This document shows positions 1 through 64,000 of a stretch of DNA of 64,000 bases, one piece after another. Both the position numbers and the translations under genes were made by a program. Source of the stretch: Caenimonas soli (GTDB lineage: Bacteria; Pseudomonadota; Gammaproteobacteria; Burkholderiales; Burkholderiaceae_C); assembly GCF_013155545.1 (NCBI RefSeq), contig NZ_JABJVV010000005.1:1-64000 (forward strand), written 5' to 3'. The first letter of the stretch is position 1; the number at the start of each line of letters is the position of its first letter. Below the pieces are notes generated by a model, which saw only the letters and a list, made by a program, of their open reading frames with translations, did no database searches and was not told where the DNA came from.

Positions 1-293
1 ATTGCCGAGCCACCCAACGGCTGGATCAAAAGCGTCTTGGGGTTCAGGCAGTTCAGCCTCAGGGGACTACACCGCGTGCAAGCCGAGTGGAAACTCGTTT
101 GCATGGCGTTGAATCTGCGAAGGATGCGCAGCTTGCAACTGCCTTGAGGGGCCAGAACACCCGGCATCGTGCATTGCCGTTCGTCTGAGCGCGGGATGGC
201 GGCTCTAATACCCCACAAAACAGCAAACTTGCTTGCCAGCGTGGATGCCGGGTCAACCCCGGGCATGACAACTACGCTCTGCCGCGCAGACTC
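1..293. other. gene-poor distal end of cassette array
   Basis: I see no convincing gene here. The only recognisable structure is one half-copy of a dispersed palindromic repeat near 241-271. The attC expected after the DUF4262 cassette is not visible, so the array end is probably eroded or interrupted. Confidence 0.5.
241..271. repeat. half-copy of dispersed palindromic repeat
   Basis: The palindrome GCCGGGTCAACCCCGGGC, ending in ATGACAA, matches the GGATCCCGGGTCAAGCCC-type halves of the repeat family also seen near 3545, 5891, 21646, 22511 and 35818. It lies downstream of the last cassette gene. Confidence 0.6.
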
Positions 294-749
294 CTAGCCC
301 TTCTTCGCGAGCACAGGCTGCCACTGCAGAAACGACTCTGGTGCCCCGTCAGTCCATGGCCAGACACCCTTAGTCGTCGGATAGACAACCTGCACGACTT
401 CGAAGTCTCGGCCTCCATAGAAATCGATGGCCTGGCCAAAGTAGTCGTCATAGACTGACCGCGGCACTGCACCGATGTATATCTCAAAGCCTCCGAGGAA
501 GCCGCCGTAGTATTGTCCGACCGTGAACCGTTCGCCCTCACGGACCCGCCTGTTGTACTCGTTGACGACAGAGTGGGCCATGGGCTGCTTGAGGCCAATG
601 ACCACCACCTCAGGTTCACCGGTCTCACGGTGGATTCCGATGGAGTACGCAAACGGCGGCAGATCGCCTTCCGGATCGAACACGTGCATGACGCTGCAGC
701 CGTACTTGGCGATGTCTTCTTTGGTCCTCTGATCGCCCCCACGCTCCAT
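294..749 (-). CDS. DUF4262 domain protein (integron cassette gene)
   Basis: This 151-residue soluble protein matches the DUF4262 pattern as I know it: an early cysteine (KYGCSVMHVF), then FAYSIGI, a central VVIGLK segment, and GQYYGGFLGGFEIYIG. The family's biochemical function is unknown. The ATG at 749 lies only about 12 bases inside the cassette boundary GTTAAAGGGC, which is the compact layout typical of integron cassettes. It is cassette 4 counted from the integrase. No attC is visible at its far end, so it may no longer be excisable. Base composition looks lower in GC than the flanking chromosome. Identification of the domain is from pattern only. Confidence 0.75.
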   Translation of the reverse strand: MERGGDQRTKEDIAKYGCSVMHVFDPEGDLPPFAYSIGIHRETGEPEVVVIGLKQPMAHSVVNEYNRRVREGERFTVGQYYGGFLGGFEIYIGAVPRSVYDDYFGQAIDFYGGRDFEVVQVVYPTTKGVWPWTDGAPESFLQWQPVLAKKG

Positions 750-753
750 TGGT

Positions 754-849
754 GCCCTTTAACGTAAAAATGACCGGCGACCAAGACAAGGTGCGACCGA
801 AGGGAGCGGACGCACTTGGGCGTCCGTGTCGATTGAAAAGTTAGAGCGC
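754..849 (-). repeat. attC site between cassettes 3 and 4
   Basis: On the minus strand the site runs from GCGCTCTAAC (849-840) to GTTAAAGGGC (763-754), with an imperfect palindromic interior containing GGACGC and GCGTCC arms. The left core matches the cassette-3 boundary and the right core opens cassette 4. That is the expected arrangement when neighbouring cassettes have different attC families. Confidence 0.75.
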
Positions 850-861
850 ATTGACGTGCCT

Positions 862-1302
862 TTAGTCAGGATCTTGGTAGTAGAACCCCACATCAAGTGC
901 AATTTGATGCTGCACGAGAAGCCCGGCTAATGGTACCGAAATGAAGGGTCCGCCACCTGTGCCGCTGCCGCCCCAAAAGAAGCCGAGATGAGTTTCAGTC
1001 CCGGCGGCGCGCTCTTCAGAGAGGGACACGCCCGGCTTCAGCCGACTAAGAAGCCACTCGACATGCAAGTATGGATCCAGCACGTCTGAGCCAATCGCCT
1101 CTTCCGAGTCGAAAGCCCAGGAATACCGAGGAAGGTCGGTCCGCCGAACAAATCCCGCGGCCCTAAGCCGTTCCGCACTCGCTAAGCGCGCCGGCGAGTG
1201 CTGGTCATCGCACTCGATCGCTTCGAGCAATTCCGAGCACAGAATTCGAGAAGCCGCGCGTGAGTCATCGGACTTTATGAAGAACGTGCAGTAGTACGCC
1301 AT
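862..1302 (-). CDS. hypothetical protein (integron cassette gene)
   Basis: This 146-residue protein is not recognised. It has no signal peptide or membrane segment. It is rich in charged and aromatic residues, and its C-terminal half has a Gly-rich stretch (FFWGGSGTGGG) followed by PFISVPLAGLLV. The ATG at 1302 is 17 bases inside the attC core at 1310-1319. The gene therefore fills its cassette almost completely, which supports it being a real cassette ORF. It shares orientation with the three other cassette genes and would rely on a promoter in or near the integrase/attI region. Confidence 0.65.
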   Translation of the reverse strand: MAYYCTFFIKSDDSRAASRILCSELLEAIECDDQHSPARLASAERLRAAGFVRRTDLPRYSWAFDSEEAIGSDVLDPYLHVEWLLSRLKPGVSLSEERAAGTETHLGFFWGGSGTGGGPFISVPLAGLLVQHQIALDVGFYYQDPD

Positions 1303-1309
1303 GCTGCGT

Positions 1310-1393
1310 GCGCTCTAACGTTCGACATGAGCGGCATGACGCGGCAGGCGAAGCCTGCCGTGGCATGTCCGCTCGATGGAGGGGTTAGAGCGC
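1310..1393 (-). repeat. attC site between cassettes 2 and 3
   Basis: This is the clearest attC. GCGCTCTAAC (1393-1384 on the minus strand) and GTTAGAGCGC (1319-1310) are perfect inverse complements. The centre is a hairpin, CGGCAGGC-GAA-GCCTGCCG, flanked by imperfect GAGCGGACATG / CATGCCGCTC arms. This is the extrahelical-base, bulged-palindrome structure of attC sites. Confidence 0.9.
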
Positions 1394-1415
1394 ATGTTGG
1401 CCGTGGGCAGGGGTA

Positions 1416-1757
1416 TTAAAGTTTTGGCAAAGCGCTCCGCAGCCACAACAGCAGCGGTATGCCGGCTACGACTACTACAGCCGTTACCAAGAGAGCCTCA
1501 ATGTTGAGATTCTCGCGTGCTATTTCGAGGAAGTTCGGCTTTGCGCGGGCTTCCAAGAAGTAGCCTTGCACAGGTGACGCCAGTTTGATTGCCTCGGCGA
1601 CAACCTGTACCAACCGATGGAGCCCAAGCAGGACGAGCATTCCAAGTATTGCGAACTGCCAGGGCGTCTGGAACGTGCGCCACCACATTGCTGAAGTGAC
1701 ACCAACAAGCATGAGGCATGCAACGAATGGCAGAGCGATGGCGACGAGGAATTGCAT
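1416..1757 (-). CDS. small membrane protein (integron cassette gene)
   Basis: This 113-residue protein has three predicted hydrophobic segments, at about residues 3-24, 33-52 and 87-106, so it is probably an inner-membrane protein. I do not recognise the family. The ATG at 1757 lies about 30 bases inside the cassette boundary at 1788-1797. Cassette-borne small membrane proteins are common in sedentary integrons, but their roles are mostly unknown. No partner gene suggests a function. Confidence 0.65.
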   Translation of the reverse strand: MQFLVAIALPFVACLMLVGVTSAMWWRTFQTPWQFAILGMLVLLGLHRLVQVVAEAIKLASPVQGYFLEARAKPNFLEIARENLNIEALLVTAVVVVAGIPLLLWLRSALPKL

Positions 1758-1787
1758 CGGGCGAGTGGCGAGGCGGTTGAAGGGAGT

Positions 1788-1878
1788 GCGCTCTAACGTT
1801 GAAGGTAACCGGACCGCAACAGTCGCCGCGGAGCGGCCTCCTGCAGTTGCGTGTCCGTGTTGACCGACCAGTTAACCC
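1788..1878 (-). repeat. attC site between cassettes 1 and 2
   Basis: On the minus strand the site runs from GTGGGTTAAC (about 1880-1871) to GTTAGAGCGC (1797-1788). The left core matches GTTAACCCGC at the opening of cassette 1 with one mismatch, as expected for the two ends of one cassette. The interior has GGCCGC-TCC-GCGGCG-like arms. Confidence 0.75.
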
Positions 1879-1904
1879 ACAACCTGATGGCCGGCGTGCG
1901 CAAT

Positions 1905-2216
1905 TTACGTGTTGCCAGGATGGAACCCTCCTTCAGCTTGCGAGGTTGGCTCACCTAGTTCCTCCAGCAAGGCCTCAACGATAGCCTGGACCGTGGTACT
2001 TGGTTCGGCACCAGTCTCTTCCCGAGTGCCCGCGGCCAGGTGGCGGACAACGTCAGCCAAGAGCGTCCCCCAAGCGGCGGGCTCGTCCACTCCTTGCGCG
2101 CGCCACATGCCGATGTTCATCGTGCAATGAAGGCCACGCTCTGCGATCCATGCGCTGAGCATTTGCACCGCGTCTGGATCTCTTTGAGCAGCCGGGGGGA
2201 TGACGAGTGGGCGCAT
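1905..2216 (-). CDS. DUF5076-like protein (first integron cassette)
   Basis: This 103-residue soluble protein resembles the DUF5076 family, with an RPLVIPPAA-type opening, a central LHCTMNIGMW segment and a WGTLLADVVRHLA helix. Function is unknown. It is the cassette closest to the integrase and so should be the best expressed from an integron promoter. The ATG at 2216 is five bases from the boundary GTTAACCCGC (2230-2221), leaving almost no leader. The family call is from memory of the pattern and is moderately certain. Confidence 0.65.
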   Translation of the reverse strand: MRPLVIPPAAQRDPDAVQMLSAWIAERGLHCTMNIGMWRAQGVDEPAAWGTLLADVVRHLAAGTREETGAEPSTTVQAIVEALLEELGEPTSQAEGGFHPGNT

Positions 2217-2220
2217 TGTT

Positions 2221-2474
2221 GCGGGTTAACGTGATATGGCCCGCAGACCTGCCGCATAACATGGCTGAACGCACATACCGAGTTCCTCCGCTATCTTCTT
2301 TAAGTCGTTGGTTTATATCAGGAAGTTGGTGTGGACCGCTACTCGCGCCGGTTGCGAAAAAGCTGCGGGAGCCGGCAACACCGCGGAATAACACCGATCC
2401 TCGATCGCTTGATATTCGCTGTAAACGTAGCCGCCGGCCTTGCCACGTCTAGGTTTCGCGGCAATACTGTATGC
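2221..2474. promoter_or_regulatory. integron attI / promoter region
   Basis: This 250-bp gap separates cassette 1 from the integrase start. The recombination boundary is GTTAACCCGC on the minus strand at 2230-2221, so attI should lie immediately upstream of it. The cassette promoter and the integrase promoter must both be in this gap or within the 5' part of intI. No confident -35/-10 pair was assigned. Confidence 0.65.
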
Positions 2475-2482
2475 ATGACCAG
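2467..2482 (+). promoter_or_regulatory. candidate LexA box at intI start
   Basis: CTGT-N8-CCAG, in the context TACTGTATGCATGACCAG, matches the CTGT-N8-ACAG LexA consensus at all but one position. It overlaps the ATG at 2475. SOS control of integron integrases by LexA is established for several integrons, so the location is meaningful. Confidence 0.55.
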
Positions 2483-3533
2483 TTACGAAAATACCGGCAA
2501 ACCCCGCACACCGCTGTTTCGGCCGCCCTTGCAGGCGCCACGTTTGCTCGGCCAATTGCGCGAGCGCTTGCGGTATTTGCACTACAGCTTGCGCACCGAG
2601 CAGACGTATGTGTATTGGGTGCGCTTTTTCATCCACTTCAGCGGCATCAAGCATCCTCGCGATATGGGCAAGCCGGAGGTCGAGGCATTCCTCACAATGC
2701 TGGCCACTGAGCGAAAGGTCTCAGTATCCACGCATCGACAGGCGCTGAGCGCGATCCTGTTCCTGTACAAGGAAGTCCTGGGGCACGAATTGCCCTGGCT
2801 GCAGGAGATCGGCCGGCCGTCGCCCAAGCGCCGCATACCCGCTGTGCTGACAATGGCGGAGGTCCAGCGGCTGCTTGGTTTCATCGACGGAGAAACGGGA
2901 TTGCTCGCCCGCTTGCTCTATGGCACAGGCATGCGCCTGATGGAGGGGCTTTCGCTGCGCGTGAAGGACATCGACTTTGATCGCCATGCGATCGTGGTGC
3001 GGGAAGGAAAGGGTGCCAAGGATCGCGTGGTGATGCTGCCGCGGTCGTTGCAAGAGCCACTGCGCGAGCAACTGGCTCGCTCGCGGGTTCTATGGGAACA
3101 GGATCGAGCCGCCCAACGACCCGGTGTGAGCCTGCCCCATGCGCTCGAGAGCAAGTATCCGCGGGCAGGACAATCGTGGATGTGGCATTGGGTCTTTCCC
3201 TCTCCAAAGCTCTCTACGGACCCACGCACGGGCATAGAGCGACGTCACCACCTGTTCGAGGAGCGCCTATCGCGTGCGCTCCGTAGCGCCACCACCATGG
3301 GGGGCATCGACAAGCATGTTTCCGCCCACACCCTGCGCCACTCCTTTGCAACCCACCTGCTGCAATCCGGCACTGACATTCGCACCGTCCAGGAGTTGCT
3401 AGGCCACAGCGACGTGAGCACCACGATGATTTATACCCATGTGCTGAAGGTGGCCGCCGGCGGCACGTCGAGCCCCCTGGATGCGCTGCTGCCGCCGCCC
3501 GTGTGCAAAGAACCAGAAATGGCTTACGCCTGA
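2475..3533 (+). CDS. intI: integron integrase (tyrosine recombinase)
   Basis: This 352-residue site-specific recombinase would insert and excise cassettes at attI and attC. It has an N-terminal SAM-like core-binding domain (about 23-110) with the [21 protein letters not shown] signature typical of IntI. The catalytic domain shows R154 (YGTGMRLME), H285-x-x-R288 ([11 protein letters not shown]), H311 ([10 protein letters not shown]) and nucleophile Y320. The IntI-specific extra segment between patches is present at about 221-245 ([13 protein letters not shown]). ATG 2475 was chosen over the longer upstream reading because conserved sequence begins soon after it. The gene looks intact, so the system may be active. 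Confidence 0.93.
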
Positions 3534-3544
3534 GGCAAAAAACC

Positions 3545-3574
3545 TGGATTGCGAATCAGGCCCGCAATGACAAG
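3545..3574. repeat. half-copy of dispersed palindromic repeat
   Basis: GGATTGCGAATCAGGCCCGC, continuing into AATGACAAG, is a degenerate TGGATTGCGGGTC...ATGACA half. It sits between the integrase stop and the convergent ABC exporter gene, marking the edge of the integron. Confidence 0.55.
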
Positions 3575-3576
3575 CC

Positions 3577-5433
3577 CTACATCCCCATCACTTCCTCGAA
3601 CCGCTCGCCGCTGCTTTGCTGCTGCAGCGCCCACATCTCCGCATAGCGGCCGCCCCTGGCCAGCAGGTCGGCGTGGGTGCCGCGCTCGACGATGCGGCCG
3701 GCGTCCATCACCAGGATCTCGTGCGCGTCCACCACCGTGGACAGGCGGTGGGCGATGACCAGCGCGGTCTTGTTCTGCGCCACGCCTTTCAGCTCCGCCT
3801 GGATGGCGCGTTCGTTGGCCGAGTCCAGGGCCGAGGTGGCCTCGTCGAAGATCATGATGGGCGGGTTCTTCAGCAGCGTGCGCGCGATGGCCACGCGCTG
3901 CTTCTCGCCGCCCGATAGCTTGAGGCCGCGCTCGCCCACCATGGTGGCATAGCCCTTGGGCGTGGACTCGATGAAACTGTGGATGCGGGCGGCGCGCGCG
4001 GCCTCTTCCACTTCGGCGCGGCTCGCGCCCGGTTTGCCGTAGGCGATGTTGTATTCCACCGTGTCGTTGAACAGCACGGTGTCCTGCGGCACGATGCCGA
4101 TGGCCTGGCGCACGCTGGTCTGCGTCACCTCGCGGATGTCTTGCCCGGCGATGGTGATGCAGCCCTGCTGCACGTCATAGAAGCGATACAGCAAGCGCGC
4201 CAGCGTGCTCTTGCCCGAACCCGAAGGCCCGACCACCGCCACCGTCTTGCCCGCCGGGATCTCGAAGCTCACGTGGTGCAGGATCTGGCGCGCCGGCTCG
4301 TAGGAGAAGCTCACGCTTTCGAAGCGCACCGTCGGTTGCTCCAGCCCCTGCAGCGGCTGCGCGCCGGGTTTGTCCGCGACCTCGCGCTCTTTTTCCATCA
4401 GCACGAACATCTTGTCCAGGTCCGTCAGGCTCTGCTTGATCTCGCGGTACAGCACCCCCAGAAAGTTCAGCGGGATGTACAGCTGGATCATGAAGGCGTT
4501 GACCATCACCAGGTCGCCCAGCGTCATGCGCCCTTCCACCACGCCCGCGGTGGCGCGCCACAGCATGGCCACCAGGCCGATCGCGATGATCAACTGCTGG
4601 CCGGTGTTGAGCATCGACAGCGTGGTCTGGCTCTTCAGCCGGGCCCGGCGCAGCTTCTCCAGGCTTTCGTCGTAGCGCTTCGCCTCGAAGCCTTCGTTGT
4701 TGAAATACTTGACGGTCTCGTAGTTCAGCAGCGAATCCACCGCCTTGGTGTGGGCGGCCGAATCGAACTCGTTGGCTTCCTTGCGGAACTTGGTGCGCCA
4801 CTCGGTGATGCTGACGGTGAAGAAGATGTACACGGCCAGCGCGGCGATCGTGATCCAGGCGAACCAGGCATCGAACTTGATCGCCAGGATGGACAGCACC
4901 AGCGTCACCTCGATCAGGGTGGGCACGATGCTGTAGAGCGAATACGAGATCAGCGACTCGATGCCGCGCACCCCACGCTCGATGTCGCGCGTCATGCCGC
5001 CGGTCTGGCGCTCCAGGTGGAAGCGCAGGCTCAGCGCATGCAGGTGCTGGAAGGTTTCCAGGGCGATGCTGCGGGCCGCTCCCTGCGTCGCCTTGGCAAA
5101 CACCAGTTCGCGCAGCTCGGTGAAGAACGAGGTAGACAAGCGCAGCAGGCCGTAAGCCAGCAGCAGGCCCATCGGCACCACCAGCACGGCCGCCGGGTCG
5201 CCCGGCTTGAAGCTCATCGCATCGACCAGGTTCTTCAGCAGCACCGGCACGCCGACGTTGGCCACCTTGGCGCCGATCATGAAGGCCAGGGCGGCGATCA
5301 CCCGCCACTTGTATTGCCACAGGTAGGGGAACAGCCGCCGCAGCGTCGCCCAGTCGGTGTGGGTGCGCGGCGCGGCGGCGGCGCCGGCGGGCAAAGAGGC
5401 TGAGGAGGAGCTAAGTTCGCCGGCACGGCGCAT
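3577..5433 (-). CDS. Atm1-type ABC exporter (fused permease-ATPase)
   Basis: This 618-residue half-transporter matches the Atm1/ABCB7 family, which exports glutathione-linked or sulfur-containing compounds and is tied to metal tolerance. A six-helix membrane domain (about 40-320) is followed by an ATPase. Walker A is GPSGSGKST, the signature is LSGGEKQR, Walker B is IMIFDEATSALD and the switch His is in VIAHRLST. Helix residues such as NYETVKYFNNE are characteristic of Atm1 proteins. ATG 5433 is preferred to the TTG nine bases upstream. The gene diverges from the thioesterase at 5478 across a very short promoter gap. The substrate cannot be read from sequence. Confidence 0.9.
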   Translation of the reverse strand: MRRAGELSSSSASLPAGAAAAPRTHTDWATLRRLFPYLWQYKWRVIAALAFMIGAKVANVGVPVLLKNLVDAMSFKPGDPAAVLVVPMGLLLAYGLLRLSTSFFTELRELVFAKATQGAARSIALETFQHLHALSLRFHLERQTGGMTRDIERGVRGIESLISYSLYSIVPTLIEVTLVLSILAIKFDAWFAWITIAALAVYIFFTVSITEWRTKFRKEANEFDSAAHTKAVDSLLNYETVKYFNNEGFEAKRYDESLEKLRRARLKSQTTLSMLNTGQQLIIAIGLVAMLWRATAGVVEGRMTLGDLVMVNAFMIQLYIPLNFLGVLYREIKQSLTDLDKMFVLMEKEREVADKPGAQPLQGLEQPTVRFESVSFSYEPARQILHHVSFEIPAGKTVAVVGPSGSGKSTLARLLYRFYDVQQGCITIAGQDIREVTQTSVRQAIGIVPQDTVLFNDTVEYNIAYGKPGASRAEVEEAARAARIHSFIESTPKGYATMVGERGLKLSGGEKQRVAIARTLLKNPPIMIFDEATSALDSANERAIQAELKGVAQNKTALVIAHRLSTVVDAHEILVMDAGRIVERGTHADLLARGGRYAEMWALQQQSSGERFEEVMGM

Positions 5434-5477
5434 CGGGGACAATCCAGACTTGTGTTCTTAAGAATGAGATTGTGCCC

Positions 5478-5888
5478 ATGTCCGCCAATTCAAGCGCACC
5501 CGACCTGGCCTTGCCCACCGACAAGGAACTGGTACTGAAGGTAATTCCGATGCCGGCGGACTGCAACGCCAATGGCGACATCTTCGGCGGCTGGGTCATG
5601 GCCCAGGTGGACTTGGCCGGTTCGGTGGTGCCGGCGCGCTATGTGGACGGCCGCATGGCCACGGTGGCGGTCAACCAGTTCATCTTCAAGCAGCCGGTGC
5701 GGGTGGGCGACATCCTGTCGTTCTTCGCGGCCATCACCCGCATCGGCAACACGTCGATCACCGTGCAGGTGGAGGTGTACGCCGAGCGCTTCCGGGCCCA
5801 GGGGCGCTACGTGAAGGTCACCGAGGCCTCGCTGACCTACGTGGCCATCGACGAGGGCGGAAAGCCCCGGCCTATCCCGAAAAGGTGA
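5478..5888 (+). CDS. YciA-like acyl-CoA thioesterase
   Basis: This hotdog-fold protein of about 136 residues should hydrolyse acyl-CoA thioesters in the cytoplasm. The motif ANGDIFGGWVMAQVDLAG carries the catalytic Asp and the Gly-Gly turn of the YciA/ACOT group. VAVNQFIFKQPVRVGD and the C-terminal ASLTYVAID strand also fit. ATG 5478 is the likely start; a GTG six bases upstream is possible. It diverges from the Atm1 exporter and a palindromic half-repeat follows its stop. Confidence 0.88.
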   Translation: MSANSSAPDLALPTDKELVLKVIPMPADCNANGDIFGGWVMAQVDLAGSVVPARYVDGRMATVAVNQFIFKQPVRVGDILSFFAAITRIGNTSITVQVEVYAERFRAQGRYVKVTEASLTYVAIDEGGKPRPIPKR

Positions 5889-5890
5889 AA

Positions 5891-5920
5891 TGTCATCCCG
5901 GACACGATCCGGGATCCATC
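5891..5920. repeat. half-copy of dispersed palindromic repeat
   Basis: TGTCATCCCGGACACGATCC, followed by GGGATCCA, is the CCCGGA...TCCGGG half of the repeat family. It lies between convergent genes, where it could fold in either transcript. Confidence 0.6.
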
Positions 5921-5921
5921 C

Positions 5922-6722
5922 TCAGAATTTCCCGTGCCGGCCTTCGCCGCCGGCAAAGCGCGTGGCGCCTTCCAGCCCGTCGGCGATGCGGTGCTTGCTG
6001 CGCTCCCACTCCAGGCGCAGCGCCTCGGGCAAGGGCAGATCCCACTGCTGGTAGGCGTTCATGCGGTCGGCCAGCATGGTCCTTTGCGGGAACTTCGCCA
6101 GCTGCTGTGCCAGAGCCATCGCGGCTTCCCGCGCATCACCCCGGGGCACGACGCGGTTGCACAAGCCCATCTGCAATGCCTCGGCTGCCTCTACCTTGCG
6201 GCCGGTAAGGATCAGGTCCATGGCGTGGCCCATGCCGATCAGGCGCGGCAGCCGCACGGTGCCGCCGTCGATCAGCGGCACGCCGAAGCGCCGGCAGTAA
6301 ACGCCGAAGTAGGCGTCCTCTTCCATGACCCGCATATCGCACCACAAGGCCAGTTCCATGCCGCCGGCGACAGCCGCCCCGCTCACGGCCGCGATGACCG
6401 GCTTGGACAGCAACAGGCGCGAGGGCCCCATGGGACCCTGGGGTTTGTCATCGCCGGCGCTGAAGTCGAGATCGGCCAGCGCCGCGCCGGGATGTTGCTG
6501 CGCGGCCAGCTGCGCGCCGGCCTGCAGATCCCAGCCGGCGCAGAAATGGCCGTTGGCGCCATGGAACACGGCGACCAGCGCTTCGTGGTCGGCGTCGAAG
6601 GCAAGGAAGGCCTGATGCAGGGCATGGGCAGTTGCCGCGTCCACTGCATTGCGCACTTCGGGCCGGTCCAGGGTCACCAAAGTGACGGGCCCGAGCTTCT
6701 CAACACGAACGCTTGCTTCCAT
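5922..6722 (-). CDS. crotonase-family enoyl-CoA hydratase
   Basis: This 266-residue crotonase-fold protein probably hydrates or isomerises an enoyl-CoA. The oxyanion-hole segment HFCAGWDL and the AVSGAAVAGGMELAL segment, with the first conserved Glu, are present. The second catalytic Glu position is not conserved as in classical crotonase: the LIDGGTVRLPRL region replaces IPGAGGTQRL. The exact reaction is therefore open. ATG 6722 is chosen because homology begins there; a GTG 24 bases upstream would add eight residues. The neighbouring thioesterase suggests acyl-CoA metabolism, but the two genes are convergent. Confidence 0.82.
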   Translation of the reverse strand: MEASVRVEKLGPVTLVTLDRPEVRNAVDAATAHALHQAFLAFDADHEALVAVFHGANGHFCAGWDLQAGAQLAAQQHPGAALADLDFSAGDDKPQGPMGPSRLLLSKPVIAAVSGAAVAGGMELALWCDMRVMEEDAYFGVYCRRFGVPLIDGGTVRLPRLIGMGHAMDLILTGRKVEAAEALQMGLCNRVVPRGDAREAAMALAQQLAKFPQRTMLADRMNAYQQWDLPLPEALRLEWERSKHRIADGLEGATRFAGGEGRHGKF

Positions 6723-6842
6723 TTTGTCATTACACCTTAAACGCACGCCTCCGGTCCGCTAAGTGACACCGATCCGGGCAGACCCTGTACATGATGCAGG
6801 CCCCGGAAAGTTATAACCGGGCACACAGAAGATGGAGAGACA

Positions 6843-7718
6843 GTGCAATTCGTACAACTGGTGATCAGCGGCATTGCGCAGGGATGCATCTACGGGCTGA
6901 TCGCGCTGGGCTTCGTGCTCATCTACAAAGCCACCGAAACCGTGAGCTTCGCCCAAGGCGAACTCATGATGCTGGGGGCGTTCTGCGGCCTGGCGACCAT
7001 GACGTTCCTGGGCTTCCCGTTCTGGCTGGCCGTGCTCAGCGCGATCGCGGCAATGGCGCTGTTCGGCGTCCTGCTCGAACGCGTGGTGATACGCCCCATC
7101 CTGGGGCAACCGGCGTTCTCCATCGTCATGCTGACCATCGGCATCGGCTATGTGGCGCGCGGCCTGATCACCATGATCCCGGCGATCGGCACCGAGACCC
7201 ACACCCTGCCCGTGCCCTACAAGGACCAGGTCTGGAATGCCGGCCCGCTGGTGCTCAACGCCGAGCAGATGGTCGTGATCGGCGCCACCGCCGCGCTGTG
7301 CCTGCTGCTCTTCGCCGTGTTCCGGTACAGCAAGGTCGGCATCGCCATGCAGGCCTCGTCGCAGAACCAGCTGGCGGCCTATTACATGGGCATCCCGGTC
7401 AAGAAGCTCAACGGCCTGGTCTGGGGCCTCGCGGCATCGGTCGCCGCTGTCGCCGGCCTGCTGCTGGCGCCCATCACCTTCGTGCACGCCAACATGGGCT
7501 TCATCGGCCTGAAGGCTTTCCCCGCCGCGGTGGTGGGCGGCTTCGGCAGCCTGCCCGGCGCCATCGTCGGCGGCCTGATCATCGGCATCGTCGAATCGCT
7601 CTCGGGTTTCTACCTGCCCCAGGGTGTCAAGGACATTGCCGCGTACATCGTGGTGCTGATCATGCTCATGGTCAAACCGAACGGCTTGTTCGGCGAAAAA
7701 CTCCGCAAGAAAGTTTAA
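6843..7718 (+). CDS. livH: branched-chain/carboxylate ABC transporter permease LivH
   Basis: This 291-residue polytopic inner-membrane protein belongs to the HAAT family. It opens with FVQLVISGIAQGCIYGLIAL, typical of LivH, and keeps GELMMLGAF and the C-terminal FGSLPGAIVGGLIIG EAA-like loop that contacts the ATPases. The start is GTG at 6843. It is the first gene of a plus-strand operon with livM eight bases downstream. The presence of an acyl-CoA ligase in the same operon makes an organic or aromatic acid as likely a substrate as an amino acid. Confidence 0.9.
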   Translation: MQFVQLVISGIAQGCIYGLIALGFVLIYKATETVSFAQGELMMLGAFCGLATMTFLGFPFWLAVLSAIAAMALFGVLLERVVIRPILGQPAFSIVMLTIGIGYVARGLITMIPAIGTETHTLPVPYKDQVWNAGPLVLNAEQMVVIGATAALCLLLFAVFRYSKVGIAMQASSQNQLAAYYMGIPVKKLNGLVWGLAASVAAVAGLLLAPITFVHANMGFIGLKAFPAAVVGGFGSLPGAIVGGLIIGIVESLSGFYLPQGVKDIAAYIVVLIMLMVKPNGLFGEKLRKKV

Positions 7719-7725
7719 GACAGCC

Positions 7726-8802
7726 ATGCGCTTCATCTTCAAGACCGACTACAACCAGGACGTCAAGCTCGCCAAGCATGGCGGCCATGTGTTCTGGTAC
7801 AGCGCCCTGCTGCTGTTGCTGCTGGCCGCGCCCTGGCTGTTCGCCGAGTACTGGCTGGCCCAGCTCACCTTCGTGCTGATCTACTCCATCGTCGGCCTCG
7901 GGCTGATGCTGCTGGCGGGCTTCACCGGCCTCTTCTCCATCGGCCACGCCGCCTTCCTGGGGGTCGGGGCCTATACGCAGGCCGTGTTCGTCAACATGGG
8001 CGTGCCCTTCCCCATCGCCCTGGCGCTGGCGGGCCTGCTCTCGGCCGCGGTCGGCGTCATCGTGGGCTTGCCCGCGCTGCGCGTGAAGGGCATCTACCTA
8101 GGCATCGCCACCCTGTCCTTCGGCTTCATCGTCGAGGAAGTGCTGGCGCGCTGGGAGTCGGTCACCGGCGGCAACTCCGGCATCCACGTCAAGCAGCCCG
8201 ATCTGTTCGGCTACAAGGTCGATTCCGCCATCGGTTTCTATTTCCTGTGCCTGGTCATCACCATCGTGGCCACCCTGGGCATCCTCAACCTGCTGCGTTC
8301 GGCCACCGGCCGGGCCTTCGTCGCCATCCGCGATTCGGAGATCTCGGCGCAGAGCATGGGCATCCACCTGGCGCGCTACAAGACGCTGTCGTTCGCGCTG
8401 TCGGCGGCGCTGGCCGGCGTCGGCGGCGCGCTCTATGCGCACAAGCTGTCCTTCATCTCGCCCGACCAGTTCAACATCCTGCAATCGATCGACCTGCTCC
8501 TGATGGTGGTGATCGGCGGCCTGGGCTCGGTGCACGGCGCTTTCCTGGGCGCCATCTTCCTGATCTCCATGCCGCAGGTGATCTCGCTCACCAAGGATTA
8601 CCTGCCGCCCGTCGTCGGCCAGGCGCCCGGCCTGCAGGGCGTGGTGTATGGCGCGGTGTTGATCGCCTTCGTGCTGTTCGAGCCGCTCGGCCTGTACGGC
8701 CGCTGGCTCAAGGTCCGCACCTACCTGCAGCTCTTCCCCTTCTACCGCAAGGGCCTGTTCAAGCGGCAGAAATCCTTCCAGAAATCGGACCGCCTGAGAT
8801 GA
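7726..8802 (+). CDS. livM: branched-chain/carboxylate ABC transporter permease LivM
   Basis: This 358-residue second permease of the HAAT transporter has 8-10 hydrophobic helices. AGFTGLFSIGHAAFLGVGAY is the standard LivM signature, and GGLGSVHGAFLGAIFL is the cytoplasmic coupling loop. Its TGA overlaps the livG start (ATGA), which implies translational coupling. It pairs with LivH in the membrane. Confidence 0.92.
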   Translation: MRFIFKTDYNQDVKLAKHGGHVFWYSALLLLLLAAPWLFAEYWLAQLTFVLIYSIVGLGLMLLAGFTGLFSIGHAAFLGVGAYTQAVFVNMGVPFPIALALAGLLSAAVGVIVGLPALRVKGIYLGIATLSFGFIVEEVLARWESVTGGNSGIHVKQPDLFGYKVDSAIGFYFLCLVITIVATLGILNLLRSATGRAFVAIRDSEISAQSMGIHLARYKTLSFALSAALAGVGGALYAHKLSFISPDQFNILQSIDLLLMVVIGGLGSVHGAFLGAIFLISMPQVISLTKDYLPPVVGQAPGLQGVVYGAVLIAFVLFEPLGLYGRWLKVRTYLQLFPFYRKGLFKRQKSFQKSDRLR

Positions 8803-9638
8803 TCCAAACGCACAACAGCCCCCTGGCGGCAGCGGGCACCAACGGCCCCCTGCTCTCCGCGAAAAACCTCAGCGTGCGCTTCGGCGGCGTGCTGGCCGTC
8901 AACAGCGTGAGCTTCGAGGTCGAGCGCGGCGAGGTGTTCACACTGATCGGCCCCAACGGCGCCGGCAAGACCACGGTGTTCAACCTGATCAGCCGCATCT
9001 ACACGCCCACCACCGGCGAAATCGAGTACGAGGGCCAGTTGCTCACCGAGCAGCCGCCGCACAAGATCGCCTCGCTGGGCATCGCCCGCACTTTCCAGAA
9101 CATCGAGCTGTTCGAACACGCCACCGTGCTGCACAACCTGCTGATCGGCCGCCACACGCATCGCACCACGGGCCTGTGGAGCGACCTGTTCTTCACCGGC
9201 AAGGCAAGGCGGGGCGAGATCGAGGCGCGCGAGAAGTGCGAGCGCGTGATCGAGTTCCTCGACCTGCAGAAGCACCGCGATTCCATGGTCGCCGGCCTGC
9301 CCTATGGCGTGCGCAAGGTGGTCGAACTGGCGCGCGCCCTGTGCACCGAGCCCAAGCTGCTGCTGCTGGACGAGCCTTCGTCCGGCCTGAACGTGGAAGA
9401 AACCGAAGACATGGCCTTCTGGATCCAGGACATCAAGCACGAGCTGGGCATCACCGTGCTGATGGTCGAACACGACATGACGCTCGTCTCCAAGGTATCC
9501 GATCGGGTGCTGGCGATGAACCAGGGCGAAGTCCTGGCCATGGGCACGCCGCGCGAAGTACAAAACCACCCCGGCGTGATCGAGGCCTACCTGGGCTCGG
9601 TCGACGACATGAGCAGCCTCAGAAGGGAGCCGGCATGA
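8799..9638 (+). CDS. livG: branched-chain/carboxylate ABC transporter ATPase LivG
   Basis: This 279-residue ATPase has Walker A GPNGAGKTT, the signature-region PYGVRKVVELARAL, Walker B LLLLDEPSSGLN and the switch VMVEHDM. The signature is degenerate (PYGVRK instead of LSGGQ), as is usual in LivG. The start ATG 8799 overlaps the livM stop and the gene ends in an ATGA overlap with livF. Confidence 0.92.
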   Translation: MIQTHNSPLAAAGTNGPLLSAKNLSVRFGGVLAVNSVSFEVERGEVFTLIGPNGAGKTTVFNLISRIYTPTTGEIEYEGQLLTEQPPHKIASLGIARTFQNIELFEHATVLHNLLIGRHTHRTTGLWSDLFFTGKARRGEIEAREKCERVIEFLDLQKHRDSMVAGLPYGVRKVVELARALCTEPKLLLLDEPSSGLNVEETEDMAFWIQDIKHELGITVLMVEHDMTLVSKVSDRVLAMNQGEVLAMGTPREVQNHPGVIEAYLGSVDDMSSLRREPA

Positions 9639-10432
9639 CGACCAATCCTCCCAGCGTGAGCGACACCCCCGTCCTCAAGCTCTCCAACGTCGAGTCCGCC
9701 TACGGACCTATCAAGGCCATCCGCGGCGTCAGCCTGCAGGTGCGCCGGGGCGAGATCGCCACCGTGCTGGGCTCCAACGGCGCCGGCAAGACCACGATCC
9801 TCAAGACCATCTCCGGCATCATCGATCCGCGCAAGGGCAGCGTCGAGTTCAAGGGTGACAACATCACCGCCAACGACCCGGCCCACATCGTGCGGCAGGG
9901 CCTGTCGCACGTGCCCGAGGGGCGCGAGGTGTTCCCGCTGCTGACCGTGCACGACAACCTGGTGATGGGCGCCTACACCCGAAAGGACAGCGACGGCGTG
10001 GCCCGCGACATGGAGGCGGTGTACGGCTACTTCCCCATCCTCAAGGAGCGCGCCACGCAGGACGCCGGCCTGCTCTCCGGCGGCCAGCAGCAGATGCTGG
10101 CGATCTCGCGCGCCATCATGGCCGCGCCCGACCTGATCCTGCTGGACGAGCCCAGCCTGGGCCTCTCCCCCAAGCTGACCCGCGAGATCTTCGAGATCGT
10201 GGTGCGCATCAACCGCGAACGGGGAACCACCATCCTGCTCGTGGAACAGAACGCCAACATGGCGCTCAACGCCTCCGACTACGGCTACGTCCTGGAGAAC
10301 GGACGCATCGTGATGGAAGACACCTGCGCGCGCCTGCGCGAGAAGGACGACATCAAGGAGTTCTACCTGGGCATGAAGGAAGCCGGCGTGCGCGGCGAGC
10401 GCCGCTGGAAAAAGAAGAAGAACTGGAGGTAG
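9635..10432 (+). CDS. livF: branched-chain/carboxylate ABC transporter ATPase LivF
   Basis: This 265-residue ATPase has Walker A GSNGAGKTT, signature LLSGGQQQML, Walker B LILLDEPSLGL and switch LLVEQNA. The LSGGQQQM signature identifies LivF rather than LivG. The Lys-rich tail (RRWKKKKNWR) is longer than in the amino-acid LivF of E. coli and is typical of the versions linked to acyl-CoA ligases. The ligase gene starts six bases after its stop. Confidence 0.92.
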   Translation: MTTNPPSVSDTPVLKLSNVESAYGPIKAIRGVSLQVRRGEIATVLGSNGAGKTTILKTISGIIDPRKGSVEFKGDNITANDPAHIVRQGLSHVPEGREVFPLLTVHDNLVMGAYTRKDSDGVARDMEAVYGYFPILKERATQDAGLLSGGQQQMLAISRAIMAAPDLILLDEPSLGLSPKLTREIFEIVVRINRERGTTILLVEQNANMALNASDYGYVLENGRIVMEDTCARLREKDDIKEFYLGMKEAGVRGERRWKKKKNWR

Positions 10433-10437
10433 GAACG

Positions 10438-12294
10438 ATGTCGAATCTCTGGGACCTGTCCCATATCCAACCGAATACGTCCGTCGTCCTCGAGGGCGAC
10501 ACCATTCCCGCCATGTTCTGGAACGGCGTGGACAAGCGTGGCCAGCAGATCTGGATGCGCCAGAAGAAGCTGGGCATCTGGCGCGCCTGGTCGTGGCAAC
10601 AGACCGGCGAGGCCGTGCTCGAAATCGCCGGCGGCCTGATGAGCCTCGGGCTGCAGCGTGGCGGCACCGCTTCCATCCTGTCCAACACCGTCATCGAATG
10701 GGTGCTGGCCGACCTGGCCATCCTCTCCTGCGGTGGTGTGTCCAACGGCATCTACCCCACCGACGCCGCCTCGCAGGTCCATTACCTGTGCGAGGACTCG
10801 GGCACCACCATCCTGTTCGTCGAAGACGACGAGCAGTTGGACAAGGCCCTCGAAGTGCGCCAGCAACTGCGCGGCCTCACCAAGATCATCGTGTTCGACA
10901 TGGAGGGCCTGCGCGACCTGGACGATCCGGGCGTGATGAGCCTGGAAGACCTGCGTGTCCTCGGCCGCCAGTACATGGCCAAGAACCCCGAGGCGCTGAT
11001 GAAGCGCATCAAGGCCTGCCGCCCTGAAGACCTGGCCATCCTGGTCTATACCTCGGGCACCACCGGCAAGCCCAAGGGCGCCATGCACAGCCACAAGGGT
11101 TTGATCTACACCGTGCGCGGCTACAACACGCTGGTGGCGCAGGACCACACCGACGAGCGCATGTGCTTCTTGCCGCTTTGCCACATCGCCGAGCGGCTGG
11201 GCGGCGAATATTTCTCCCTGTACACCGGCGCCGTCCTCAACTTCGTCGAGAACCCCGAGACGGTGCCCGAGAACGTGCGCGAGATTTCGCCCACCGTGTT
11301 CACCGCCGTGCCGCGCGTCTGGGAGAAGTTCTATTCGGCCGTGATGATCGCGCTGAAGGAAGCCAGCCCGCTGCAGCAAGCCGCCTACGCCTGGGGCATC
11401 GGCGTGGGCACGAAGATCGCCGACAAGGTGCTGGCGGGCGAACCGGTCGACGGCTTTCTCAAGTTCAAGTTCACCCTGGCGCGCTGGATCGCCTTGAACA
11501 ACGTACGCAAGCTGATTGGCATCCACCGTTCGCGCTTCCTGGTCACGGGTGCCGCGCCCATTTCGCCGGAACTGGTGAAGTGGTACCTGGCGCTGGGCCT
11601 GCCCATGCTGGAAGTCTGGGGCATGACCGAATCGTGCGGCGCGGCCACCGGCGTTCCGGCGAACAAGATCAAGCCCGGCTCCATCGGCCCGGCGGCTTCG
11701 TACAACGAGGTCAAGCTGGATCCGCACACCAGCGAGATCCTGGTGCGGGGCGCCAACGTCTTCATGGGCTACCTGAACCAGCCCGAGAAGACCGCCGAGA
11801 CCATCGACAAGGACGGCTGGCTGCACACCGGCGACGTCGGCCTGGTCGACGAAGACGGCTTCTTCCGCATCACCGACCGGATGAAGGACATCATCATCAC
11901 GGCCGGCGGCAAGAACATCACGCCCAGCGAACTGGAGAACGAGCTGAAGTTCTCTCCCTACATCACCGACGCGGTGGTCATCGGCGACAAGAAGCCCTAT
12001 CTCTCGGTGATCGTCATGATCGACCAGGAGAACGTGGAAAAGTTCGCGCAGGACCACGACGTGCCTTTCAGCAACTACGCCAGCCTGACCAGGTCGCCCC
12101 AGGTGCAGGAGCTGATACAGGCCGAACTCGATCGCGTGAACAAGAAGTTCGCCCGCGTGGAACAGATCAAGAAGTTTTTCCTCCTCGACACGCAGTTGTC
12201 CGCCGAGGACGAAGAGCTCACGCCCACGATGAAGCTGAAACGCAAACTGGTGCAGCAGAAATATGCGCCCCAAATCGAGGCCATGTACCGCTGA
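10438..12294 (+). CDS. AMP-forming acyl-CoA synthetase
   Basis: This 618-residue ANL-family ligase would activate a carboxylic acid to its CoA thioester using ATP. The P-loop YTSGTTGKPKG is near residue 204. The A5-like motif WGMTESCG, the DGWLHTGDVG hinge and the RMKDIIITAGGKNI A8 motif are all present. The length fits the long-chain/bacterial FACL-like group. The C-terminal lysine region (PTMKLKRKLV) keeps the catalytic Lys. It sits between the liv transporter and two binding-protein genes, so it probably traps the imported acid as a CoA ester. The acid itself is not identifiable. Confidence 0.9.
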   Translation: MSNLWDLSHIQPNTSVVLEGDTIPAMFWNGVDKRGQQIWMRQKKLGIWRAWSWQQTGEAVLEIAGGLMSLGLQRGGTASILSNTVIEWVLADLAILSCGGVSNGIYPTDAASQVHYLCEDSGTTILFVEDDEQLDKALEVRQQLRGLTKIIVFDMEGLRDLDDPGVMSLEDLRVLGRQYMAKNPEALMKRIKACRPEDLAILVYTSGTTGKPKGAMHSHKGLIYTVRGYNTLVAQDHTDERMCFLPLCHIAERLGGEYFSLYTGAVLNFVENPETVPENVREISPTVFTAVPRVWEKFYSAVMIALKEASPLQQAAYAWGIGVGTKIADKVLAGEPVDGFLKFKFTLARWIALNNVRKLIGIHRSRFLVTGAAPISPELVKWYLALGLPMLEVWGMTESCGAATGVPANKIKPGSIGPAASYNEVKLDPHTSEILVRGANVFMGYLNQPEKTAETIDKDGWLHTGDVGLVDEDGFFRITDRMKDIIITAGGKNITPSELENELKFSPYITDAVVIGDKKPYLSVIVMIDQENVEKFAQDHDVPFSNYASLTRSPQVQELIQAELDRVNKKFARVEQIKKFFLLDTQLSAEDEELTPTMKLKRKLVQQKYAPQIEAMYR

Positions 12295-12416
12295 CCGACT
12301 GGTCGGGGCCTATGTGAAACCCCTATGCGCAAAGTCGCCTAGGTGAAAGCCAATGTCGAGCGCTCCGGAAAGAATGCGTTGCCCATACACACCGCCTTCA
12401 CTCCCGGAGACTCTCG

Positions 12417-13655
12417 ATGAAGTTGAAACTCGCTTTTCTAGCCACACTGGCACTTGCTGCCGGTGCGGCGCAAGCACAATCCGCCGCCCCTGGCGTGAGC
12501 AAGAATGAGATCGTGCTCGGCACGATCCAGGATCTCTCGGGCCCTCTCGCCTCGTATGGCAAGCAAATCCGCATGGGCATGCAGATGCGCGTGGACGAGG
12601 CCAACGAAATGGGCGGCGTGCATGGCCGCAAGATCAAGCTGCTGATCGAAGACGACGGCTACGATCCCAAGAAGTCGGTGCTGGCCACCCAGAAGATGGT
12701 CAGCCAGGAACCGGGCATTTTCGCCATGGTGGGCCACCTGGGCACCGCCCAGAACATCGCCTCCATGCCGGTGCAGTTCGAAAAGAACGTGATCAACTTC
12801 CTGCCGATCACCGCCGCGCGCGAAATGTACGAGCCCGTGCACAAGCTGAAGTGGGCCAACGCCGCCACCTACTACGACCAGATGCGCATCGCCGCGCCGC
12901 GCCTGGTCAAGGACCGCAACCTGAGCAAGCCCTGCATCATTTACCAGGACGACGACTTCGGCATGGAAGTCCTGCGCGGCGCAGAAGCGGGCCTCAAGAC
13001 CATCGGCAAGGAAATGGTTGAAAAGACCAGCTACAAGCGCGGCGCCACGGACTTTTCTTCGCAAGTGGCGAAGATGAAGGCCGCCGGCTGCGACCTGGTG
13101 GTGCTGGGCACCATCATCCGCGAGACCGTGGGCACCATGGCCGAGGCCAAAAAGACCGGCTTCAACCCGCTGTTCGTGGGCTCCAGCGCCGTCTACACCG
13201 ACCTCATCCCCAAACTGGGCGGCAAGCTGGCCGAGGGCCTGTTCGCCACCATGACCTCGCAGCACCCGTACCTGGACGCGGCCGAACAGCCGATCCGCTT
13301 CTGGGCCAACAAGTACAAGACCCGCACCAACGAAGACCCGACCGTGTTCTCCGTGTACGGCTGGGGCGCGATGGACGCCTTCCTGAAGGTCGCCTTCAAG
13401 GCCGGCCCGAGCCTGACCACCGACAACTTCGTGAAGACCATGGAAACCATGACCTTCCCCCGAGATATGTTCGGTACGGCTGAGCTGACCTTCAGCCCGA
13501 CCAAGCACCTGGGCAACCAGTACGCCCGCCTGTCGCAGATCCAGGACGGCCGCTGGAAGGTGACTTCCGACTACGTCGCCTTCGCCGGCCTGAAGCCGGT
13601 CCAGCAGAAGGACGGCAAGTGGAAGGTCGAGTCGGAGTTCTTCAAGGACCATTAA
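12417..13655 (+). CDS. ABC transporter substrate-binding protein (Peripla_BP_6), copy 1
   Basis: This 412-residue exported protein has a signal peptide (about 1-21, cut after AQA). The LivK-type fold starts at VSKNEIVLGTIQDLSGPLA. The ABC transporter it feeds is encoded just upstream. It is clearly paralogous to the next gene: long stretches such as TSYKRGATDFSSQVAK are identical in both. It is longer than copy 2 by a C-terminal tail rich in Lys and Phe. The preceding 120-bp gap suggests it may have its own promoter. Confidence 0.9.
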   Translation: MKLKLAFLATLALAAGAAQAQSAAPGVSKNEIVLGTIQDLSGPLASYGKQIRMGMQMRVDEANEMGGVHGRKIKLLIEDDGYDPKKSVLATQKMVSQEPGIFAMVGHLGTAQNIASMPVQFEKNVINFLPITAAREMYEPVHKLKWANAATYYDQMRIAAPRLVKDRNLSKPCIIYQDDDFGMEVLRGAEAGLKTIGKEMVEKTSYKRGATDFSSQVAKMKAAGCDLVVLGTIIRETVGTMAEAKKTGFNPLFVGSSAVYTDLIPKLGGKLAEGLFATMTSQHPYLDAAEQPIRFWANKYKTRTNEDPTVFSVYGWGAMDAFLKVAFKAGPSLTTDNFVKTMETMTFPRDMFGTAELTFSPTKHLGNQYARLSQIQDGRWKVTSDYVAFAGLKPVQQKDGKWKVESEFFKDH

Positions 13656-13762
13656 GTTCGTCGTTGCGGGCCTGGTGTCTAAGTGAATACGACAGCTTGA
13701 CACCCGGGAGCGGCGGGCAAGAATACGCCTGACCCAACAGCCCGATCCACAGGAGACGCACG

Positions 13763-14932
13763 ATGAAACTAAGAACCGCCGCCGCCCTTGCCGCGCTGGC
13801 GCTGGGCTCCAGCCTGGCCAGCGCGCAGAACGCCAACCAGGGCGTGAGCAAGACCGAGATCACGCTCGGCTCCATCCAGGACCTGTCCGGGCCGATCGCG
13901 GGCTTCGGCAAGCAGGTCCGCCTGGGCATGCTGTTGCGTGTCGAAGAGATCAACGAGCAAGGTGGCATCAACGGCCGCAAGATCAAGTTGATCGTCGAGG
14001 ATTCGGCCTACGACCCCAAGAAGGCCGTGCTGGCCGCACAGAAGCTGGTCAACCAGGACAAGATCTTCGCCATGGTCGGCCACATCGGCACGGCGCAGAA
14101 CATGGCCGCGATGCCGGTGCAGTTCGAGAAGAACGTCATCAATTTCTTCCCGGTCACCGCCGCGCGCGAGATGTATGAGCCCTTCCACCGGCTGAAGTAC
14201 TCCTTTGCGGCCACCTACTACGACCAGATGCGCACCGCCGTTCCCAAGGTCGTCAAGGACAAGGGCGCCAAGAAGGTCTGTACCATGTACCAGGACGACG
14301 AGTTCGGCCTGGAAGTGATGCGTGGCGCCGAGGCCGGCCTCAAGGGCATGGGCATGGAACTGGCCGAGAAGACCAGCTACAAGCGTGGCGCCACCGACTT
14401 CTCGTCGCAGGTCGCCAAGCTCAAGTCCTCCGGCTGCGACATGGTGGTGCTGGGCACCATCATCCGCGAGACCATCGGCGCCATCGGTGAGGCCCGCAAG
14501 ACCGGCTACAGCCCGACCTTCATCGGCTCCAGCGCGTCCTATACCGACCTCATCCACAAGCTGGGCGGCAAGGCGATGGACGGCCTGTATGCCACCCACA
14601 CCGCGCAGCACCCGTACCTGGACGAGGCCGACCAGCCCATCCGCTTCTGGGCCAACAAGTACAAGACCAAGTACAACGAGGACCCGACGGTGTTCTCGGT
14701 CTATGGCTATTCCCTGATCGATGCGTTCGCGGCGGCCGCGCGCAAGGCCGGCCCCACCCTGACCACCGAGAGCTTCATCAAGGCCATGGACACCATGGTG
14801 ATCCCGCCGGACATCTTCGGCAGCCCGGAAGCCAGATTCGGCCCGCAAAAGCGCCTGGGCAACGAGTTCTCGCGGCTCTCGCAGCTGCAGGATGGCCGTT
14901 GGAAAGTGGTGTCGGACTACGTCAAGCCCTGA
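13763..14932 (+). CDS. ABC transporter substrate-binding protein (Peripla_BP_6), copy 2
   Basis: This 389-residue exported binding protein is a tandem paralogue of the preceding gene. The signal peptide ends near ASAQ. It shares TEITLGSIQDLSGPIAGFGK and QFEKNVINF with copy 1. Two binding proteins on one permease/ATPase set usually widen the ligand range. The RBS AGGAGA precedes the ATG at 13763. A strong intrinsic terminator follows at 14951, closing the operon. Confidence 0.9.
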   Translation: MKLRTAAALAALALGSSLASAQNANQGVSKTEITLGSIQDLSGPIAGFGKQVRLGMLLRVEEINEQGGINGRKIKLIVEDSAYDPKKAVLAAQKLVNQDKIFAMVGHIGTAQNMAAMPVQFEKNVINFFPVTAAREMYEPFHRLKYSFAATYYDQMRTAVPKVVKDKGAKKVCTMYQDDEFGLEVMRGAEAGLKGMGMELAEKTSYKRGATDFSSQVAKLKSSGCDMVVLGTIIRETIGAIGEARKTGYSPTFIGSSASYTDLIHKLGGKAMDGLYATHTAQHPYLDEADQPIRFWANKYKTKYNEDPTVFSVYGYSLIDAFAAAARKAGPTLTTESFIKAMDTMVIPPDIFGSPEARFGPQKRLGNEFSRLSQLQDGRWKVVSDYVKP

Positions 14933-14950
14933 ACGGCCCGCACTCTGACA

Positions 14951-14975
14951 AAGCCGCCCTCGGGCGGCTTTTTTC
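14951..14975 (+). terminator. intrinsic terminator after liv operon
   Basis: AAGCCGCC-CTCG-GGCGGCTT forms a perfect 8-bp stem with a four-base loop and is followed directly by TTTT. This is a classical rho-independent terminator. Confidence 0.92.
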
Positions 14976-14993
14976 TTGATAGGAGTGCTAACC

Positions 14994-16154
14994 TTGGCGG
15001 CCATGATCCAGCCGCCCCCTCCCAGCACGCCGCCCGACCCCCTCAACTCGCCGCTCTTGCAGAGCAAGTCCCTGTTGTGGCTGGTGGTGATCGTCACGGT
15101 GCTGTTCGCCGTCGTGCTGTGGCCCCTCAGCGGCGCGGTGTCCTGGGCGGTCTTCATGGCCATCGTGTTCTCGTCGCTGCAGGACCGGTCCGTCCTGGTT
15201 TGCCGCGGGCGCAAGGGCTGGGCCGCTTTCGGCACGCTGGTGGTCATCATCGTGAGCGTGCTGCTGCCCATGGCCTTGTTGACGGCGTCGATCACGCAGG
15301 AGGCTACCGCCTTCTACGAGCGCTTCAAGTCGGGTGACATCCAGCTCGCGGAGTACTTCCAGCGCGGTGTCGACGCGCTGCCCGAGTGGGTCCGCGCCAC
15401 CCTGGGCCGCCTCGGCCTGGCCGACCTGGCCGCCGTGCAGGGCAAGCTGGTGGACGCTCTGGCCCGCAGCGGCCAGGCGCTGACGGCGCGCGCCTTCACC
15501 ATCGGCCAGAACACACTGGACTTCGTGGTCAACTTCTTCGTGATGCTGTACGTGCTGTACTTCCTGCTGCGAGACGGCAAGACGCTGTCGGCCCAGGCCC
15601 AACGCGCCCTGCCGCTGAAGCCGGAACACAACAGGCGGCTGCTGAACCAGTTCGCTACCGTCGTGCGCGCCACCGTGAAGGGCAACGTGGTCGTGGCGCT
15701 GGTCCAGGGCGCGCTGGGCTGGCTTGCCTTCTGGTTCCTGGGCATCACGGGCGCGCTGCTGTGGGGCGCCCTGATGGCGCTGTTGTCGCTCCTGCCGGCC
15801 GTGGGCGCGGCCCTGGTGTGGGGGCCGGTCGCGCTCTACCTGCTGTCCACCGGTTCGATCTGGCCCGCGCTCGGCCTGCTGGCCTGGGGCGTGCTGGTGA
15901 TCGGGCTGGTGGACAACGTGCTTCGCCCCATCCTGGTGGGCAAGGAAACGCGCCTGCCCGACTACCTGGTGCTGGTGGCGACGCTGGGCGGGTTGGCCGT
16001 GTTCGGCCTGAACGGTTTCGTCATCGGCCCGGTCATTGCGGCGATCTTCATCGTGGCCTGGGACATCTTTTCGGAAGCGCGCCAGGGACCCGCCGCGCAA
16101 CGGGCCCCCGCCGCCGGCAAGACCAAGCGGCCCGCCGATCGGGCCACGATGTAA
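14994..16154 (+). CDS. AI-2E family transporter (PerM/YdiK-like)
   Basis: This membrane protein of about 386 residues has roughly eight helices. The family hallmark is the long extracytoplasmic loop (about 80-150) followed by paired helices. LLSLLPAVGAALVWGPVALYLL and the conserved D-N-x2-RP segment (VDNVLRPILVG) support the family. Members have varied or unknown substrates; the AI-2 name should not be over-read. TTG 14994 is chosen because AGGAG lies eight bases upstream; ATG 15003 is an alternative. It has no visible functional partner. Confidence 0.82.
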   Translation: MAAMIQPPPPSTPPDPLNSPLLQSKSLLWLVVIVTVLFAVVLWPLSGAVSWAVFMAIVFSSLQDRSVLVCRGRKGWAAFGTLVVIIVSVLLPMALLTASITQEATAFYERFKSGDIQLAEYFQRGVDALPEWVRATLGRLGLADLAAVQGKLVDALARSGQALTARAFTIGQNTLDFVVNFFVMLYVLYFLLRDGKTLSAQAQRALPLKPEHNRRLLNQFATVVRATVKGNVVVALVQGALGWLAFWFLGITGALLWGALMALLSLLPAVGAALVWGPVALYLLSTGSIWPALGLLAWGVLVIGLVDNVLRPILVGKETRLPDYLVLVATLGGLAVFGLNGFVIGPVIAAIFIVAWDIFSEARQGPAAQRAPAAGKTKRPADRATM

Positions 16155-16167
16155 GGCGCAGCTGTTC

Positions 16168-16860
16168 CTATTTGGAACGCTTCGACTTGGCTGCGGCCTG
16201 GCCTTCGCCCGCGTCCCCCTGCATGCCCTGGGACATGCCGATCAGCACGCCACTGGCCAGTGCCGCGTAACTGTCCAGCAGCGCCTGCGCCGTCTTCAGG
16301 CCCATGGCCCGGCCTTCACGCAGCACAGCCTGCGCCTGGTCGGTCAGCTGCTCTACGGTTTGGGTTGCGTGCGCGCCGGTGCCGGTGCCCTTCATCTGGA
16401 ACTTGTCCAGCACATGGGTCCAGGCAAGCTGCAAGGGGTTGGAGCCGTCGCCCACCGCCTTGCGGACCGTGCTGAAGAACATGTCCTCCATCTTCTCCAG
16501 GTCCGACAGGGCCTTCTTGACCTGGGTTTCACGCATGCCCGCACCATATTCCACCAACTGCTCCAGGGCGCGGCGATTGGCTTCCACGACCTGCAGCAAG
16601 GCTTCGTCCATGCCGGCGACGGCCTTGGCCAGCAGCGGCTCCATCTGTTGGGCGCCCATCGGGTTCTGCACGGCGCCTTGGGCCGCGGCCTGGCTGACCT
16701 GCTTGACCACAGCCTGGATGTTCTTCAGGGTCAGCTCGCGCCCCTGCAACGCCTTCAGCGTGGCCTCCTGCACGGACTTGCGAAGGGCTTCGCCTTGCCG
16801 CGCCGAGGCCTCGGCGAACTGGCCCATCAGGGCTTCCTGGTCAAAACCGAACTTGGGCAT
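16168..16860 (-). CDS. coiled-coil, phasin-like protein of unknown function
   Basis: This 230-residue cytoplasmic protein is almost wholly helical and rich in Ala, Gln and Lys. Residues 1-110 contain amphipathic repeats such as ALRKSVQEATLKALQGREL. The overall look recalls phasins or the DUF6781-type proteins of Burkholderiales, but no diagnostic motif is present. A good RBS (GGGAGG) precedes the ATG at 16860. It is convergent with the AI-2E transporter gene and upstream of nothing obviously related. Confidence 0.6.
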   Translation of the reverse strand: MPKFGFDQEALMGQFAEASARQGEALRKSVQEATLKALQGRELTLKNIQAVVKQVSQAAAQGAVQNPMGAQQMEPLLAKAVAGMDEALLQVVEANRRALEQLVEYGAGMRETQVKKALSDLEKMEDMFFSTVRKAVGDGSNPLQLAWTHVLDKFQMKGTGTGAHATQTVEQLTDQAQAVLREGRAMGLKTAQALLDSYAALASGVLIGMSQGMQGDAGEGQAAAKSKRSK

Positions 16861-16903
16861 GGTGCCTCCCGGGAGTGGATGGTCGGCACACTATAAACCC
16901 GCA

Positions 16904-17389
16904 TCATGAAACGATGTAGGCCCCCGAGCCGGCCGACATCAGCTTGCCGTCGGCCCCATAGAACTCCATGCGAGTGGAGGCGACCCGCGACCCCAGGCGC
17001 AGCACCTCGGCCCGCAACTCGAAAAACTCGCTGATGCCGGGCCGCAGGTAGTCGACCCGCAGGTCGATGGTGCCCAGCTTGGCGAAGCGGTGCAGGCGCT
17101 GCAAGGGCGGCTCATCCATGTGGCGCGCGCCAATTGCCGCCATCACGGCCAGACCTCCCATCGCGTCCAGGCCGGCGCTGATCACGCCGCCGTGGATGCG
17201 GTTGAACGAGTAGTGGCCCACCAGGTCCTTCTTCATGTCGATGCGCCCGGCGACGCGTTCCGGCGCCAGGCTGGTGATCTTCAGTCCGAGCACCTTGTTG
17301 AAGGTGATCTTGTCCTCGAAGATTTCCTTGAGGCCGGCGATGAATTCCTGCTCGAATTGGACCGGTACCTGCGGCGGATGTTTTGTCAT
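16904..17389 (-). CDS. PaaI-type hotdog thioesterase
   Basis: This 161-residue hotdog protein would release free acid from an acyl-CoA. NRIHGGVISAGLDAMGGLAVM matches the HGG-x-D active-site pattern of PaaI-like thioesterases, and the segments DLRVDYLRP and RMEFYGADGKL follow. ATG 17389 overlaps the TGA of the upstream acyl-CoA dehydrogenase (ATGA), making this the last gene of the carboxylase operon. It probably relieves CoA sequestration in that pathway. Confidence 0.85.
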   Translation of the reverse strand: MTKHPPQVPVQFEQEFIAGLKEIFEDKITFNKVLGLKITSLAPERVAGRIDMKKDLVGHYSFNRIHGGVISAGLDAMGGLAVMAAIGARHMDEPPLQRLHRFAKLGTIDLRVDYLRPGISEFFELRAEVLRLGSRVASTRMEFYGADGKLMSAGSGAYIVS

Positions 17390-18546
17390 AGATTCAGTTG
17401 CCTTGCAGCCAGGTCCTTCATGATCTCCTCGGCGCCGCCGCCGATCATCATGACCTTGACCTCGCGGTAGATGCGCTCGCTCTTCGTGCCGCGCATGAAA
17501 CCCATGCCGCCCAGGATCTGCACCGCCTGGTCGGCGCAGAACTGCATGGTCTGGGTCGAGTGATTCTTCAGCATGCAAACCTGGGCAACGCAATGGGGGT
17601 CAGATTCCAATTTTCCCTCGTCGGCCAGCACGGTGACGGCATCCAGCCAGGCCCGGGTGGACGCGATGCGCATCTGCATGTCCACCAGCTTGTGGCGTAT
17701 CACCTGTTTCTCCACCAGGGCGCTGCCGAACGTCCTGCGCTGGCGCGACCAGTCCAGGGCTTCGTCGAAGCAGGCCTGGGCGAAACCCAGCGCCATCGCC
17801 GACATGCCCAGGCGCTCGCCATTGAAGTTGCTCATGATGATCTTGAAGCCGCCGCCCTCCTCGCCCAGGAGATAGCGCACGGGGACGCGGACCCGGTCCA
17901 TGCGCAGGTGCGCGGTGTCGGAGCACCACCAGCCCATCTTGTCGAGCTTGCTGCGCGATAGGCCTGGCGCGTCGCCCGGCACCAGGATCATCGAGATGCC
18001 GCCGGCGCCTTTGCTTCCTGCCTCGCCGGTGCGGACCGCCATCGTGATCCAGTCGGCGCGCATGCCGGAGGTGATGAACACTTTCTCGCCGTCGATGACC
18101 CATTCGTCGCCTTCGCGCCGGGCCGTGGTGCGCAAGCCCGCCACGTCGGAGCCGGCGCCCGGCTCGGTGATGGCGAGCGCAGCGATCTTGTCGCCGCGCA
18201 ACACCGCCGGAATCACTTCCTGCTGTAGCTCCGGCGTGCCATGCCGCAGCAGCGGCGGCAGGCCGATGTTCAGCGAGAACAGGCTGGCCATCAGTCCGCC
18301 GCTGCCGCTGTGGTGCGCCATGGTGGCGGAGACGGCGTTGCGCAGCGCGAAGGGAGCGGGCGTGCCGCCCAACGCTTCGGGGTAGCCCAGGCCCAGAAGG
18401 CCGAGCGCCGCAGCCTCGCGATACAGCTCGCGCGGGAACTCTCCTGCCTCGTCCCAGGCAGCCACATTCGGTGCGATGCGTTCCAGCGTGAAGCGCCGGA
18501 CCGTATCGGCCAGCGCCTCCACATCCTGCTTCAGATCGGCGTTCAT
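17386..18546 (-). CDS. acyl-CoA dehydrogenase (second of operon)
   Basis: This 386-residue flavoenzyme oxidises an acyl-CoA to the 2-enoyl-CoA. ALAITEPGAGSDVAGL is the FAD/substrate loop and GEKVFITSGMRAD the middle domain. The C-terminal catalytic region reads VMMIGGGAEEIM rather than YEGT, so the usual C-terminal Glu base is absent, as in isovaleryl- and long-chain-type dehydrogenases where the base comes from an earlier helix. It overlaps both neighbours by ATGA, so expression is tightly coupled to the carboxylase. Confidence 0.88.
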   Translation of the reverse strand: MNADLKQDVEALADTVRRFTLERIAPNVAAWDEAGEFPRELYREAAALGLLGLGYPEALGGTPAPFALRNAVSATMAHHSGSGGLMASLFSLNIGLPPLLRHGTPELQQEVIPAVLRGDKIAALAITEPGAGSDVAGLRTTARREGDEWVIDGEKVFITSGMRADWITMAVRTGEAGSKGAGGISMILVPGDAPGLSRSKLDKMGWWCSDTAHLRMDRVRVPVRYLLGEEGGGFKIIMSNFNGERLGMSAMALGFAQACFDEALDWSRQRRTFGSALVEKQVIRHKLVDMQMRIASTRAWLDAVTVLADEGKLESDPHCVAQVCMLKNHSTQTMQFCADQAVQILGGMGFMRGTKSERIYREVKVMMIGGGAEEIMKDLAARQLNL

Positions 18547-20447
18547 GCCGCAGCCTCGAAAGTCACCAGCACCTGGGACGTAGCCGCCTGCTGGCCCTGT
18601 TCCACGTGCACCGCCTTCACCACCCCGTCGCGCGAGGCGGCCAGCACATGCTCCAGCTTCATCGACTCCAGGACCAACAGCGTGTCGCCCCGCACCACGG
18701 TGCTGCCGGGCTGAGCCTTGATCGCGATCACCTTGCCGTTGAACGGCGCACGCAGTTCATTCGCGCCGGCTGCACCGCCTGCGTTGGCGGCGGGCTGGAA
18801 AGAGACATCCTCCACCACGAGATCGAGTGGTCCGGCCTGCACATGCCAGGCGCCGTCGTCCATGCGAACGCGGGCGCCGGCGGGCGGCTTGATCAGTTGC
18901 GTCTGGCCGCCCTGCTCCACGTCCAGCGTGCCGTCGGCTTGTTCGCGCACTTGCAGCGCCAGCACGCGCCCGCGATGCAGCAGCCGCAATGGCCGCGGGA
19001 ACGGGGCAGGCAGCCCGGTGCCGCGTTCGCCCAGGCCAGCGTAGATCGCCGCCAGTGCCGCCGGCACCAGTGCAAGCTGCTCTTCCCGCACCAGGGCTTC
19101 GCGCAGTTCATCGGCGCCCTGGTCCAGGAAGGGGATCAGTGCGGCGCCCTCCCGGAATCGGGGATGCCGCAAACAGGCCGCGAGAAAGCGCCGGTTGGTC
19201 GGCAGCCCCAGCAACTGCGTGCGATCGAGCGCCGCAGCCAGCTGGTCGATCGCCTGCGCGCGAGTCGGCGCGTGCGCTATCAGCTTGCCGAGCATGGAGT
19301 CGTAGTGCGGCGGCACCTCGAGTCCTTCGAAAAGCGCATGGTCGAAGCGCACGTCGCCCGGTTCGCGGAAATGCCCCACCGTGCCCGCATGCGGCGTGAA
19401 GTGCTCATCCTCCGCACACAGGCGCACCTCGATCGCATGACCCTGGAACCGCACCTGCTCCTGCGCCAACGGCAGGGGCTCACCCTGCGCCACCCGCATT
19501 TGCCACTCGACCAGGTCCAGACCGGTCACGGCCTCGGTGACCGGATGCTCGACCTGCAGGCGGGTGTTCATTTCCATCAAGTAGAACTGGCCTGCTTCCA
19601 GCAGGAACTCCACCGTGCCCGCGCCGACGTAGCCCGCCGCCTGCGCAAGCTCCACCGCACAGCGGCCCATGCGCTCGCGCAAGGCCGCATCGACTGCCGG
19701 GCTGGGCGTTTCCTCGATGATTTTCTGGTGGCGCCGCTGCACCGAGCAATCGCGCTCGCCCAGGTGGATGCAATGGCCGTGCGTGTCGGCGAACACCTGC
19801 ACTTCCACATGGCGTGGTTCGAGCAAGGCTCGCTCCAGCAGCAATTCGCCGGAGCCGAAAGCCGATTGCGCCTCCGAGCGGGCGCCTTGCACGGCCGCCT
19901 GCAGCTGGCCGGCCTGGGTCACCAGCCGCATCCCGCGCCCGCCACCACCGGCAGCGGCCTTGACCATCACCGGAAATCCGACGCGCTGCGCCTCGGCGGC
20001 GAAGCGCGCATCGGACTGGTCTTCGCCCTGATAGCCCGGCAGGCAGGGCACGCCGCGCGCCTGGGCGATCTGCTTGGCCGACGACTTGCTGCCCAGCGCG
20101 CGGATGGCCTGCGGCGGCGGTCCCACCCACACCAGTCCGGCGTCGATGACGGCCTGGGCGAAGTCGGCGTTCTCGCTCAGGAAGCCATAGCCCGGATGCA
20201 CGGCATCCGCGCCGGTGGCGCGGGCCGCGGCGATCAGCTTGTCGACACGCAGATAGGAGTCCGTCGAAGCATTGCCGCCAAGCGCATAGGCCGTGGTGGC
20301 CTCAGTCACGTGCAGCGCGCGGGCGTCGGCATCGGAATAGACCGCGACGGTCTGCATGCCCATGCGGTGCGCCGTGCTGATCACCCGGCGGGCGATCTCG
20401 CTGCGATTGGCGATGAGGAGGCGGCGGATCTTCACTGCCGCGTTCAC
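18543..20447 (-). CDS. acyl-CoA carboxylase alpha subunit (biotin carboxylase + BCCP)
   Basis: This protein of about 634 residues biotinylates itself and carboxylates biotin. The biotin carboxylase domain (about 5-450) shows KAAAGGGGRGMR (ATP loop), RDCSVQRRHQK and MNTRLQVEHPVTE. A linker domain follows, then a biotinyl domain with VLESMKLEHVL containing the biotinyl Lys. The layout matches methylcrotonyl-, geranyl- and related acyl-CoA carboxylase alpha chains. GTG 20447 is chosen because it overlaps the upstream TGA; a second GTG at 20435 is closer to the conserved KIRRLLIANR. It pairs with the beta subunit at 21731. Confidence 0.9.
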   Translation of the reverse strand: MNAAVKIRRLLIANRSEIARRVISTAHRMGMQTVAVYSDADARALHVTEATTAYALGGNASTDSYLRVDKLIAAARATGADAVHPGYGFLSENADFAQAVIDAGLVWVGPPPQAIRALGSKSSAKQIAQARGVPCLPGYQGEDQSDARFAAEAQRVGFPVMVKAAAGGGGRGMRLVTQAGQLQAAVQGARSEAQSAFGSGELLLERALLEPRHVEVQVFADTHGHCIHLGERDCSVQRRHQKIIEETPSPAVDAALRERMGRCAVELAQAAGYVGAGTVEFLLEAGQFYLMEMNTRLQVEHPVTEAVTGLDLVEWQMRVAQGEPLPLAQEQVRFQGHAIEVRLCAEDEHFTPHAGTVGHFREPGDVRFDHALFEGLEVPPHYDSMLGKLIAHAPTRAQAIDQLAAALDRTQLLGLPTNRRFLAACLRHPRFREGAALIPFLDQGADELREALVREEQLALVPAALAAIYAGLGERGTGLPAPFPRPLRLLHRGRVLALQVREQADGTLDVEQGGQTQLIKPPAGARVRMDDGAWHVQAGPLDLVVEDVSFQPAANAGGAAGANELRAPFNGKVIAIKAQPGSTVVRGDTLLVLESMKLEHVLAASRDGVVKAVHVEQGQQAATSQVLVTFEAAA

Positions 20448-21625
20448 GACGACTGCGGCCGCTTGGCGATGCCCATGATCTTGGCCAGGATGCCCAGCAT
20501 CACTTCGTCGGCGCCGCCGCCGATGGAGCCCAGGCGGCCATCGCGGTACATGCGCGAGACCTTGTTCTCCCAAGTGAAACCCATGCCGCCCCAGAACTGC
20601 AGGCAGGCGTCCGGCACGATGCGGTTCAGGCGCCCGGCCTTGAGCTTGGCCATCGAGGCCAGCTCCAGCACGTCCTGGCCGCTCACATAGAGCTCACCGG
20701 CGCGGTAGGTGAGCGCGCGCAGGCATTCCACTTCCGTCTTGAGCTCCGCCAGCTTGAACTGCACCCATTGCTGGTCGGCCAGCGATGCGCCGAACAGCTT
20801 GCGCTCCTGCGCCCAGTCGATGGTCCACTGGATGCAGTTGGTGAGCGACTGCAGGCAACTGGCGGCCGCCCACAACCGCTCCTCCTGGAACTGCTGCATC
20901 TGGTAGATGAACCCCTGGCCTTCTTCGCCGATGCGGTAGCGCTGCGGCACGCGCACCTCGTCGAAGTAGATCAAGCCCGTATCGGAGGAGTTCATGCCGA
21001 TCTTCTTGATCTTCTGCGCCACCTCGATGCCCTTGGTGAGCTTGCCGTTGGGGCCGTCGCGCATCGGCACGATGACCAGCGACTTGTTCTTATGAATGGG
21101 CCCTTCGCCGGTGTTGACCAGCATGCACATCCAGTCGGCCTGCAGGCTGTTGGTGATCCACATCTTCTGGCCGGTGATGATGTAGTCGTCGCCGTCCTTC
21201 ACCGCCCGGCTCTTGATGGCGGCCACATCGCTGCCCGCGCCGGGCTCGCTGACGCCGATGCAGGCGACCATGTCGCCGGCGATGGCGGGCGCCAGGAACT
21301 GGCGGCGCAGCTCGTCGCTGCCGAAGCGCGCCAGCGCCGGTGTCGCCATGTCGGTCTGCACGCCGATGGCCATGGGCACGCCGCCGCATTCGATGTGACC
21401 CAGCGCCTCGGCCATGGCCATGGCATAGGAATAGTCCAGCCCCGCCCCGCCGTATTCCTCCGGCTTGGTAAGGCCCAGCAGGCCCAGCTGGCCCAAGCGC
21501 TTGAACACCTGATGCGCGGGAAAGATTTCGGCGGCCTCCCATTCATCGACATGGGGATTGATCTCCTCGTCGATGAAGCGCTTGAGGGTTTTCTGGATCT
21601 CGAGGTGCTCGTGGGTGAATTGCAT
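20444..21625 (-). CDS. acyl-CoA dehydrogenase (first of operon)
   Basis: This 393-residue flavoenzyme contains the ACIGVSEPGAGSDVAAI and GQKMWITNSLQADWM loops. The C-terminal region is GSIGGGADEVM, again lacking the YEGT glutamate. It resembles isovaleryl-CoA or citronellyl-CoA (AtuD-type) dehydrogenases, which feed a methyl-branched enoyl-CoA to the carboxylase encoded on both sides. It lies downstream of a palindromic repeat in the only non-overlapping gap of the operon. Confidence 0.88.
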   Translation of the reverse strand: MQFTHEHLEIQKTLKRFIDEEINPHVDEWEAAEIFPAHQVFKRLGQLGLLGLTKPEEYGGAGLDYSYAMAMAEALGHIECGGVPMAIGVQTDMATPALARFGSDELRRQFLAPAIAGDMVACIGVSEPGAGSDVAAIKSRAVKDGDDYIITGQKMWITNSLQADWMCMLVNTGEGPIHKNKSLVIVPMRDGPNGKLTKGIEVAQKIKKIGMNSSDTGLIYFDEVRVPQRYRIGEEGQGFIYQMQQFQEERLWAAASCLQSLTNCIQWTIDWAQERKLFGASLADQQWVQFKLAELKTEVECLRALTYRAGELYVSGQDVLELASMAKLKAGRLNRIVPDACLQFWGGMGFTWENKVSRMYRDGRLGSIGGGADEVMLGILAKIMGIAKRPQSS

Positions 21626-21645
21626 TTCTTGTCTCCTGTTTCTTC

Positions 21646-21717
21646 TGTCATCCCGGACTTGATCCGGGATCCACCTGGGCGCGCCAACGTGGATTGCGGG
21701 TCAAGCCCGCAATGACA
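21646..21717. repeat. complete composite palindromic repeat, intergenic copy
   Basis: The 72-bp element runs from TGTCAT to ATGACA. It has two inner palindromes (CCCGGACTTGATCCGGG and GCGGGTCAAGCCCGC) around a central GGGCGCGCC. It is the same element, in opposite orientation, as the copy inside the neighbouring carboxylase beta gene. Confidence 0.8.
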
Positions 21718-21730
21718 AGTCCGGGTTCTT

Positions 21731-23380
21731 CTACATCCGCGCGACTCCAAACTGCATCGGCCGCAGCTGCCTTTGCTCCGCCTGCGCGCAGATATCGAGG
21801 CACTGCGCCAGCACCGCGCGGGTATCGCGCGGATCGATCACGCCGTCGTCGAGCAGCAGGCCGGACGTGTAGAAAGCGTCGGCCTGGGCTTCGAACATCG
21901 CGACGATCTTGTCGAACTGGACCTTGGACTGGGCGGGATCCGCCGCTATGCCTTTGCGGGCCAAACCGGCCTCGGTGACGATCTGCATGGTGCGGGCGGC
22001 CTGCTCGCCGCCCATCACCGCCGTCTTGGCGCTGGGCCAGCTGAAAAGGAACCGGGGGGCATAGCCGCGGCCGCACATTCCGTAGTTGCCCGCGCCGAAG
22101 GAAGCGCCGCACTGGATGGTGATCTGCGGCACCGTGGCGTTGGTCACGGACTGGATCATCTTGCTGCCGTGCTTGATCATCCCGCCCTGCTCGCTGTCCT
22201 TGCCCACCATGTAGCCGGTGGTGTTCTGCAGATAGATGATCGGATGGCCCAGCTGGCACATCAGCTGGATGAAATGCGTGGCCTTGTTGGCGCCGGCCAC
22301 ATCGATGGGCCCGTTGTTCGTGATGATGCCGATGCTGTGTCCGTCGATGCTGGCCTGCACGCACACCGTGGCGGGGCCGTACAGCGACTTGAACTCCAGC
22401 AGGTCTGAGTCGTCGACGATGCGGGCAATGATCTCGCGCATGTCCACCGGCTCGCGCAGATTGGAGGGCACCAGGCCCAGTAGTTCCTCGGCGTCGAAGC
22501 GTGGATGGCTGTCATTGCGGGCCTGACCCGCAATCCATGTAGGCGCGCCACCATGGATCCCGGATCGAGTCCGGGATGACAGCCGGCCTACGACCTCCCG
22601 GGCGATGCCCAGCGCATGCCTATCGTCTTCCGCCAGGTACTCGCCCAACCCGGAAACGGCGGTGTGCATCTCGGCGCCGCCCAGTTCTTCCTCGGTCGCC
22701 ACCTCGCCGGTTGCCGCCATCAGCAAGGGCGGCCCCGCCAGGAAGGCGCGGGAGCGCTTGCGCACCATCACCACGACGTCGCTCAATCCCGGCATATAGG
22801 CCCCGCCCGCCGTGCCCGAGCCGTGCTGCACTGTGATGACGGGGATGCCCGCCGCCGACAGCCGCGCCAGGTTGCGAAACAACGCGCCGCCGTGCACGAA
22901 GCCTTCCACCCGATAGCGCATCAGGTTGGCCCCGGCGCTTTCCACCAGGTGGATGAACGGCAGCTTGTTCTCCAATGCCAGTTCCTGCACCCGCAGGATC
23001 TTGTCGAGCCCCATCGGCTGGATCGCCCCGGCATCGATGCCCGAATCGCTGGCCACCACCATGCAGCGCACGCCGCTGACAAAGCCGATCCCGGCGACGA
23101 TGCCGCCGCCCGGCACCGAGGCGGCCGGGTCCTTGACGTCCTGCAGATAGCCGGCCAGGGAGCACAGCGGCAGATACGGCATTCCCGCGTCGAGCAGCAG
23201 GGCGACGCGCTCACGCGGGAGCAGCTGGCCGCGCTTGTCGAAGACGGGCTTGGACCTGGCCGAAGAAGCGGCCGCTCGTTCCTGCAGCCCGTGCAGTTGG
23301 GCGATGCGCGCCAGCATGGCTTCGCGCCGCTGCTGTGCCACGGCCCCCTGTGCGTTCCAGGAAGAAGCGAACACCGTCAT
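21731..23380 (-). CDS. acyl-CoA carboxylase beta subunit (carboxyltransferase) with inserted repeat peptide
   Basis: This 549-residue carboxyltransferase moves CO2 from biotin to a branched enoyl-CoA. The N-terminal half has SGTAGGAYMPGLSD and ATGEVATEEELGGAEMH. The C-terminal half has NNGPIDVAGANKATHFIQL and IQCGASFGAGNYGMCGR. The QHGSGTAGGAYMPGLSD wording is closer to geranyl-CoA carboxylase-type beta chains (AtuC) than to typical MccB, but I cannot prove the substrate. Between GIAREVVGRL and HPRFDAEELLG there is an extra segment of about 26 residues translated from a palindromic DNA repeat (22507-22584). It is in frame and apparently tolerated. The gene overlaps the SDR upstream by ATGA. 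Confidence 0.88.
   Translation of the reverse strand: MTVFASSWNAQGAVAQQRREAMLARIAQLHGLQERAAASSARSKPVFDKRGQLLPRERVALLLDAGMPYLPLCSLAGYLQDVKDPAASVPGGGIVAGIGFVSGVRCMVVASDSGIDAGAIQPMGLDKILRVQELALENKLPFIHLVESAGANLMRYRVEGFVHGGALFRNLARLSAAGIPVITVQHGSGTAGGAYMPGLSDVVVMVRKRSRAFLAGPPLLMAATGEVATEEELGGAEMHTAVSGLGEYLAEDDRHALGIAREVVGRLSSRTRSGIHGGAPTWIAGQARNDSHPRFDAEELLGLVPSNLREPVDMREIIARIVDDSDLLEFKSLYGPATVCVQASIDGHSIGIITNNGPIDVAGANKATHFIQLMCQLGHPIIYLQNTTGYMVGKDSEQGGMIKHGSKMIQSVTNATVPQITIQCGASFGAGNYGMCGRGYAPRFLFSWPSAKTAVMGGEQAARTMQIVTEAGLARKGIAADPAQSKVQFDKIVAMFEAQADAFYTSGLLLDDGVIDPRDTRAVLAQCLDICAQAEQRQLRPMQFGVARM
22507..22584. repeat. palindromic repeat inserted in frame in a coding sequence
   Basis: The element has outer arms GGCTGTCAT / ATGACAGCC, inner palindromes GCGGGCCTGACCCGC and CCCGGATCGAGTCCGGG, and central GGCGCGCC. 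It is 78 bp including the outer arms, a multiple of three, and is read through without a stop as ...RTRSGIHGGAPTWIAGQARND.... Confidence 0.85.
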
Positions 23381-24267
23381 GACTGGAAGACCTTCGGCAC
23401 CACGGCGCGGTGAAAGCCCTCGAACGGCTTCACGGCATTGCGCTGCTGCGCCTCTTCGCCCGGCATCTGCATGGGCCAGCCCATGCGCACCTGCGGGCGC
23501 GCGCCGTCGACGCGGAGCACGTCGCCGCTGATGAATGAAGCCGCCGGGCTGAGCAGGAACACCACGGCAGCCGAGGTTTCCGCTTCCGTACCGAAGCGGC
23601 CCAGCGGCACGGTATTGCGCATCTCGCGCAGCATGGGCCCCGCTTCCGGGGGGTAATGGTCCATGCCGCTGGAGGCGATGTAGCCGGGCGCGACCGCATT
23701 CACGCGAACACCGCTACGGGCCCACTCGGCCGCCGCGGTTTCGGTGAAGCTCACCATGCCGGCCCGCGCCGCGCCGCTGTGGGCCATGTTCGGCATGGAA
23801 CCCCACATGTCGGCCACGATGTTGACGATGGCGCCGCCGTGCTGCTGCATGGATTGCAGGTAGCACTCACGCGCCATCAGGAAGCCGCCGGTGAGGTTGG
23901 TGTTGATCACCGCCTCCCAGCCCTTGGCGCTGATGTTTTCCAGGGGGGTGATGTACTGGCCGCCGGCATTGTTGACCAGCGCGTCGATGCGGCCGTGCAC
24001 CGCGATCATGGCCTGCACCGTGTTTTTCACCCCCTCCTCGTCGCGGATGTCGCAGGCGTGGAAGCTGGCGCGCCCGCCATCGGCCACGATCTCGCCGGCC
24101 GTCTCGTGCAGCTTCTCCAGCCGTCGGCCAATGAGCACCGCGTGTGCGCCCAGCGCCGCGAGTTCATGGGCGATGCAGCGGCCGATACCCGAGCCGCCGC
24201 CGGTGACGACAACGACCTTGCCGGCGAAGAGACCGGGCGCGAAGACAGAACGATAATGGGCGCTCAA
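23377..24267 (-). CDS. SDR oxidoreductase, enoyl/dienoyl-CoA reductase-like
   Basis: This 296-residue Rossmann protein has cofactor motif VTGGGSGIGR and the NNAGGQY element. In place of the YxxxK catalytic pair it reads AHSGAARAGM, the noncanonical motif of peroxisomal enoyl-CoA reductase and 2,4-dienoyl-CoA reductase SDRs. A CoA-ester reductase role is therefore more likely than an alcohol dehydrogenase. It overlaps both the TetR gene and the carboxylase beta gene by ATGA. A reductase of this type would suit catabolism of unsaturated, terpenoid-like acyl-CoAs. Confidence 0.85.
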   Translation of the reverse strand: MSAHYRSVFAPGLFAGKVVVVTGGGSGIGRCIAHELAALGAHAVLIGRRLEKLHETAGEIVADGGRASFHACDIRDEEGVKNTVQAMIAVHGRIDALVNNAGGQYITPLENISAKGWEAVINTNLTGGFLMARECYLQSMQQHGGAIVNIVADMWGSMPNMAHSGAARAGMVSFTETAAAEWARSGVRVNAVAPGYIASSGMDHYPPEAGPMLREMRNTVPLGRFGTEAETSAAVVFLLSPAASFISGDVLRVDGARPQVRMGWPMQMPGEEAQQRNAVKPFEGFHRAVVPKVFQS

Positions 24268-24920
24268 GTTATTTCCCCAATGAAAAGTTTCATGGCCGCG
24301 TCGGCGAGTTCATCCAGCGACGCCCCCTTGCGCCGGTCGTACCACTGGGCCGACCAGTTGAGGGCGCCGAACATCAAGAGGCGCGCCAGTTTCACGTCGG
24401 CCCGCAGCTGGCCCGATGCATGCAACGCGTCCAGCACCGGACTCCACGGGGCCTCGTACTCGCTTTGCAGTTCGGCCAGGGTTGCGCGCTGGCGAGGCGT
24501 GATCGACCGCGCCTCGTACAACATCACCGGAATGAAGTCGCTGCCCGGCCCGAGCAAGATGTCGAAGTGGTTGCGGATCAGGGTTCGCAGTTGGGCGGCG
24601 GCATCGGGGGTGGCCTGCGCGGCACGCTGCAGCGCCTGCTGCTGCCGCTCGATGGCCGAGCGCATGCCCTCTTCCATCACGGCGTACAGCAGCGCGCCCT
24701 TGCTCTTGAAGTGATAGAACGGCGAGCCGCTTTGCATGCCCACCGCCGCCGCGATGTCGCGGGTGCTGGTGGCATCGAAGCCCTTGCGCCGGAACAGCTT
24801 GGCGGCCGATCGCAGCAACTCGACGCGGCGGTTGCCGTCGTCCCTGTCCTCCACGGTCTTGCGCGGACGCCCGCGTGGGCGCTTGACGCTATCGACGGGA
24901 CGTGCGGCGGATATCTCCAT
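24264..24920 (-). CDS. TetR/AcrR regulator of the carboxylase operon
   Basis: This 218-residue regulator has an N-terminal HTH (about 35-75: LFRRKGFDATSTRDIAAAVG, then SGSPFYHF). It is the first gene of the operon and overlaps the SDR by ATGA, so it is co-transcribed and probably represses its own operon, as AtuR does in terpene loci. ATG 24920 is preferred over an upstream TTG. The ligand is likely to be a pathway acyl-CoA, by inference. Confidence 0.85.
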   Translation of the reverse strand: MEISAARPVDSVKRPRGRPRKTVEDRDDGNRRVELLRSAAKLFRRKGFDATSTRDIAAAVGMQSGSPFYHFKSKGALLYAVMEEGMRSAIERQQQALQRAAQATPDAAAQLRTLIRNHFDILLGPGSDFIPVMLYEARSITPRQRATLAELQSEYEAPWSPVLDALHASGQLRADVKLARLLMFGALNWSAQWYDRRKGASLDELADAAMKLFIGEIT

Positions 24921-24994
24921 GGGACCGGACCATAGCAAAGTCCGGTATTTTTAGCAAGCGGCCGCTTGGTGAAAATAGCGGCCGGTCGCGGGCT

Positions 24995-25351
24995 CTATTG
25001 CTGCGAGGAAATCTCCGCGCATTTGCGGCCCATCGCCTCGACGGCGGCGCGGTGCCGCTGGCGCAGCCGCTTCATCTCGAAGGTGGCGTCCGGCGAAGGC
25101 CTGATCTGCGCGTTCCACACCGAATGCACCATGTCCACGTGGCCCATCAGTACATCGGCCATCTCCTCGGACAGCTGGGGCAGCGCTCCCTTCATCATCC
25201 GGATGTCGTGAAGTTCAGCAGCGACAGTCTGGTAGCAATGCCTGTCCATCCATGACTCGACCATCTCATCGAAGTCGCTTTGGTATCGCTCAAGCGCCTG
25301 CGAGAGCTGTGAAGCAACGGTGCGGATGGCCGGCAGCGAAGAGGCTGACAT
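24995..25351 (-). CDS. hypothetical helical protein
   Basis: This 118-residue soluble protein is predicted to be mostly helical, with LSQALERYQSDFDEMVESWM and LSEEMADVLMGHVDMVHSVW. I recognise no family. It starts with ATG 25351 after a GGGGG-containing leader, uses chromosomal codon preferences, and points the same way as the tetR gene 75 bases away. It could be read from the same promoter as that operon. Confidence 0.5.
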   Translation of the reverse strand: MSASSLPAIRTVASQLSQALERYQSDFDEMVESWMDRHCYQTVAAELHDIRMMKGALPQLSEEMADVLMGHVDMVHSVWNAQIRPSPDATFEMKRLRQRHRAAVEAMGRKCAEISSQQ

Positions 25352-25523
25352 GTAAACCCCCAGGGGTAGATGTCTCGAAGTTTACGGACAGATACCCCGC
25401 GTATCCCCCTCAGCAATTAGCTGTTACCACGGCCGGGCAATAAACGCGCCAAAGCGCGGCAGGCCGGCTTGACACAGAATGGAGGGTTGCCGGACCCAGA
25501 TCCAGACCCCAGAGGAACTCCCC

Positions 25524-26960
25524 ATGACCTACCCCCATACTCAACTGTTCATCGATGGCCAGTGGCAGGACGCCGCGGATGGCCGCAGCCTGGCCGTCTT
25601 CAACCCGGCCAGCGGCCAGGAGATCGGCCGCGTTGCGCATGCAGGCAAGCCCGACCTCGACCGTGCGCTTGCTGCCGCGCAGAAAGGCTTCGAAACCTGG
25701 CGCGACACCCCTGCGGCCGAGCGCAGCAAGATCATGCGGCGCGCTGCCGCGCTGATGCGCGAACGGGCGGGCGACATTGCCGGGCTGCTCACCCAGGAAC
25801 AGGGCAAGCCGCTGGCCGAGGCCAAGGGCGAGGCGATCGCGTCGGCCGACATCATCGAATGGTTTGCCGAGGAAGGCTTCCGCGTTTACGGTCGCGTCGT
25901 GCCTTCGCGCAACCTCGCAGTGCGCCAATTGGTGGTGAAGGATCCGGTCGGACCGGTGGCGGCGTTCACGCCCTGGAACTTCCCGATCAACCAGGCCGTG
26001 CGCAAGATGTCGGCGGCGCTGGCCACCGGCTGCTCCATCATCGTCAAGGCACCTGAAGAAACGCCCGCCGGCCCGGCCGCGCTGGTGAAGGCCTTTGCCG
26101 ACGCGGGCGTACCTGCCGGCGTGATCGGCCTGGTGTACGGCAACCCGGCGGAAATCTCGGGCTACCTGATCCCCCACCCCATCATCCGCAAGATCACCTT
26201 CACGGGCTCCACCCCCGTGGGCAAGCAGCTGGCGGCTCTTGCCGGGCAGCACATGAAGCGCGCGACCATGGAACTGGGCGGCCACGCCCCCGTCATCGTG
26301 GCCGAGGACGCCGACGTAGCCTTGGCCGTGAAGACGGCAGGCGGCGCCAAATTCCGCAACGCCGGCCAGGTCTGCATTTCGCCGACGCGCTTCCTGGTGC
26401 ACGAAAGCATCCGCAACGAATTCGCTGCCGCGCTGGTCAAGCACGCCCAGGGCCTGAAGGTCGGCGATGGCATGACCGACGGTATCCAGATGGGTCCCTT
26501 GGCCAACCCCCGGCGCCTCACCGCAATGGCGGAGTTCACCCAGGACGCGGTCGAGCGCGGTGCCCGGGTCGCTGCCGGCGGCGAGCGCATCGGCCAATCC
26601 GGCAACTTCTGGGCGCCCACGGTGCTGGTGGATGTGCCGCTGGAAGCCAAGGTCTTCAACGACGAGCCTTTCGGCCCCATGGCCGCCATCCGCAGCTTCA
26701 ACACGCTGGACGAGGCCATCGCCGAAGCCAACCGCCTGCCTTTCGGCTTGGCCGGCTACGCCTACACCCGCTCGCTCAAGAATGCGCATGCGCTGTCGCA
26801 GCGCCTGGAGGTGGGCATGCTGTGGATCAACCAGCCGGCCGCGCCCTGGCCCGAGATGCCCTTTGGCGGCCTCAAGGATTCGGGTTATGGCTCGGAGGGC
26901 GGGCCGGAGGCACTGGAGGCCTACCTGAACACCCGCTCGGTCTCCATCATGAACGTCTGA
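25524..26960 (+). CDS. NAD(P)-dependent aldehyde dehydrogenase, succinate-semialdehyde type
   Basis: This 478-residue aldehyde dehydrogenase has [15 protein letters not shown], the cofactor loop [12 protein letters not shown], the base in [11 protein letters not shown] and the nucleophile Cys284 in [12 protein letters not shown]. The pattern is closest to GabD-like succinate-semialdehyde dehydrogenases, but substrate assignment within this family is weak. It stands alone, about 60 bases ahead of the PBP gene. Confidence 0.86.
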
Positions 26961-27024
26961 GGACCGGCGTCAGCGACACCGTCCTACAGTCCCCCGCTGG
27001 GGCCAGCCCTAGATTCGGGGGCAT

Positions 27025-29493
27025 ATGAAACAGGCCCTGCACAGCGCAGCCAACACGGTTACCGATTTCCTTCGACGGATCTGGGGCGCTGTGCGGCGCC
27101 ACCCGTTCTGGTTCATTGCCGCGCTGCCCGTCCTGGCGCTGCTCTACGTCGTGGCGCACATTCCGTTCACGCCCAGCATCGTGGACGTGCGCAAGGCCAA
27201 GTCCGAGCAGCCGACCGTGGTGATGACCGCGGACGGCAAGGAACTGGCCGTGTTCAAGCGCGCCAATCGCGACTGGGTCAAGCTCACCGATATCTCCCCG
27301 CACGTGCTGGCGGCGCTTATCGCCACGGAGGACCGCCGCTTCTTCGAGCACGGTGGCCTGGACCTGCGGCGCACCGCTGGCGCGGCGCTGAGCAGCATCG
27401 GTGGCGATCTCCAGGGTGGCTCGACCATCACCCAGCAGCTGGCGCGCAACCTCTATCCCGAGCAGGTGGGCCGTGCCGCCACGCTCACGCGCAAGATCAA
27501 GGAAGCCATCACGGCGCTCAAGATCGAATCGGTCTACGACAAGAACGAGATCCTGGAGACCTACCTCAACACGGTTCCGTTTCTCTACAACGCCTACGGC
27601 ATCGAGATGGCGGCGCGCACCTATTTCGACAAGTCCGCCGACAAGCTGGACGAGCTGGAAAGCGCGACGCTGATCGGCATGCTGAAAGGCACCAGCTACT
27701 ACAACCCGGTGCTGAACCCCGAGCGCGCCGTGCACCGGCGCAATCTCGTGCTGGCGCAGATGGTGAAGTCGGGAAAGCTGGAGCAGGCGAAGTTCGAATC
27801 GCTCAAATCCAAGCCGCTGGGCCTCGACTTCGAGCGCCAGGCCGAACCCCTGGGCCCGGCCCCGCACCTGGCCCAGCAGCTGCGCCGCTGGCTGATCGAA
27901 TGGGCCGACCGCCATGGCTACAACATCCATGCCGACGGCCTGGTGGTGCACACCACCATCGATTCACGCCTGCAGGACATGGCCAACCAGGCCGTGACCC
28001 GGCAGGCCGACAAGCTGCAAGCCGTCGCCAGCGCGCAATGGAAGCCGGCCGCGAACAAGGAGCTGGTGGCCACCTTGCTGCGCGAGACGCAGCAATACCG
28101 TGCGGCACGAGACACCGGGCTGGCCGACGGCGAGGCCCTGAAGAAGCTGCAATCGGACACGCCATTCATGCAAGCGTTCTGGGAAGAAAAGACGCGGCTG
28201 CAAGCCGGCTTCCTGGCCATGGATCCCGCCAACGGCCACGTCAAGGCCTGGGTCGGCAGCCGCGATTTCAGCCAGGACCAGTTCGACCACGTGCAGCAGG
28301 CCAGGCGACAACCCGGGTCCACCTTCAAGCCTTTCGTGTACGGCGCCGCCTTCGAGCAGGGCATCAGTCCGGACGAGGTTTTCATCGACCAGGCGGTGGA
28401 AATACGGATCGACGAGCGCACGGTCTGGAAGCCTACCGACGTGCACGACGCGACGGGGCTGCCCACCAGCTTGCGCGATGGCCTCATCCAGTCCAAGAAC
28501 ACCATCACCGCGCAGCTGATGCAGAAGGTGGGCCCTGCGCGGGTTGCGAAAACCGCCTACGACATGGGGGTGCGCCAAAGCAAGCTCGACCCGGTGCCTT
28601 CGCTCGCGCTCGGCACCAGCCCGGTAACGCTCAAGGAAATGGTGGCGGCGTACGGCACCATCGTCAACAGCGGTAGCTATGTCGAACCCATGCTGGTGAC
28701 GCGAGTGACCAACAAGCAAGGCCAAGTGCTCCAGGAATTCCATCCCAAGCCCCCGGAACACGGCTTGTCATTGGCTGCCGCGCAGACCTTGCTGGACGTG
28801 ATGCGCGGAGTGATCGAGAAGGGCACGGGTGCGGGCATCCGCAGCAGGTTCGGCATCCAGGGTGACCTGGCGGGCAAGACCGGCACCACCCAGGACTACA
28901 CCGACGGCTGGTTCATCCTGATGCACCCGAACCTGGTGTCCGGCGCCTGGATGGGCTTCAACGACAACCGCGTGACCATGCGCAACGACTCGTGGGGCCA
29001 GGGCGCCCGCAACGCGCTCAACATCGTCGGAGATTTTTTCCAGCAGACCCTCAAAGCCAAGGTCGTTGACAAGAATGCCCGCTTCTCCGCACCGCGCGAC
29101 CAAGGCGTGATGAACAGGATGAACGATTGGTTGAACAGCGTTTTCCAGAACCAGCAGCAAGAGCCGCAGGGCGCTCAACCCGCGTTGGTGGCCGAGCCGC
29201 AGCCCAACGGGCCGGCCATCAGCCCCGCGCCGGCGGTCGTCTCCGTGCCTGCCGTGATTGCCGAGCCCGCGCCGGCGGCTACAACGTCGCCAGTGCCGCA
29301 GCGCAATCCCGAGTTCCAGTGGAACGCGGAGCGCAGCGCCGAGCGGCCGGCACGACTGGTGATCCGCGCCCCCGGCGCGGCTCCGGCGGATGAACGCCGC
29401 GACACCGAACAGCGATCGGAATCGTCTGGCGAGGGTAGCTTCCGCATACTGCGCGAGGTCAGGCCCCAGGAGGGCGTGAGCAGCGACCGCTGA
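27025..29493 (+). CDS. bifunctional penicillin-binding protein (class A)
   Basis: This 822-residue peptidoglycan synthase is anchored by one N-terminal helix (about 31-50). The GT51 domain shows EDRRFFEHGGLD, GGSTITQQLARN and KIKEAITALKIE. The transpeptidase has S432-T-F-K435 (RQPGSTFKPF), SKN (QSKNTITAQL) and K618-T-G. The last 120 residues are Pro/Ala/Glu-rich and probably disordered. It is a PBP1A-like enzyme rather than the pilM-linked mrcA. No cell-wall genes adjoin it. Confidence 0.92.
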   Translation: MKQALHSAANTVTDFLRRIWGAVRRHPFWFIAALPVLALLYVVAHIPFTPSIVDVRKAKSEQPTVVMTADGKELAVFKRANRDWVKLTDISPHVLAALIATEDRRFFEHGGLDLRRTAGAALSSIGGDLQGGSTITQQLARNLYPEQVGRAATLTRKIKEAITALKIESVYDKNEILETYLNTVPFLYNAYGIEMAARTYFDKSADKLDELESATLIGMLKGTSYYNPVLNPERAVHRRNLVLAQMVKSGKLEQAKFESLKSKPLGLDFERQAEPLGPAPHLAQQLRRWLIEWADRHGYNIHADGLVVHTTIDSRLQDMANQAVTRQADKLQAVASAQWKPAANKELVATLLRETQQYRAARDTGLADGEALKKLQSDTPFMQAFWEEKTRLQAGFLAMDPANGHVKAWVGSRDFSQDQFDHVQQARRQPGSTFKPFVYGAAFEQGISPDEVFIDQAVEIRIDERTVWKPTDVHDATGLPTSLRDGLIQSKNTITAQLMQKVGPARVAKTAYDMGVRQSKLDPVPSLALGTSPVTLKEMVAAYGTIVNSGSYVEPMLVTRVTNKQGQVLQEFHPKPPEHGLSLAAAQTLLDVMRGVIEKGTGAGIRSRFGIQGDLAGKTGTTQDYTDGWFILMHPNLVSGAWMGFNDNRVTMRNDSWGQGARNALNIVGDFFQQTLKAKVVDKNARFSAPRDQGVMNRMNDWLNSVFQNQQQEPQGAQPALVAEPQPNGPAISPAPAVVSVPAVIAEPAPAATTSPVPQRNPEFQWNAERSAERPARLVIRAPGAAPADERRDTEQRSESSGEGSFRILREVRPQEGVSSDR

Positions 29494-29496
29494 AGC

Positions 29497-30414
29497 TCAG
29501 GCCGTCGGCGCCCGCCAGCGCTCAAGCTCGGGCCCGATCTGTTCCAGGGTCGGCATGACCAGGGCGCCGCCAATCTTCCGGCGCGCGAGCAAGGTGCAGG
29601 AACCTCCGGCCCAGATCTCCGTCCTCGGCGGCAACAGCCCGCGCAATTCCTGCAGGCCCCGGGCGGCCTGGCCCGGGTTCATGCCGGCGGAAAAACTCAG
29701 GCCCACGATATCGGCACGGTGGGCCACGGCCGCGGCAGCAACCTGGGCCACCGGCGCATTGACGCCCAGCGACATGCAGTTGGCACCATGCAGGCCCAGC
29801 AGGGCCCAGGCCATCAGCAGGCCCAGGCCGTGCAACTCCTGCGGAAATGTCGCCAGCAAGACCCGCGGCCTTGCAGATGCGGGCACGTCGAGCGCCGCAA
29901 TGGCGCCGCGCAGGACCTGCTGGACGCCGTCGCTGTACAGGTGTTCCTCGAAAACCTGGAGCTGCCCCTGTGCCCAGGCTTCGCCGACCGCGGCATTCAG
30001 GCGCGGCAGCCGGTGGGTGACGAAGGACTCGAGGCCCTTCTGGTCCAGCGCCCGCCTGAGGTGGCCGACCAGGCGGCGCATGTCATGGGCCTTCAGCATC
30101 CGGATAAAGGCGTCTTCACGCACGTCTTCAACTGCGGTGCCTCGCGCCCGTGGACCACGCGCCAGCCGCGCCAGTTCGTCCACGCCCATTTCCACCAGCT
30201 GCGCCGGGCGGTGACCGAGCTCCAGCAGGCGGCGCATCAGCCGCAGCTTCTCCACCTGGGCCGCAGGATAGCCCCGCTCGCCGCGTTGATCGCGCAAGGG
30301 CTGGGGAAAGCCGTAGCGCCGCTCCCAGATCCTCAGGGTCGCGCGCGGAATGCCGCTATCCGCCTCGGCCACGGCAATTGGCAGGGGCTGCGGGGAAACC
30401 TCGGTCATCGGCAT
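29497..30414 (-). CDS. MerR-family regulator with cobalamin-binding domain (CarH/LitR-like)
   Basis: This 305-residue regulator has an N-terminal MerR winged helix (about 11-80: RATLRIWERRYGFPQP). A helical bundle carries the W-x9-E-H signature (W147, E157, H158) of AdoCbl-binding photoreceptors. A Rossmann-like domain follows with H195 in PQELHGLGLLM (candidate lower axial ligand), then S240 and the G270-G271 loop. These residues are the ones used by CarH to bind adenosylcobalamin and sense light. It diverges from a DUF4399 gene across a repeat-rich gap. ATG 30414 is chosen over a longer reading. Confidence 0.85.
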   Translation of the reverse strand: MPMTEVSPQPLPIAVAEADSGIPRATLRIWERRYGFPQPLRDQRGERGYPAAQVEKLRLMRRLLELGHRPAQLVEMGVDELARLARGPRARGTAVEDVREDAFIRMLKAHDMRRLVGHLRRALDQKGLESFVTHRLPRLNAAVGEAWAQGQLQVFEEHLYSDGVQQVLRGAIAALDVPASARPRVLLATFPQELHGLGLLMAWALLGLHGANCMSLGVNAPVAQVAAAAVAHRADIVGLSFSAGMNPGQAARGLQELRGLLPPRTEIWAGGSCTLLARRKIGGALVMPTLEQIGPELERWRAPTA

Positions 30415-30475
30415 ATGCGCATTGTCGCCACGCCCTCGCACCAACCTGGGTTCGCGGACGGCGGATGTGTGACAT

Positions 30476-30510
30476 AGTTACTTGAAGTTACTTATTTGTC
30501 ATAGTACAAA
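30476..30510. promoter_or_regulatory. operator-like repeats in divergent promoter
   Basis: Two direct copies of AGTTACTT (30476 and 30486, period 10) are followed by the inverted repeat TTTGT-CATAGT-ACAAA (30495-30510). The AT-rich block lies between the MerR/B12 regulator and the divergent DUF4399 gene. That is where a self-regulated divergent promoter would bind this protein. Confidence 0.5.
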
Positions 30511-30534
30511 CAGGCCTTCTGGTGGAGGTTCAAC

Positions 30535-31386
30535 ATGCGCGTCATCCCCAATAACGTCCCCGGCCTAACCCTTGTGTTCCTGGCGGCCCTGATCTGGTTC
30601 GGTTCAGGACGCGTCGGGGCGCAACCTCGCCCCAATGCCGACGACGCCGGCGAAGTGCTTTCCCATCCCTGGGTCGTGCCGCACCCGAGCCGGCAGCCCG
30701 AGGCCTACTTCACCAACATCAAGAGCGGGGAACAGCGCGAGTCGCCGTTCGTGCTGCGCTTCGGGCTTTCCATGCGCGGGCTGGTGCCGGCGGGCAAGAC
30801 CGCAGGCCGCGCCGGGCATCACCACATGCTGATCAACCAGGCGCTGCCGCTGGACTTCACGAAACCGCTGCCATTCACGGACCAGTACATCCACTTCGGC
30901 AAGGGCCAGATGGAGGCCGTGGTGAACCTCAAGCCAGGCACCTACCAGCTGCATCTGTTGCTGGCCGACCAGGGCCATATCCCTTATTTCGTCTACAGCA
31001 AGCCCCTCACGATCACCGTCACCAAGCAGAACGCCCAGGTGAGCGCGGCGAGCCTGCAAGGCCCGGCGCGTGTCGAGATCCTCAGTCCGGCCGATCAGGA
31101 AAGCCCGCGCGGGCCATTTCGCGTGCAGTTCCATGCCACGGGCTACAACGTTGCGCACGCCGGTCCCCAGGTGCCGGGCACGGGTCATTTCCGGCTGGTG
31201 CTGGAGCGCCAGGGCAAGCCGCCGGAGGTACTCAGCTTCCGCCAGGGCCAGACCGAGGTGTGGCTGAACCCTCCGCGCGCCGACTATGCGATGCGGCTGG
31301 AACTGGTCGGCAACGACGGCGCCTCGGGCGTCATCGCAAGCAGCAAGCCCGTGCGTGTGAACGTGGCACCGCGCCCACCGGTCTGA
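30535..31386 (+). CDS. exported DUF4399 protein
   Basis: This 283-residue protein has a signal peptide (about 1-29, cut after VGA). Residues 55-165 match DUF4399: [13 protein letters not shown], then [11 protein letters not shown], then the LADQGHIPY strand. A second, more diverged copy seems to occupy 175-280 ([13 protein letters not shown]). The His-rich GHHHMLIN motif is the family hallmark; its function is unknown. The RBS GGTGGAGG is strong. Control by the divergent cobalamin regulator is plausible. Confidence 0.8.
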
Positions 31387-32661
31387 CTACACGCTGCGCA
31401 GGCCTTGTGCGCGCTGCAGCAGCAGATCGCGCTCACGTGCGTTGCCGGCCAATTTGGCGGCGCGCTCGAATTCGGCCCTGGCCTCGTCATTGCGCCCCAG
31501 CTTGGCGAGCAGGTCGCCGCGAACGCTGGGAAGCCACTGGTAGTTGCGCAGTGATTTGTCCCCCTCGAGCGCGTCGATGATCGCCAGTCCCGCCGCCGGT
31601 CCGAATGCCATGGCGACCGCCACGGCCCGATTCAATTCGACGACCGGCGACGGCGCCACCTGGGCCAGCGCGTCATAAATTGCGGCAATGCGCTGCCAGT
31701 CGGTCTCGTCGCCGCTCGAGGCCCTCGCATGGCAGGCGGCGATGGCAGCCTGCAGCGCGTAAGGACCCAACGCCCCGCCCATCGACGCGGCGCGCTCCAG
31801 CGCCGCAAGGCCGCGGCGAATGAGCAGGCGGTCCCAGCGCGTGCGGTCCTGTTCCAGCAGCAGCACCGGCCGCCCGGCCGCGTCGACCCGCGCCCCCGCG
31901 CGCGAGGCCTGCAGTTCCATCAACGCCACCAAGCCATGGGCCTCGGACTCCTCCGGTGCCAGCTCGGCCAGCATCCGCCCCAGGCGCAAGGCCTCGTCGC
32001 AAAGGGCCGGCCGCATCCAGTCCTCGCCCGCCGTGGCGGTGTAGCCCTCGTTGAAAATCAGGTAAACGACTTCCAGCACCGATGCCAGGCGCTCGCCCAG
32101 GGCCTCGCCGCGCGGCAGCTCGAACGGCACGCGCGCCTCGCTGAGCGTTCGTTTGGCGCGGACGATGCGTTGGGCGATCGTGGGTTCGGGCACCAGGTAG
32201 GCGCGGGCGATCTCGTGGGTCGTCAGGCCGCCCAGCAGTTTCAGCGTGAGCGCGACGCGCGCGTCTGTCGAGAGCACGGGGTGGCAGGCCGTGAAGATCA
32301 ACCGCAGCAGGTCATCGCCGATCTCGTCGGCACGGGCCTCGTCGAGCGCGTCAACGAAGTCCGGCACGATCAGGGCCTCCTGAGCCTCGAGGTCATGGCC
32401 GATCTGGTCCAGCTTGGACTGCAGCACCTTGTCGCGGCGCAGCCGGTCGAGCGCGCGGTTCTTGGCGGTGGCCATGAGCCAGGCGCCTGGCTTGTCCGGC
32501 ACGCCCTGGGTCGGCCAATGCTCCAGGGCGGCCACCAGCGCGTCCTGCGCCAGTTCCTCGGCCACTCCAACGTCGCGCACCATGCGCGCGACGCCGGCCA
32601 CGATCTTCGCGGACTCGATGCGCCAAACCGCGTCGATGGCATGGTGGGTGGCCGAGTGCAT
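31387..32661 (-). CDS. ECF42-type RNA polymerase sigma factor
   Basis: This 424-residue ECF sigma factor has region 2 at about 15-85 (EELAQDALVAALEHWP and ATAKNRALDRLRRD) and region 4 at about 125-175 (LTTHEIARAYLVPEPTIAQR). A long TPR-like C-terminal extension of about 200 residues replaces an anti-sigma partner. This architecture and the adjoining YciI (DGPF) genes are diagnostic of the ECF42 group. The extension is thought to control activity. No anti-sigma gene is nearby. Confidence 0.9.
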   Translation of the reverse strand: MHSATHHAIDAVWRIESAKIVAGVARMVRDVGVAEELAQDALVAALEHWPTQGVPDKPGAWLMATAKNRALDRLRRDKVLQSKLDQIGHDLEAQEALIVPDFVDALDEARADEIGDDLLRLIFTACHPVLSTDARVALTLKLLGGLTTHEIARAYLVPEPTIAQRIVRAKRTLSEARVPFELPRGEALGERLASVLEVVYLIFNEGYTATAGEDWMRPALCDEALRLGRMLAELAPEESEAHGLVALMELQASRAGARVDAAGRPVLLLEQDRTRWDRLLIRRGLAALERAASMGGALGPYALQAAIAACHARASSGDETDWQRIAAIYDALAQVAPSPVVELNRAVAVAMAFGPAAGLAIIDALEGDKSLRNYQWLPSVRGDLLAKLGRNDEARAEFERAAKLAGNARERDLLLQRAQGLRSV

Positions 32662-32667
32662 TGGCGA

Positions 32668-33078
32668 TCAGGCCTGGGGCGGAGCTGCGTTGGGATCCAT
32701 GTACATCAGCTCCCAGACATGGCCGTCCAGGTCGGTGAAGCCGTGGCCATACATGAAGCCGTGGTCCTGCGGCGGGTTGGGCGCCGTGCCGCCGGCGGCG
32801 ATGGCCTTGCGCACCAGCTCATCGACCTCGGCGCGGCTCTCGCACGACAGGCAGATCAGCACCTCGGTGCTTTTGGTGGCGTCGGCCACCGGCTTCCTGG
32901 TGAAGGTCTGGAAGAAGCTCTCGACCAGCAGCATCGCGTAGATGTCGTCGGCGATCACCATGCAGGCGCCCTGCTCGTTGGTGAACTGCGGATTGAAGGA
33001 GAAGCCCAGGGCGCCGAAGAAGGCCTTGGTGAGCTCCATGTTCTTGATAGGAAGGTTGACGAAGATTTTGCGTGACAT
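32668..33078 (-). CDS. VOC-family (glyoxalase-like) protein
   Basis: This 136-residue VOC fold protein begins RKIFVNLPIKNMELTKAFF and ends in GHVWELMYMDP, as in glyoxalase/bleomycin-resistance-like proteins (PhnB/YaeR type). Metal ligands are not fully assignable. It lies seven bases upstream of the sigma gene and is part of the ECF42 module, in which such proteins recur. Confidence 0.85.
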   Translation of the reverse strand: MSRKIFVNLPIKNMELTKAFFGALGFSFNPQFTNEQGACMVIADDIYAMLLVESFFQTFTRKPVADATKSTEVLICLSCESRAEVDELVRKAIAAGGTAPNPPQDHGFMYGHGFTDLDGHVWELMYMDPNAAPPQA

Positions 33079-33088
33079 GGCGGATCTC

Positions 33089-33622
33089 CTAGACGGCCTT
33101 TTCGGCTCGGGCCTTCAGGTTGGCGAGGCCCGCCTCGAAGTCGCGGCCGATCATGCGGTCCATGTTCATGAAGATACCCACCAGCTTGGCCATGAAGGGG
33201 CTGGGGCCGTGCATGGCCCAGGTGACTTCCGTGGCATCGCCGCGGGGCACCATGGTGAACTCGACGATGTTGTGGCCTTCGAAGGGTTCGAGCATGTCCA
33301 GCTTCATCGTGACCTTGGCAGGGGCCGTGGATTCCAGGATGCTGATGCTGCCCTTGCCCACGTCCTTGTTGCCCGCGAAATGATAGGCCGCACCGGGACC
33401 GGCCTGCGGCCCGCTGTACTCGCCGCGGATGTTGGGGTCCTTCAGGTTGTAGGGGTTCCAGGTGTTGAACACGCGCATGTCGTTGATGAGCGGGTACAGC
33501 CGCTCCGGCGGCGCCTTGATGCTGGCGCTGCGGTGCACGCGGAAGGTGTCGGGCTTGAACGCGGCCAGCACCAGGGGCACGGCCATTGCCGCGACGGCGA
33601 TGAGGGCGATGGTCTTGATCAT
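33089..33622 (-). CDS. SRPBCC-family protein
   Basis: This 177-residue protein has an N-terminal hydrophobic segment (about 1-22), then a SRPBCC (START/Bet v1-like) domain with ASIKAPPERLYPLINDM and NTWNPYNLKDPN. The domain binds hydrophobic ligands, but the ligand is unknown. It is one of the conserved companions in ECF42 loci and is spaced ten bases from the VOC gene. Confidence 0.85.
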   Translation of the reverse strand: MIKTIALIAVAAMAVPLVLAAFKPDTFRVHRSASIKAPPERLYPLINDMRVFNTWNPYNLKDPNIRGEYSGPQAGPGAAYHFAGNKDVGKGSISILESTAPAKVTMKLDMLEPFEGHNIVEFTMVPRGDATEVTWAMHGPSPFMAKLVGIFMNMDRMIGRDFEAGLANLKARAEKAV

Positions 33623-33632
33623 GGCGCTCTCC

Positions 33633-34055
33633 TCACTCCATGCCGATCTTGTTGAACCGATCGGCTGTTGCCGGTTCGATCACGTCCTTGAAATCGTCCA
33701 TCTCGTAGAGCTGGCGCACCTCGATCTCGGCGGGCTTGCCTTCACCCACCGGGTTCGGGAAGCGGCGCGACCACTCCAGCGCCTCGTCGCGGTTGCGCAC
33801 CTGGATCATGGTGTAGCCCGCGATGAGTTCCTTGCTTTCGGTGAAGGGCCCGTCTACCACCACGCGGCGGTCGCCCTCGTAACGGATGCGCCAGCCCTTG
33901 CTGCTGGGTTGCAGGCCCGAAGCGTCGAGCAGCACGCCGGCCTTCGCCAGCTGTTCGTGGTACTCGGCCATGGCGGCGAACAGCTTGTCGCTGTCGTCGG
34001 GGAAACGGCCCGCTTCCGAATCCGGCGTGGCCTTGACGATGATCATGAATCGCAT
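33633..34055 (-). CDS. YciI/DGPF-family protein 1
   Basis: This 140-residue dimeric alpha-beta protein has VVVDGPFTESKELIAGY, the DGPF signature, and the MRFMIIVKATPDSEAG opening. It is the typical partner and presumed target of ECF42 sigma factors. ATG 34055 follows an AAGGAGAA RBS and replaces a longer upstream reading. The family's reaction is unknown. Confidence 0.88.
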   Translation of the reverse strand: MRFMIIVKATPDSEAGRFPDDSDKLFAAMAEYHEQLAKAGVLLDASGLQPSSKGWRIRYEGDRRVVVDGPFTESKELIAGYTMIQVRNRDEALEWSRRFPNPVGEGKPAEIEVRQLYEMDDFKDVIEPATADRFNKIGME

Positions 34056-34161
34056 ATCGGTTCTCCTTGCTGTTGGGTGGAAGCGGCAGGAAATGCGCGC
34101 CTCTGAACACACGACGAAGCAACCGATGCGAAATCGACAAGTCGCCGGCCTGGGAAAAACC

Positions 34162-34515
34162 CTAGGTGTAGCAAGGCCCCACGGCGCGCACCTCGACCGT
34201 CGCCCATTCAGCTGCGGGACATTGCTTGGCGATGGCCACGGCCTCGTCACGCGTTTCGCAGTCCAGCAGGAAGAATCCGCCGACCATCTCCTTGGCCTCG
34301 GCGAACGGGCCATCGAGCACCTGGGCGCGGCCATTGCTGATCTTGACGCGCTGGGCGTCGTCCTGCGACACCAGCGATTCCACGGCGCGCAGGACGCCGC
34401 GCGCCTTCAGGCCGTCGGCAAAACGCAGCATGCGTTCATACACCGCCTCGCCTTCGGCCCGGGTGCGGGTGAGCCGCTGGCCGACAGGTTCCTGGATCAA
34501 AAGCATGTAGGGCAT
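34162..34515 (-). CDS. YciI/DGPF-family protein 2
   Basis: This protein of about 117 residues opens MPYMLLIQEPVGQR and carries the DGPF motif (QVLDGPFAEAKEMVGG). It is a second, diverged YciI paralogue in the same module, about 100 bases upstream of the first. ATG 34515 is preferred to an upstream TTG. A duplicated YciI pair is common near ECF42 genes. Confidence 0.85.
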   Translation of the reverse strand: MPYMLLIQEPVGQRLTRTRAEGEAVYERMLRFADGLKARGVLRAVESLVSQDDAQRVKISNGRAQVLDGPFAEAKEMVGGFFLLDCETRDEAVAIAKQCPAAEWATVEVRAVGPCYT

Positions 34516-34596
34516 CGGCAACCTCGGGTTCAAGCCGGCCGGGGGGCCGGTCGCGCCGAAATGATACCTGCGGTCGCCGCCGCGTGCACAGCCCCG

Positions 34597-34908
34597 TCAA
34601 AGCACGCGGAAGATCTCCCAGCGGCTGGTGCCCGAGACCACATGGGGCTCCAGTTCCTTGCTCCATTGCTGGTGGGCCGGTATCGTCGCCAGCTTGTCCC
34701 AGACCCGGTTCAACTCTCCAAGATCCTCGATCAGATGTTCAGTCTGGACCGTCGCCTCCAGCGCACCGACCGAGCCGGTGAGCAGGCGCGTGCGGTCGTC
34801 CTTGAACCCGGCCTGCGGCCCGATGTCGCGCAGCCAGCGCTTCATGGCGTCCACGACATTCTGCTTGTAGCCGAACTTCGCATCGATGCTCCAGCGTGCC
34901 ACCATCAT
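34597..34908 (-). CDS. conserved hypothetical protein
   Basis: This protein of about 103 residues opens MMVARWSIDAKFGYKQNVVD and ends in HVVSGTSRWEIFRVL. It resembles a small ferredoxin-like (ABM/NIPSNAP-type) fold, but I cannot name the family with certainty. AGGAG eight bases before ATG 34908 decides the start. It could be the promoter-proximal gene of the YciI group. Confidence 0.65.
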   Translation of the reverse strand: MMVARWSIDAKFGYKQNVVDAMKRWLRDIGPQAGFKDDRTRLLTGSVGALEATVQTEHLIEDLGELNRVWDKLATIPAHQQWSKELEPHVVSGTSRWEIFRVL

Positions 34909-34973
34909 GACCGTTCTCCTTGCAAGGGGGAGCAGATTTATAGGCGAGCCATCCCGCCAATTCAAGCAGCGCC

Positions 34974-35801
34974 TCAGTCGATGAAGAAATCCGGAATGAA
35001 TTTCTTCGTGCCCGGCTTTACCGCGTACTTGTCGAGGTCCGTGATGCCGTGCGCCGCCAACAGCTCGTCGTCAATGAAGAAGTTGCCGCTGCCGGTACCG
35101 GGGCCCGTGAAGATGACATACGCGGCGTCGGAAAGGATCTCGGGCGTGCGGCACATGTTCACATCGACGCCGGGAATCATCTGCAGCGCTGCCGTGGCGA
35201 TGGCGGTGCGCGGCCACAGGCTGTTGACGGCAATGCCGTATTTCTCGAACTCGCCCGAGTGGCCGAGCGTGCACATGCTCATGCCGTACTTGGCCATGGT
35301 GTACGCGGTGTGCGGCGCAAACCAGTGCTGCTTCATGGACAGCGGCGGCGACATGTTCAGCACCTGCGGGTTGCGCCCGGCGGCCGCGGATTTTTTCAGC
35401 TCGGGCAGGCAGGCCTGGGTGCACAGGTAGGTGCCGCGCGCGTTGATGCCATTCATCAGGTCGTAGCGCTTCATCGGCGTGTGCTCGGTGTCCGTCATGC
35501 TGATGGCGCTGGCGTTGTTGACCAGGATGTCGATGCCGCCAAAGGTCTCGACCGCTTTGGCGACCGCCGCAAGCACGGCCTCCTCGTCGCGAATATCCAC
35601 CGCCAGCGGCAGGGCCTGGCCGCCCGCGGCCTTGATCTCCTCGGCCGCGCTGTAGATCGTGCCCGGCAGCTTGGGATTGGGGTCGGTGGTCTTGGCCACG
35701 ATCACGACGTTGGCGCCGTCGGCCGCCGCGCGCTTGCCGATTGCCAGGCCGATGCCGCGCGATGCGCCGGTAATGAAGAGGGTCTTGCCTTTGAGTGTCA
35801 T
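34974..35801 (-). CDS. SDR oxidoreductase, HSDL2-like
   Basis: This 275-residue protein has cofactor motif FITGASRGIGLAI and catalytic YTMAK (HTAYTMAKYGMSM). The long TDPNPKLPGTIYSAAEEIKA insert and NSLWPRTAIATAAL are typical of hydroxysteroid dehydrogenase-like 2 proteins, which act on acyl-CoA or lipid substrates. ATG 35801 is chosen: the longer upstream reading is merely translation of the palindromic repeat at 35818-35909. It is the last gene of the beta-oxidation cluster. Confidence 0.87.
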   Translation of the reverse strand: MTLKGKTLFITGASRGIGLAIGKRAAADGANVVIVAKTTDPNPKLPGTIYSAAEEIKAAGGQALPLAVDIRDEEAVLAAVAKAVETFGGIDILVNNASAISMTDTEHTPMKRYDLMNGINARGTYLCTQACLPELKKSAAAGRNPQVLNMSPPLSMKQHWFAPHTAYTMAKYGMSMCTLGHSGEFEKYGIAVNSLWPRTAIATAALQMIPGVDVNMCRTPEILSDAAYVIFTGPGTGSGNFFIDDELLAAHGITDLDKYAVKPGTKKFIPDFFID

Positions 35802-35817
35802 GGTCGATCTCCTGGGG

Positions 35818-35909
35818 TTGTCATTGCTGGCTTGACCCGCAATCCATGCGACTGCGGCCAAGACATCTTCGGGCGAGAGGTGGATCCCGGGTCAAGCCCG
35901 GGATGACAA
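35818..35909. repeat. composite palindromic repeat with long spacer
   Basis: TTGTCATTGCTGGC...GCAATCCA and TGGATCCCGGGTCAAGCCCG...ATGACAA halves are separated by about 34 bases. The outer ends match the other family members, but the GGCGCGCC centre is replaced. It lies between the SDR and the enoyl-CoA hydratase genes. Confidence 0.75.
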
Positions 35910-35912
35910 TCG

Positions 35913-36680
35913 TCACACCTTCGAGAAGTCGGGCTTGCGTTTTTCCATGAAGGCGCCGAACGCTTCCTTGGCCGCGGGCTCGCCCAGCATCCGCGAAAAG
36001 CTCTGGCCTTCATCGGCCATCTGCTGAAGGATCAGCTGCTGCTGTCCCTTTTTCATCAGCCGCTTGGTTTCGACCAGGGCGCTCAGGGGCTTGGCCGCGA
36101 GCTTGTTGGCCGCAGCCTGGGCGACGTTGTTGGCTTCGGTGGGCGGCACGACGCGATTGACCAGCCCGACTTCGAGCGCGGCCTCGGCCATGAAGGGCTC
36201 GCCGAGCAGCAGCGCCTCGGCCGCGCGGTGGTAACCCAGCATCTGCGGCACCAGCAGGCTGGAGGCGGCCTCGGGGCACAGGCCCAGATTGACGAAAGGC
36301 ATGGAAAACGCCGCGTTGTCGCCGGCATAGACCAGGTCGCAGTGGAACAGCATGGTGGTGCCCACGCCGACGGCCGGGCCGCAGACGGCCGCGAGCAGCG
36401 GCTTGGGGAAGGTCGCTATGCCGCGCAGGAAGCGGAACACGGGCGAGTCCGTCCCCGCCGGCGGCTTGTTGAGGAAGTCGCCGATGTCGTTGCCGGCGCT
36501 GAACACGGTTTCGTGGCCTTGCAGCACGGCCACTCGGACAGTGGCGTCGGACTCGGCCGCGGCCAAGGCGTCTGCCATGGCGCCGTACATGGCGGCCGTG
36601 ATCGAGTTCTTGCGATCCAGGCGGTTCAGGGTGATGGTCATCACGCCGCGCTCGACGTGGGTGAGGATGTCGTTGCTCAT
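35913..36680 (-). CDS. enoyl-CoA hydratase/isomerase (crotonase family)
   Basis: This 255-residue crotonase has HETVFSAGNDIGDF (oxyanion hole) and AAVCGPAVGVGTTMLF. The Glu in LGLCPEAASSLL is placed as in enoyl-CoA isomerases of the PaaG/ECI group rather than in hydratases. Delta3-Delta2 isomerisation is therefore a real option. It overlaps the DsbA-like gene by ATGA. Confidence 0.86.
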   Translation of the reverse strand: MSNDILTHVERGVMTITLNRLDRKNSITAAMYGAMADALAAAESDATVRVAVLQGHETVFSAGNDIGDFLNKPPAGTDSPVFRFLRGIATFPKPLLAAVCGPAVGVGTTMLFHCDLVYAGDNAAFSMPFVNLGLCPEAASSLLVPQMLGYHRAAEALLLGEPFMAEAALEVGLVNRVVPPTEANNVAQAAANKLAAKPLSALVETKRLMKKGQQQLILQQMADEGQSFSRMLGEPAAKEAFGAFMEKRKPDFSKV

Positions 36681-37276
36681 ATGCTTGCTTCCAGTGCTTC
36701 CTTGACAAAATCGAGCCGGTCCTGGCCCCAGTACATCTGGCCATCGACGAAAAAAGTGGGCGCGCCGAACACGCCGCGGACCACGGCATCTTGCGTCACC
36801 GCCTTCAGGCGATCCTTGACCTCGGGGTCATTGGCCAGGGCCAGCAGCGCCATCGGATCGAAGCCGGCCTGTTGCAGCACCTCGGCGACGACCGCCGGGT
36901 CGTTCATGTTCTTGCCGTCGACCCAGATCGCACGGTACATCGAATCAACGTAGTGCACCAGGCGCGCCTCGTCGCGCATCTGCAGCCCCGTGGCGCCGCG
37001 CATCAGCGTCAGCGTGTTGATGGGGAAGAAGGGATTGTTGCTGAAAGGGATGCCGTGGCGCTGCGCGAAGCGCTCCAGATCGCTGACCATGTAGCGGCCC
37101 TTTGCCGGCACGGTCATGGGTGAATGGTTGCCGGTGGCCTGGAACACGCCGCCCAGCAGCATGGGCTTGTAGGCGATGGTGGCGCGGGCTTCTTCGCACA
37201 GTTGGGGCAACCGCATCCAGGCCACATAGGCCGCCGGGCTGCCGACGTCGAAATAGAACTCAACAGTCTTGGTCAT
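36677..37276 (-). CDS. 2-hydroxychromene-2-carboxylate isomerase-like (GST kappa/DsbA) protein
   Basis: This 199-residue thioredoxin-fold protein opens VEFYFDVGSPAAYVAW, where Ser replaces the DsbA Cys, as in HCCA isomerase and kappa GSTs. It ends GAPTFFVDGQMYWGQDRLDF, another family landmark. HCCA isomerases use glutathione. In beta-oxidation clusters of this type the substrate is not established. Its start abuts the SDR stop and it overlaps the hydratase gene. Confidence 0.85.
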   Translation of the reverse strand: MTKTVEFYFDVGSPAAYVAWMRLPQLCEEARATIAYKPMLLGGVFQATGNHSPMTVPAKGRYMVSDLERFAQRHGIPFSNNPFFPINTLTLMRGATGLQMRDEARLVHYVDSMYRAIWVDGKNMNDPAVVAEVLQQAGFDPMALLALANDPEVKDRLKAVTQDAVVRGVFGAPTFFVDGQMYWGQDRLDFVKEALEASI

Positions 37277-38011
37277 TTAGAACTTCTCATTCCAGGGCCT
37301 CAGGTCCAGCTCGTGGGTCCAGGCATCGCGCGGCTGCTTGTGCAGCATCCAGTAGTTGTCGGCGATATGGTCGGGGTTGAGGATGCCGTCGCTGTCCTTG
37401 CGGGCGTAGCGCTCCGGAAAATTTTCGCGGATGAACTCGGTGTCTATGGCGCCATCGATGATGGTGTGCGCGACGTGGATACCGCGCGGGCCCAGCTCGC
37501 GTGCCATGCTTTGAGCCAGGGCCCGCAGCGCATGCTTGGCGCCGGCGAACGCCGCGAAGTTGGCCGAGCCGCGCAGCGAGGCCGTGGCGCCGGTGAAGAT
37601 GATCGTGCCCTTGTGCCCGTCGCCCTCACGCGCCACCATGCGCTTCGCGACCTCCCGGCCGTTCAGGAAACCGCCCAGGCAGGCCATCTCCCAGATCTTG
37701 AAGTACTTGCGAGCCGTCTCATCCAGGATGCTGCTGGGCACGTTGGCGCCGATGTTGAACACCAGCACCTCGATCGGGCCGACGGTGGACTCGATCTGCT
37801 CGATGAGCGCGACGACCTCCTCTTCCTTGCGGGCGTCGGAAGCGAAGCCATGGGCCTGGCCGCCTTCGGCCTTGATCCGGTCCAGCAAGGGCTGGAGCTT
37901 GTCCAGGCTGCGCCGGGTAGCGCACACGGTGTAGCCGCCGCGCGCGAAACGCCGGGCGATCGCGCCCCCCGTCGCATCGCCCGCGCCTACGATCAAAGCG
38001 ACGGGGTTCAT
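37277..38011 (-). CDS. SDR-family protein with atypical catalytic residue
   Basis: This 244-residue Rossmann protein has cofactor motif VGAGDATGGAIARRF. At the catalytic site it reads AAFAGAKHALRAL, so the usual Tyr of YxxxK is Phe while Lys is kept. It may have a changed mechanism or a non-oxidoreductive role. It is embedded in the beta-oxidation operon, touching the isomerase gene downstream. Confidence 0.8.
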   Translation of the reverse strand: MNPVALIVGAGDATGGAIARRFARGGYTVCATRRSLDKLQPLLDRIKAEGGQAHGFASDARKEEEVVALIEQIESTVGPIEVLVFNIGANVPSSILDETARKYFKIWEMACLGGFLNGREVAKRMVAREGDGHKGTIIFTGATASLRGSANFAAFAGAKHALRALAQSMARELGPRGIHVAHTIIDGAIDTEFIRENFPERYARKDSDGILNPDHIADNYWMLHKQPRDAWTHELDLRPWNEKF

Positions 38012-38015
38012 TTTT

Positions 38016-38825
38016 TCATTCCTTGTAGTAGACGACCTGGTGCGTCGTCACGAGCAGCTTGCCCGCCTCGTTCCACAACTGGGCCGTCTGGTCGAAGTAG
38101 CCGTCGTGGAAGGCCTGGGCCTGGGCCTGCCCGAGCAGGTAGCCGCTGCCGGTGGCTTGCAGTTGCGCCTGGCCTGCATGGAAATAGATCGTCATCGACA
38201 CGGTGCCTATCGGCACTGGCTTGGCGCGCCGGCGCCAGATGCGCGGGAAGAAAACATCGGACAGGGCCGTGAGCGACGCGAAGTCCAGGGGCCGCTGCGG
38301 GTTGTCGCGTACCCACAAAAGGGTGCGGCTGTCCTTGCCCTCTGCGCCGTCCCAGGCGGGAGGAAATGTGCCGGCCAGGAAACGCATGTCGTAGCGCTCG
38401 ATCCACGCGACACGGCCAGGCCCTTCCCGGGGCGGCACGTCGTGCGGACGCGGCACCTCCGGCATGGGCACGTCGGTGGCGCCCCATGTATCCCGCCGCA
38501 CCGCCGTCACGGCGGTGGCGGTCAACACGGTCTGATCACCCTGGCGGACCTCGACGATCCAGTGCTGTGTGGAACGATTGGTGCGGGCCGGACGGGCCTG
38601 GGCCACAAACGGCCCGTCGGCCAAGGCGGCCGCGAAATTGACCGTGAGCGCCACCGGATCGCCCAACCGCTGGGGGTGCTGCAGTACCGCGTTGAGCGCC
38701 TGCGCCGCCGTCACGCCGCCGAACGGACCGATCATGTTGGAATACGCCGGGCTGGTGCAGCCCTGCCAAACGCCCTCGCCCTGCGGGGCCAGTGCAATCG
38801 CTGCGTCGAACACGTGCGAGTTCAT
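38016..38825 (-). CDS. TesB-like acyl-CoA thioesterase (double hotdog)
   Basis: This 269-residue protein comprises two hotdog repeats (about 10-110 and 150-265). It has GPFGGVTAAQALNAV, an N-terminal helix typical of the 4HBT_3/TesB group, and the second-repeat DVFFPRIWRRR. It would hydrolyse medium/long acyl-CoAs. ATG 38825 overlaps the upstream hydrolase TGA (ATGA), which decides the start. Confidence 0.8.
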   Translation of the reverse strand: MNSHVFDAAIALAPQGEGVWQGCTSPAYSNMIGPFGGVTAAQALNAVLQHPQRLGDPVALTVNFAAALADGPFVAQARPARTNRSTQHWIVEVRQGDQTVLTATAVTAVRRDTWGATDVPMPEVPRPHDVPPREGPGRVAWIERYDMRFLAGTFPPAWDGAEGKDSRTLLWVRDNPQRPLDFASLTALSDVFFPRIWRRRAKPVPIGTVSMTIYFHAGQAQLQATGSGYLLGQAQAQAFHDGYFDQTAQLWNEAGKLLVTTHQVVYYKE

Positions 38826-39691
38826 GCGGCCTTCGGGTCGGACAGCCCGCTGAACCATTGGGCCATGCGCGGCCAGAGCTGGGCCTCGTGTTCGCTGCGG
38901 AAGGGGCCGAAGTGGCCGAGCCGGCGCACACCCAGATCGCCCGGCGCGATGCGCTCCACGTCGCGCGGAGCGTTCTCATAGAGGTTGATCAGGCTGTGGG
39001 TGCCGACCAGCGTCATCAGTTCATCGTCGGTGATCGACAAGGCATGCACCGGGAAGCGGGCATTGGCATAGCGCTGCCGCACGGCCTCGCCCTCGGCGCC
39101 CACGCTGTACTTGGGATTCAGGCACCACTTGCGCCACTGCATGACGACGCCGGCGGGCAGGTCGCCGACCTTGCGCAGCTTGCGCCCGGGGAAGTAGCCG
39201 AACAAGCTGGTTGCCAGCGGGACCAGCACGAACCAGAAATAGAAAACGATGCGCTTGAGCTGCGGGGCGTTCTCGCGCCAGTAGCCGCTGCCGGCGGCCA
39301 CGCTCAGCATGCCGCTGACCTTGTGCTGGTTATTCAACAGGCCAGGCAGCTGCGCACCCAGGCTGTGGCCCAGCAGGTACAGCGGGCGCTCGGGCAATGC
39401 GGCGTGCGCATGGTCGATGGCTGCTTCGTAGTCGCGCGTCCAGTCGAACAGGTCGGCCTTGAAGCCGCGCAGGCCCTTGCCGCCGGGCCCGGAGTCGCCG
39501 GAGCCGCGGTAGTCGAAGGTGGTGACGCGCCAGCCCTGGCCGGCGAGCCATTGGGCAAACGACGCGTAATAGTCCTGGCGTACGCCCATGGCGCCGCCGA
39601 TCACGACGCTGCCCCGGTCCGGGCTGTCCGGCTCGTAAATGCGGGTCGACAGCTTCGTGCCGTCGGCCGCTTGAATCGTCTCAGCCTTCAT
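38822..39691 (-). CDS. alpha/beta hydrolase
   Basis: This 289-residue alpha/beta hydrolase has nucleophile elbow GHSLG (YLLGHSLGAQLPGL), an oxyanion segment VVIGGAMGVRQDYY and a C-terminal His in RLGHFGPFR. An esterase or lipase-like role is likely, and the operon context suggests release of fatty or aromatic acids. No lid domain is evident. A hydrophobic helix near 165-185 may give membrane contact. Confidence 0.83.
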   Translation of the reverse strand: MKAETIQAADGTKLSTRIYEPDSPDRGSVVIGGAMGVRQDYYASFAQWLAGQGWRVTTFDYRGSGDSGPGGKGLRGFKADLFDWTRDYEAAIDHAHAALPERPLYLLGHSLGAQLPGLLNNQHKVSGMLSVAAGSGYWRENAPQLKRIVFYFWFVLVPLATSLFGYFPGRKLRKVGDLPAGVVMQWRKWCLNPKYSVGAEGEAVRQRYANARFPVHALSITDDELMTLVGTHSLINLYENAPRDVERIAPGDLGVRRLGHFGPFRSEHEAQLWPRMAQWFSGLSDPKAA

Positions 39692-39709
39692 GTCGATCTC
39701 CTGGGTTGT

Positions 39710-40915
<1,206 letters not shown>

Positions 40916-40940
40916 AGGAGTATTCCTTTTCAGTGTGTCT

Positions 40941-41357
40941 TCACTCCCTCTCCCGCTTGCGGGAGAGGGTTGGGGTGAGGGCCTCGGCCGATTGCCGGAT
41001 CTTTTCCATCACACCGTCCGTCTCATTCAGCACTTCGTTGTTCCAGAAGCGCAGCGTCCTGAAGCCGAGGGCGGCCATATCGGCCGCGCGCACTCGGTCG
41101 TAGTCGGCGGCTGCCGACTCATTGTGTTGACCGCCGTCCAGTTCTATGACCAAGCGAATCTCCAGGCAGGCAAAGTCCGCGAAGTAGTGGCCCAAGGGGT
41201 GCTGTCGCCGAAACTTCAAGTCGAGAACCTGCCGGTTTCTCAGCCTGGACCACAGCAGGGCTTCGGCGTCGGTCTGGCCTTTTCGCAGGGCCCGCGCCCT
41301 CACCCCAGCCCTCTCCCGCAAGCGGGAGAGGGAGCCGGAGTCGTCGACGCGGTCCAA
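40941..41357 (-). CDS. DUF559 (Vsr-like nuclease fold) protein within inverted-repeat element
   Basis: This protein has up to 138 residues. The core (about 30-120) matches DUF559, an endonuclease-like fold related to Vsr: LLWSRLRNRQVLDLKFRRQ, YFADFACLEIRLVIELDGGQH and LGFRTLRFWNNEVL contain the presumed E/D active-site residues. The first and last ~15 codons are translated from 39-bp inverted repeats that bound the gene (SLSRLRERAGVRA at the start, TPTLSRKRERE at the end). The start codon is uncertain (TTG 41357 or an internal GTG). It interrupts a fad operon, pointing to insertion. Confidence 0.8.
   Translation of the reverse strand: MDRVDDSGSLSRLRERAGVRARALRKGQTDAEALLWSRLRNRQVLDLKFRRQHPLGHYFADFACLEIRLVIELDGGQHNESAAADYDRVRAADMAALGFRTLRFWNNEVLNETDGVMEKIRQSAEALTPTLSRKRERE
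40944..40982. repeat. left inverted repeat of DUF559 element
   Basis: This 39-bp copy contains the perfect hairpin CCCTCTCCCGC-TT-GCGGGAGAGGG followed by TTGGGGTGAGGGC. It is the inverse of the right copy with one mismatch. Confidence 0.88.
41297..41335. repeat. right inverted repeat of DUF559 element
   Basis: GCCCTCACCCCAGCCC leads into the same hairpin. The 39-bp copy is inverted relative to 40944-40982 and differs at one base. Together they define a 392-bp unit. Confidence 0.88.
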
Positions 41358-41367
41358 CCACCTACCC

Positions 41368-43767
41368 TCAGTTGCGAACCGGCTTGCCGGTCGACAGCAT
41401 GCCCATGATGCGTTCCTGCGTCTTGGGATGGGTCAGCAGCGAGCAGAAGGCCTGGCGCTCCAGCGCCATCAGGTACTCCTCGGTCACCAGCGTGCCGGCG
41501 TCCACGTCGCCACCCGTCACCACATTGGCGATGAGCGATGCGATATGGAAATCGTGCTGGCTGATGAAGCCGCCGTCACGCATGTTGACCAGCTGGCCCT
41601 GGATGGTGGCCTTGCCGTTGCGGCCGGCCACGGCGAACTGGCGCTTGTGGGGCGGGCGGTAGCCGGCCGTGAACATCGCCTTGGCTTCGTTCAAGGCCAC
41701 GAACAGCAGCTCGTCCTTGTTCGGCACGATGGTGTCGCTGTCCAGCAGGTAGCCGAGCTTGCGCGATTCGATCGCGCTGGTCCCCACCTTGGCCATCGCC
41801 GCGGCGGTGAAGCCCTCGGTCAGGAACGGCAGGATGTCCTTGTGCACCGAGGCCGCCTGGTTCTCGGCAGCTCGGCGCGCGATGTAGGCCAGGCCGCCGG
41901 CGCCCGGCACCAGGCCCACGCCCACTTCGACCAGGCCGATGTAGCTTTCCATCGCCACTACGCGCTTGGCCGAGTGCACGGCGATCTCGCAACCGCCGCC
42001 CAGTGCCATGCCGCGGATGGCCGAAACCACGGGCACGCTCGCATAACGCAGGCGCAGCATGGTCTGCTGCAGGAAGTGCTCGGCCTCGTCGATGGCGCTC
42101 ACGCCCACGGCCATGAAGGCCGGCAGCATGGCTTGCAGGTCGGCGCCGGCGCTGAACGGATCGTCGCCCGACCAGATCACCACGCCCTGGTAGTCTTTCT
42201 CGGCCATCTCGACGGCCAGCTGCAGGCCTTCGGCCACCTCGGGGCTGATGGCATGCATCTTGGTCTTGATGCTGGCGATCACGACTTCGTTGTCGATCGT
42301 CCACAGGCGGATCGCGGCGTTCTCGTGCAGCGTCTTGCCCGCGGTTTCGAACCCCTGGGCCTTGCTGCCCAGTACCGTCTCGGGGAAATGCTGGCGCGAG
42401 TACACGGGCAGCACGCGGCGCGGCTCGAATTTCTTCGAGGTCGGGTTCCAGGAGCCTTCGGGCGTGTGCACGCCACCGGCGTCCGCCACCGGGCCCTTGA
42501 ACACCCACTCGGGCAGCGGCGCTTTGGACAGCGCCTTGCCCGATTCGATGTCTTCCTTGATCCAGTTGGCGACCTGCAGCCAGCCCGCTTCCTGCCACAG
42601 CTCGAACGGGCCCTGCTTCATGCCGAAGCCCCAGCGCATCGCGAAGTCCACGTCGCGCGCGGTCTCGGCGATCGAGGCCAGGTGCACGGCGGCGTAGTGG
42701 AAGCTGTTGCGCAGGATGGACCACAGGAACTGGCCCTGCGCGCCTTCCGCGTTGCGCAGCAGCTTCAGGCGCTCGCCGGCCGGCTTCTTGAGCATGCGGC
42801 CATAGACCTCGTCGGCCTTCTCGCCGCCGGGCACATAGCCCTTGGTCGCCAGGTCGAAGCGCAGCACGTCGCGGCCGGCCTTCTTGTAGAAACCGGCCTT
42901 GGTCTTCTGGCCCAGGTTGCCCATCTCCAGCAGGGTCTTGAGCACTTCGGGCGTGCCGAAGCTCTCGTAGAACGGGTCGGTCTCGGCGTTCAGGTTGTCC
43001 TGCAGCGTCTTGACGACATGGGCCATGGTGTCCAGGCCCACCACGTCGGCAGTGCGGAACGTGCCTGAGCTGGCGCGGCCCAGCTTCTTGCCGGTGAGGT
43101 CGTCGACCACATCGTAGGTCAGGCCGAATTTCTCGACTTCCCTCATCGTGGCCAGCATGCCGGCGATGCCGACGCGATTGGCGATGAAGTTGGGCGTGTC
43201 CTTGGCGCGTACGACGCCCTTGCCCAGGCCGCTGGTGACGAAGGTCTCCAGGTCATCCAGGATCTCGGGGCGGGTGGTGGGCGTGTTGATCAGCTCCACC
43301 AGGTACATGTAGCGCGGCGGGTTGAAGAAATGGATGCCGCAAAAGCGCGGCTTGATCTCTTCGGGCAGCGCTTCGGACAGTTTGGTGATCGACAGGCCCG
43401 AGGTGTTGGACGCGACGATGGCGTGCGGTGCGATGAACGGCGCGATCTTCTTGTACAGATCCAGCTTCCAGTCCATGCGCTCGGCGATGGCCTCGATGAT
43501 GAGGTCGCAATCGCGCAATTGCTCCATGTGCTCTTCGTAATTGGCCTGGACTATCAGCACGGCGTCGTCGGCCACGCCCAGCGGCGAAGGCTTGAGTTTC
43601 TTCAAGCCCTCGACGGCCTTGGTGACGATCCCGTTCTTCGGGCCTTCCTTTGCGGGCAGGTCGAACAGGACGACCGGCACCTTGACGTTGACCAGGTGCG
43701 CGGCGATCTGCGCACCCATCACGCCGGCGCCGAGCACGGCGACCTTCTTCACCTGGAAACGGCTCAT
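41368..43767 (-). CDS. FadB-like 3-hydroxyacyl-CoA dehydrogenase/enoyl-CoA hydratase
   Basis: This 799-residue bifunctional enzyme has the dehydrogenase first (Rossmann VAVLGAGVMGAQIAAH, then FCGIHFFNPPRYMYLVEL with the catalytic His). The crotonase-like half is at about 500-720 (FSAGADLQAML and GMALGGGCEIAVHSAKRV). This domain order is that of the roughly 800-residue FadN-type enzymes, not E. coli FadB. ATG 43767 was chosen where the Rossmann fold begins; the longer reading upstream lacks homology features. It acts with the thiolase and the acyl-CoA dehydrogenase of the same operon. Confidence 0.92.
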   Translation of the reverse strand: MSRFQVKKVAVLGAGVMGAQIAAHLVNVKVPVVLFDLPAKEGPKNGIVTKAVEGLKKLKPSPLGVADDAVLIVQANYEEHMEQLRDCDLIIEAIAERMDWKLDLYKKIAPFIAPHAIVASNTSGLSITKLSEALPEEIKPRFCGIHFFNPPRYMYLVELINTPTTRPEILDDLETFVTSGLGKGVVRAKDTPNFIANRVGIAGMLATMREVEKFGLTYDVVDDLTGKKLGRASSGTFRTADVVGLDTMAHVVKTLQDNLNAETDPFYESFGTPEVLKTLLEMGNLGQKTKAGFYKKAGRDVLRFDLATKGYVPGGEKADEVYGRMLKKPAGERLKLLRNAEGAQGQFLWSILRNSFHYAAVHLASIAETARDVDFAMRWGFGMKQGPFELWQEAGWLQVANWIKEDIESGKALSKAPLPEWVFKGPVADAGGVHTPEGSWNPTSKKFEPRRVLPVYSRQHFPETVLGSKAQGFETAGKTLHENAAIRLWTIDNEVVIASIKTKMHAISPEVAEGLQLAVEMAEKDYQGVVIWSGDDPFSAGADLQAMLPAFMAVGVSAIDEAEHFLQQTMLRLRYASVPVVSAIRGMALGGGCEIAVHSAKRVVAMESYIGLVEVGVGLVPGAGGLAYIARRAAENQAASVHKDILPFLTEGFTAAAMAKVGTSAIESRKLGYLLDSDTIVPNKDELLFVALNEAKAMFTAGYRPPHKRQFAVAGRNGKATIQGQLVNMRDGGFISQHDFHIASLIANVVTGGDVDAGTLVTEEYLMALERQAFCSLLTHPKTQERIMGMLSTGKPVRN

Positions 43768-43851
43768 GGTTCTCGGCCTTTCGCTGTTGGCGCCAGGCTC
43801 GGCCTGGCCACGTGCTTCACGTTCTTTGTACATGGTGAACTTCTGAATTGG

Positions 43852-44283
43852 TTATTGGACGCGAACCCAGGTCTGGGTGCGCCCGAAGGGGCCGAAGGAG
43901 CCACGCACTTCGAGCTTCTTGCCGGCTTCGATGGGCGTGAGGCGCAGCGTGTATTCGCGGCCGTTCTCGGGGTCGAGAATCTTTCCGCCTTCCCACACTT
44001 CCTTGTCCACGGCCTTCTTGGCCCCGCGGATGATCTCCAGGCCGACCATGGGCTTGTCCTTGCGGTCGTCCTTGCACTCGTCGCATTTCTCGTCGGGCTT
44101 GGCGTCCTTGCGCAGGAGCTTTTCGATGCGTGCGTTGAGCCCACCCGCGGTTTCGCCGATGCGAATCTGGGCCTTGGGCTCGCCGGTCTTGTCGTCGATG
44201 TTGTGCCACACGCCCACCGGCGTCGCTTGCGCGAAAGCCGGTGCCATGGCAACCCACAGAAGGGCTGTCATTGGTCGCTTCAT
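43852..44283 (-). CDS. exported DUF2147 protein
   Basis: This 143-residue protein has a signal peptide (about 1-20, MKRPMTALLWVAMAPAFAQA). It matches DUF2147: PVGVWHNIDDKTGEPKAQIR, DECKDDRKDKPMVGLEI and NGREYTLRLTP. The CDEC pair could be redox active or structural. Function is unknown, but it recurs inside fad operons of related bacteria. Its ATG overlaps the TGA of the acyl-CoA dehydrogenase gene. Confidence 0.88.
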   Translation of the reverse strand: MKRPMTALLWVAMAPAFAQATPVGVWHNIDDKTGEPKAQIRIGETAGGLNARIEKLLRKDAKPDEKCDECKDDRKDKPMVGLEIIRGAKKAVDKEVWEGGKILDPENGREYTLRLTPIEAGKKLEVRGSFGPFGRTQTWVRVQ

Positions 44284-46076
44284 GCCAGCGCCAGATCCGT
44301 ATCCATCAGCACCTTGCTGCCGGAACGGGCCGTGCGCATCAGCGTCGCGGTTTCCGGGAACAGCTTGGCGAAGTAGAAGCGCGCCGTCTGCAGCTTGGCC
44401 TGGTAGAACGGGTCGGTGTTACCGGCTGCGATCTCGCGCAGCGCCACTTGTGCCATGCGGGCCCAGAAGTAGCCGTGCACCAAGTGGCCTGCCACGCGCA
44501 GGTAGTCCACCGCCGCCGCGCCCACCTCATCGGGATTCTGGAAACCCTTGAAGCCCAGCTCGGTCGTGAACTTGGTCATCTGGTCGCCCAGGTAGGCGAT
44601 GGGGTTGATGAACTCGGCCATCTTCTCGTTGACGCCTTCTTCTTCCACCAGCTGGGCGACCATCTTGCCGAACTTCTTGAGCGTGGCGCCGTTGTTGCCC
44701 AGCACCTTGCGGCCCAGCAGGTCCAGCGACTGGATGGTGTTGGTGCCTTCGTAGATCATGTTGATGCGGTTGTCGCGCACGAACTGCTCCATGCCCCATT
44801 CCTTGATGAAGCCGTGGCCGCCGAAGACCTGCATGCAGGCATTGGTGGCGATGTGGCCGTTGTCGGTGCTGAAGGCCTTGGCGATGGGGGTGAGCAGCGA
44901 GAGTAGTTCGTCGCTGTCCTTGCGGACCTTTTCGTCGGGGTGGTAGTGCGCCTTGTCCAGCAGCACGGCGCAGAAGATCGACAGCGCGCGGCCGCCTTCG
45001 GCGTAGGCCTTGGCCGTGAGCAGCATCTTGCGCACGTCCGGGTGCACGATGATCGGATCGGCCGGCTTGTCCTTGGCCTTGGGTCCGGACAGCGAACGCA
45101 TCTGGATGCGGTCCTTGGCATAGGCCAGCGCGTTCTGGTAGGCCACCTCGGTCAGGCCCAGCGACTGGTTGCCGACGCCCAGGCGGGCTGCGTTCATCAT
45201 CACGAACATCGCCTGCATGCCCTTGTTCGGTTGCCCCACCATCCAGCCGGAAGCGCCGTCGATCACGATCTGCGCCGTCGAATTGCCGTGGATGCCCATC
45301 TTGTGCTCCAGGCCGCCACAGTAGATGCCGTTGCGCTTGCCCAGTGTGCCGTCCTTGCTCACCAGGAATTTCGGGACGATGAACAGGCTGACGCCCTTGA
45401 TGCCGGGAGGCGCATCCGGCAGGCGCGCGAGCACCAGATGGATGATGTTCTGCGCCATGTCGTGTTCACCGGCGCTGATGAAGATCTTGTTGCCCGTGAT
45501 GCGGTAGCTGCCATCGGGCTGGGGCTCGGCCTTGGTGCGCATCAGGCCCAGGTCGGTGCCGCAATGCGGCTCGGTCAGGCACATGGTGCCGGTCCATTCG
45601 CCGCTCGTCATCTTGGGCAGGTAGGTTTGCTTCTGCTCGTCCGTGCCGTGCGTGCTCAGCGCGGCGTAGGCGCCATGCGTGAGGCCGGGGTACATGGTCC
45701 ACGCCTGGTTGGCGCTATTGAGCATTTCGTAGAAGCACTGGTTCACCACCAGCGGCAGGCCCTGGCCGCCATAGGCGGGATCGCAGCTCAGCGCCGGCCA
45801 GCCCGCTTCGACGTACTGCGCGTACGCTTCCTTGAAGCCCTTGGGCGTAGTGACTTCGTGCGTTTCCTTGTTCAGCTTGCAGCCTTCCTCGTCGCCGCTC
45901 ATGTTCAGCGGGAAAGTGACTTCGGAAGCGAATTTGCCGGCTTCTTCCAGCACCGCGTTGATCGTGTCCGCGTCGGCATCGCCGTATTTGGGAATGGCCT
46001 TGAATTCATCGGCGACCTTGAGCACTTCGTGCATGACGAATCGCATGTCGCGCAGGGGCGGGGTGTAGCTGGGCAT
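44280..46076 (-). CDS. FadE-like acyl-CoA dehydrogenase (extended type)
   Basis: This 598-residue flavoenzyme has MCLTEPHCGTDLGLM (FAD/substrate loop), GNKIFISAGEHD and the catalytic YEGT motif in INMIYEGTNTIQSLDLLGRK. An extra C-terminal helical domain (about 450-598) puts it in the roughly 600-residue ACAD group used for saturated straight-chain acyl-CoAs. ATG 46076 is selected; the TetR gene ends only four bases upstream. Confidence 0.92.
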   Translation of the reverse strand: MPSYTPPLRDMRFVMHEVLKVADEFKAIPKYGDADADTINAVLEEAGKFASEVTFPLNMSGDEEGCKLNKETHEVTTPKGFKEAYAQYVEAGWPALSCDPAYGGQGLPLVVNQCFYEMLNSANQAWTMYPGLTHGAYAALSTHGTDEQKQTYLPKMTSGEWTGTMCLTEPHCGTDLGLMRTKAEPQPDGSYRITGNKIFISAGEHDMAQNIIHLVLARLPDAPPGIKGVSLFIVPKFLVSKDGTLGKRNGIYCGGLEHKMGIHGNSTAQIVIDGASGWMVGQPNKGMQAMFVMMNAARLGVGNQSLGLTEVAYQNALAYAKDRIQMRSLSGPKAKDKPADPIIVHPDVRKMLLTAKAYAEGGRALSIFCAVLLDKAHYHPDEKVRKDSDELLSLLTPIAKAFSTDNGHIATNACMQVFGGHGFIKEWGMEQFVRDNRINMIYEGTNTIQSLDLLGRKVLGNNGATLKKFGKMVAQLVEEEGVNEKMAEFINPIAYLGDQMTKFTTELGFKGFQNPDEVGAAAVDYLRVAGHLVHGYFWARMAQVALREIAAGNTDPFYQAKLQTARFYFAKLFPETATLMRTARSGSKVLMDTDLALA

Positions 46077-46080
46077 CGTG

Positions 46081-46788
46081 TTACTCCTTCGAGGCTTTGG
46101 TTGATTTGGTGGACTTGTTGGGCAAGCGGGCGGGCAGCGCGTCCTGCGCACCGTACAGCTTGAGGATGTTGTCGAAACCGGCGTTGGCGCGGTCTATCGA
46201 GCCGGGGTTCTTCAGGAAGCGGGCCTCGTAGTGCAACGCCAGGATCAGGCCGTGGATCTCGAATGCCAGCTGCTGCTCGTCGATGTCGGCGCGCAGGTGG
46301 CCCTCTTCCTTGGCCTGGACCACGGCGCGGTTCATCGCGGCCAGCCAGGACTTGACGGAGCCCACCAGCGCATCGCGCACCGGGCCCGTGCGGTCGTCGA
46401 ACTCGACGGCGCCGCTGATGTAGATGCAGCCCGAATCGATTTCGATCGAGGTGCGGTTCATCCAGTTCCTGAACAGCGCGCGCAGGCGCGGCAGCCCGCG
46501 CGGCTCCTGCATGGCCGGGTAGAAGACCTCTTCCTCGAACCGCGAGTGGTATTCGCGGATCACGGAGATCTGCAATTCCTCGCGGGAGCCGAAATGGGCG
46601 AACACGCCCGACTTGCTCATCTGCGTGACTTCGGCCAGGGCACCGATCGAGAGGCCTTCCAGGCCGATCTGCGTGGCCAGGCCCAGCGCCGCATCGACGA
46701 TCGCAGCCTTGGTCTGCTGGCCCTTTTGCAGGGCACGGCCTTCACGCGTGGTGCGAGGCGACTTGAGAGGCAATTCAGTGACGGACAT
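46081..46788 (-). CDS. TetR/AcrR regulator of the beta-oxidation operon
   Basis: This 235-residue regulator has an HTH at about 35-75 (LATQIGLEGLSIGALAEVTQ, then SKSGVFAHFGSREEL). The C-terminal domain is of the TetR_C_6/YcdC-like type, and the tail is Lys/Ser-rich. As first gene of the fad operon it likely represses it and senses an acyl-CoA. A matching palindromic site lies 20 bases upstream. Confidence 0.85.
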   Translation of the reverse strand: MSVTELPLKSPRTTREGRALQKGQQTKAAIVDAALGLATQIGLEGLSIGALAEVTQMSKSGVFAHFGSREELQISVIREYHSRFEEEVFYPAMQEPRGLPRLRALFRNWMNRTSIEIDSGCIYISGAVEFDDRTGPVRDALVGSVKSWLAAMNRAVVQAKEEGHLRADIDEQQLAFEIHGLILALHYEARFLKNPGSIDRANAGFDNILKLYGAQDALPARLPNKSTKSTKASKE

Positions 46789-46807
46789 GGGTTCCAGGCA
46801 AAATAAA

Positions 46808-46821
46808 ACGAACGGTCGTAC
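46808..46821. promoter_or_regulatory. candidate TetR operator
   Basis: ACGA-ACGG-TCGT (46808-46819), in the context AAACGAACGGTCGTAC, is a near-perfect palindrome of the ACGAACG-type bound by fatty-acid TetR repressors. It sits 20 bases upstream of the TetR start. Confidence 0.6.
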
Positions 46822-46998
46822 TATTTTGCATGAAACAGGGCCGGGCAACCGGACCGTGGGCGTTCTAGAGGGGTGTTTCTAGCGATCTCGCGGGTAAACC
46901 CTAGATGAGTACGAAAGAGGGCCCGGGCCATTGCTGAACTTGCTAACGTGTCCCTCTCGTCGCAGCAAACGTCATGACGCGCTCACAGGAGACCGCGA

Positions 46999-48111
46999 TT
47001 GCCCTTCGTGCTTGTCGGAAACAGCGCTCGCATTGCGCTGCCTGTGCTTCAGGCGGTGCGAAGCTTCGGCGACGAAACCTGCTTTCTTGCGGGTAGCAAG
47101 GAAACGGCGGCGCTGCGCTGGTCGCGGCTTTGCACGCGCCATGTGCTGATCGACTTCGACGACGACGAGAGGTCGGTGCGCCGGATCAACGATCTGGCAG
47201 CGAAAGCGCCCCAGGCCATGCTGATCCCCTTCGACTGCGAGGGCATCAGGCTGGTGAACCGCGTAGGCGGCAGGTTGGCGCTCTCCTCCATTCCCGTGCC
47301 CGACCTGCCGACTCTCGAGATGTTCGACGACAAATGGCGCTTCTACCATTTCTGCGTGGCCAATGGGCTTCCGGCGCCCGCAACCCGCTGGATCGGTTCG
47401 AAGGAAAATCTGGATTTCAGCGCGCTCGAGGCCCAGTTGGGCTTGCCCTTTGTGATCAAGCCCACGAACTGCTCCGGCTCGCTTGGCGTGCAGATCGTGG
47501 GCAGCCAGGAAATCTTCGAGGAAGAAATACTCCTCAACCCGCGCTATCAGCACGAACCCCTGATCGCCCAGCGATATGTCGATGGGATGGACATGGACAT
47601 CAACCTGCTTTCGGTGCACGGCCGCCTTGGCGCGTTATCCATCCACCGGATCGAAGGCTCCTGGATGGACTTCGTACCCCATACCCAGCTGGAAGAGATG
47701 GCCGAAAGGCTCTGCCGCGCCAGCGGCTACCACGGCGTCATGAATGTCGATGTGCGCCTCGACAAGCGCACCGGAGAAGTTTTTCTCGTCGAGTCCAACC
47801 CGCGTTTCTGGGCCTCGCTGGTGGCCGCCGTGGGATGCGGGCTGAACTTCGTAGCCGAAAGCGTCAAGCCGCCGGGACCGCAAGAGCGCCCGCGGCGGCT
47901 CACCTCAGGCAGATTTCACACCCGCCATCCCCTGCTGCGGCCCTCCGCCTGGCGGCCGCTCTTTTCCGACAGCGGCGAAACCGGGCGTCTGTTGCGCGCC
48001 AGGCTGTTCGACCCCTATTCCCTGGGCCAGCTCGCGCGGGAAATGCCCGGGATGGCATCGAGATTCCTGGATCGCAGCAAGGTGCCGCTTCGCCCTCTCG
48101 CTACGCCTTGA
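46999..48111 (+). CDS. orphan ATP-grasp enzyme
   Basis: This 370-residue cytoplasmic protein has an N-terminal pre-ATP-grasp domain (VLVGNSARIALPVLQAV). The ATP-grasp core is at about 115-290: LPFVIKPTNCSGSLGVQI (ATP loop), AQRYVDGMDMDINLLS and the metal ligands in VFLVESNPRFWASL. The family ligates a carboxylate to an amine or thiol through acyl-phosphate. It lacks any partner peptide, transferase or carrier gene, and the last 75 residues are Arg/Pro-rich and unassigned. The TTG start is supported by AGGAGA six to seven bases upstream. It ends with an 11-bp convergent overlap with the FAH gene. Confidence 0.8.
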   Translation: MPFVLVGNSARIALPVLQAVRSFGDETCFLAGSKETAALRWSRLCTRHVLIDFDDDERSVRRINDLAAKAPQAMLIPFDCEGIRLVNRVGGRLALSSIPVPDLPTLEMFDDKWRFYHFCVANGLPAPATRWIGSKENLDFSALEAQLGLPFVIKPTNCSGSLGVQIVGSQEIFEEEILLNPRYQHEPLIAQRYVDGMDMDINLLSVHGRLGALSIHRIEGSWMDFVPHTQLEEMAERLCRASGYHGVMNVDVRLDKRTGEVFLVESNPRFWASLVAAVGCGLNFVAESVKPPGPQERPRRLTSGRFHTRHPLLRPSAWRPLFSDSGETGRLLRARLFDPYSLGQLAREMPGMASRFLDRSKVPLRPLATP

Positions 48112-48949
48112 ACGGCACCACCGTCTGCCGCTGCTCGCCCAGCCCCTGGATCCCTAGCGTCATCACGTCGCCCTTCTTGAGGTAGACCGGCGGCTTCATG
48201 CCCAAGCCGACGCCGGGCGGCGTGCCGGTGGTGATCACATCGCCGGGCAGCAAGGTCATGAAGTGGCTGACGTAGCTCACCAGCTTGGCCACGTCGAAGA
48301 TCATGGTGCGGGTGTTGCCGGTCTGCATGCGCTTGCCGTTCACGTCCAGCCACATGTCCAGGCGCTGCACGTTCTCGATTTCGTCCGGCGTCACCAACCA
48401 GGGACCGATCGGGCCGAAGGTGTCGCAGCCCTTGCCCTTGTCCCATTGCGGGCCGCGCTCCAGCTGGTACTCGCGCTCGCTCACGTCGTTGATCACGCAG
48501 TACCCGGCCACATGGGCCAGCGCGTCCTTCTTGGACACATAGCGCGCACGCGTGCCGATCACCACCCCAAGCTCCACTTCCCAGTCGGACTTGACCGATC
48601 CACGCGGCAGCATCACCGGGTCGTTGGCTCCCTGGATGCAGCTGGTCGCCTTCATGAACACCACCGGCTCCTTCGGGATCGGCACGCCCGATTCGGCGGC
48701 ATGGTCGGCGTAGTTGAGGCCGATGGCGATGAACTTGCCGACCTGCGCGACCGGGCAAGCGAAGCGCGGCGTGCCGCGCACCAGCGGCAGCTTGTCCGGG
48801 TTGACCTTGCGCAGGCGGGACATGCCCACGCTGCCGAGTTGGGCCGGGCCGATGTCGGGCACGATGCTGCTCAAGTCGTGCAGCCTGCCTTCCAGATCGA
48901 TGAGGCCGGGCTTTTCCTTCCCGGGGTTGCCGTAGCGAACCAGTTTCAT
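48101..48949 (-). CDS. fumarylacetoacetate hydrolase-family hydrolase (diketo-acid type)
   Basis: This 282-residue FAH fold enzyme has GLNYADHAAESG, DWEVELGVVIG (metal Glu residues) and FDVAKLVSYVS. Close relatives are 2,4-diketo-3-deoxy-sugar-acid hydrolases and ureidoglycolate lyases. Next to two SDRs and a UxaA dehydratase, C-C hydrolysis of a 2,4-diketo-3-deoxyaldonate to pyruvate plus a hydroxy acid is the best inference. It is the last gene of the divergent minus-strand arm. Confidence 0.86.
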   Translation of the reverse strand: MKLVRYGNPGKEKPGLIDLEGRLHDLSSIVPDIGPAQLGSVGMSRLRKVNPDKLPLVRGTPRFACPVAQVGKFIAIGLNYADHAAESGVPIPKEPVVFMKATSCIQGANDPVMLPRGSVKSDWEVELGVVIGTRARYVSKKDALAHVAGYCVINDVSEREYQLERGPQWDKGKGCDTFGPIGPWLVTPDEIENVQRLDMWLDVNGKRMQTGNTRTMIFDVAKLVSYVSHFMTLLPGDVITTGTPPGVGLGMKPPVYLKKGDVMTLGIQGLGEQRQTVVPFKA

Positions 48950-48974
48950 TTCTTTCTTTCCTTTCGGTTGTTCT

Positions 48975-49721
48975 TTAATAGGTGGCGCGTCCGCCGGACA
49001 GGTCGAATACCGCGCCGGTGGAGAACGAACATTCCTCGGTGCAAAGCCAGCCGACCAGCGCCGCCACTTCTTCGGGCGTGCCGAATCGGCCCATGGGAAT
49101 CTTGGACAGCATGAACTGGATGTGCTGTTCGCTCATCTGGTCGAAGATAGCGGTTTTGACAGCGGCCGGCGTAACGCAATTGACGCGAATGCCGGTGTCG
49201 GCGAGCTCCTTGCCCAGCGACTTGGTCAGGGCCATCACCGCCGCCTTGCTGGCGCTGTAGGCACTGGCGTTGGGGTTGCCGTCCTTGCCCGCGACCGATG
49301 CGATGTTGACGATGCGGCCGTAGCCGGCTTCGCGCATCACCGGCACGACCTCGCGGCAGCAATAGAACAGGCCGTTGAGGTTGACGTCCATCACCTCCCG
49401 CCAGGCTTGCACCGGGTAGTCCCACAGGCTGGTGTTGGGCCCGGTGATGCCGGCGCTGTTGACCAGCGCGTCGATGCGAGAAGCCCGCTGCAAGGTGGCT
49501 TGCACGGCGGCCTGCACCGATTCGTGGACGGAAACATCGACCGGCACCGAATGGGCCTTCGCGCCCAGCGCAAGAGCGGCCTCGGCCGCGGCTGCCTCGT
49601 CGCGGTCCCACAGGGTGACGCTGCCGCCGGACTGGATCAGCCGCTGCGCAATGGCATAGCCCAGGCCGGTGGCGCCGCCGGTGACGACAGCGTGGCGGCC
49701 TTGGAAATCCAGCTGGTTCAT
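48975..49721 (-). CDS. SDR dehydrogenase of sugar-acid locus (A)
   Basis: This 248-residue protein has VVTGGATGLGYAI and catalytic YSASK (ASAYSASKAAVM). It is similar to 3-oxoacyl-ACP reductase-like and sugar dehydrogenases. Context suggests oxidation of a sugar acid or its aldose/lactone precursor. It overlaps SDR B by ATGA. Confidence 0.85.
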   Translation of the reverse strand: MNQLDFQGRHAVVTGGATGLGYAIAQRLIQSGGSVTLWDRDEAAAAEAALALGAKAHSVPVDVSVHESVQAAVQATLQRASRIDALVNSAGITGPNTSLWDYPVQAWREVMDVNLNGLFYCCREVVPVMREAGYGRIVNIASVAGKDGNPNASAYSASKAAVMALTKSLGKELADTGIRVNCVTPAAVKTAIFDQMSEQHIQFMLSKIPMGRFGTPEEVAALVGWLCTEECSFSTGAVFDLSGGRATY

Positions 49722-50452
49722 ATGGTGATGCCACCGTCCACGGCATACGCCTGCCCGGTGACGAACACCGACTCGTCACTGGCCAGGAACACGACCAGCG
49801 GCGCGATCTCGTGGGCTTGCGCCAGGCGGCCCATGGGCTGGCGGGAGATGAAGCCCTTGCGCGCCGCCTCGGGATCGGCGTTGGCGTTGATGCGGTCCTG
49901 CAGGGAGGGCGTGTCCACCGTACCAGGGCAGATGGCGTTGCAGCGGATACCGTCCGCCACATAGTCCGCCGCCACGCTCTTCGTGAGGCCGATCACCGCC
50001 GCCTTGGTGGTGCCGTAGATGAAGCGGTTGGGCAGGCCCTTGATGCTGCTGCACACGCTGGCCATGTTGATGATGCTGCCGCGCCCGGCGGCCAGCATCC
50101 TGGGCAGCACGGCCTGTATGGTCCAGAACTGCGCGCGCACGTTCAGGTTGAGCGCGAAGTTCCACTCCTCGTCGGTGGCTTGCAGCACGGTACCGCTGTG
50201 CACGAAGCCGGCGCAGTTGAAGAGCACGTCCACGGCCGGCAAGCTCGCGACCAGCCGCACCAACGCCGCCTTGTCCAGCACGTCGAGCGCCGCGGCATGG
50301 ACCCGCTCCACGCCTTGGTAATGCTCCAGCAGCTGGGGGTTGATGTCGGTGGCCCAGACCTCGGCCCCCTCAGCCGCCAGAGCCAAGGCACTGGCGCGGC
50401 CGATGCCCTGCCCGGCTGCGGTGACCAGCACGGTTTTTCCTTTGAGTCTCAT
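49718..50452 (-). CDS. SDR dehydrogenase of sugar-acid locus (B), 2-keto-3-deoxyaldonate type
   Basis: This 244-residue protein has VTAAGQGIGRASAL, FNCAGFVHSG and catalytic YGTTK. The wording matches 2-keto-3-deoxy-L-fuconate/rhamnonate 4-dehydrogenase (BDH2-like) SDRs. It would produce the 2,4-diketo acid cleaved by the FAH protein. It is the first gene of the minus arm, facing gntR across a promoter gap of about 110 bp. Confidence 0.85.
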   Translation of the reverse strand: MRLKGKTVLVTAAGQGIGRASALALAAEGAEVWATDINPQLLEHYQGVERVHAAALDVLDKAALVRLVASLPAVDVLFNCAGFVHSGTVLQATDEEWNFALNLNVRAQFWTIQAVLPRMLAAGRGSIINMASVCSSIKGLPNRFIYGTTKAAVIGLTKSVAADYVADGIRCNAICPGTVDTPSLQDRINANADPEAARKGFISRQPMGRLAQAHEIAPLVVFLASDESVFVTGQAYAVDGGITI

Positions 50453-50526
50453 CGCTTCTCCACGGGTTAAGCCGCTGCTACAGGGTTTTGCCGGATGCCG
50501 CGGCCGTTGTTTGACGCCATATTAAT

Positions 50527-50537
50527 TGGTCTTACCA
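50527..50537. promoter_or_regulatory. candidate GntR/FadR-type operator
   Basis: TGGTCTTACCA is a perfect-arm palindrome (TGGT-CTT-ACCA) fitting the TNGTNNNACNA consensus of FCD-type GntR regulators. It lies 25 bases upstream of the gntR start, between the two arms of the locus. Confidence 0.7.
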
Positions 50538-50561
50538 CTTGGCCACTTCTGGCTAACCCTG

Positions 50562-51278
50562 ATGCCCGTGCAAATCGTAGAACCGCAACGCCTGTACCGG
50601 CAGATTGCCGAGCAGTTGCGCACGCTGATGACGGCAGGCGAATTCACACCCGGCAGCAGGCTGCCGGCCGAGCGCGACCTGGCCAAACAGTTCGGGGTGA
50701 GCCGGCCGTCGGTGCGCGAAGCCCTGATCGCGCTGGAAGTCGAAGGCTGGGTCGAGGTGCGCACCGGCTCGGGCGTGTACGTGCTGGAGCGCGGCGGACG
50801 CACGCGCGGCGACGATCGCAAGGTGCCGCCGGCCGAATGGGGGCCGCTCGAGCTGATCCGCGCGCGCCGGGTGATCGAGGGTGAGATCGCATCCCTGGCC
50901 GCCACCCAGGCCAAGCGCAAGCACATCCAGGCGATCCAGGACGCCATCGAACTGATGCAACAGGACACCGACCGCGGCATAGCTCCGCTGGCCGGCGATC
51001 GCGCCTTCCACACCGCCATTGCCCAGGCCTGCGACAACGTGGTGCTGCTGGAAACCGTGCAGACCTTCTGGGACGCGCGCCGTGGTCCGCTGTTCGAGCG
51101 GCTGGGCGACTATTTCGAAACCGTTCCGTCCTGGCGCATGGCCATCGCCGAGCACGAGGCCGTGCTCGAAGCCATCCGTGCCCACGATGCGCAAGGCGCG
51201 CGGGCCGCGATGCAGCAGCACATGGACAAGGCCCACGCCCGATTCAGCGCGAGTTGGCGCCGCGCCAACCCATCCTGA
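50562..51278 (+). CDS. FadR/GntR (FCD) regulator
   Basis: This 238-residue regulator has a winged HTH (about 8-75: RLPAERDLAKQFGVSRPSVR) and an FCD ligand domain with metal ligands (FHTAIAQACDN and EHEAVLEAI). FCD regulators of sugar-acid loci usually bind the acid. ATG 50562 places the HTH at the N-terminus; the longer reading starting at 50526 runs through the operator. Confidence 0.9.
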   Translation: MPVQIVEPQRLYRQIAEQLRTLMTAGEFTPGSRLPAERDLAKQFGVSRPSVREALIALEVEGWVEVRTGSGVYVLERGGRTRGDDRKVPPAEWGPLELIRARRVIEGEIASLAATQAKRKHIQAIQDAIELMQQDTDRGIAPLAGDRAFHTAIAQACDNVVLLETVQTFWDARRGPLFERLGDYFETVPSWRMAIAEHEAVLEAIRAHDAQGARAAMQQHMDKAHARFSASWRRANPS

Positions 51279-51311
51279 CCAGCCATAACCCAACCAACCA
51301 CAGGAGACTTC

Positions 51312-52298
51312 ATGGACAAACGCCTCACTCTGAAACTCATCGCGGCCAGCGCCGTTCTGGCGGCCGCCGCCGCACCGTTCGGCGCCGCGCACGCGCAGAC
51401 CAAGCTCAAATGGGCGCACGTGTACGAAACCTCCGAGCCCTTCCATAAGTGGTCGGTGTGGGCCGGCGACGAAATCAAGAAGCGCACCAACGGCAAGTAC
51501 GAAGTGCAAGTGTTCCCGGCCTCCTCGCTGGGCAAGGAATCCGACATCAACCAGGGCCTGACGCTGGGAACGGTGGACATCATCCTCACTGGCGCCAGCT
51601 TCGCCGCCAGCAGCTACAAGCCGCTCGCGATCACCTACTTCCCCTTCATCTTCCGCGACGCTGAGCACCAGCTGAAGTACGCCAAGAGCGATGTGTTCCG
51701 TGAACTGGCCAAGGGCTACGACGACAAGACATCCAACCACATCACGGCGCTGACCTACTACGGCGCGCGCCAGGTCACGTCCAACCGCCCGATCCAGAAG
51801 CCCGAAGACATGAAGGGCCTGAAGATCCGGGTTCCGGACGCGCCGGCCTACCTGGCCTTCCCCAAGTCGCTGGGCGCCAACCCGACCCCGATCGCCTTCG
51901 CCGAGGTCTACCTGGCGTTGCAGAACGGCACCGTGGATGCGCAGGAAAACCCGCTGCCCACCATCGAGGCCAAGAAGTTCTTCGAGGTGCAGAAGAACAT
52001 CTCGCTGACCGGCCACATCGTCGACTCGCTGCTCACCGTGACCTCCGGCCAGCTGTGGGGCAAGCTCTCCGAGGCCGAGAAGAAGATCTTCACCGACGTG
52101 ATGCAGGAAGCCGCCGAAAAGACCGGCCGCGAAATCATCGCCTCCGAAGTACGCCTGACGGAAGAGTTCAAGAAGAAGGGCAACAACGTGATCACGGTCG
52201 ACAAGAACGCGTTCCGCGAGGCCGTTCTCAAGAACACCAAGCCCACGGATCACGGTTATCGCCAGCAGGATTACGACCGCATCCTGGCCATCAAGTAA
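51312..52298 (+). CDS. dctP: TRAP transporter substrate-binding protein (DctP)
   Basis: This 328-residue exported protein has a signal peptide (about 1-28, cut after AHAQ). LKWAHVYETSEPFHKWSVWA and the conserved Arg in MKGLKIRVPDAPAY, which binds the ligand carboxylate, mark the DctP family. The AGGAGA RBS precedes ATG 51312. Sugar-acid ligands are common in this clade, which fits the locus. Confidence 0.92.
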   Translation: MDKRLTLKLIAASAVLAAAAAPFGAAHAQTKLKWAHVYETSEPFHKWSVWAGDEIKKRTNGKYEVQVFPASSLGKESDINQGLTLGTVDIILTGASFAASSYKPLAITYFPFIFRDAEHQLKYAKSDVFRELAKGYDDKTSNHITALTYYGARQVTSNRPIQKPEDMKGLKIRVPDAPAYLAFPKSLGANPTPIAFAEVYLALQNGTVDAQENPLPTIEAKKFFEVQKNISLTGHIVDSLLTVTSGQLWGKLSEAEKKIFTDVMQEAAEKTGREIIASEVRLTEEFKKKGNNVITVDKNAFREAVLKNTKPTDHGYRQQDYDRILAIK

Positions 52299-52323
52299 AG
52301 CCGCCTCAGGCCAGGACCACAGC

Positions 52324-52908
52324 ATGGAAACCATTGATGACATGCCCCACGTGATGGGGGAAGACGGCCAGTTCCACGCGCAGGACCAAGCGGTGGACCT
52401 GTCCGGCACCGCTCCCGAGGCCTGGGTGGCCCTGGGATTCTTCTGGATCCTGGGCCTGACGGTGTTCTACCAGTTCTTCACCCGCTACGTGTTGAACGAC
52501 TCGGCAGCCTGGACCGAGGAGATCGCTCGTTACCTGCTGATCGCCACGGTCTTCACCGGCGCGACCATCGGGGTGGTGAAGAACAACCACATCCAGGTCG
52601 ATTTCTTCTACCGCTTCATGTCGCCCCGGTTGGGGCGCGCGATGGCCACCCTGGCCGACCTGCTGCGGATCGGCTTCTTCGCCGCCGCAGTGGTGCTCAC
52701 GGCGATGATGATGATCCGGCTGGGCAGCAATTCCCGCATGACGATGGTCGACCTGCCGATGAACTGGGTCTACGGTGTCTGCCTGCTCGGCTTCGTCGCC
52801 ATGACCTTCCGCTCGGTGCAGGTCTGCCTGGCCCATCGCCGGCGCGGCTATTCGGTGCTGGAGCGGCCGGAGTCCACCATGGACGACGGTCTGGCGCGCG
52901 CCTCCTGA
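52324..52908 (+). CDS. dctQ: TRAP transporter small permease (DctQ)
   Basis: This 194-residue membrane protein has four helices, with FTRYVLNDSAAWTEEIARYL as the DctQ hallmark. The N-terminal 30 residues are hydrophilic and longer than usual. It pairs with the large permease that starts 22 bases downstream. Confidence 0.9.
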   Translation: METIDDMPHVMGEDGQFHAQDQAVDLSGTAPEAWVALGFFWILGLTVFYQFFTRYVLNDSAAWTEEIARYLLIATVFTGATIGVVKNNHIQVDFFYRFMSPRLGRAMATLADLLRIGFFAAAVVLTAMMMIRLGSNSRMTMVDLPMNWVYGVCLLGFVAMTFRSVQVCLAHRRRGYSVLERPESTMDDGLARAS

Positions 52909-52930
52909 AGAACCCACGACAAGAACCAAC

Positions 52931-54325
52931 ATGCTCAAAGTCATCTTCCTGCTGCTCATGAGCAGCGGCCTGCCGGTGGCGATCGCCATGGCCGGCTCCT
53001 CGCTGCTGTACATCTGGTGGGCCGGCACGCTGCCGGGCTTCGTGGTGATCCACCGGATGGTCAGCGGCATCGACAGCTTCCCGCTGCTGGCCGTGCCGTT
53101 CTTCATCCTGGCCGGCAACCTGATGAACAACGCCGGCATCACCAACCGCATCTACAACTACGCGCTGGCGCTGGTGGGCTGGCTCAAGGGCGGCCTGGGC
53201 CACGTGAACGTGGTGGGTTCGGTGGTGTTTGCCGGGATGAGCGGCACCGCCATCGCCGACGCCGCAGGCCTGGGCACCATCGAGATCAAGGCCATGAAGG
53301 ACCATGGCTACAGCACGGAATTTGCCGTGGGCGTCACGGCCGCCTCGGCCACGCTGGGCCCCATCATCCCGCCCAGCCTGCCCTTCGTGATCTACGGAAT
53401 GATGGCCAACGTCAGTGTCGGCGCGCTGTTCCTGGCCGGCATCCTGCCGGGCCTGCTGATGGCGGTCGCCATGATGCTGACGGTGGCGTACTTCGCCCAC
53501 AAGAACGGCTGGGGCGCCGACATCAAATTCGAATGGCCGCGCGTGATCAAGGCTCTGGCCGAGACCGCCGTGGTGATCGCCTGGCCGCTGGTTCTTTGGG
53601 TGCTGATCGTCAAGCTGGACTTCCCGCCCAGAACCACCGTGCTGGCCGGCCTGATCGCGCTGTTCATGGCCGACAAATATTTCCGCTTCCAGGCCGTGCT
53701 GCCCATCATGACGCCGGTGCTGCTGATCGGCGGCATGACCACCGGCATCTTCACGCCCACCGAAGGCGCCATCGCCGCCTGCATCTGGGCCATGGTGCTG
53801 GGCTTCGCCTGGTACCGCACGCTCGACTGGAAGATGTTCGTCAAGGTCTGCCTGGATACGGTGGAGACGACGGCCACGGTGCTGTTCATCGTCGCGGCCG
53901 CCAGCATCTTCGGCTGGATGCTCACGGCCACCGGCGTCACGGCGGCGATCTCCGAATGGGTGCTGGGCTTCACCAAGGAACCCTGGGTCTTCCTGCTGCT
54001 GGCCAACCTGCTGATGCTGTTCGTGGGCTGCTTCCTGGAACCCACGGCCGCGATCACGATCCTGGTACCCATCCTGGTACCTATCTGCCAGCAGCTGGGT
54101 ATAGACTTGGTCCACTTCGGCCTGGTCATGGTGCTCAACCTCATGATCGGACTCCTGCATCCGCCCATGGGCATGGTGTTATTTGTCCTGGCCAGGGTCG
54201 CCAAGCTGTCGGTGGAACGAACCACCATCGCCATTCTTCCTTGGCTGGTCCCTCTGCTCGGGTCGCTGGTGGTCATCACCTACTTCCCCAAACTGGTTCT
54301 CTGGCTGCCCAAATTCTTCTACTGA
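52931..54325 (+). CDS. dctM: TRAP transporter large permease (DctM)
   Basis: This 464-residue polytopic Na+-coupled permease has VFAGMSGTAIADAAGLG, LGPIIPPSLPFVIYGM and FTPTEGAIAACIWA, the canonical DctM segments. It is somewhat longer than the usual 425-440 residues. It forms the transporter with DctP and DctQ. Confidence 0.92.
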   Translation: MLKVIFLLLMSSGLPVAIAMAGSSLLYIWWAGTLPGFVVIHRMVSGIDSFPLLAVPFFILAGNLMNNAGITNRIYNYALALVGWLKGGLGHVNVVGSVVFAGMSGTAIADAAGLGTIEIKAMKDHGYSTEFAVGVTAASATLGPIIPPSLPFVIYGMMANVSVGALFLAGILPGLLMAVAMMLTVAYFAHKNGWGADIKFEWPRVIKALAETAVVIAWPLVLWVLIVKLDFPPRTTVLAGLIALFMADKYFRFQAVLPIMTPVLLIGGMTTGIFTPTEGAIAACIWAMVLGFAWYRTLDWKMFVKVCLDTVETTATVLFIVAAASIFGWMLTATGVTAAISEWVLGFTKEPWVFLLLANLLMLFVGCFLEPTAAITILVPILVPICQQLGIDLVHFGLVMVLNLMIGLLHPPMGMVLFVLARVAKLSVERTTIAILPWLVPLLGSLVVITYFPKLVLWLPKFFY

Positions 54326-54332
54326 GCTTACG

Positions 54333-55847
54333 ATGACTCCCTTCATTCGACTCCATCCCCAGGACGACGTCCTGATCGCCCGCGCCCAGCTGGTGGGCGG
54401 CACCCGGGCGGAAAACGTGGTGATCAAGGGCCTGATCCCGCCGGGCCACAAGGTCGCCACGCGCGACCTCGCGCAGGGCGAGCCTGTGCGTCGCTACAAC
54501 CAGATCATCGGCTTCGCGAGCAAACCCATCGCTGCCGGCGAGCACGTCCACACGCACAACCTCGTGATGGGCGAATTCGAGCGCGACTATGCTTTCGGCG
54601 CCGACGTCAAGCCCGAGCCGACCAGGCGCGAGGCGATCTTCATGGGCATCAAACGATCGGACGGCCGGGTTGCCACGCGCAACTATGTGGGCATCCTGTC
54701 CAGCGTGAACTGCTCGGCCACGGCGGCCCGCGCGATTGCCGACTACTTCTCGCGCCAGAACCACCCGGAAGCCCTGGCGGACTACCCCAACGTCGATGGC
54801 GTGGTGGCCCTCACCCACGGCACCGGCTGCGGCATGGACACCGAAGGCATGGGCATGCAGATCCTGGAGCGCACGCTGGCCGGCTACGCCACCCACGCCA
54901 ATTTCTGGGGCGTGCTGGTGGTGGGCCTGGGCTGCGAAGCCAACCAGATCAACGCCTGGCTGGCCCACAGCTCCTTGCGCGAGGGCGAGTCGCTCAAGGT
55001 CTTCAACATCCAGGACACCGGCGGCACCCGCAAAACCGTGGAGAAGGGCATCGCCCTGATCAAGGAGATGCTGCCCAAGGCCAATGCGGTGAAGCGCGAG
55101 CCGTGCAGCGCGGCCCACATCACCATCGGCCTGCAATGCGGCGGCTCCGACGGTTACTCGGGCATCAGCGCCAACCCGGCACTGGGTGCGGCGGTCGACC
55201 TGTTGGTGGCCCATGGCGGCACGGCCATTCTTTCCGAGACGCCTGAGATCTATGGCGCCGAGCACCTGCTGACGCGCCGCACCGTCAAGCGCGAAGTCGG
55301 CGAGAAGCTGCTCGAGCGGATCAAGTGGTGGGAGCACTACACCGAAGTCAACGAGGGCGAGATGAACAACAACCCCTCGCCCGGCAACAAAGCTGGCGGC
55401 CTCACCACCATCCTGGAAAAGTCGCTGGGCGCCGTGGCCAAGGGCGGCACCACGAATCTGCAGGCCGTGTACGAATATGCCGAGCCGGTGAAGGACCATG
55501 GCTTCGTTTACATGGACACGCCCGGCTACGACCCGGTGAGCGCCACGGGCCAGGTAGCGGGCGGCGCCAACATGATCTGCTTCACCACCGGCCGCGGCTC
55601 GGCCTACGGCTGCGCGCCCTCGCCCTCGCTCAAGCTGGCAACCAACTCGGCGCTGTGGCTAAGGCAGGAGGAGGATATGGACATCAACTGCGGCGAGATC
55701 ATCGACGGCAAGGTTTCCATCCAGGAGATGGGCCAGCGCATCTTCGAGCTGGTGCTGGCCACGGCCTCGGGCGAGCAGTCCAAGAGCGAGAAGCACGGCT
55801 ATGGGCAGAACGAGTTCGTGCCCTGGCAAGTCGGTGCGGTGATGTAG
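54333..55847 (+). CDS. UxaA-family sugar-acid dehydratase
   Basis: This 504-residue protein has the N-terminal SAF domain (about 1-90, VIKGLIPPGHKVATRDL) and the long UxaA/GarD iron-dependent dehydratase domain with GVVALTHGTGCGMD, LQCGGSDGYSGI and TTGRGSAYGC. Full-length fusions of this size dehydrate altronate, galactarate or related aldonates to 2-keto-3-deoxy acids. The split SuyAB sulfo-lyase members are shorter, so that alternative is less likely. The substrate remains unknown. ATG 54333 lies seven bases after the DctM stop. Confidence 0.9.
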   Translation: MTPFIRLHPQDDVLIARAQLVGGTRAENVVIKGLIPPGHKVATRDLAQGEPVRRYNQIIGFASKPIAAGEHVHTHNLVMGEFERDYAFGADVKPEPTRREAIFMGIKRSDGRVATRNYVGILSSVNCSATAARAIADYFSRQNHPEALADYPNVDGVVALTHGTGCGMDTEGMGMQILERTLAGYATHANFWGVLVVGLGCEANQINAWLAHSSLREGESLKVFNIQDTGGTRKTVEKGIALIKEMLPKANAVKREPCSAAHITIGLQCGGSDGYSGISANPALGAAVDLLVAHGGTAILSETPEIYGAEHLLTRRTVKREVGEKLLERIKWWEHYTEVNEGEMNNNPSPGNKAGGLTTILEKSLGAVAKGGTTNLQAVYEYAEPVKDHGFVYMDTPGYDPVSATGQVAGGANMICFTTGRGSAYGCAPSPSLKLATNSALWLRQEEDMDINCGEIIDGKVSIQEMGQRIFELVLATASGEQSKSEKHGYGQNEFVPWQVGAVM

Positions 55848-55851
55848 CGCC

Positions 55852-56898
55852 ATGGCCAAGACTTTCACGGCGCAGGACCTGCGCACCCGCTGCGCCGCCA
55901 TCGTGCAGGCCGCCGGCAGCGCACCCGAAGAGGCCCGGCTGGTTGCCGACAACCTGGTCCTGGCCAACCTCAGCGGCCATGATTCCCACGGCGTGGGCAT
56001 GATTCCGCGCTACGTCGATGCCGTGCTGGAAGGCGGGCTCGCGCCCAATGCCTCGGCGAAGGTGCTGCTCGACATCGGAACCATGCTGACGCTGGACGGG
56101 CAGCGCGGCTATGGGCAGGTCATCGGTGAGCAGGCCATGCAGCTCGGCATTGCGCGAGCCAAGCTGCACGGCAATTGCATCGTGGCGCTGGGCAACTCGC
56201 ACCACCTGGGCCGCATCGGGCACTGGGCCGAAATGGCGGTTGCCCAGAACCTCGTCTCCCTCCATTTCGTCAATGTCCTCTCACGCCCCGTGGTGGCGCC
56301 CTGGGGCGGCGGCGACGGCCGCTTCGGCACCAACCCCTGCTGCATCGGCGTTCCGCTCAAGGGCAGCGAGCCGTTCGTGCTGGACTTCGCGACCAGCCGC
56401 GTGGCGCAGGGCAAGATGCGCGTGGCCCATAACGAGGGGCGGACGGTCGAACCCGGGTACCTGATCGACGAGCAAGGCAGGCCCACGACCGATCCCGGCG
56501 TCGTGGTGGTACCGCAGGCGAACGGCCTCTTCGGCGCACTGATGACCTTCGGCGAGCACAAGGGCTACGGTATGGCGGTGGCTTGCGAGCTGCTGGGCGG
56601 CGCCCTCACCGGCGGCGGCACCTGGCACCGGGCGCCCGATAGCGCCCGCGCCGTCGTCAACGGCATGCTCACCATCCTGATCGACCCCGCCAGGCTGGGC
56701 ACCCAGGATGGCTTCGAGCAGGAAGCGCTGGCCTTTGTCGACTGGCTCAAGCAGGGACCGGCGGCACCGGGGTCGGATGGCGTGCGCATCGCGGGCGAGC
56801 CCGAGCGAGAGGCGCGAACGCGGCGCGAGCGCGAGGGCATCGCCATAGACGACCAGACCTGGGCGGAAATTCTGGCCGCGGAAAAGAAACTAGGCTGA
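55852..56898 (+). CDS. Ldh/MDH-family (type 2) NAD(P)-dependent dehydrogenase
   Basis: This 348-residue protein of the malate/L-lactate/sulfolactate/ureidoglycolate dehydrogenase family has GHDSHGVGMIPRYVDAV, GNSHHLGRIGHWAEMA and PWGGGDGRFGTNPCCIGVP. It lacks a Rossmann fold. In this locus it may oxidise the released 2-hydroxy acid or a sugar-acid epimer. Its last bases overlap the convergent histidine kinase gene by nine. Confidence 0.88.
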   Translation: MAKTFTAQDLRTRCAAIVQAAGSAPEEARLVADNLVLANLSGHDSHGVGMIPRYVDAVLEGGLAPNASAKVLLDIGTMLTLDGQRGYGQVIGEQAMQLGIARAKLHGNCIVALGNSHHLGRIGHWAEMAVAQNLVSLHFVNVLSRPVVAPWGGGDGRFGTNPCCIGVPLKGSEPFVLDFATSRVAQGKMRVAHNEGRTVEPGYLIDEQGRPTTDPGVVVVPQANGLFGALMTFGEHKGYGMAVACELLGGALTGGGTWHRAPDSARAVVNGMLTILIDPARLGTQDGFEQEALAFVDWLKQGPAAPGSDGVRIAGEPEREARTRREREGIAIDDQTWAEILAAEKKLG

Positions 56899-57696
56899 AG
56901 GGCAAGGAAGCGGAACCGCGAGGCTGATGCGCGTTCCGCCCTCCTGCTGCTCGATCAGCTTCAAGGCCGCCCCGATCTGCTCTGCCCGCTGTTTCATGCT
57001 GGCCACGCCCCTGCCCATGTAAGTCGACCCCGACTTGTCCTCTGGCGAAGCGAGGCCGCGGCCGTTGTCTATGACCTCCAGCAGCAGCACGCCGCCACGT
57101 GGCGGGCAGCTGAGCTTGACCACCAGCTGGGTGGCGTGGGCATGCTGCAGCACATTGCTCAGCGCCTCCTGAACGAGCCGGATGAAGTGCCGCGCTGCCG
57201 GCCCCACGAGCACATCGTCCGGGATATCTTCGTCCACCTGCCAGATCAACTCCAGGCCCTGCCTATCCAGGATAGGCTGGATGCGGTAGCGCAGGTTCGC
57301 CATCGCCTCGACGATGGGAACGCTATTCGACTGCGCCCAGTGCACCACCGTGTGGAGTTCCAGAACCGCCAGTTCGAGCGCGAGCCGAACATCCGCGGCG
57401 GTTGCTTCCGTGGTGTTCCGGGCAAGCGAAAGCGCGGTTACCAACTGGAAGCCCAGCCCGTCATGCAGGTCACGCGCGATTCTCACGCGCTCGGCCTCGA
57501 GCTCTTTGGATATGCGCGCCGCGCGCCGCTTGAAATAGGCCAACATCGTCAAGATGAGGGCCCCGACGTCGAATGCCAATATCAACCCGGTTGCGGCCCT
57601 GACCTCGAAAATCCGCGCAAGAACATCTATCGCCAGATGGCAGAGCATCAAGCCCGTGGTCACGGCAAGCAGCAGGTCGACGCGCAGCGATTTCAT
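56890..57696 (-). CDS. NarL-type sensor histidine kinase, short
   Basis: This 268-residue kinase has two N-terminal membrane helices (about 7-28 and 36-55) with almost no periplasmic loop. The HisKA_3 box follows with H78 (RIARDLHDGLG). The ATPase domain has EALSNVLQHAHA (N box) and EVIDNGRGL (G1). There is no recognisable sensor domain, so it may sense membrane state or a partner protein. It lies 22 bases downstream of the response regulator gene, in one operon. Confidence 0.88.
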   Translation of the reverse strand: MKSLRVDLLLAVTTGLMLCHLAIDVLARIFEVRAATGLILAFDVGALILTMLAYFKRRAARISKELEAERVRIARDLHDGLGFQLVTALSLARNTTEATAADVRLALELAVLELHTVVHWAQSNSVPIVEAMANLRYRIQPILDRQGLELIWQVDEDIPDDVLVGPAARHFIRLVQEALSNVLQHAHATQLVVKLSCPPRGGVLLLEVIDNGRGLASPEDKSGSTYMGRGVASMKQRAEQIGAALKLIEQQEGGTRISLAVPLPCPSA

Positions 57697-57718
57697 CGCC
57701 AGCTCGTTCCGTCAGAAG

Positions 57719-58507
57719 TCACAGAAACCCCCAGGTGCTGGCGCAGCTCACGGCCTGCGCCCGGGTTCTGACGTGGAGCTTGTGATAGATGTTCTTCACA
57801 TGCGTATTGACCGTCAGGTCGCTGATGGCGAGCCGGCTGGCGATCTCCGCGCTGGTGAAACCATTCGCGATCATTCGCAGGATTTCCCTCTCGCGATCCG
57901 ATAGCTTGCTCGGACCTTTGCTGGATGGGTATGAGCCTTCGGCCCGGGACTTGTTGCGATCCATTTTCAGCAGGAGCCGCCGCGCGAGGCTGGGTGTTAT
58001 CGATGCACCCCCGTTGGCCACCTGCAGCACAGCCTGGACAAAGCTGCCAAACCAGGAATTTTTGACCAGAAACCCGGCGGCGCCCAGGTCGAACGCGCGC
58101 ATCGCATCGTCATCCCCCTCCAGTATGGAAACCACGACGACCTCCGCCGTGCCGCGAATGTGCTTCGCGTAGGTGATGAGGTCGTAACCGATGCCGTCGC
58201 CCAGGTTGAGGTCCACCAGCATCACCTCGAAGTCGTGTTCGCGTACCAGCCGCCGACCTTCCCGCAGCGTTTCTGCTTGCCCCACGACAACGGTGCGAGG
58301 GTCGCTCATGAGTTCCTGCGATATGACCCGTCGGATGTGCGGGTCGTCGTCGACCACGACGACTCGTATGGGTTTTTCGGCTTGGCCAGCAAGGTAATCG
58401 GGCCACACCGACGGCGGATTGTTGTGTGTCGCGAACTGGAATTGTCCAGCCCCAGGTGCTACTGGTTGCTGCGGTGCCGGGGCACTTTCGCTGACTTCGT
58501 TCAACAC
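57719..58507 (-). CDS. LuxR/NarL-type response regulator, CsgD-like position
   Basis: This 262-residue regulator has a Pro/Ala-rich N-terminal extension (about 1-45). The receiver domain shows D53-D54-D55, phospho-acceptor D99 (MLVDLNLGDG) and K149 (FLVKN). The LuxR HTH is at about 193-255 (LSDREREILRMIANGFTSAE). GTG 58507 is the apparent start. It is transcribed divergently from the exported repeat protein gene, the same layout as csgD relative to csgBA. A palindrome lies in the gap between them. All phosphorylation residues are intact. Confidence 0.88.
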   Translation of the reverse strand: MLNEVSESAPAPQQPVAPGAGQFQFATHNNPPSVWPDYLAGQAEKPIRVVVVDDDPHIRRVISQELMSDPRTVVVGQAETLREGRRLVREHDFEVMLVDLNLGDGIGYDLITYAKHIRGTAEVVVVSILEGDDDAMRAFDLGAAGFLVKNSWFGSFVQAVLQVANGGASITPSLARRLLLKMDRNKSRAEGSYPSSKGPSKLSDREREILRMIANGFTSAEIASRLAISDLTVNTHVKNIYHKLHVRTRAQAVSCASTWGFL

Positions 58508-58910
58508 ATCGCCTCCGTTGTTTTTGGATGATTCACCCCCGATGGGATCGCGGGTAATTGCCGTTTGGACAAAGATTACCCGCTCTGGGAAAGACGTGTA
58601 AAAAAATAACTCATCACTTGGCTGATTTACCTGGGTTTCTGATGCTTACTACCGCAAATTTACTGGATGAGTTCTCGGCGCCCCGCGGTTTTCGCCAGCC
58701 CTGTCCTAGCGATCCGGCGGCTGGGCTCACTACTGCCGAGGTCAATCCCGGTAACCGGTGCGAGGCATTGGCTCGTTGGCCTGCGGCCCCGAGACTGAAC
58801 CCAGACAGTGCGCAAAGCGAAACAAACGCCGATCGCGCTGTCGGGCCGGCTTTGCCGCGGAGCTTCCCCGGCGCAGCCTTTCATCCGTACTGCGATACAA
58901 GGAACCCATC
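58508..58910. other. 403-bp divergent promoter region
   Basis: No gene is supported here. The region holds a 34-bp palindrome (58550-58583) and an AT-rich block (about 58597-58670) unusual for this genome, followed by a GC-rich leader of about 240 bases before the repeat-protein gene. Such a long leader suggests a regulated 5' untranslated region. Confidence 0.6.
58550..58583. promoter_or_regulatory. palindromic operator candidate
   Basis: GCGGGTAAT (58550-58558) and ATTACCCGC (58575-58583) are perfect 9-bp inverted arms with a 16-bp spacer. The site lies 42 bases upstream of the response regulator start, between it and the divergent exported-protein operon. No T-run follows, so it is not a terminator. 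Confidence 0.6.
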
Positions 58911-59378
58911 ATGAAATCACTTGCATTGTTTGCCCTGAGCGTCGTGGCGACCGCAGCCATGGCCGTCGAACCGGCAGACGAAATCGTCATCAATGGAAAC
59001 TCTACCCAGGCGGTCTCGCTGACCCTGTCGGCCGTGAGCAACACGGCGAACGAGAACACCACTGCCTTGCAAAACCTGGCCAGCAACTCCGGCAACGTGC
59101 GCGTCAGGGCCGGTGGCAATTCGACGCAGGCCGTCGTGGGCGTGGGCTCCTACGTGACCAATTCGGCTGACGGCTACCAAGCCTTCGCCAACCAGAACCT
59201 GTCCTCCAACATGGGCGACGTGACGATCGGCGGAGACTCCGTGCAGATCACCAGCCTGCTCATCTCCTCGGTCACCAATACCGCGGACGGCGCGCACAGC
59301 AAAGCGGTGCAGAACATCGCCAGCAACAACAGCTGCTTCGGCTGCCCCGACCGTCATAGCAACAACGGCCCGCGCTAA
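58911..59378 (+). CDS. exported Gln/Asn-rich repeat protein, curlin-like candidate
   Basis: This 155-residue protein has a signal peptide (1-18, cut after AMA). Three repeats of about 40 residues follow (28-67, 68-106, 107-141). Aligned positions are STQ/STQ/SVQ at 31, 71, 110; N-T/S-A at 44, 84, 123; and QN(L/I)(A/S)SN at 54, 95, 134. Gln recurs every 21-22 residues, close to the curlin repeat period, and the repeats lack Pro, as expected for a beta-solenoid amyloid subunit. A C-terminal SCFGCP adds two Cys. ATG 58911 follows a GGAA-type RBS. I do not recognise it as any named family; the curlin analogy is inference. Confidence 0.75.
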   Translation: MKSLALFALSVVATAAMAVEPADEIVINGNSTQAVSLTLSAVSNTANENTTALQNLASNSGNVRVRAGGNSTQAVVGVGSYVTNSADGYQAFANQNLSSNMGDVTIGGDSVQITSLLISSVTNTADGAHSKAVQNIASNNSCFGCPDRHSNNGPR

Positions 59379-59395
59379 TCAAGTCGCGTCCCTCA

Positions 59396-59433
59396 AGGTG
59401 GCGCCCAACCCTACCCGGGCGACGGCGCCACCT
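59396..59433 (+). other. intra-operon RNA hairpin
   Basis: AGGTGGCGCC (59396-59405) and GGCGCCACCT (59424-59433) are perfect 10-bp arms around an 18-base loop. No proper U-tract follows. It lies between the repeat-protein gene and the next gene, where it could attenuate or stabilise the upstream message. Confidence 0.6.
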
Positions 59434-59449
59434 GTTCTTCCAGGAGAGG

Positions 59450-59875
59450 ATGATGAATAAACTCATTGGGTGGCAGCGGGCGGCAATGGCTTCGGCCGCC
59501 CTCTTCGTGTTGCCCGCCGGGGCCCAGGCGCCGGGCGAAGATCCCGTCATCCTGAAGGGCAAGCTGTCGATCCAGATGCAGCCCACGAACCCGCCGCCCA
59601 AGTCCGGCAACATCGAGAGCAAGGCGGGGATGCCGGCGGCGACGCGGGCCCGCGTTGCACGCTACGAGGCCAAGTCGTTCTCAGCCGACACCACGGGCAT
59701 CGCGACCGACAGCGACGCGGTCAACGCCGCCACGGCGGAGGGAATGCACAAGACCTGCGTCCAGGAGGTGGGCAGCAATACCGTGGCCAACCCCACGCCC
59801 GGAACTAAATACGGCCCCAACCAGGCACCCCAGATCGTCGTGCTGCGCGGCGACCTGGTCAACATATGCAGATAG
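59450..59875 (+). CDS. small exported protein of the curli-like operon
   Basis: This 141-residue protein has a signal peptide (about 1-26, cut after AQA). The mature part has VILKGKLSIQMQPTNPPPKS and two Cys (KTCVQE and NICR). I recognise no family. By position it could be a minor subunit or a secretion accessory comparable in role to CsgE/F or HfaA, but no sequence motif proves this. AGGAGAGG supports the start at 59450 or the ATG three bases later. It overlaps the lipoprotein gene by ten bases, implying coupled translation. Confidence 0.65.
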   Translation: MMNKLIGWQRAAMASAALFVLPAGAQAPGEDPVILKGKLSIQMQPTNPPPKSGNIESKAGMPAATRARVARYEAKSFSADTTGIATDSDAVNAATAEGMHKTCVQEVGSNTVANPTPGTKYGPNQAPQIVVLRGDLVNICR

Positions 59876-61467
59876 CCCGGACCGCTACCCTGCTGGCGCT
59901 TTGCGCCGCGCTGCTGGCCAGCGGCTGCAGCACGCCCCTGAACGCGCGCAAGGACGCCGCCTACCAATCGCACGCCTATGCCGCCGATCGGCCGGTCGTC
60001 AGGCCGACGCGCTCGATCTCCAGCTTTTCGGAGTCGCTGGTGTGCATGGACCACATGCTGCGCAGCAGCGAGATTCCCACCACGCTGATCAGCAGCAAGC
60101 ACATCCCCGACGTCTCGGGGCGCGTATCGGTCGCGACCAAGGAAATGATCATCACGGCGTTGTCGCAGATGTCCAGGCTGAGCAATGCGTTCCGCTTCGT
60201 CGACTACGAAGTGGACATCGCACGGCAGGACACGGTGCAGAACCTGACCACCATCATGCTCAACACCAACCAGGTCCAGTTGCAGCGACCGGCCCTGTAC
60301 CTGTCGGGCGCGATCGCCTTCGTGGACCAGAACGTCCTGAGCAACAGTTTCGATGCCGCCGTGTCGGGTTCACGCTTCGAAGCCGCCTTCAGCAAGAACC
60401 GCAGTGCAACGATCATCGGCCTGGAGATGCATCTGGGCGACTTCCGCTCGCGCACCCTGATACCCGGCATGGACTCGGCCAACGAGGTGATCGTCGGCAC
60501 CGGCGGCCAGGGGCTGGATCTCGCAGGACGCATCCGCTCCTATGGCGTCCAGTTCAACGTGGGGCGCGACTACACCCAGGGCGCAGGCGCCGCCGTACGC
60601 ACCCTCGTCGAACTGGCGACCATAGAGTTGATCGGCAAATGGGCGCGCGTCCCGTATTGGCAGTGCCTGACCCTCGAGCAGACCCATCCCGATTTCCAGC
60701 GCCAGCTGCGCGATTGGTATGACGAGGGCGGGGCTGCGGCGCAGAGCCAGTTGATCAAGCGGTCCCTGATCAGCCGCGGCTACCTGCGTCCGGGCGACGA
60801 CGGGCTGGCCCCGAACAGCCCCGTATTGCGCGAAGCCCTGGCCCGGTTCCAGGCAGACAGCGGAGTCGCCGTGACCGGTGTGCTCGATTTCAACACCTAC
60901 GAGCGGTCCCTGCGCAACTTCGTGGGCCTGGGCGAGGACGGCAAGCTGCTTCGCATCGGCTGGACAGAGACGGCGCCCACGCGCAGCCAGGCACGCACCC
61001 TGGAGATGCAGATCGAAAACGTCAAGCAGGATCGCAGCACGTTCGAAGTCGGCGAGCAGATCTTCGTGTCGGCCACCATCTCGCGTTCCTCGTTCCTGTC
61101 CTGCTACTACTCGGATGCGCGCGGAGGCATCACCCGATTGATCCCCAACAACTCGAATCGCTCCATGTGGGTAGCGGCCAACCACGCCATCCGCATACCC
61201 GACTGGATGGCCCCGAATCCCGGCTTCATCATGGATGCCACCAGCCCGGGCGTGGAAGGCATGGCCTGCTTCGCTACCGACGACGAGGGCACGGCCAAGT
61301 TGCCCGAAGCCATGCGCGGCCTGTCTTTCAAGCCGATCCCCGGGTATTCGTCGCTGGACCAGGTGGACAAGGCCTACGCCGACGCATGGGGCCCGGACGG
61401 CTACACCAGCAGTACGCTGCGCTGGCAAGTAGGGCCGCGGCGCGCACCCCCGGCGCCTGCGCAATAG
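59866..61467 (+). CDS. CsgG-like outer-membrane lipoprotein with C-terminal extension
   Basis: This 533-residue protein has lipobox LLASGC (Cys21). Residues about 50-265 fit a CsgG-like fold: helix VSVATKEMIITALSQMSRL, strand ALYLSGAIAFVDQNVL, beta-hairpin region IIGLEMHLGDFRSRTLIPGM, and AGAAVRTLVELATIELIGKW before PYWQC. A peptidoglycan-binding-like segment follows (about 285-350, YLRPGDDG...VLREALARFQADSGVAV). A DUF4384-like domain is last (about 390-450, FEVGEQIFVSATIS and GGITRLIPNN). CsgG proper is about 277 residues, so this is a CsgG-PG-anchor fusion. HfaB-type holdfast channels are an alternative analogy. Fold assignment is by pattern. Confidence 0.7.
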   Translation: MQIARTATLLALCAALLASGCSTPLNARKDAAYQSHAYAADRPVVRPTRSISSFSESLVCMDHMLRSSEIPTTLISSKHIPDVSGRVSVATKEMIITALSQMSRLSNAFRFVDYEVDIARQDTVQNLTTIMLNTNQVQLQRPALYLSGAIAFVDQNVLSNSFDAAVSGSRFEAAFSKNRSATIIGLEMHLGDFRSRTLIPGMDSANEVIVGTGGQGLDLAGRIRSYGVQFNVGRDYTQGAGAAVRTLVELATIELIGKWARVPYWQCLTLEQTHPDFQRQLRDWYDEGGAAAQSQLIKRSLISRGYLRPGDDGLAPNSPVLREALARFQADSGVAVTGVLDFNTYERSLRNFVGLGEDGKLLRIGWTETAPTRSQARTLEMQIENVKQDRSTFEVGEQIFVSATISRSSFLSCYYSDARGGITRLIPNNSNRSMWVAANHAIRIPDWMAPNPGFIMDATSPGVEGMACFATDDEGTAKLPEAMRGLSFKPIPGYSSLDQVDKAYADAWGPDGYTSSTLRWQVGPRRAPPAPAQ

Positions 61468-61483
61468 ATAGAGGCACGAAGCC

Positions 61484-62563
61484 ATGCTTGGGGCGGCTTC
61501 CACCTTGCGCCGCCTGCTGGCGGCAGCCGCGGTGTTCGCGCTGGCTGGGGCCGGCCGAACCGGCCCGGGGCAGGACGTCAGCCCGCCGGTGCTCGACCCC
61601 TCCCGGCTGGGCGAGGCCGCACCGCAGTTCATCGAACCGCCGAATGGCGTCCATGAGCGGGCCGTGCAGAGACTGCGCGCGGATGCGGCTGCTGCGCGGT
61701 CCCGCCCCGCTGCGGCGCGCGACGCCGCCTGGTTGCTGGGCCTGCTTGCATTGCACGGCTTGGCCATGCCCCAGGACACTGCCCAGGCGCAAACCTGGTT
61801 CCAGCAGGCCCGGCAACTGGGACACCCGTTGGCGCCGGCCGGTCTCGCGTGGTGCGCCATCGACGGTTGCACGGGCGTTGCGCAACCCGCTGCGGCTCGG
61901 CAATGGCTCGCACCCCTGCGGGAACTCGACCCCGGGCGGGCGCTGTATCTGGAATGGCTGATGGAGAACCGGCTGGCGCCGCTGCAGGTCGCCACGCCGG
62001 ATTTACGGGGCCACTCGCTGCCGCCGCTGCCGCGGCGCGACCTGCTGCTCCGGGCCGCGAGGGCCGGCGATGTCCACGCACAGACAGAGCTGGGCATTGA
62101 AAGCGCCGGCGCAGGCCGGCTGCAGGAGGCAATCGATCAGTTCCGGGCGGCCAGCCGGCGATCTCCGGCGGCCGCCGCGAATGCGGCGCTGATCGGGGAA
62201 AGGCTGGGCCTCGGCGCCGGTCCCCCAGGCTCGCAGGCGGATCAATGGTTCCTGCAAGCGAGGCGCTATCACCGCGGAGAGGGGGTGCCGTCCAACTATG
62301 CCGAGGCGATGAGGCTGTACGAGATGGCGGCGGCCAAAGGCCACCCGCAGGCACGCCGCATGCTCGAGCTGATCTTCTCGCGTCCCGCCCCCGGCGGTGG
62401 AGTCGATATCGCATGGATGCAGCAGTTGGCGCGCATGGATGTTTCGGCCGTCGGCGGGGTCACCTTGCTGCCGCCCACGGTCACCGCCGCGTTGCAACGC
62501 GACCCCACGCCGTTGTATGACCTCGTCCCTGCGGAATGGCGCGGAGCCCGCAGGCCGCCCTGA
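61484..62563 (+). CDS. exported Sel1-repeat protein
   Basis: This 359-residue protein has a signal-peptide-like N-terminus (about 1-25). Ala-rich helical repeats fill most of the rest. A clear Sel1 unit occurs at about 260-290 (YHRGEGVPSNYAEAMRLYEM), and a diverged one at about 75-125 (LHGLAMPQDTAQAQTWFQQA). Sel1 repeats are protein-interaction scaffolds. It follows the CsgG-like gene by 16 bases and is probably a periplasmic partner of that system. Confidence 0.75.
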   Translation: MLGAASTLRRLLAAAAVFALAGAGRTGPGQDVSPPVLDPSRLGEAAPQFIEPPNGVHERAVQRLRADAAAARSRPAAARDAAWLLGLLALHGLAMPQDTAQAQTWFQQARQLGHPLAPAGLAWCAIDGCTGVAQPAAARQWLAPLRELDPGRALYLEWLMENRLAPLQVATPDLRGHSLPPLPRRDLLLRAARAGDVHAQTELGIESAGAGRLQEAIDQFRAASRRSPAAAANAALIGERLGLGAGPPGSQADQWFLQARRYHRGEGVPSNYAEAMRLYEMAAAKGHPQARRMLELIFSRPAPGGGVDIAWMQQLARMDVSAVGGVTLLPPTVTAALQRDPTPLYDLVPAEWRGARRPP

Positions 62564-63250
62564 TCAGACCACCGGCAGGATCGGGATCGCGCGCACCACA
62601 TCACCGGCCACCGGAAAAATCCGGTCGCCGGTGCGCGGCTCGATCCGGTGCATGCCGGTGAAACTTCCGAAGGCGGGCAAGACCCCGACCGCGTTGTCGG
62701 GCAACGCGCCCGTGTCATCGCCGAACCAGAAGCAAGGCAGGCGCAGCCGCTCGAAGGCCCGTCCGCCCACGCTGATGCAGGGATGCCAATGGCCCGCCAG
62801 CACGTAGCCGTCCTGCGAAGGTTTGGGGTAGTGGCACAGCGCGAAAGGCCCCAGCGGCAGCGGCTCGTCGACCACCGCGATGTCCAGGCTCGCGGGCGGA
62901 TCGCCGGCCCGGTCGTCGTGGTTGCCGCGCACCAGCGTCATTTCCAGGTCGGCATGTTGGGCCCGCCAAGCTGCCAGCGCGCCCATGGTGCCGGCGGCAT
63001 GTGAGCGGCGCGAATGCAGGAAATCGCCCAGGAAGACGATGCGCCGCGCCTTGGTGTCCGCCAGCGCAGCGGAAAGTCCGTCCAGGGTTTCGGCGGTCGT
63101 GCCGCTGGGCACCGGCACCCCGAGCTGGCGAAAGCTCACGGCCTTGCCGAAATGCGCATCGGCAACCAGCAAGGTCTGTTCGGCCGAGAGCAAGGCCGCT
63201 CCGCTGGGATGCAGGACGACGTCCGCCCCCGCGACCCGAATCCTCAACAT
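62564..63250 (-). CDS. pdeM: PdeM-type metallophosphoesterase
   Basis: This 228-residue calcineurin-like phosphoesterase has DAHFGK (DxH), GDFLHSRRSH (GD), RGNHDD (GNHD) and CHYPKP/GHWHPCI (GHxH). This wording is that of the ligase-associated DNA-repair phosphoesterase PdeM. The usual Lhr-like helicase and ligase genes are not adjacent. ATG 63250 follows AGGAAAG by about six bases and is ten bases after the slmA stop, so the two form an operon. Its stop lies just beyond the convergent Sel1 gene. Confidence 0.87.
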   Translation of the reverse strand: MLRIRVAGADVVLHPSGAALLSAEQTLLVADAHFGKAVSFRQLGVPVPSGTTAETLDGLSAALADTKARRIVFLGDFLHSRRSHAAGTMGALAAWRAQHADLEMTLVRGNHDDRAGDPPASLDIAVVDEPLPLGPFALCHYPKPSQDGYVLAGHWHPCISVGGRAFERLRLPCFWFGDDTGALPDNAVGVLPAFGSFTGMHRIEPRTGDRIFPVAGDVVRAIPILPVV

Positions 63251-63260
63251 CAGGGCTTTC

Positions 63261-63902
63261 CTAGAGCATGCGCGCCAAGCTGGCTTCCAGGTGCTCCGAT
63301 GGGGCGCGCTTGAAGCCCGAGCGGGCGAAGCGCTGCAGCCGGCCCACGACGAACGCGGTGAGCATCGAGGCGCGCACCTGGGCGTCGAGGCTCGGCGTCG
63401 CAGAACTGTCGGCATCCAGGCCGGCGCGCAGGCTCTGCTTGAGCGTGGACTCGATCTTGTCGAAGAACTGGTTCATGCGTTGCTGCAGGCGCTCGTTCTC
63501 GAACACCAGGGCATCGCCCACCATCACGCGGGTCATGCCGGGATTCTTCTCGGCGAACTGCAGCAACATGGCGACGGTCTTGGCGGCCTGGGCGGTGCCG
63601 GCCGGCTCGCGCTCGCCGATCTGGTTGACCAGGGAGAACACGCTCTGTTCGATGAATTCGATCAGGCCCTCGAACATCTGGGCCTTGCTCGCGAAATGGC
63701 GGTACAGCGCCGCCTCGCTCACGTCCAGCCGCGCGGCCAGGGCCGCCGTGGTGATGCGCTCGGCACCCGGCTGTTCCAGCATGGTGGCCAATGCCTGCAG
63801 TATCTGCACCCGGCGCTCGCCCGGCTTGGGACGCTTGCGCGCGACAGCCGGGGCCTCTTGGGCGGCGGTGGAACCGGGGCTGGCGAAATCGGCGTCGGAC
63901 AT
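63261..63902 (-). CDS. slmA: nucleoid occlusion factor SlmA-like TetR regulator
   Basis: This 213-residue TetR protein has an HTH (about 30-70: RITTAALAARLDVSEAALYR) and HFASKAQMFEGLIEFIE. The C-terminal domain contains NPGMTRVMVGDALVFENERL and FDKIESTLKQSLR. These are diagnostic of SlmA, which binds DNA and blocks FtsZ polymerisation over the nucleoid. ATG 63902 gives the usual length. The pairing with pdeM, ten bases downstream, is noteworthy. Confidence 0.9.
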   Translation of the reverse strand: MSDADFASPGSTAAQEAPAVARKRPKPGERRVQILQALATMLEQPGAERITTAALAARLDVSEAALYRHFASKAQMFEGLIEFIEQSVFSLVNQIGEREPAGTAQAAKTVAMLLQFAEKNPGMTRVMVGDALVFENERLQQRMNQFFDKIESTLKQSLRAGLDADSSATPSLDAQVRASMLTAFVVGRLQRFARSGFKRAPSEHLEASLARML

Positions 63903-64000
63903 AGTTTGAAAGATATGTGTTGATTTGATTCTCGCATACCCGGACCTAGGGTTTTCGCGGGGCACCTTCCGATTTGTGCGGCCTGCGCGCCAAGTGCGCA

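Follow-up and report, generated by a model that had tools for sequence, protein, structure and literature searches.

A conserved six-gene locus of Caenimonas soli encoding a candidate wall-anchored HfaB/CsgG-type exporter and a predicted amyloid-like repeat protein

Comparison with curli, Fap and Hfa

Among bacterial amyloid exporters, it is curli and Fap that have been studied well, and the surveys in the literature use the profile models of these two systems. The receiver of CsgD is degenerate. The occurrence of curli operons in Burkholderiaceae has been described (PMC12822426). In the case of FapC, three imperfect repeats, the Q/N-X10-Q/N spacing and a conserved CxxC have been reported (PMC6173800). 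For the HfaABD proteins of Caulobacter, HfaA is reported to be CsgA-like and to form multimers resistant to SDS and heat, and HfaB to be a likely pore for HfaA and HfaD (PMC6707917).

The locus analysed here was found in a 64,000-nucleotide stretch of C. soli DNA, referred to as the window. The six genes at 56890-62563 are arranged divergently: a sensor histidine kinase (HK) and a response regulator (RR) of the LuxR/NarL type are encoded by the minus strand, and rep, small, lipo and sel1 are read from the plus strand. All six had been named in a preliminary description and were present at the positions given there. The locus shares with curli a candidate exporter of the CsgG superfamily, a divergent LuxR-type regulator and a small exported Q/N-rich subunit with Q/N at a spacing of 11. 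Unlike in curli, the repeats are ~40 instead of ~22 residues long, the curlin repeat is absent, REP carries a terminal CxxC, a kinase gene lies beside the regulator, and an anchor domain is fused to the exporter. CsgE and CsgF had no match in the window genome, and the Pfam curlin model (PF07012) had none in REP or the genome, all at E≤1. The earlier statement that CsgE, CsgF and CsgB are absent held for CsgE, CsgF and curlin in this genome; in two other loci (G743, G940), two adjacent repeat genes were detected, and these loci may thus have a CsgB-like partner.

REP shares with FapC the reported three imperfect repeats, Q/N-X10-Q/N and CxxC, and FapC was the best, though weak, PDB match of the predicted REP model. 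Judging from the three ~40-residue repeats and the CxxC, the subunit appears to resemble FapC more than CsgA. In contrast to Fap, REP has no long inter-repeat linkers and its export would go via an HfaB-type protein; no Pfam match to a C39 protease (FapD) or a FapF-like pore was obtained among the six genes. The nearest relative known for LIPO is HfaB. Unlike in Hfa, PG_binding_1 and DUF4384 are added in LIPO, which scored far below the cut-off of the HfaB equivalog; neither REP nor SMALL matched an HfaA or HfaD profile, and the regulators and the Sel1 protein differ. By sequence comparison, the locus is neither curli, nor a Fap operon, nor a Hfa holdfast anchor. In the open-licence literature, which leaves subscription journals mostly outside, we found no account of a CsgG/HfaB protein with fused PG_binding and DUF4384 domains.

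Regulatory genes and conservation of the locus

HK (56890..57696, minus strand) has a short hydrophobic N-terminus followed by HisKA_3-type and HATPase_c regions in the Pfam/NCBIfam scans; HATPase_c was matched, and HisKA_3 with 22.6 bits remained just below the Pfam cut-off of 24. RR (57719..58507, minus strand, GTG start) combines a Response_reg receiver with a GerE/LuxR DNA-binding domain in the same scans, which agrees with the LuxR-type regulator and kinase described earlier as diverging from the exported genes. The RR receiver has what we take to be the acidic pocket, the likely phospho-acceptor Asp and the Lys; compared with the degenerate receiver of CsgD, control here therefore looks like that of a conventional two-component pair. 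Because of their adjacency, HK and RR are presumably partners. In L019, L025, L027 and L028, the kinase frame comprised ~436-459 codons, compared with 268 for that of the window, and the loci may thus have different sensor parts. A 9-base overlap (56890-56898) was present between the kinase gene and a convergent Ldh_2-family gene (55852-56898).

A putative regulatory element, ACTACC (58648..58653, plus strand), lies 262 bases upstream of rep. Of the 43 regions upstream of rep, 25, including that of the window, contained the same motif between -243 and -319, and the excess of GGTAG/CTACC was only modest, with a total of 58 vs a shuffle mean of 39.9 and maximum of 58 (200 shuffles). Between rep and small, a stem-loop with a 10-bp perfect stem was located (59396..59433, plus strand). 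The score of this stem exceeded the shuffle mean (20 shuffles) in 42 of 46 loci, but in many cases not the best shuffle.

The scanning of genome contigs with LIPO resulted in 49 loci, which do not represent 49 independent cases since some share one genome or bin. Their genera, Acidovorax, Polaromonas, Simplicispira, Comamonas, Ottowia and others, we place mostly in Comamonadaceae. Homologues of LIPO, SEL1, REP, SMALL, RR and HK were detected in 49, 48, 46, 46, 43 and 38 loci, respectively. The misses of REP, SMALL, SEL1 and RR (six for RR) were all at contig ends, and HK was undetectable in four loci with enough room (L032, L046, L050, L055). When all neighbours in the 49 loci were clustered with a home-made gene caller, the six module families each occurred in at least 36 loci and the next commonest family, which we take to be Tex, in 20. 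The limits of the conserved module agreed with the 56890..62563 proposed in the preliminary description.

In 250 genomes drawn from the host family, with the same genomes listed in both searches apart from 200 without a match, which the lists omit, LIPO orthologues were found in 30 (E≤1e-100) and REP in 29 (E≤1e-6). The two occurred together in 29 genomes, with REP-LIPO gaps of 503-1226 bases, and REP without LIPO in 0. G747 was the sole LIPO genome without REP. An exported 96-residue protein with two ~38-residue repeats is encoded there directly upstream of LIPO (L133:5936-6226), a possible cargo replacement inside the family. LIPO was matched in 7 of 61 relatives, including G025 through the DUF4384 part only. 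The co-occurrence check suggested at the outset, with never-linked genes as its contrary outcome, revealed tight linkage both in the 49 loci and in the genomes with LIPO, 29 of 30 of which had REP.

The exporter candidate, its partners and the distant relatives

LIPO (59866..61467, plus strand) is a lipoprotein with an HfaB/CsgG-like region at ~11-270, followed by PG_binding_1 at 295-346 and DUF4384 at 392-472, so the PG-binding-like and DUF4384-like parts noted earlier were recovered by Pfam. An orthologue set of 39 sequences consisted of the window sequence and those of 38 of the 49 loci. The lipobox Cys21 was invariant in all 39 aligned sequences, and PG_binding_1 and DUF4384 were present in 38 and 39, respectively. 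Two positions beyond the lipobox Cys there is no Asp; under the sorting rules for lipoproteins, this suggests the outer membrane. On the basis of its PG_binding_1 domain, LIPO is probably anchored to the cell wall. A second DUF4384-like stretch was detected in the window genome (G000:C49:160760-161092, E 4.6e-7), with no Q/N-rich repeat ORF flagged around it.

The NCBIfam HfaB model (NF037935) matched LIPO 16-257 with an E of 1.4e-7 and 31 bits, not reaching the equivalog cut-off of 300, and matched 19 of the 39 orthologues at E≤0.01. The profile-profile comparison of LIPO ~11-270 with ten HfaB-like proteins, five of which were above the HfaB cut-off, resulted in 99.4% and an E of 5e-22. With the CsgG profile (17 rows of 16 distinct proteins, one included twice and that of E. 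coli partial), the corresponding values were 6% for the orthologues alone, 90.5% for ten distant relatives and 95.9% (E 6e-9) for the pooled set. The Pfam CsgG model (PF03783) had no match in the window genome at E≤1, and only chance-level matches of LIPO were obtained with the sequences of solved structures. On the basis of the HfaB and pooled CsgG matches, LIPO is assigned by its sequence to the CsgG superfamily, nearest to HfaB. The region described earlier as CsgG-like has its nearest relative in HfaB; its relation to CsgG is weaker and was not seen with the Pfam CsgG model.

REP (58911..59378, plus strand), the proposed fibre subunit, is an exported protein of 155 residues with three ~40-residue repeats and a terminal CxxC. 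The signal-like start and a self-similarity peak of 0.27 at lag 39, as high as in 0 of 2000 shuffles, bear out the exported three-repeat protein of the preliminary description. The claimed Gln every 21-22 residues holds for three of five gaps: the residues at 33, 54, 73, 95, 112 and 134 are separated by 21, 19, 22, 17 and 22, and a seventh, Gln 90, is unconserved. A steadier feature was a 39-41-residue unit containing Q/N-X10-Q/N, the Q/N spacing of 11 being the same as in CsgA. Three repeats were present in 34 of 48 REPs, with a repeat spacing of 38-41 and the CxxC in all 34. The Q-x-G-x-x-N count in REP was 0. None of the profile comparisons of REP with CsgA/B (25%), HfaA (14%) and HfaD (0.2%) was significant, and matches to the sequences of solved structures were at chance level. 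A Pfam match to DIM (E 0.0013, below cut-off) was set aside, as it covers residues 1-30 only, the signal-peptide region.

The AlphaFold2 model of REP built from 63 sequences was all-beta and repeating (pLDDT 83.8, pTM 0.71), with strands recurring every 39-41 residues; it replaced a single-sequence model with a pLDDT of 39.7. The predicted fold is a regular all-beta repeat fold, in line with the beta-solenoid expected earlier for this product and not with an unrelated fold. In the PDB search with this model, the FapC and then the CsgA fibrils were the first two of 115 matches, both weak. The matches also included bactofilin, ice-binding proteins and pectate lyase, which we read as other solenoids. 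We infer that REP is secreted and that it is an amyloid.

SMALL (59450..59875, plus strand), the small exported protein noted after REP, has 141 residues, a conserved N-terminal PGEDP region and a C-terminal Cys...VVLRGDLVNIC in an alignment of 37 sequences. Profile comparisons of SMALL with CsgE/CsgF (<1%), HfaA (1.4%) and HfaD (3.6%) were not significant. SEL1 (61484..62563, plus strand), found in 48 of the 49 loci, has a hydrophobic N-terminus, and the Sel1 repeats attributed to it were confirmed by Pfam; the protein is likely periplasmic.

LIPO relatives were found in 19 of 399 genomes of the host order (E≤1e-10), and 14 distant loci, some from one genus, were examined (L072-L075, L109-L118). 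An exported, Q/N-rich, internally repeated ORF was present in 13 of them, the exception being a 6.7-kb contig. The filter used was defined after several distant loci had been seen and is insensitive, flagging 24 of the 49 close loci and missing REP of the window; it gave 0 hits in a 691-kb background, which consisted of the window, the regions flanking the 49 loci and two loci matched through DUF4384 only. The distant repeat proteins could not be aligned with REP (8%). The Q-x-G-x-x-N motif occurred 4-12 times in five of ten distant repeat proteins (L110, L111, L114, L118) and 0 or 1 time in the other five, compared with shuffle means of 0.14-1.08 and 5 each in CsgA and CsgB; the Pfam curlin model matched 0 of 9. 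A two-cysteine relative of SMALL, picked by eye, was present in 9 of the 14 loci, with a match to SMALL at an E of 5e-8. In eight distant LIPOs scanned, DUF4384 passed in seven and PG_binding_1 in five, which indicates that the anchor is typical but not universal.

Several other genes were observed in the distant loci. DUF2807 'head GIN' adhesin-type proteins are encoded at L111:7383-8156 and L118:7113-7811, and OmpA-family genes are found in others, such as L072 and L075; these proteins are possibly extra anchors or surface parts. In the window's own genus, the distant form of LIPO (27-29% identity) occurs in L073 (G009) and L074 (G007) beside 34-residue repeat proteins, with caspase-like genes and a sigma-factor-like gene as neighbours.

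Proposed mechanism, alternatives and significance

The locus probably encodes a wall-anchored HfaB/CsgG-type exporter of amyloid-like REP, which would form a surface fibre. REP would cross the inner membrane by Sec and then, still unfolded, traverse an oligomer of LIPO that the fused PG_binding_1 probably anchors to the cell wall. SMALL, a conserved accessory, may act at this oligomer as a plug, chaperone or surface tether. Once exported, REP, for which an amyloid-like beta-solenoid fold is predicted, would stack by Q/N ladders, and its terminal CxxC may link subunits or fibres. The kinase-regulator pair would switch rep, and the stem-loop after rep could keep the output of the subunit above that of the exporter. 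The earlier reading as a diverged amyloid/adhesin export system was supported, none of the three contrary outcomes named with it (an unrelated fold of the repeat protein, no CsgG-fold match of the lipoprotein, genes never linked) having been observed.

LIPO could instead be a holdfast-like anchor fixing a surface adhesin or polysaccharide, with REP as a beta-solenoid adhesin that acts as single molecules or short oligomers and not as an amyloid. The nearness of LIPO to HfaB, the non-amyloid beta-solenoids (ice-binding proteins, pectate lyase) in the PDB search and the DUF2807 adhesin-type proteins of some distant loci are consistent with such an anchor. However, no HfaA or HfaD relative was found among the proteins compared, the FapC and CsgA fibrils ranked first and second in the PDB search, albeit as weak matches, and the variable repeat number, Q/N-X10-Q/N and CxxC suit fibre subunits, which makes this explanation unlikely in our view. 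It is more improbable still that LIPO ties the outer membrane to peptidoglycan without exporting, REP and SMALL being its periplasmic partners. The PG_binding_1, DUF4384 and Sel1 domains could all serve in the periplasm and no CsgE- or CsgF-like partner was found, but the CsgG alignment extends over the part of CsgG from which its pore hairpins are built. In addition, LIPO relatives recur by exported Q/N-rich repeat proteins not alignable with REP, as for an exporter with changing cargo. A chance neighbourhood of the two regulatory genes, rep and the lipo operon, whose domain classes differ, was rejected as hardly credible because of the synteny in 49 loci and the presence of REP in 29 of 30 LIPO genomes.

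Beyond the preferred reading as an amyloid exporter, a third class of bacterial systems dedicated to amyloid export may be proposed tentatively, its likelihood falling slightly short of even. The class would comprise an order-wide HfaB/CsgG-type pore lineage, typically peptidoglycan-anchored and with a two-cysteine partner, that serves interchangeable, unrelated Q/N-repeat amyloids. As part of this proposal, one pore lineage with unrelated cargos, Fap-like here and curlin-like or other elsewhere, would imply an evolution of the pore independent of that of its cargo. The locus is missed by all four Pfam models used, those for curlin, CsgG, CsgE and CsgF. If the interpretation is true, biofilm amyloids are undercounted in this group of bacteria and there is an amyloid pore that carries its own wall anchor, and the acceptance of different amyloid cargos by one pore type would become directly testable.
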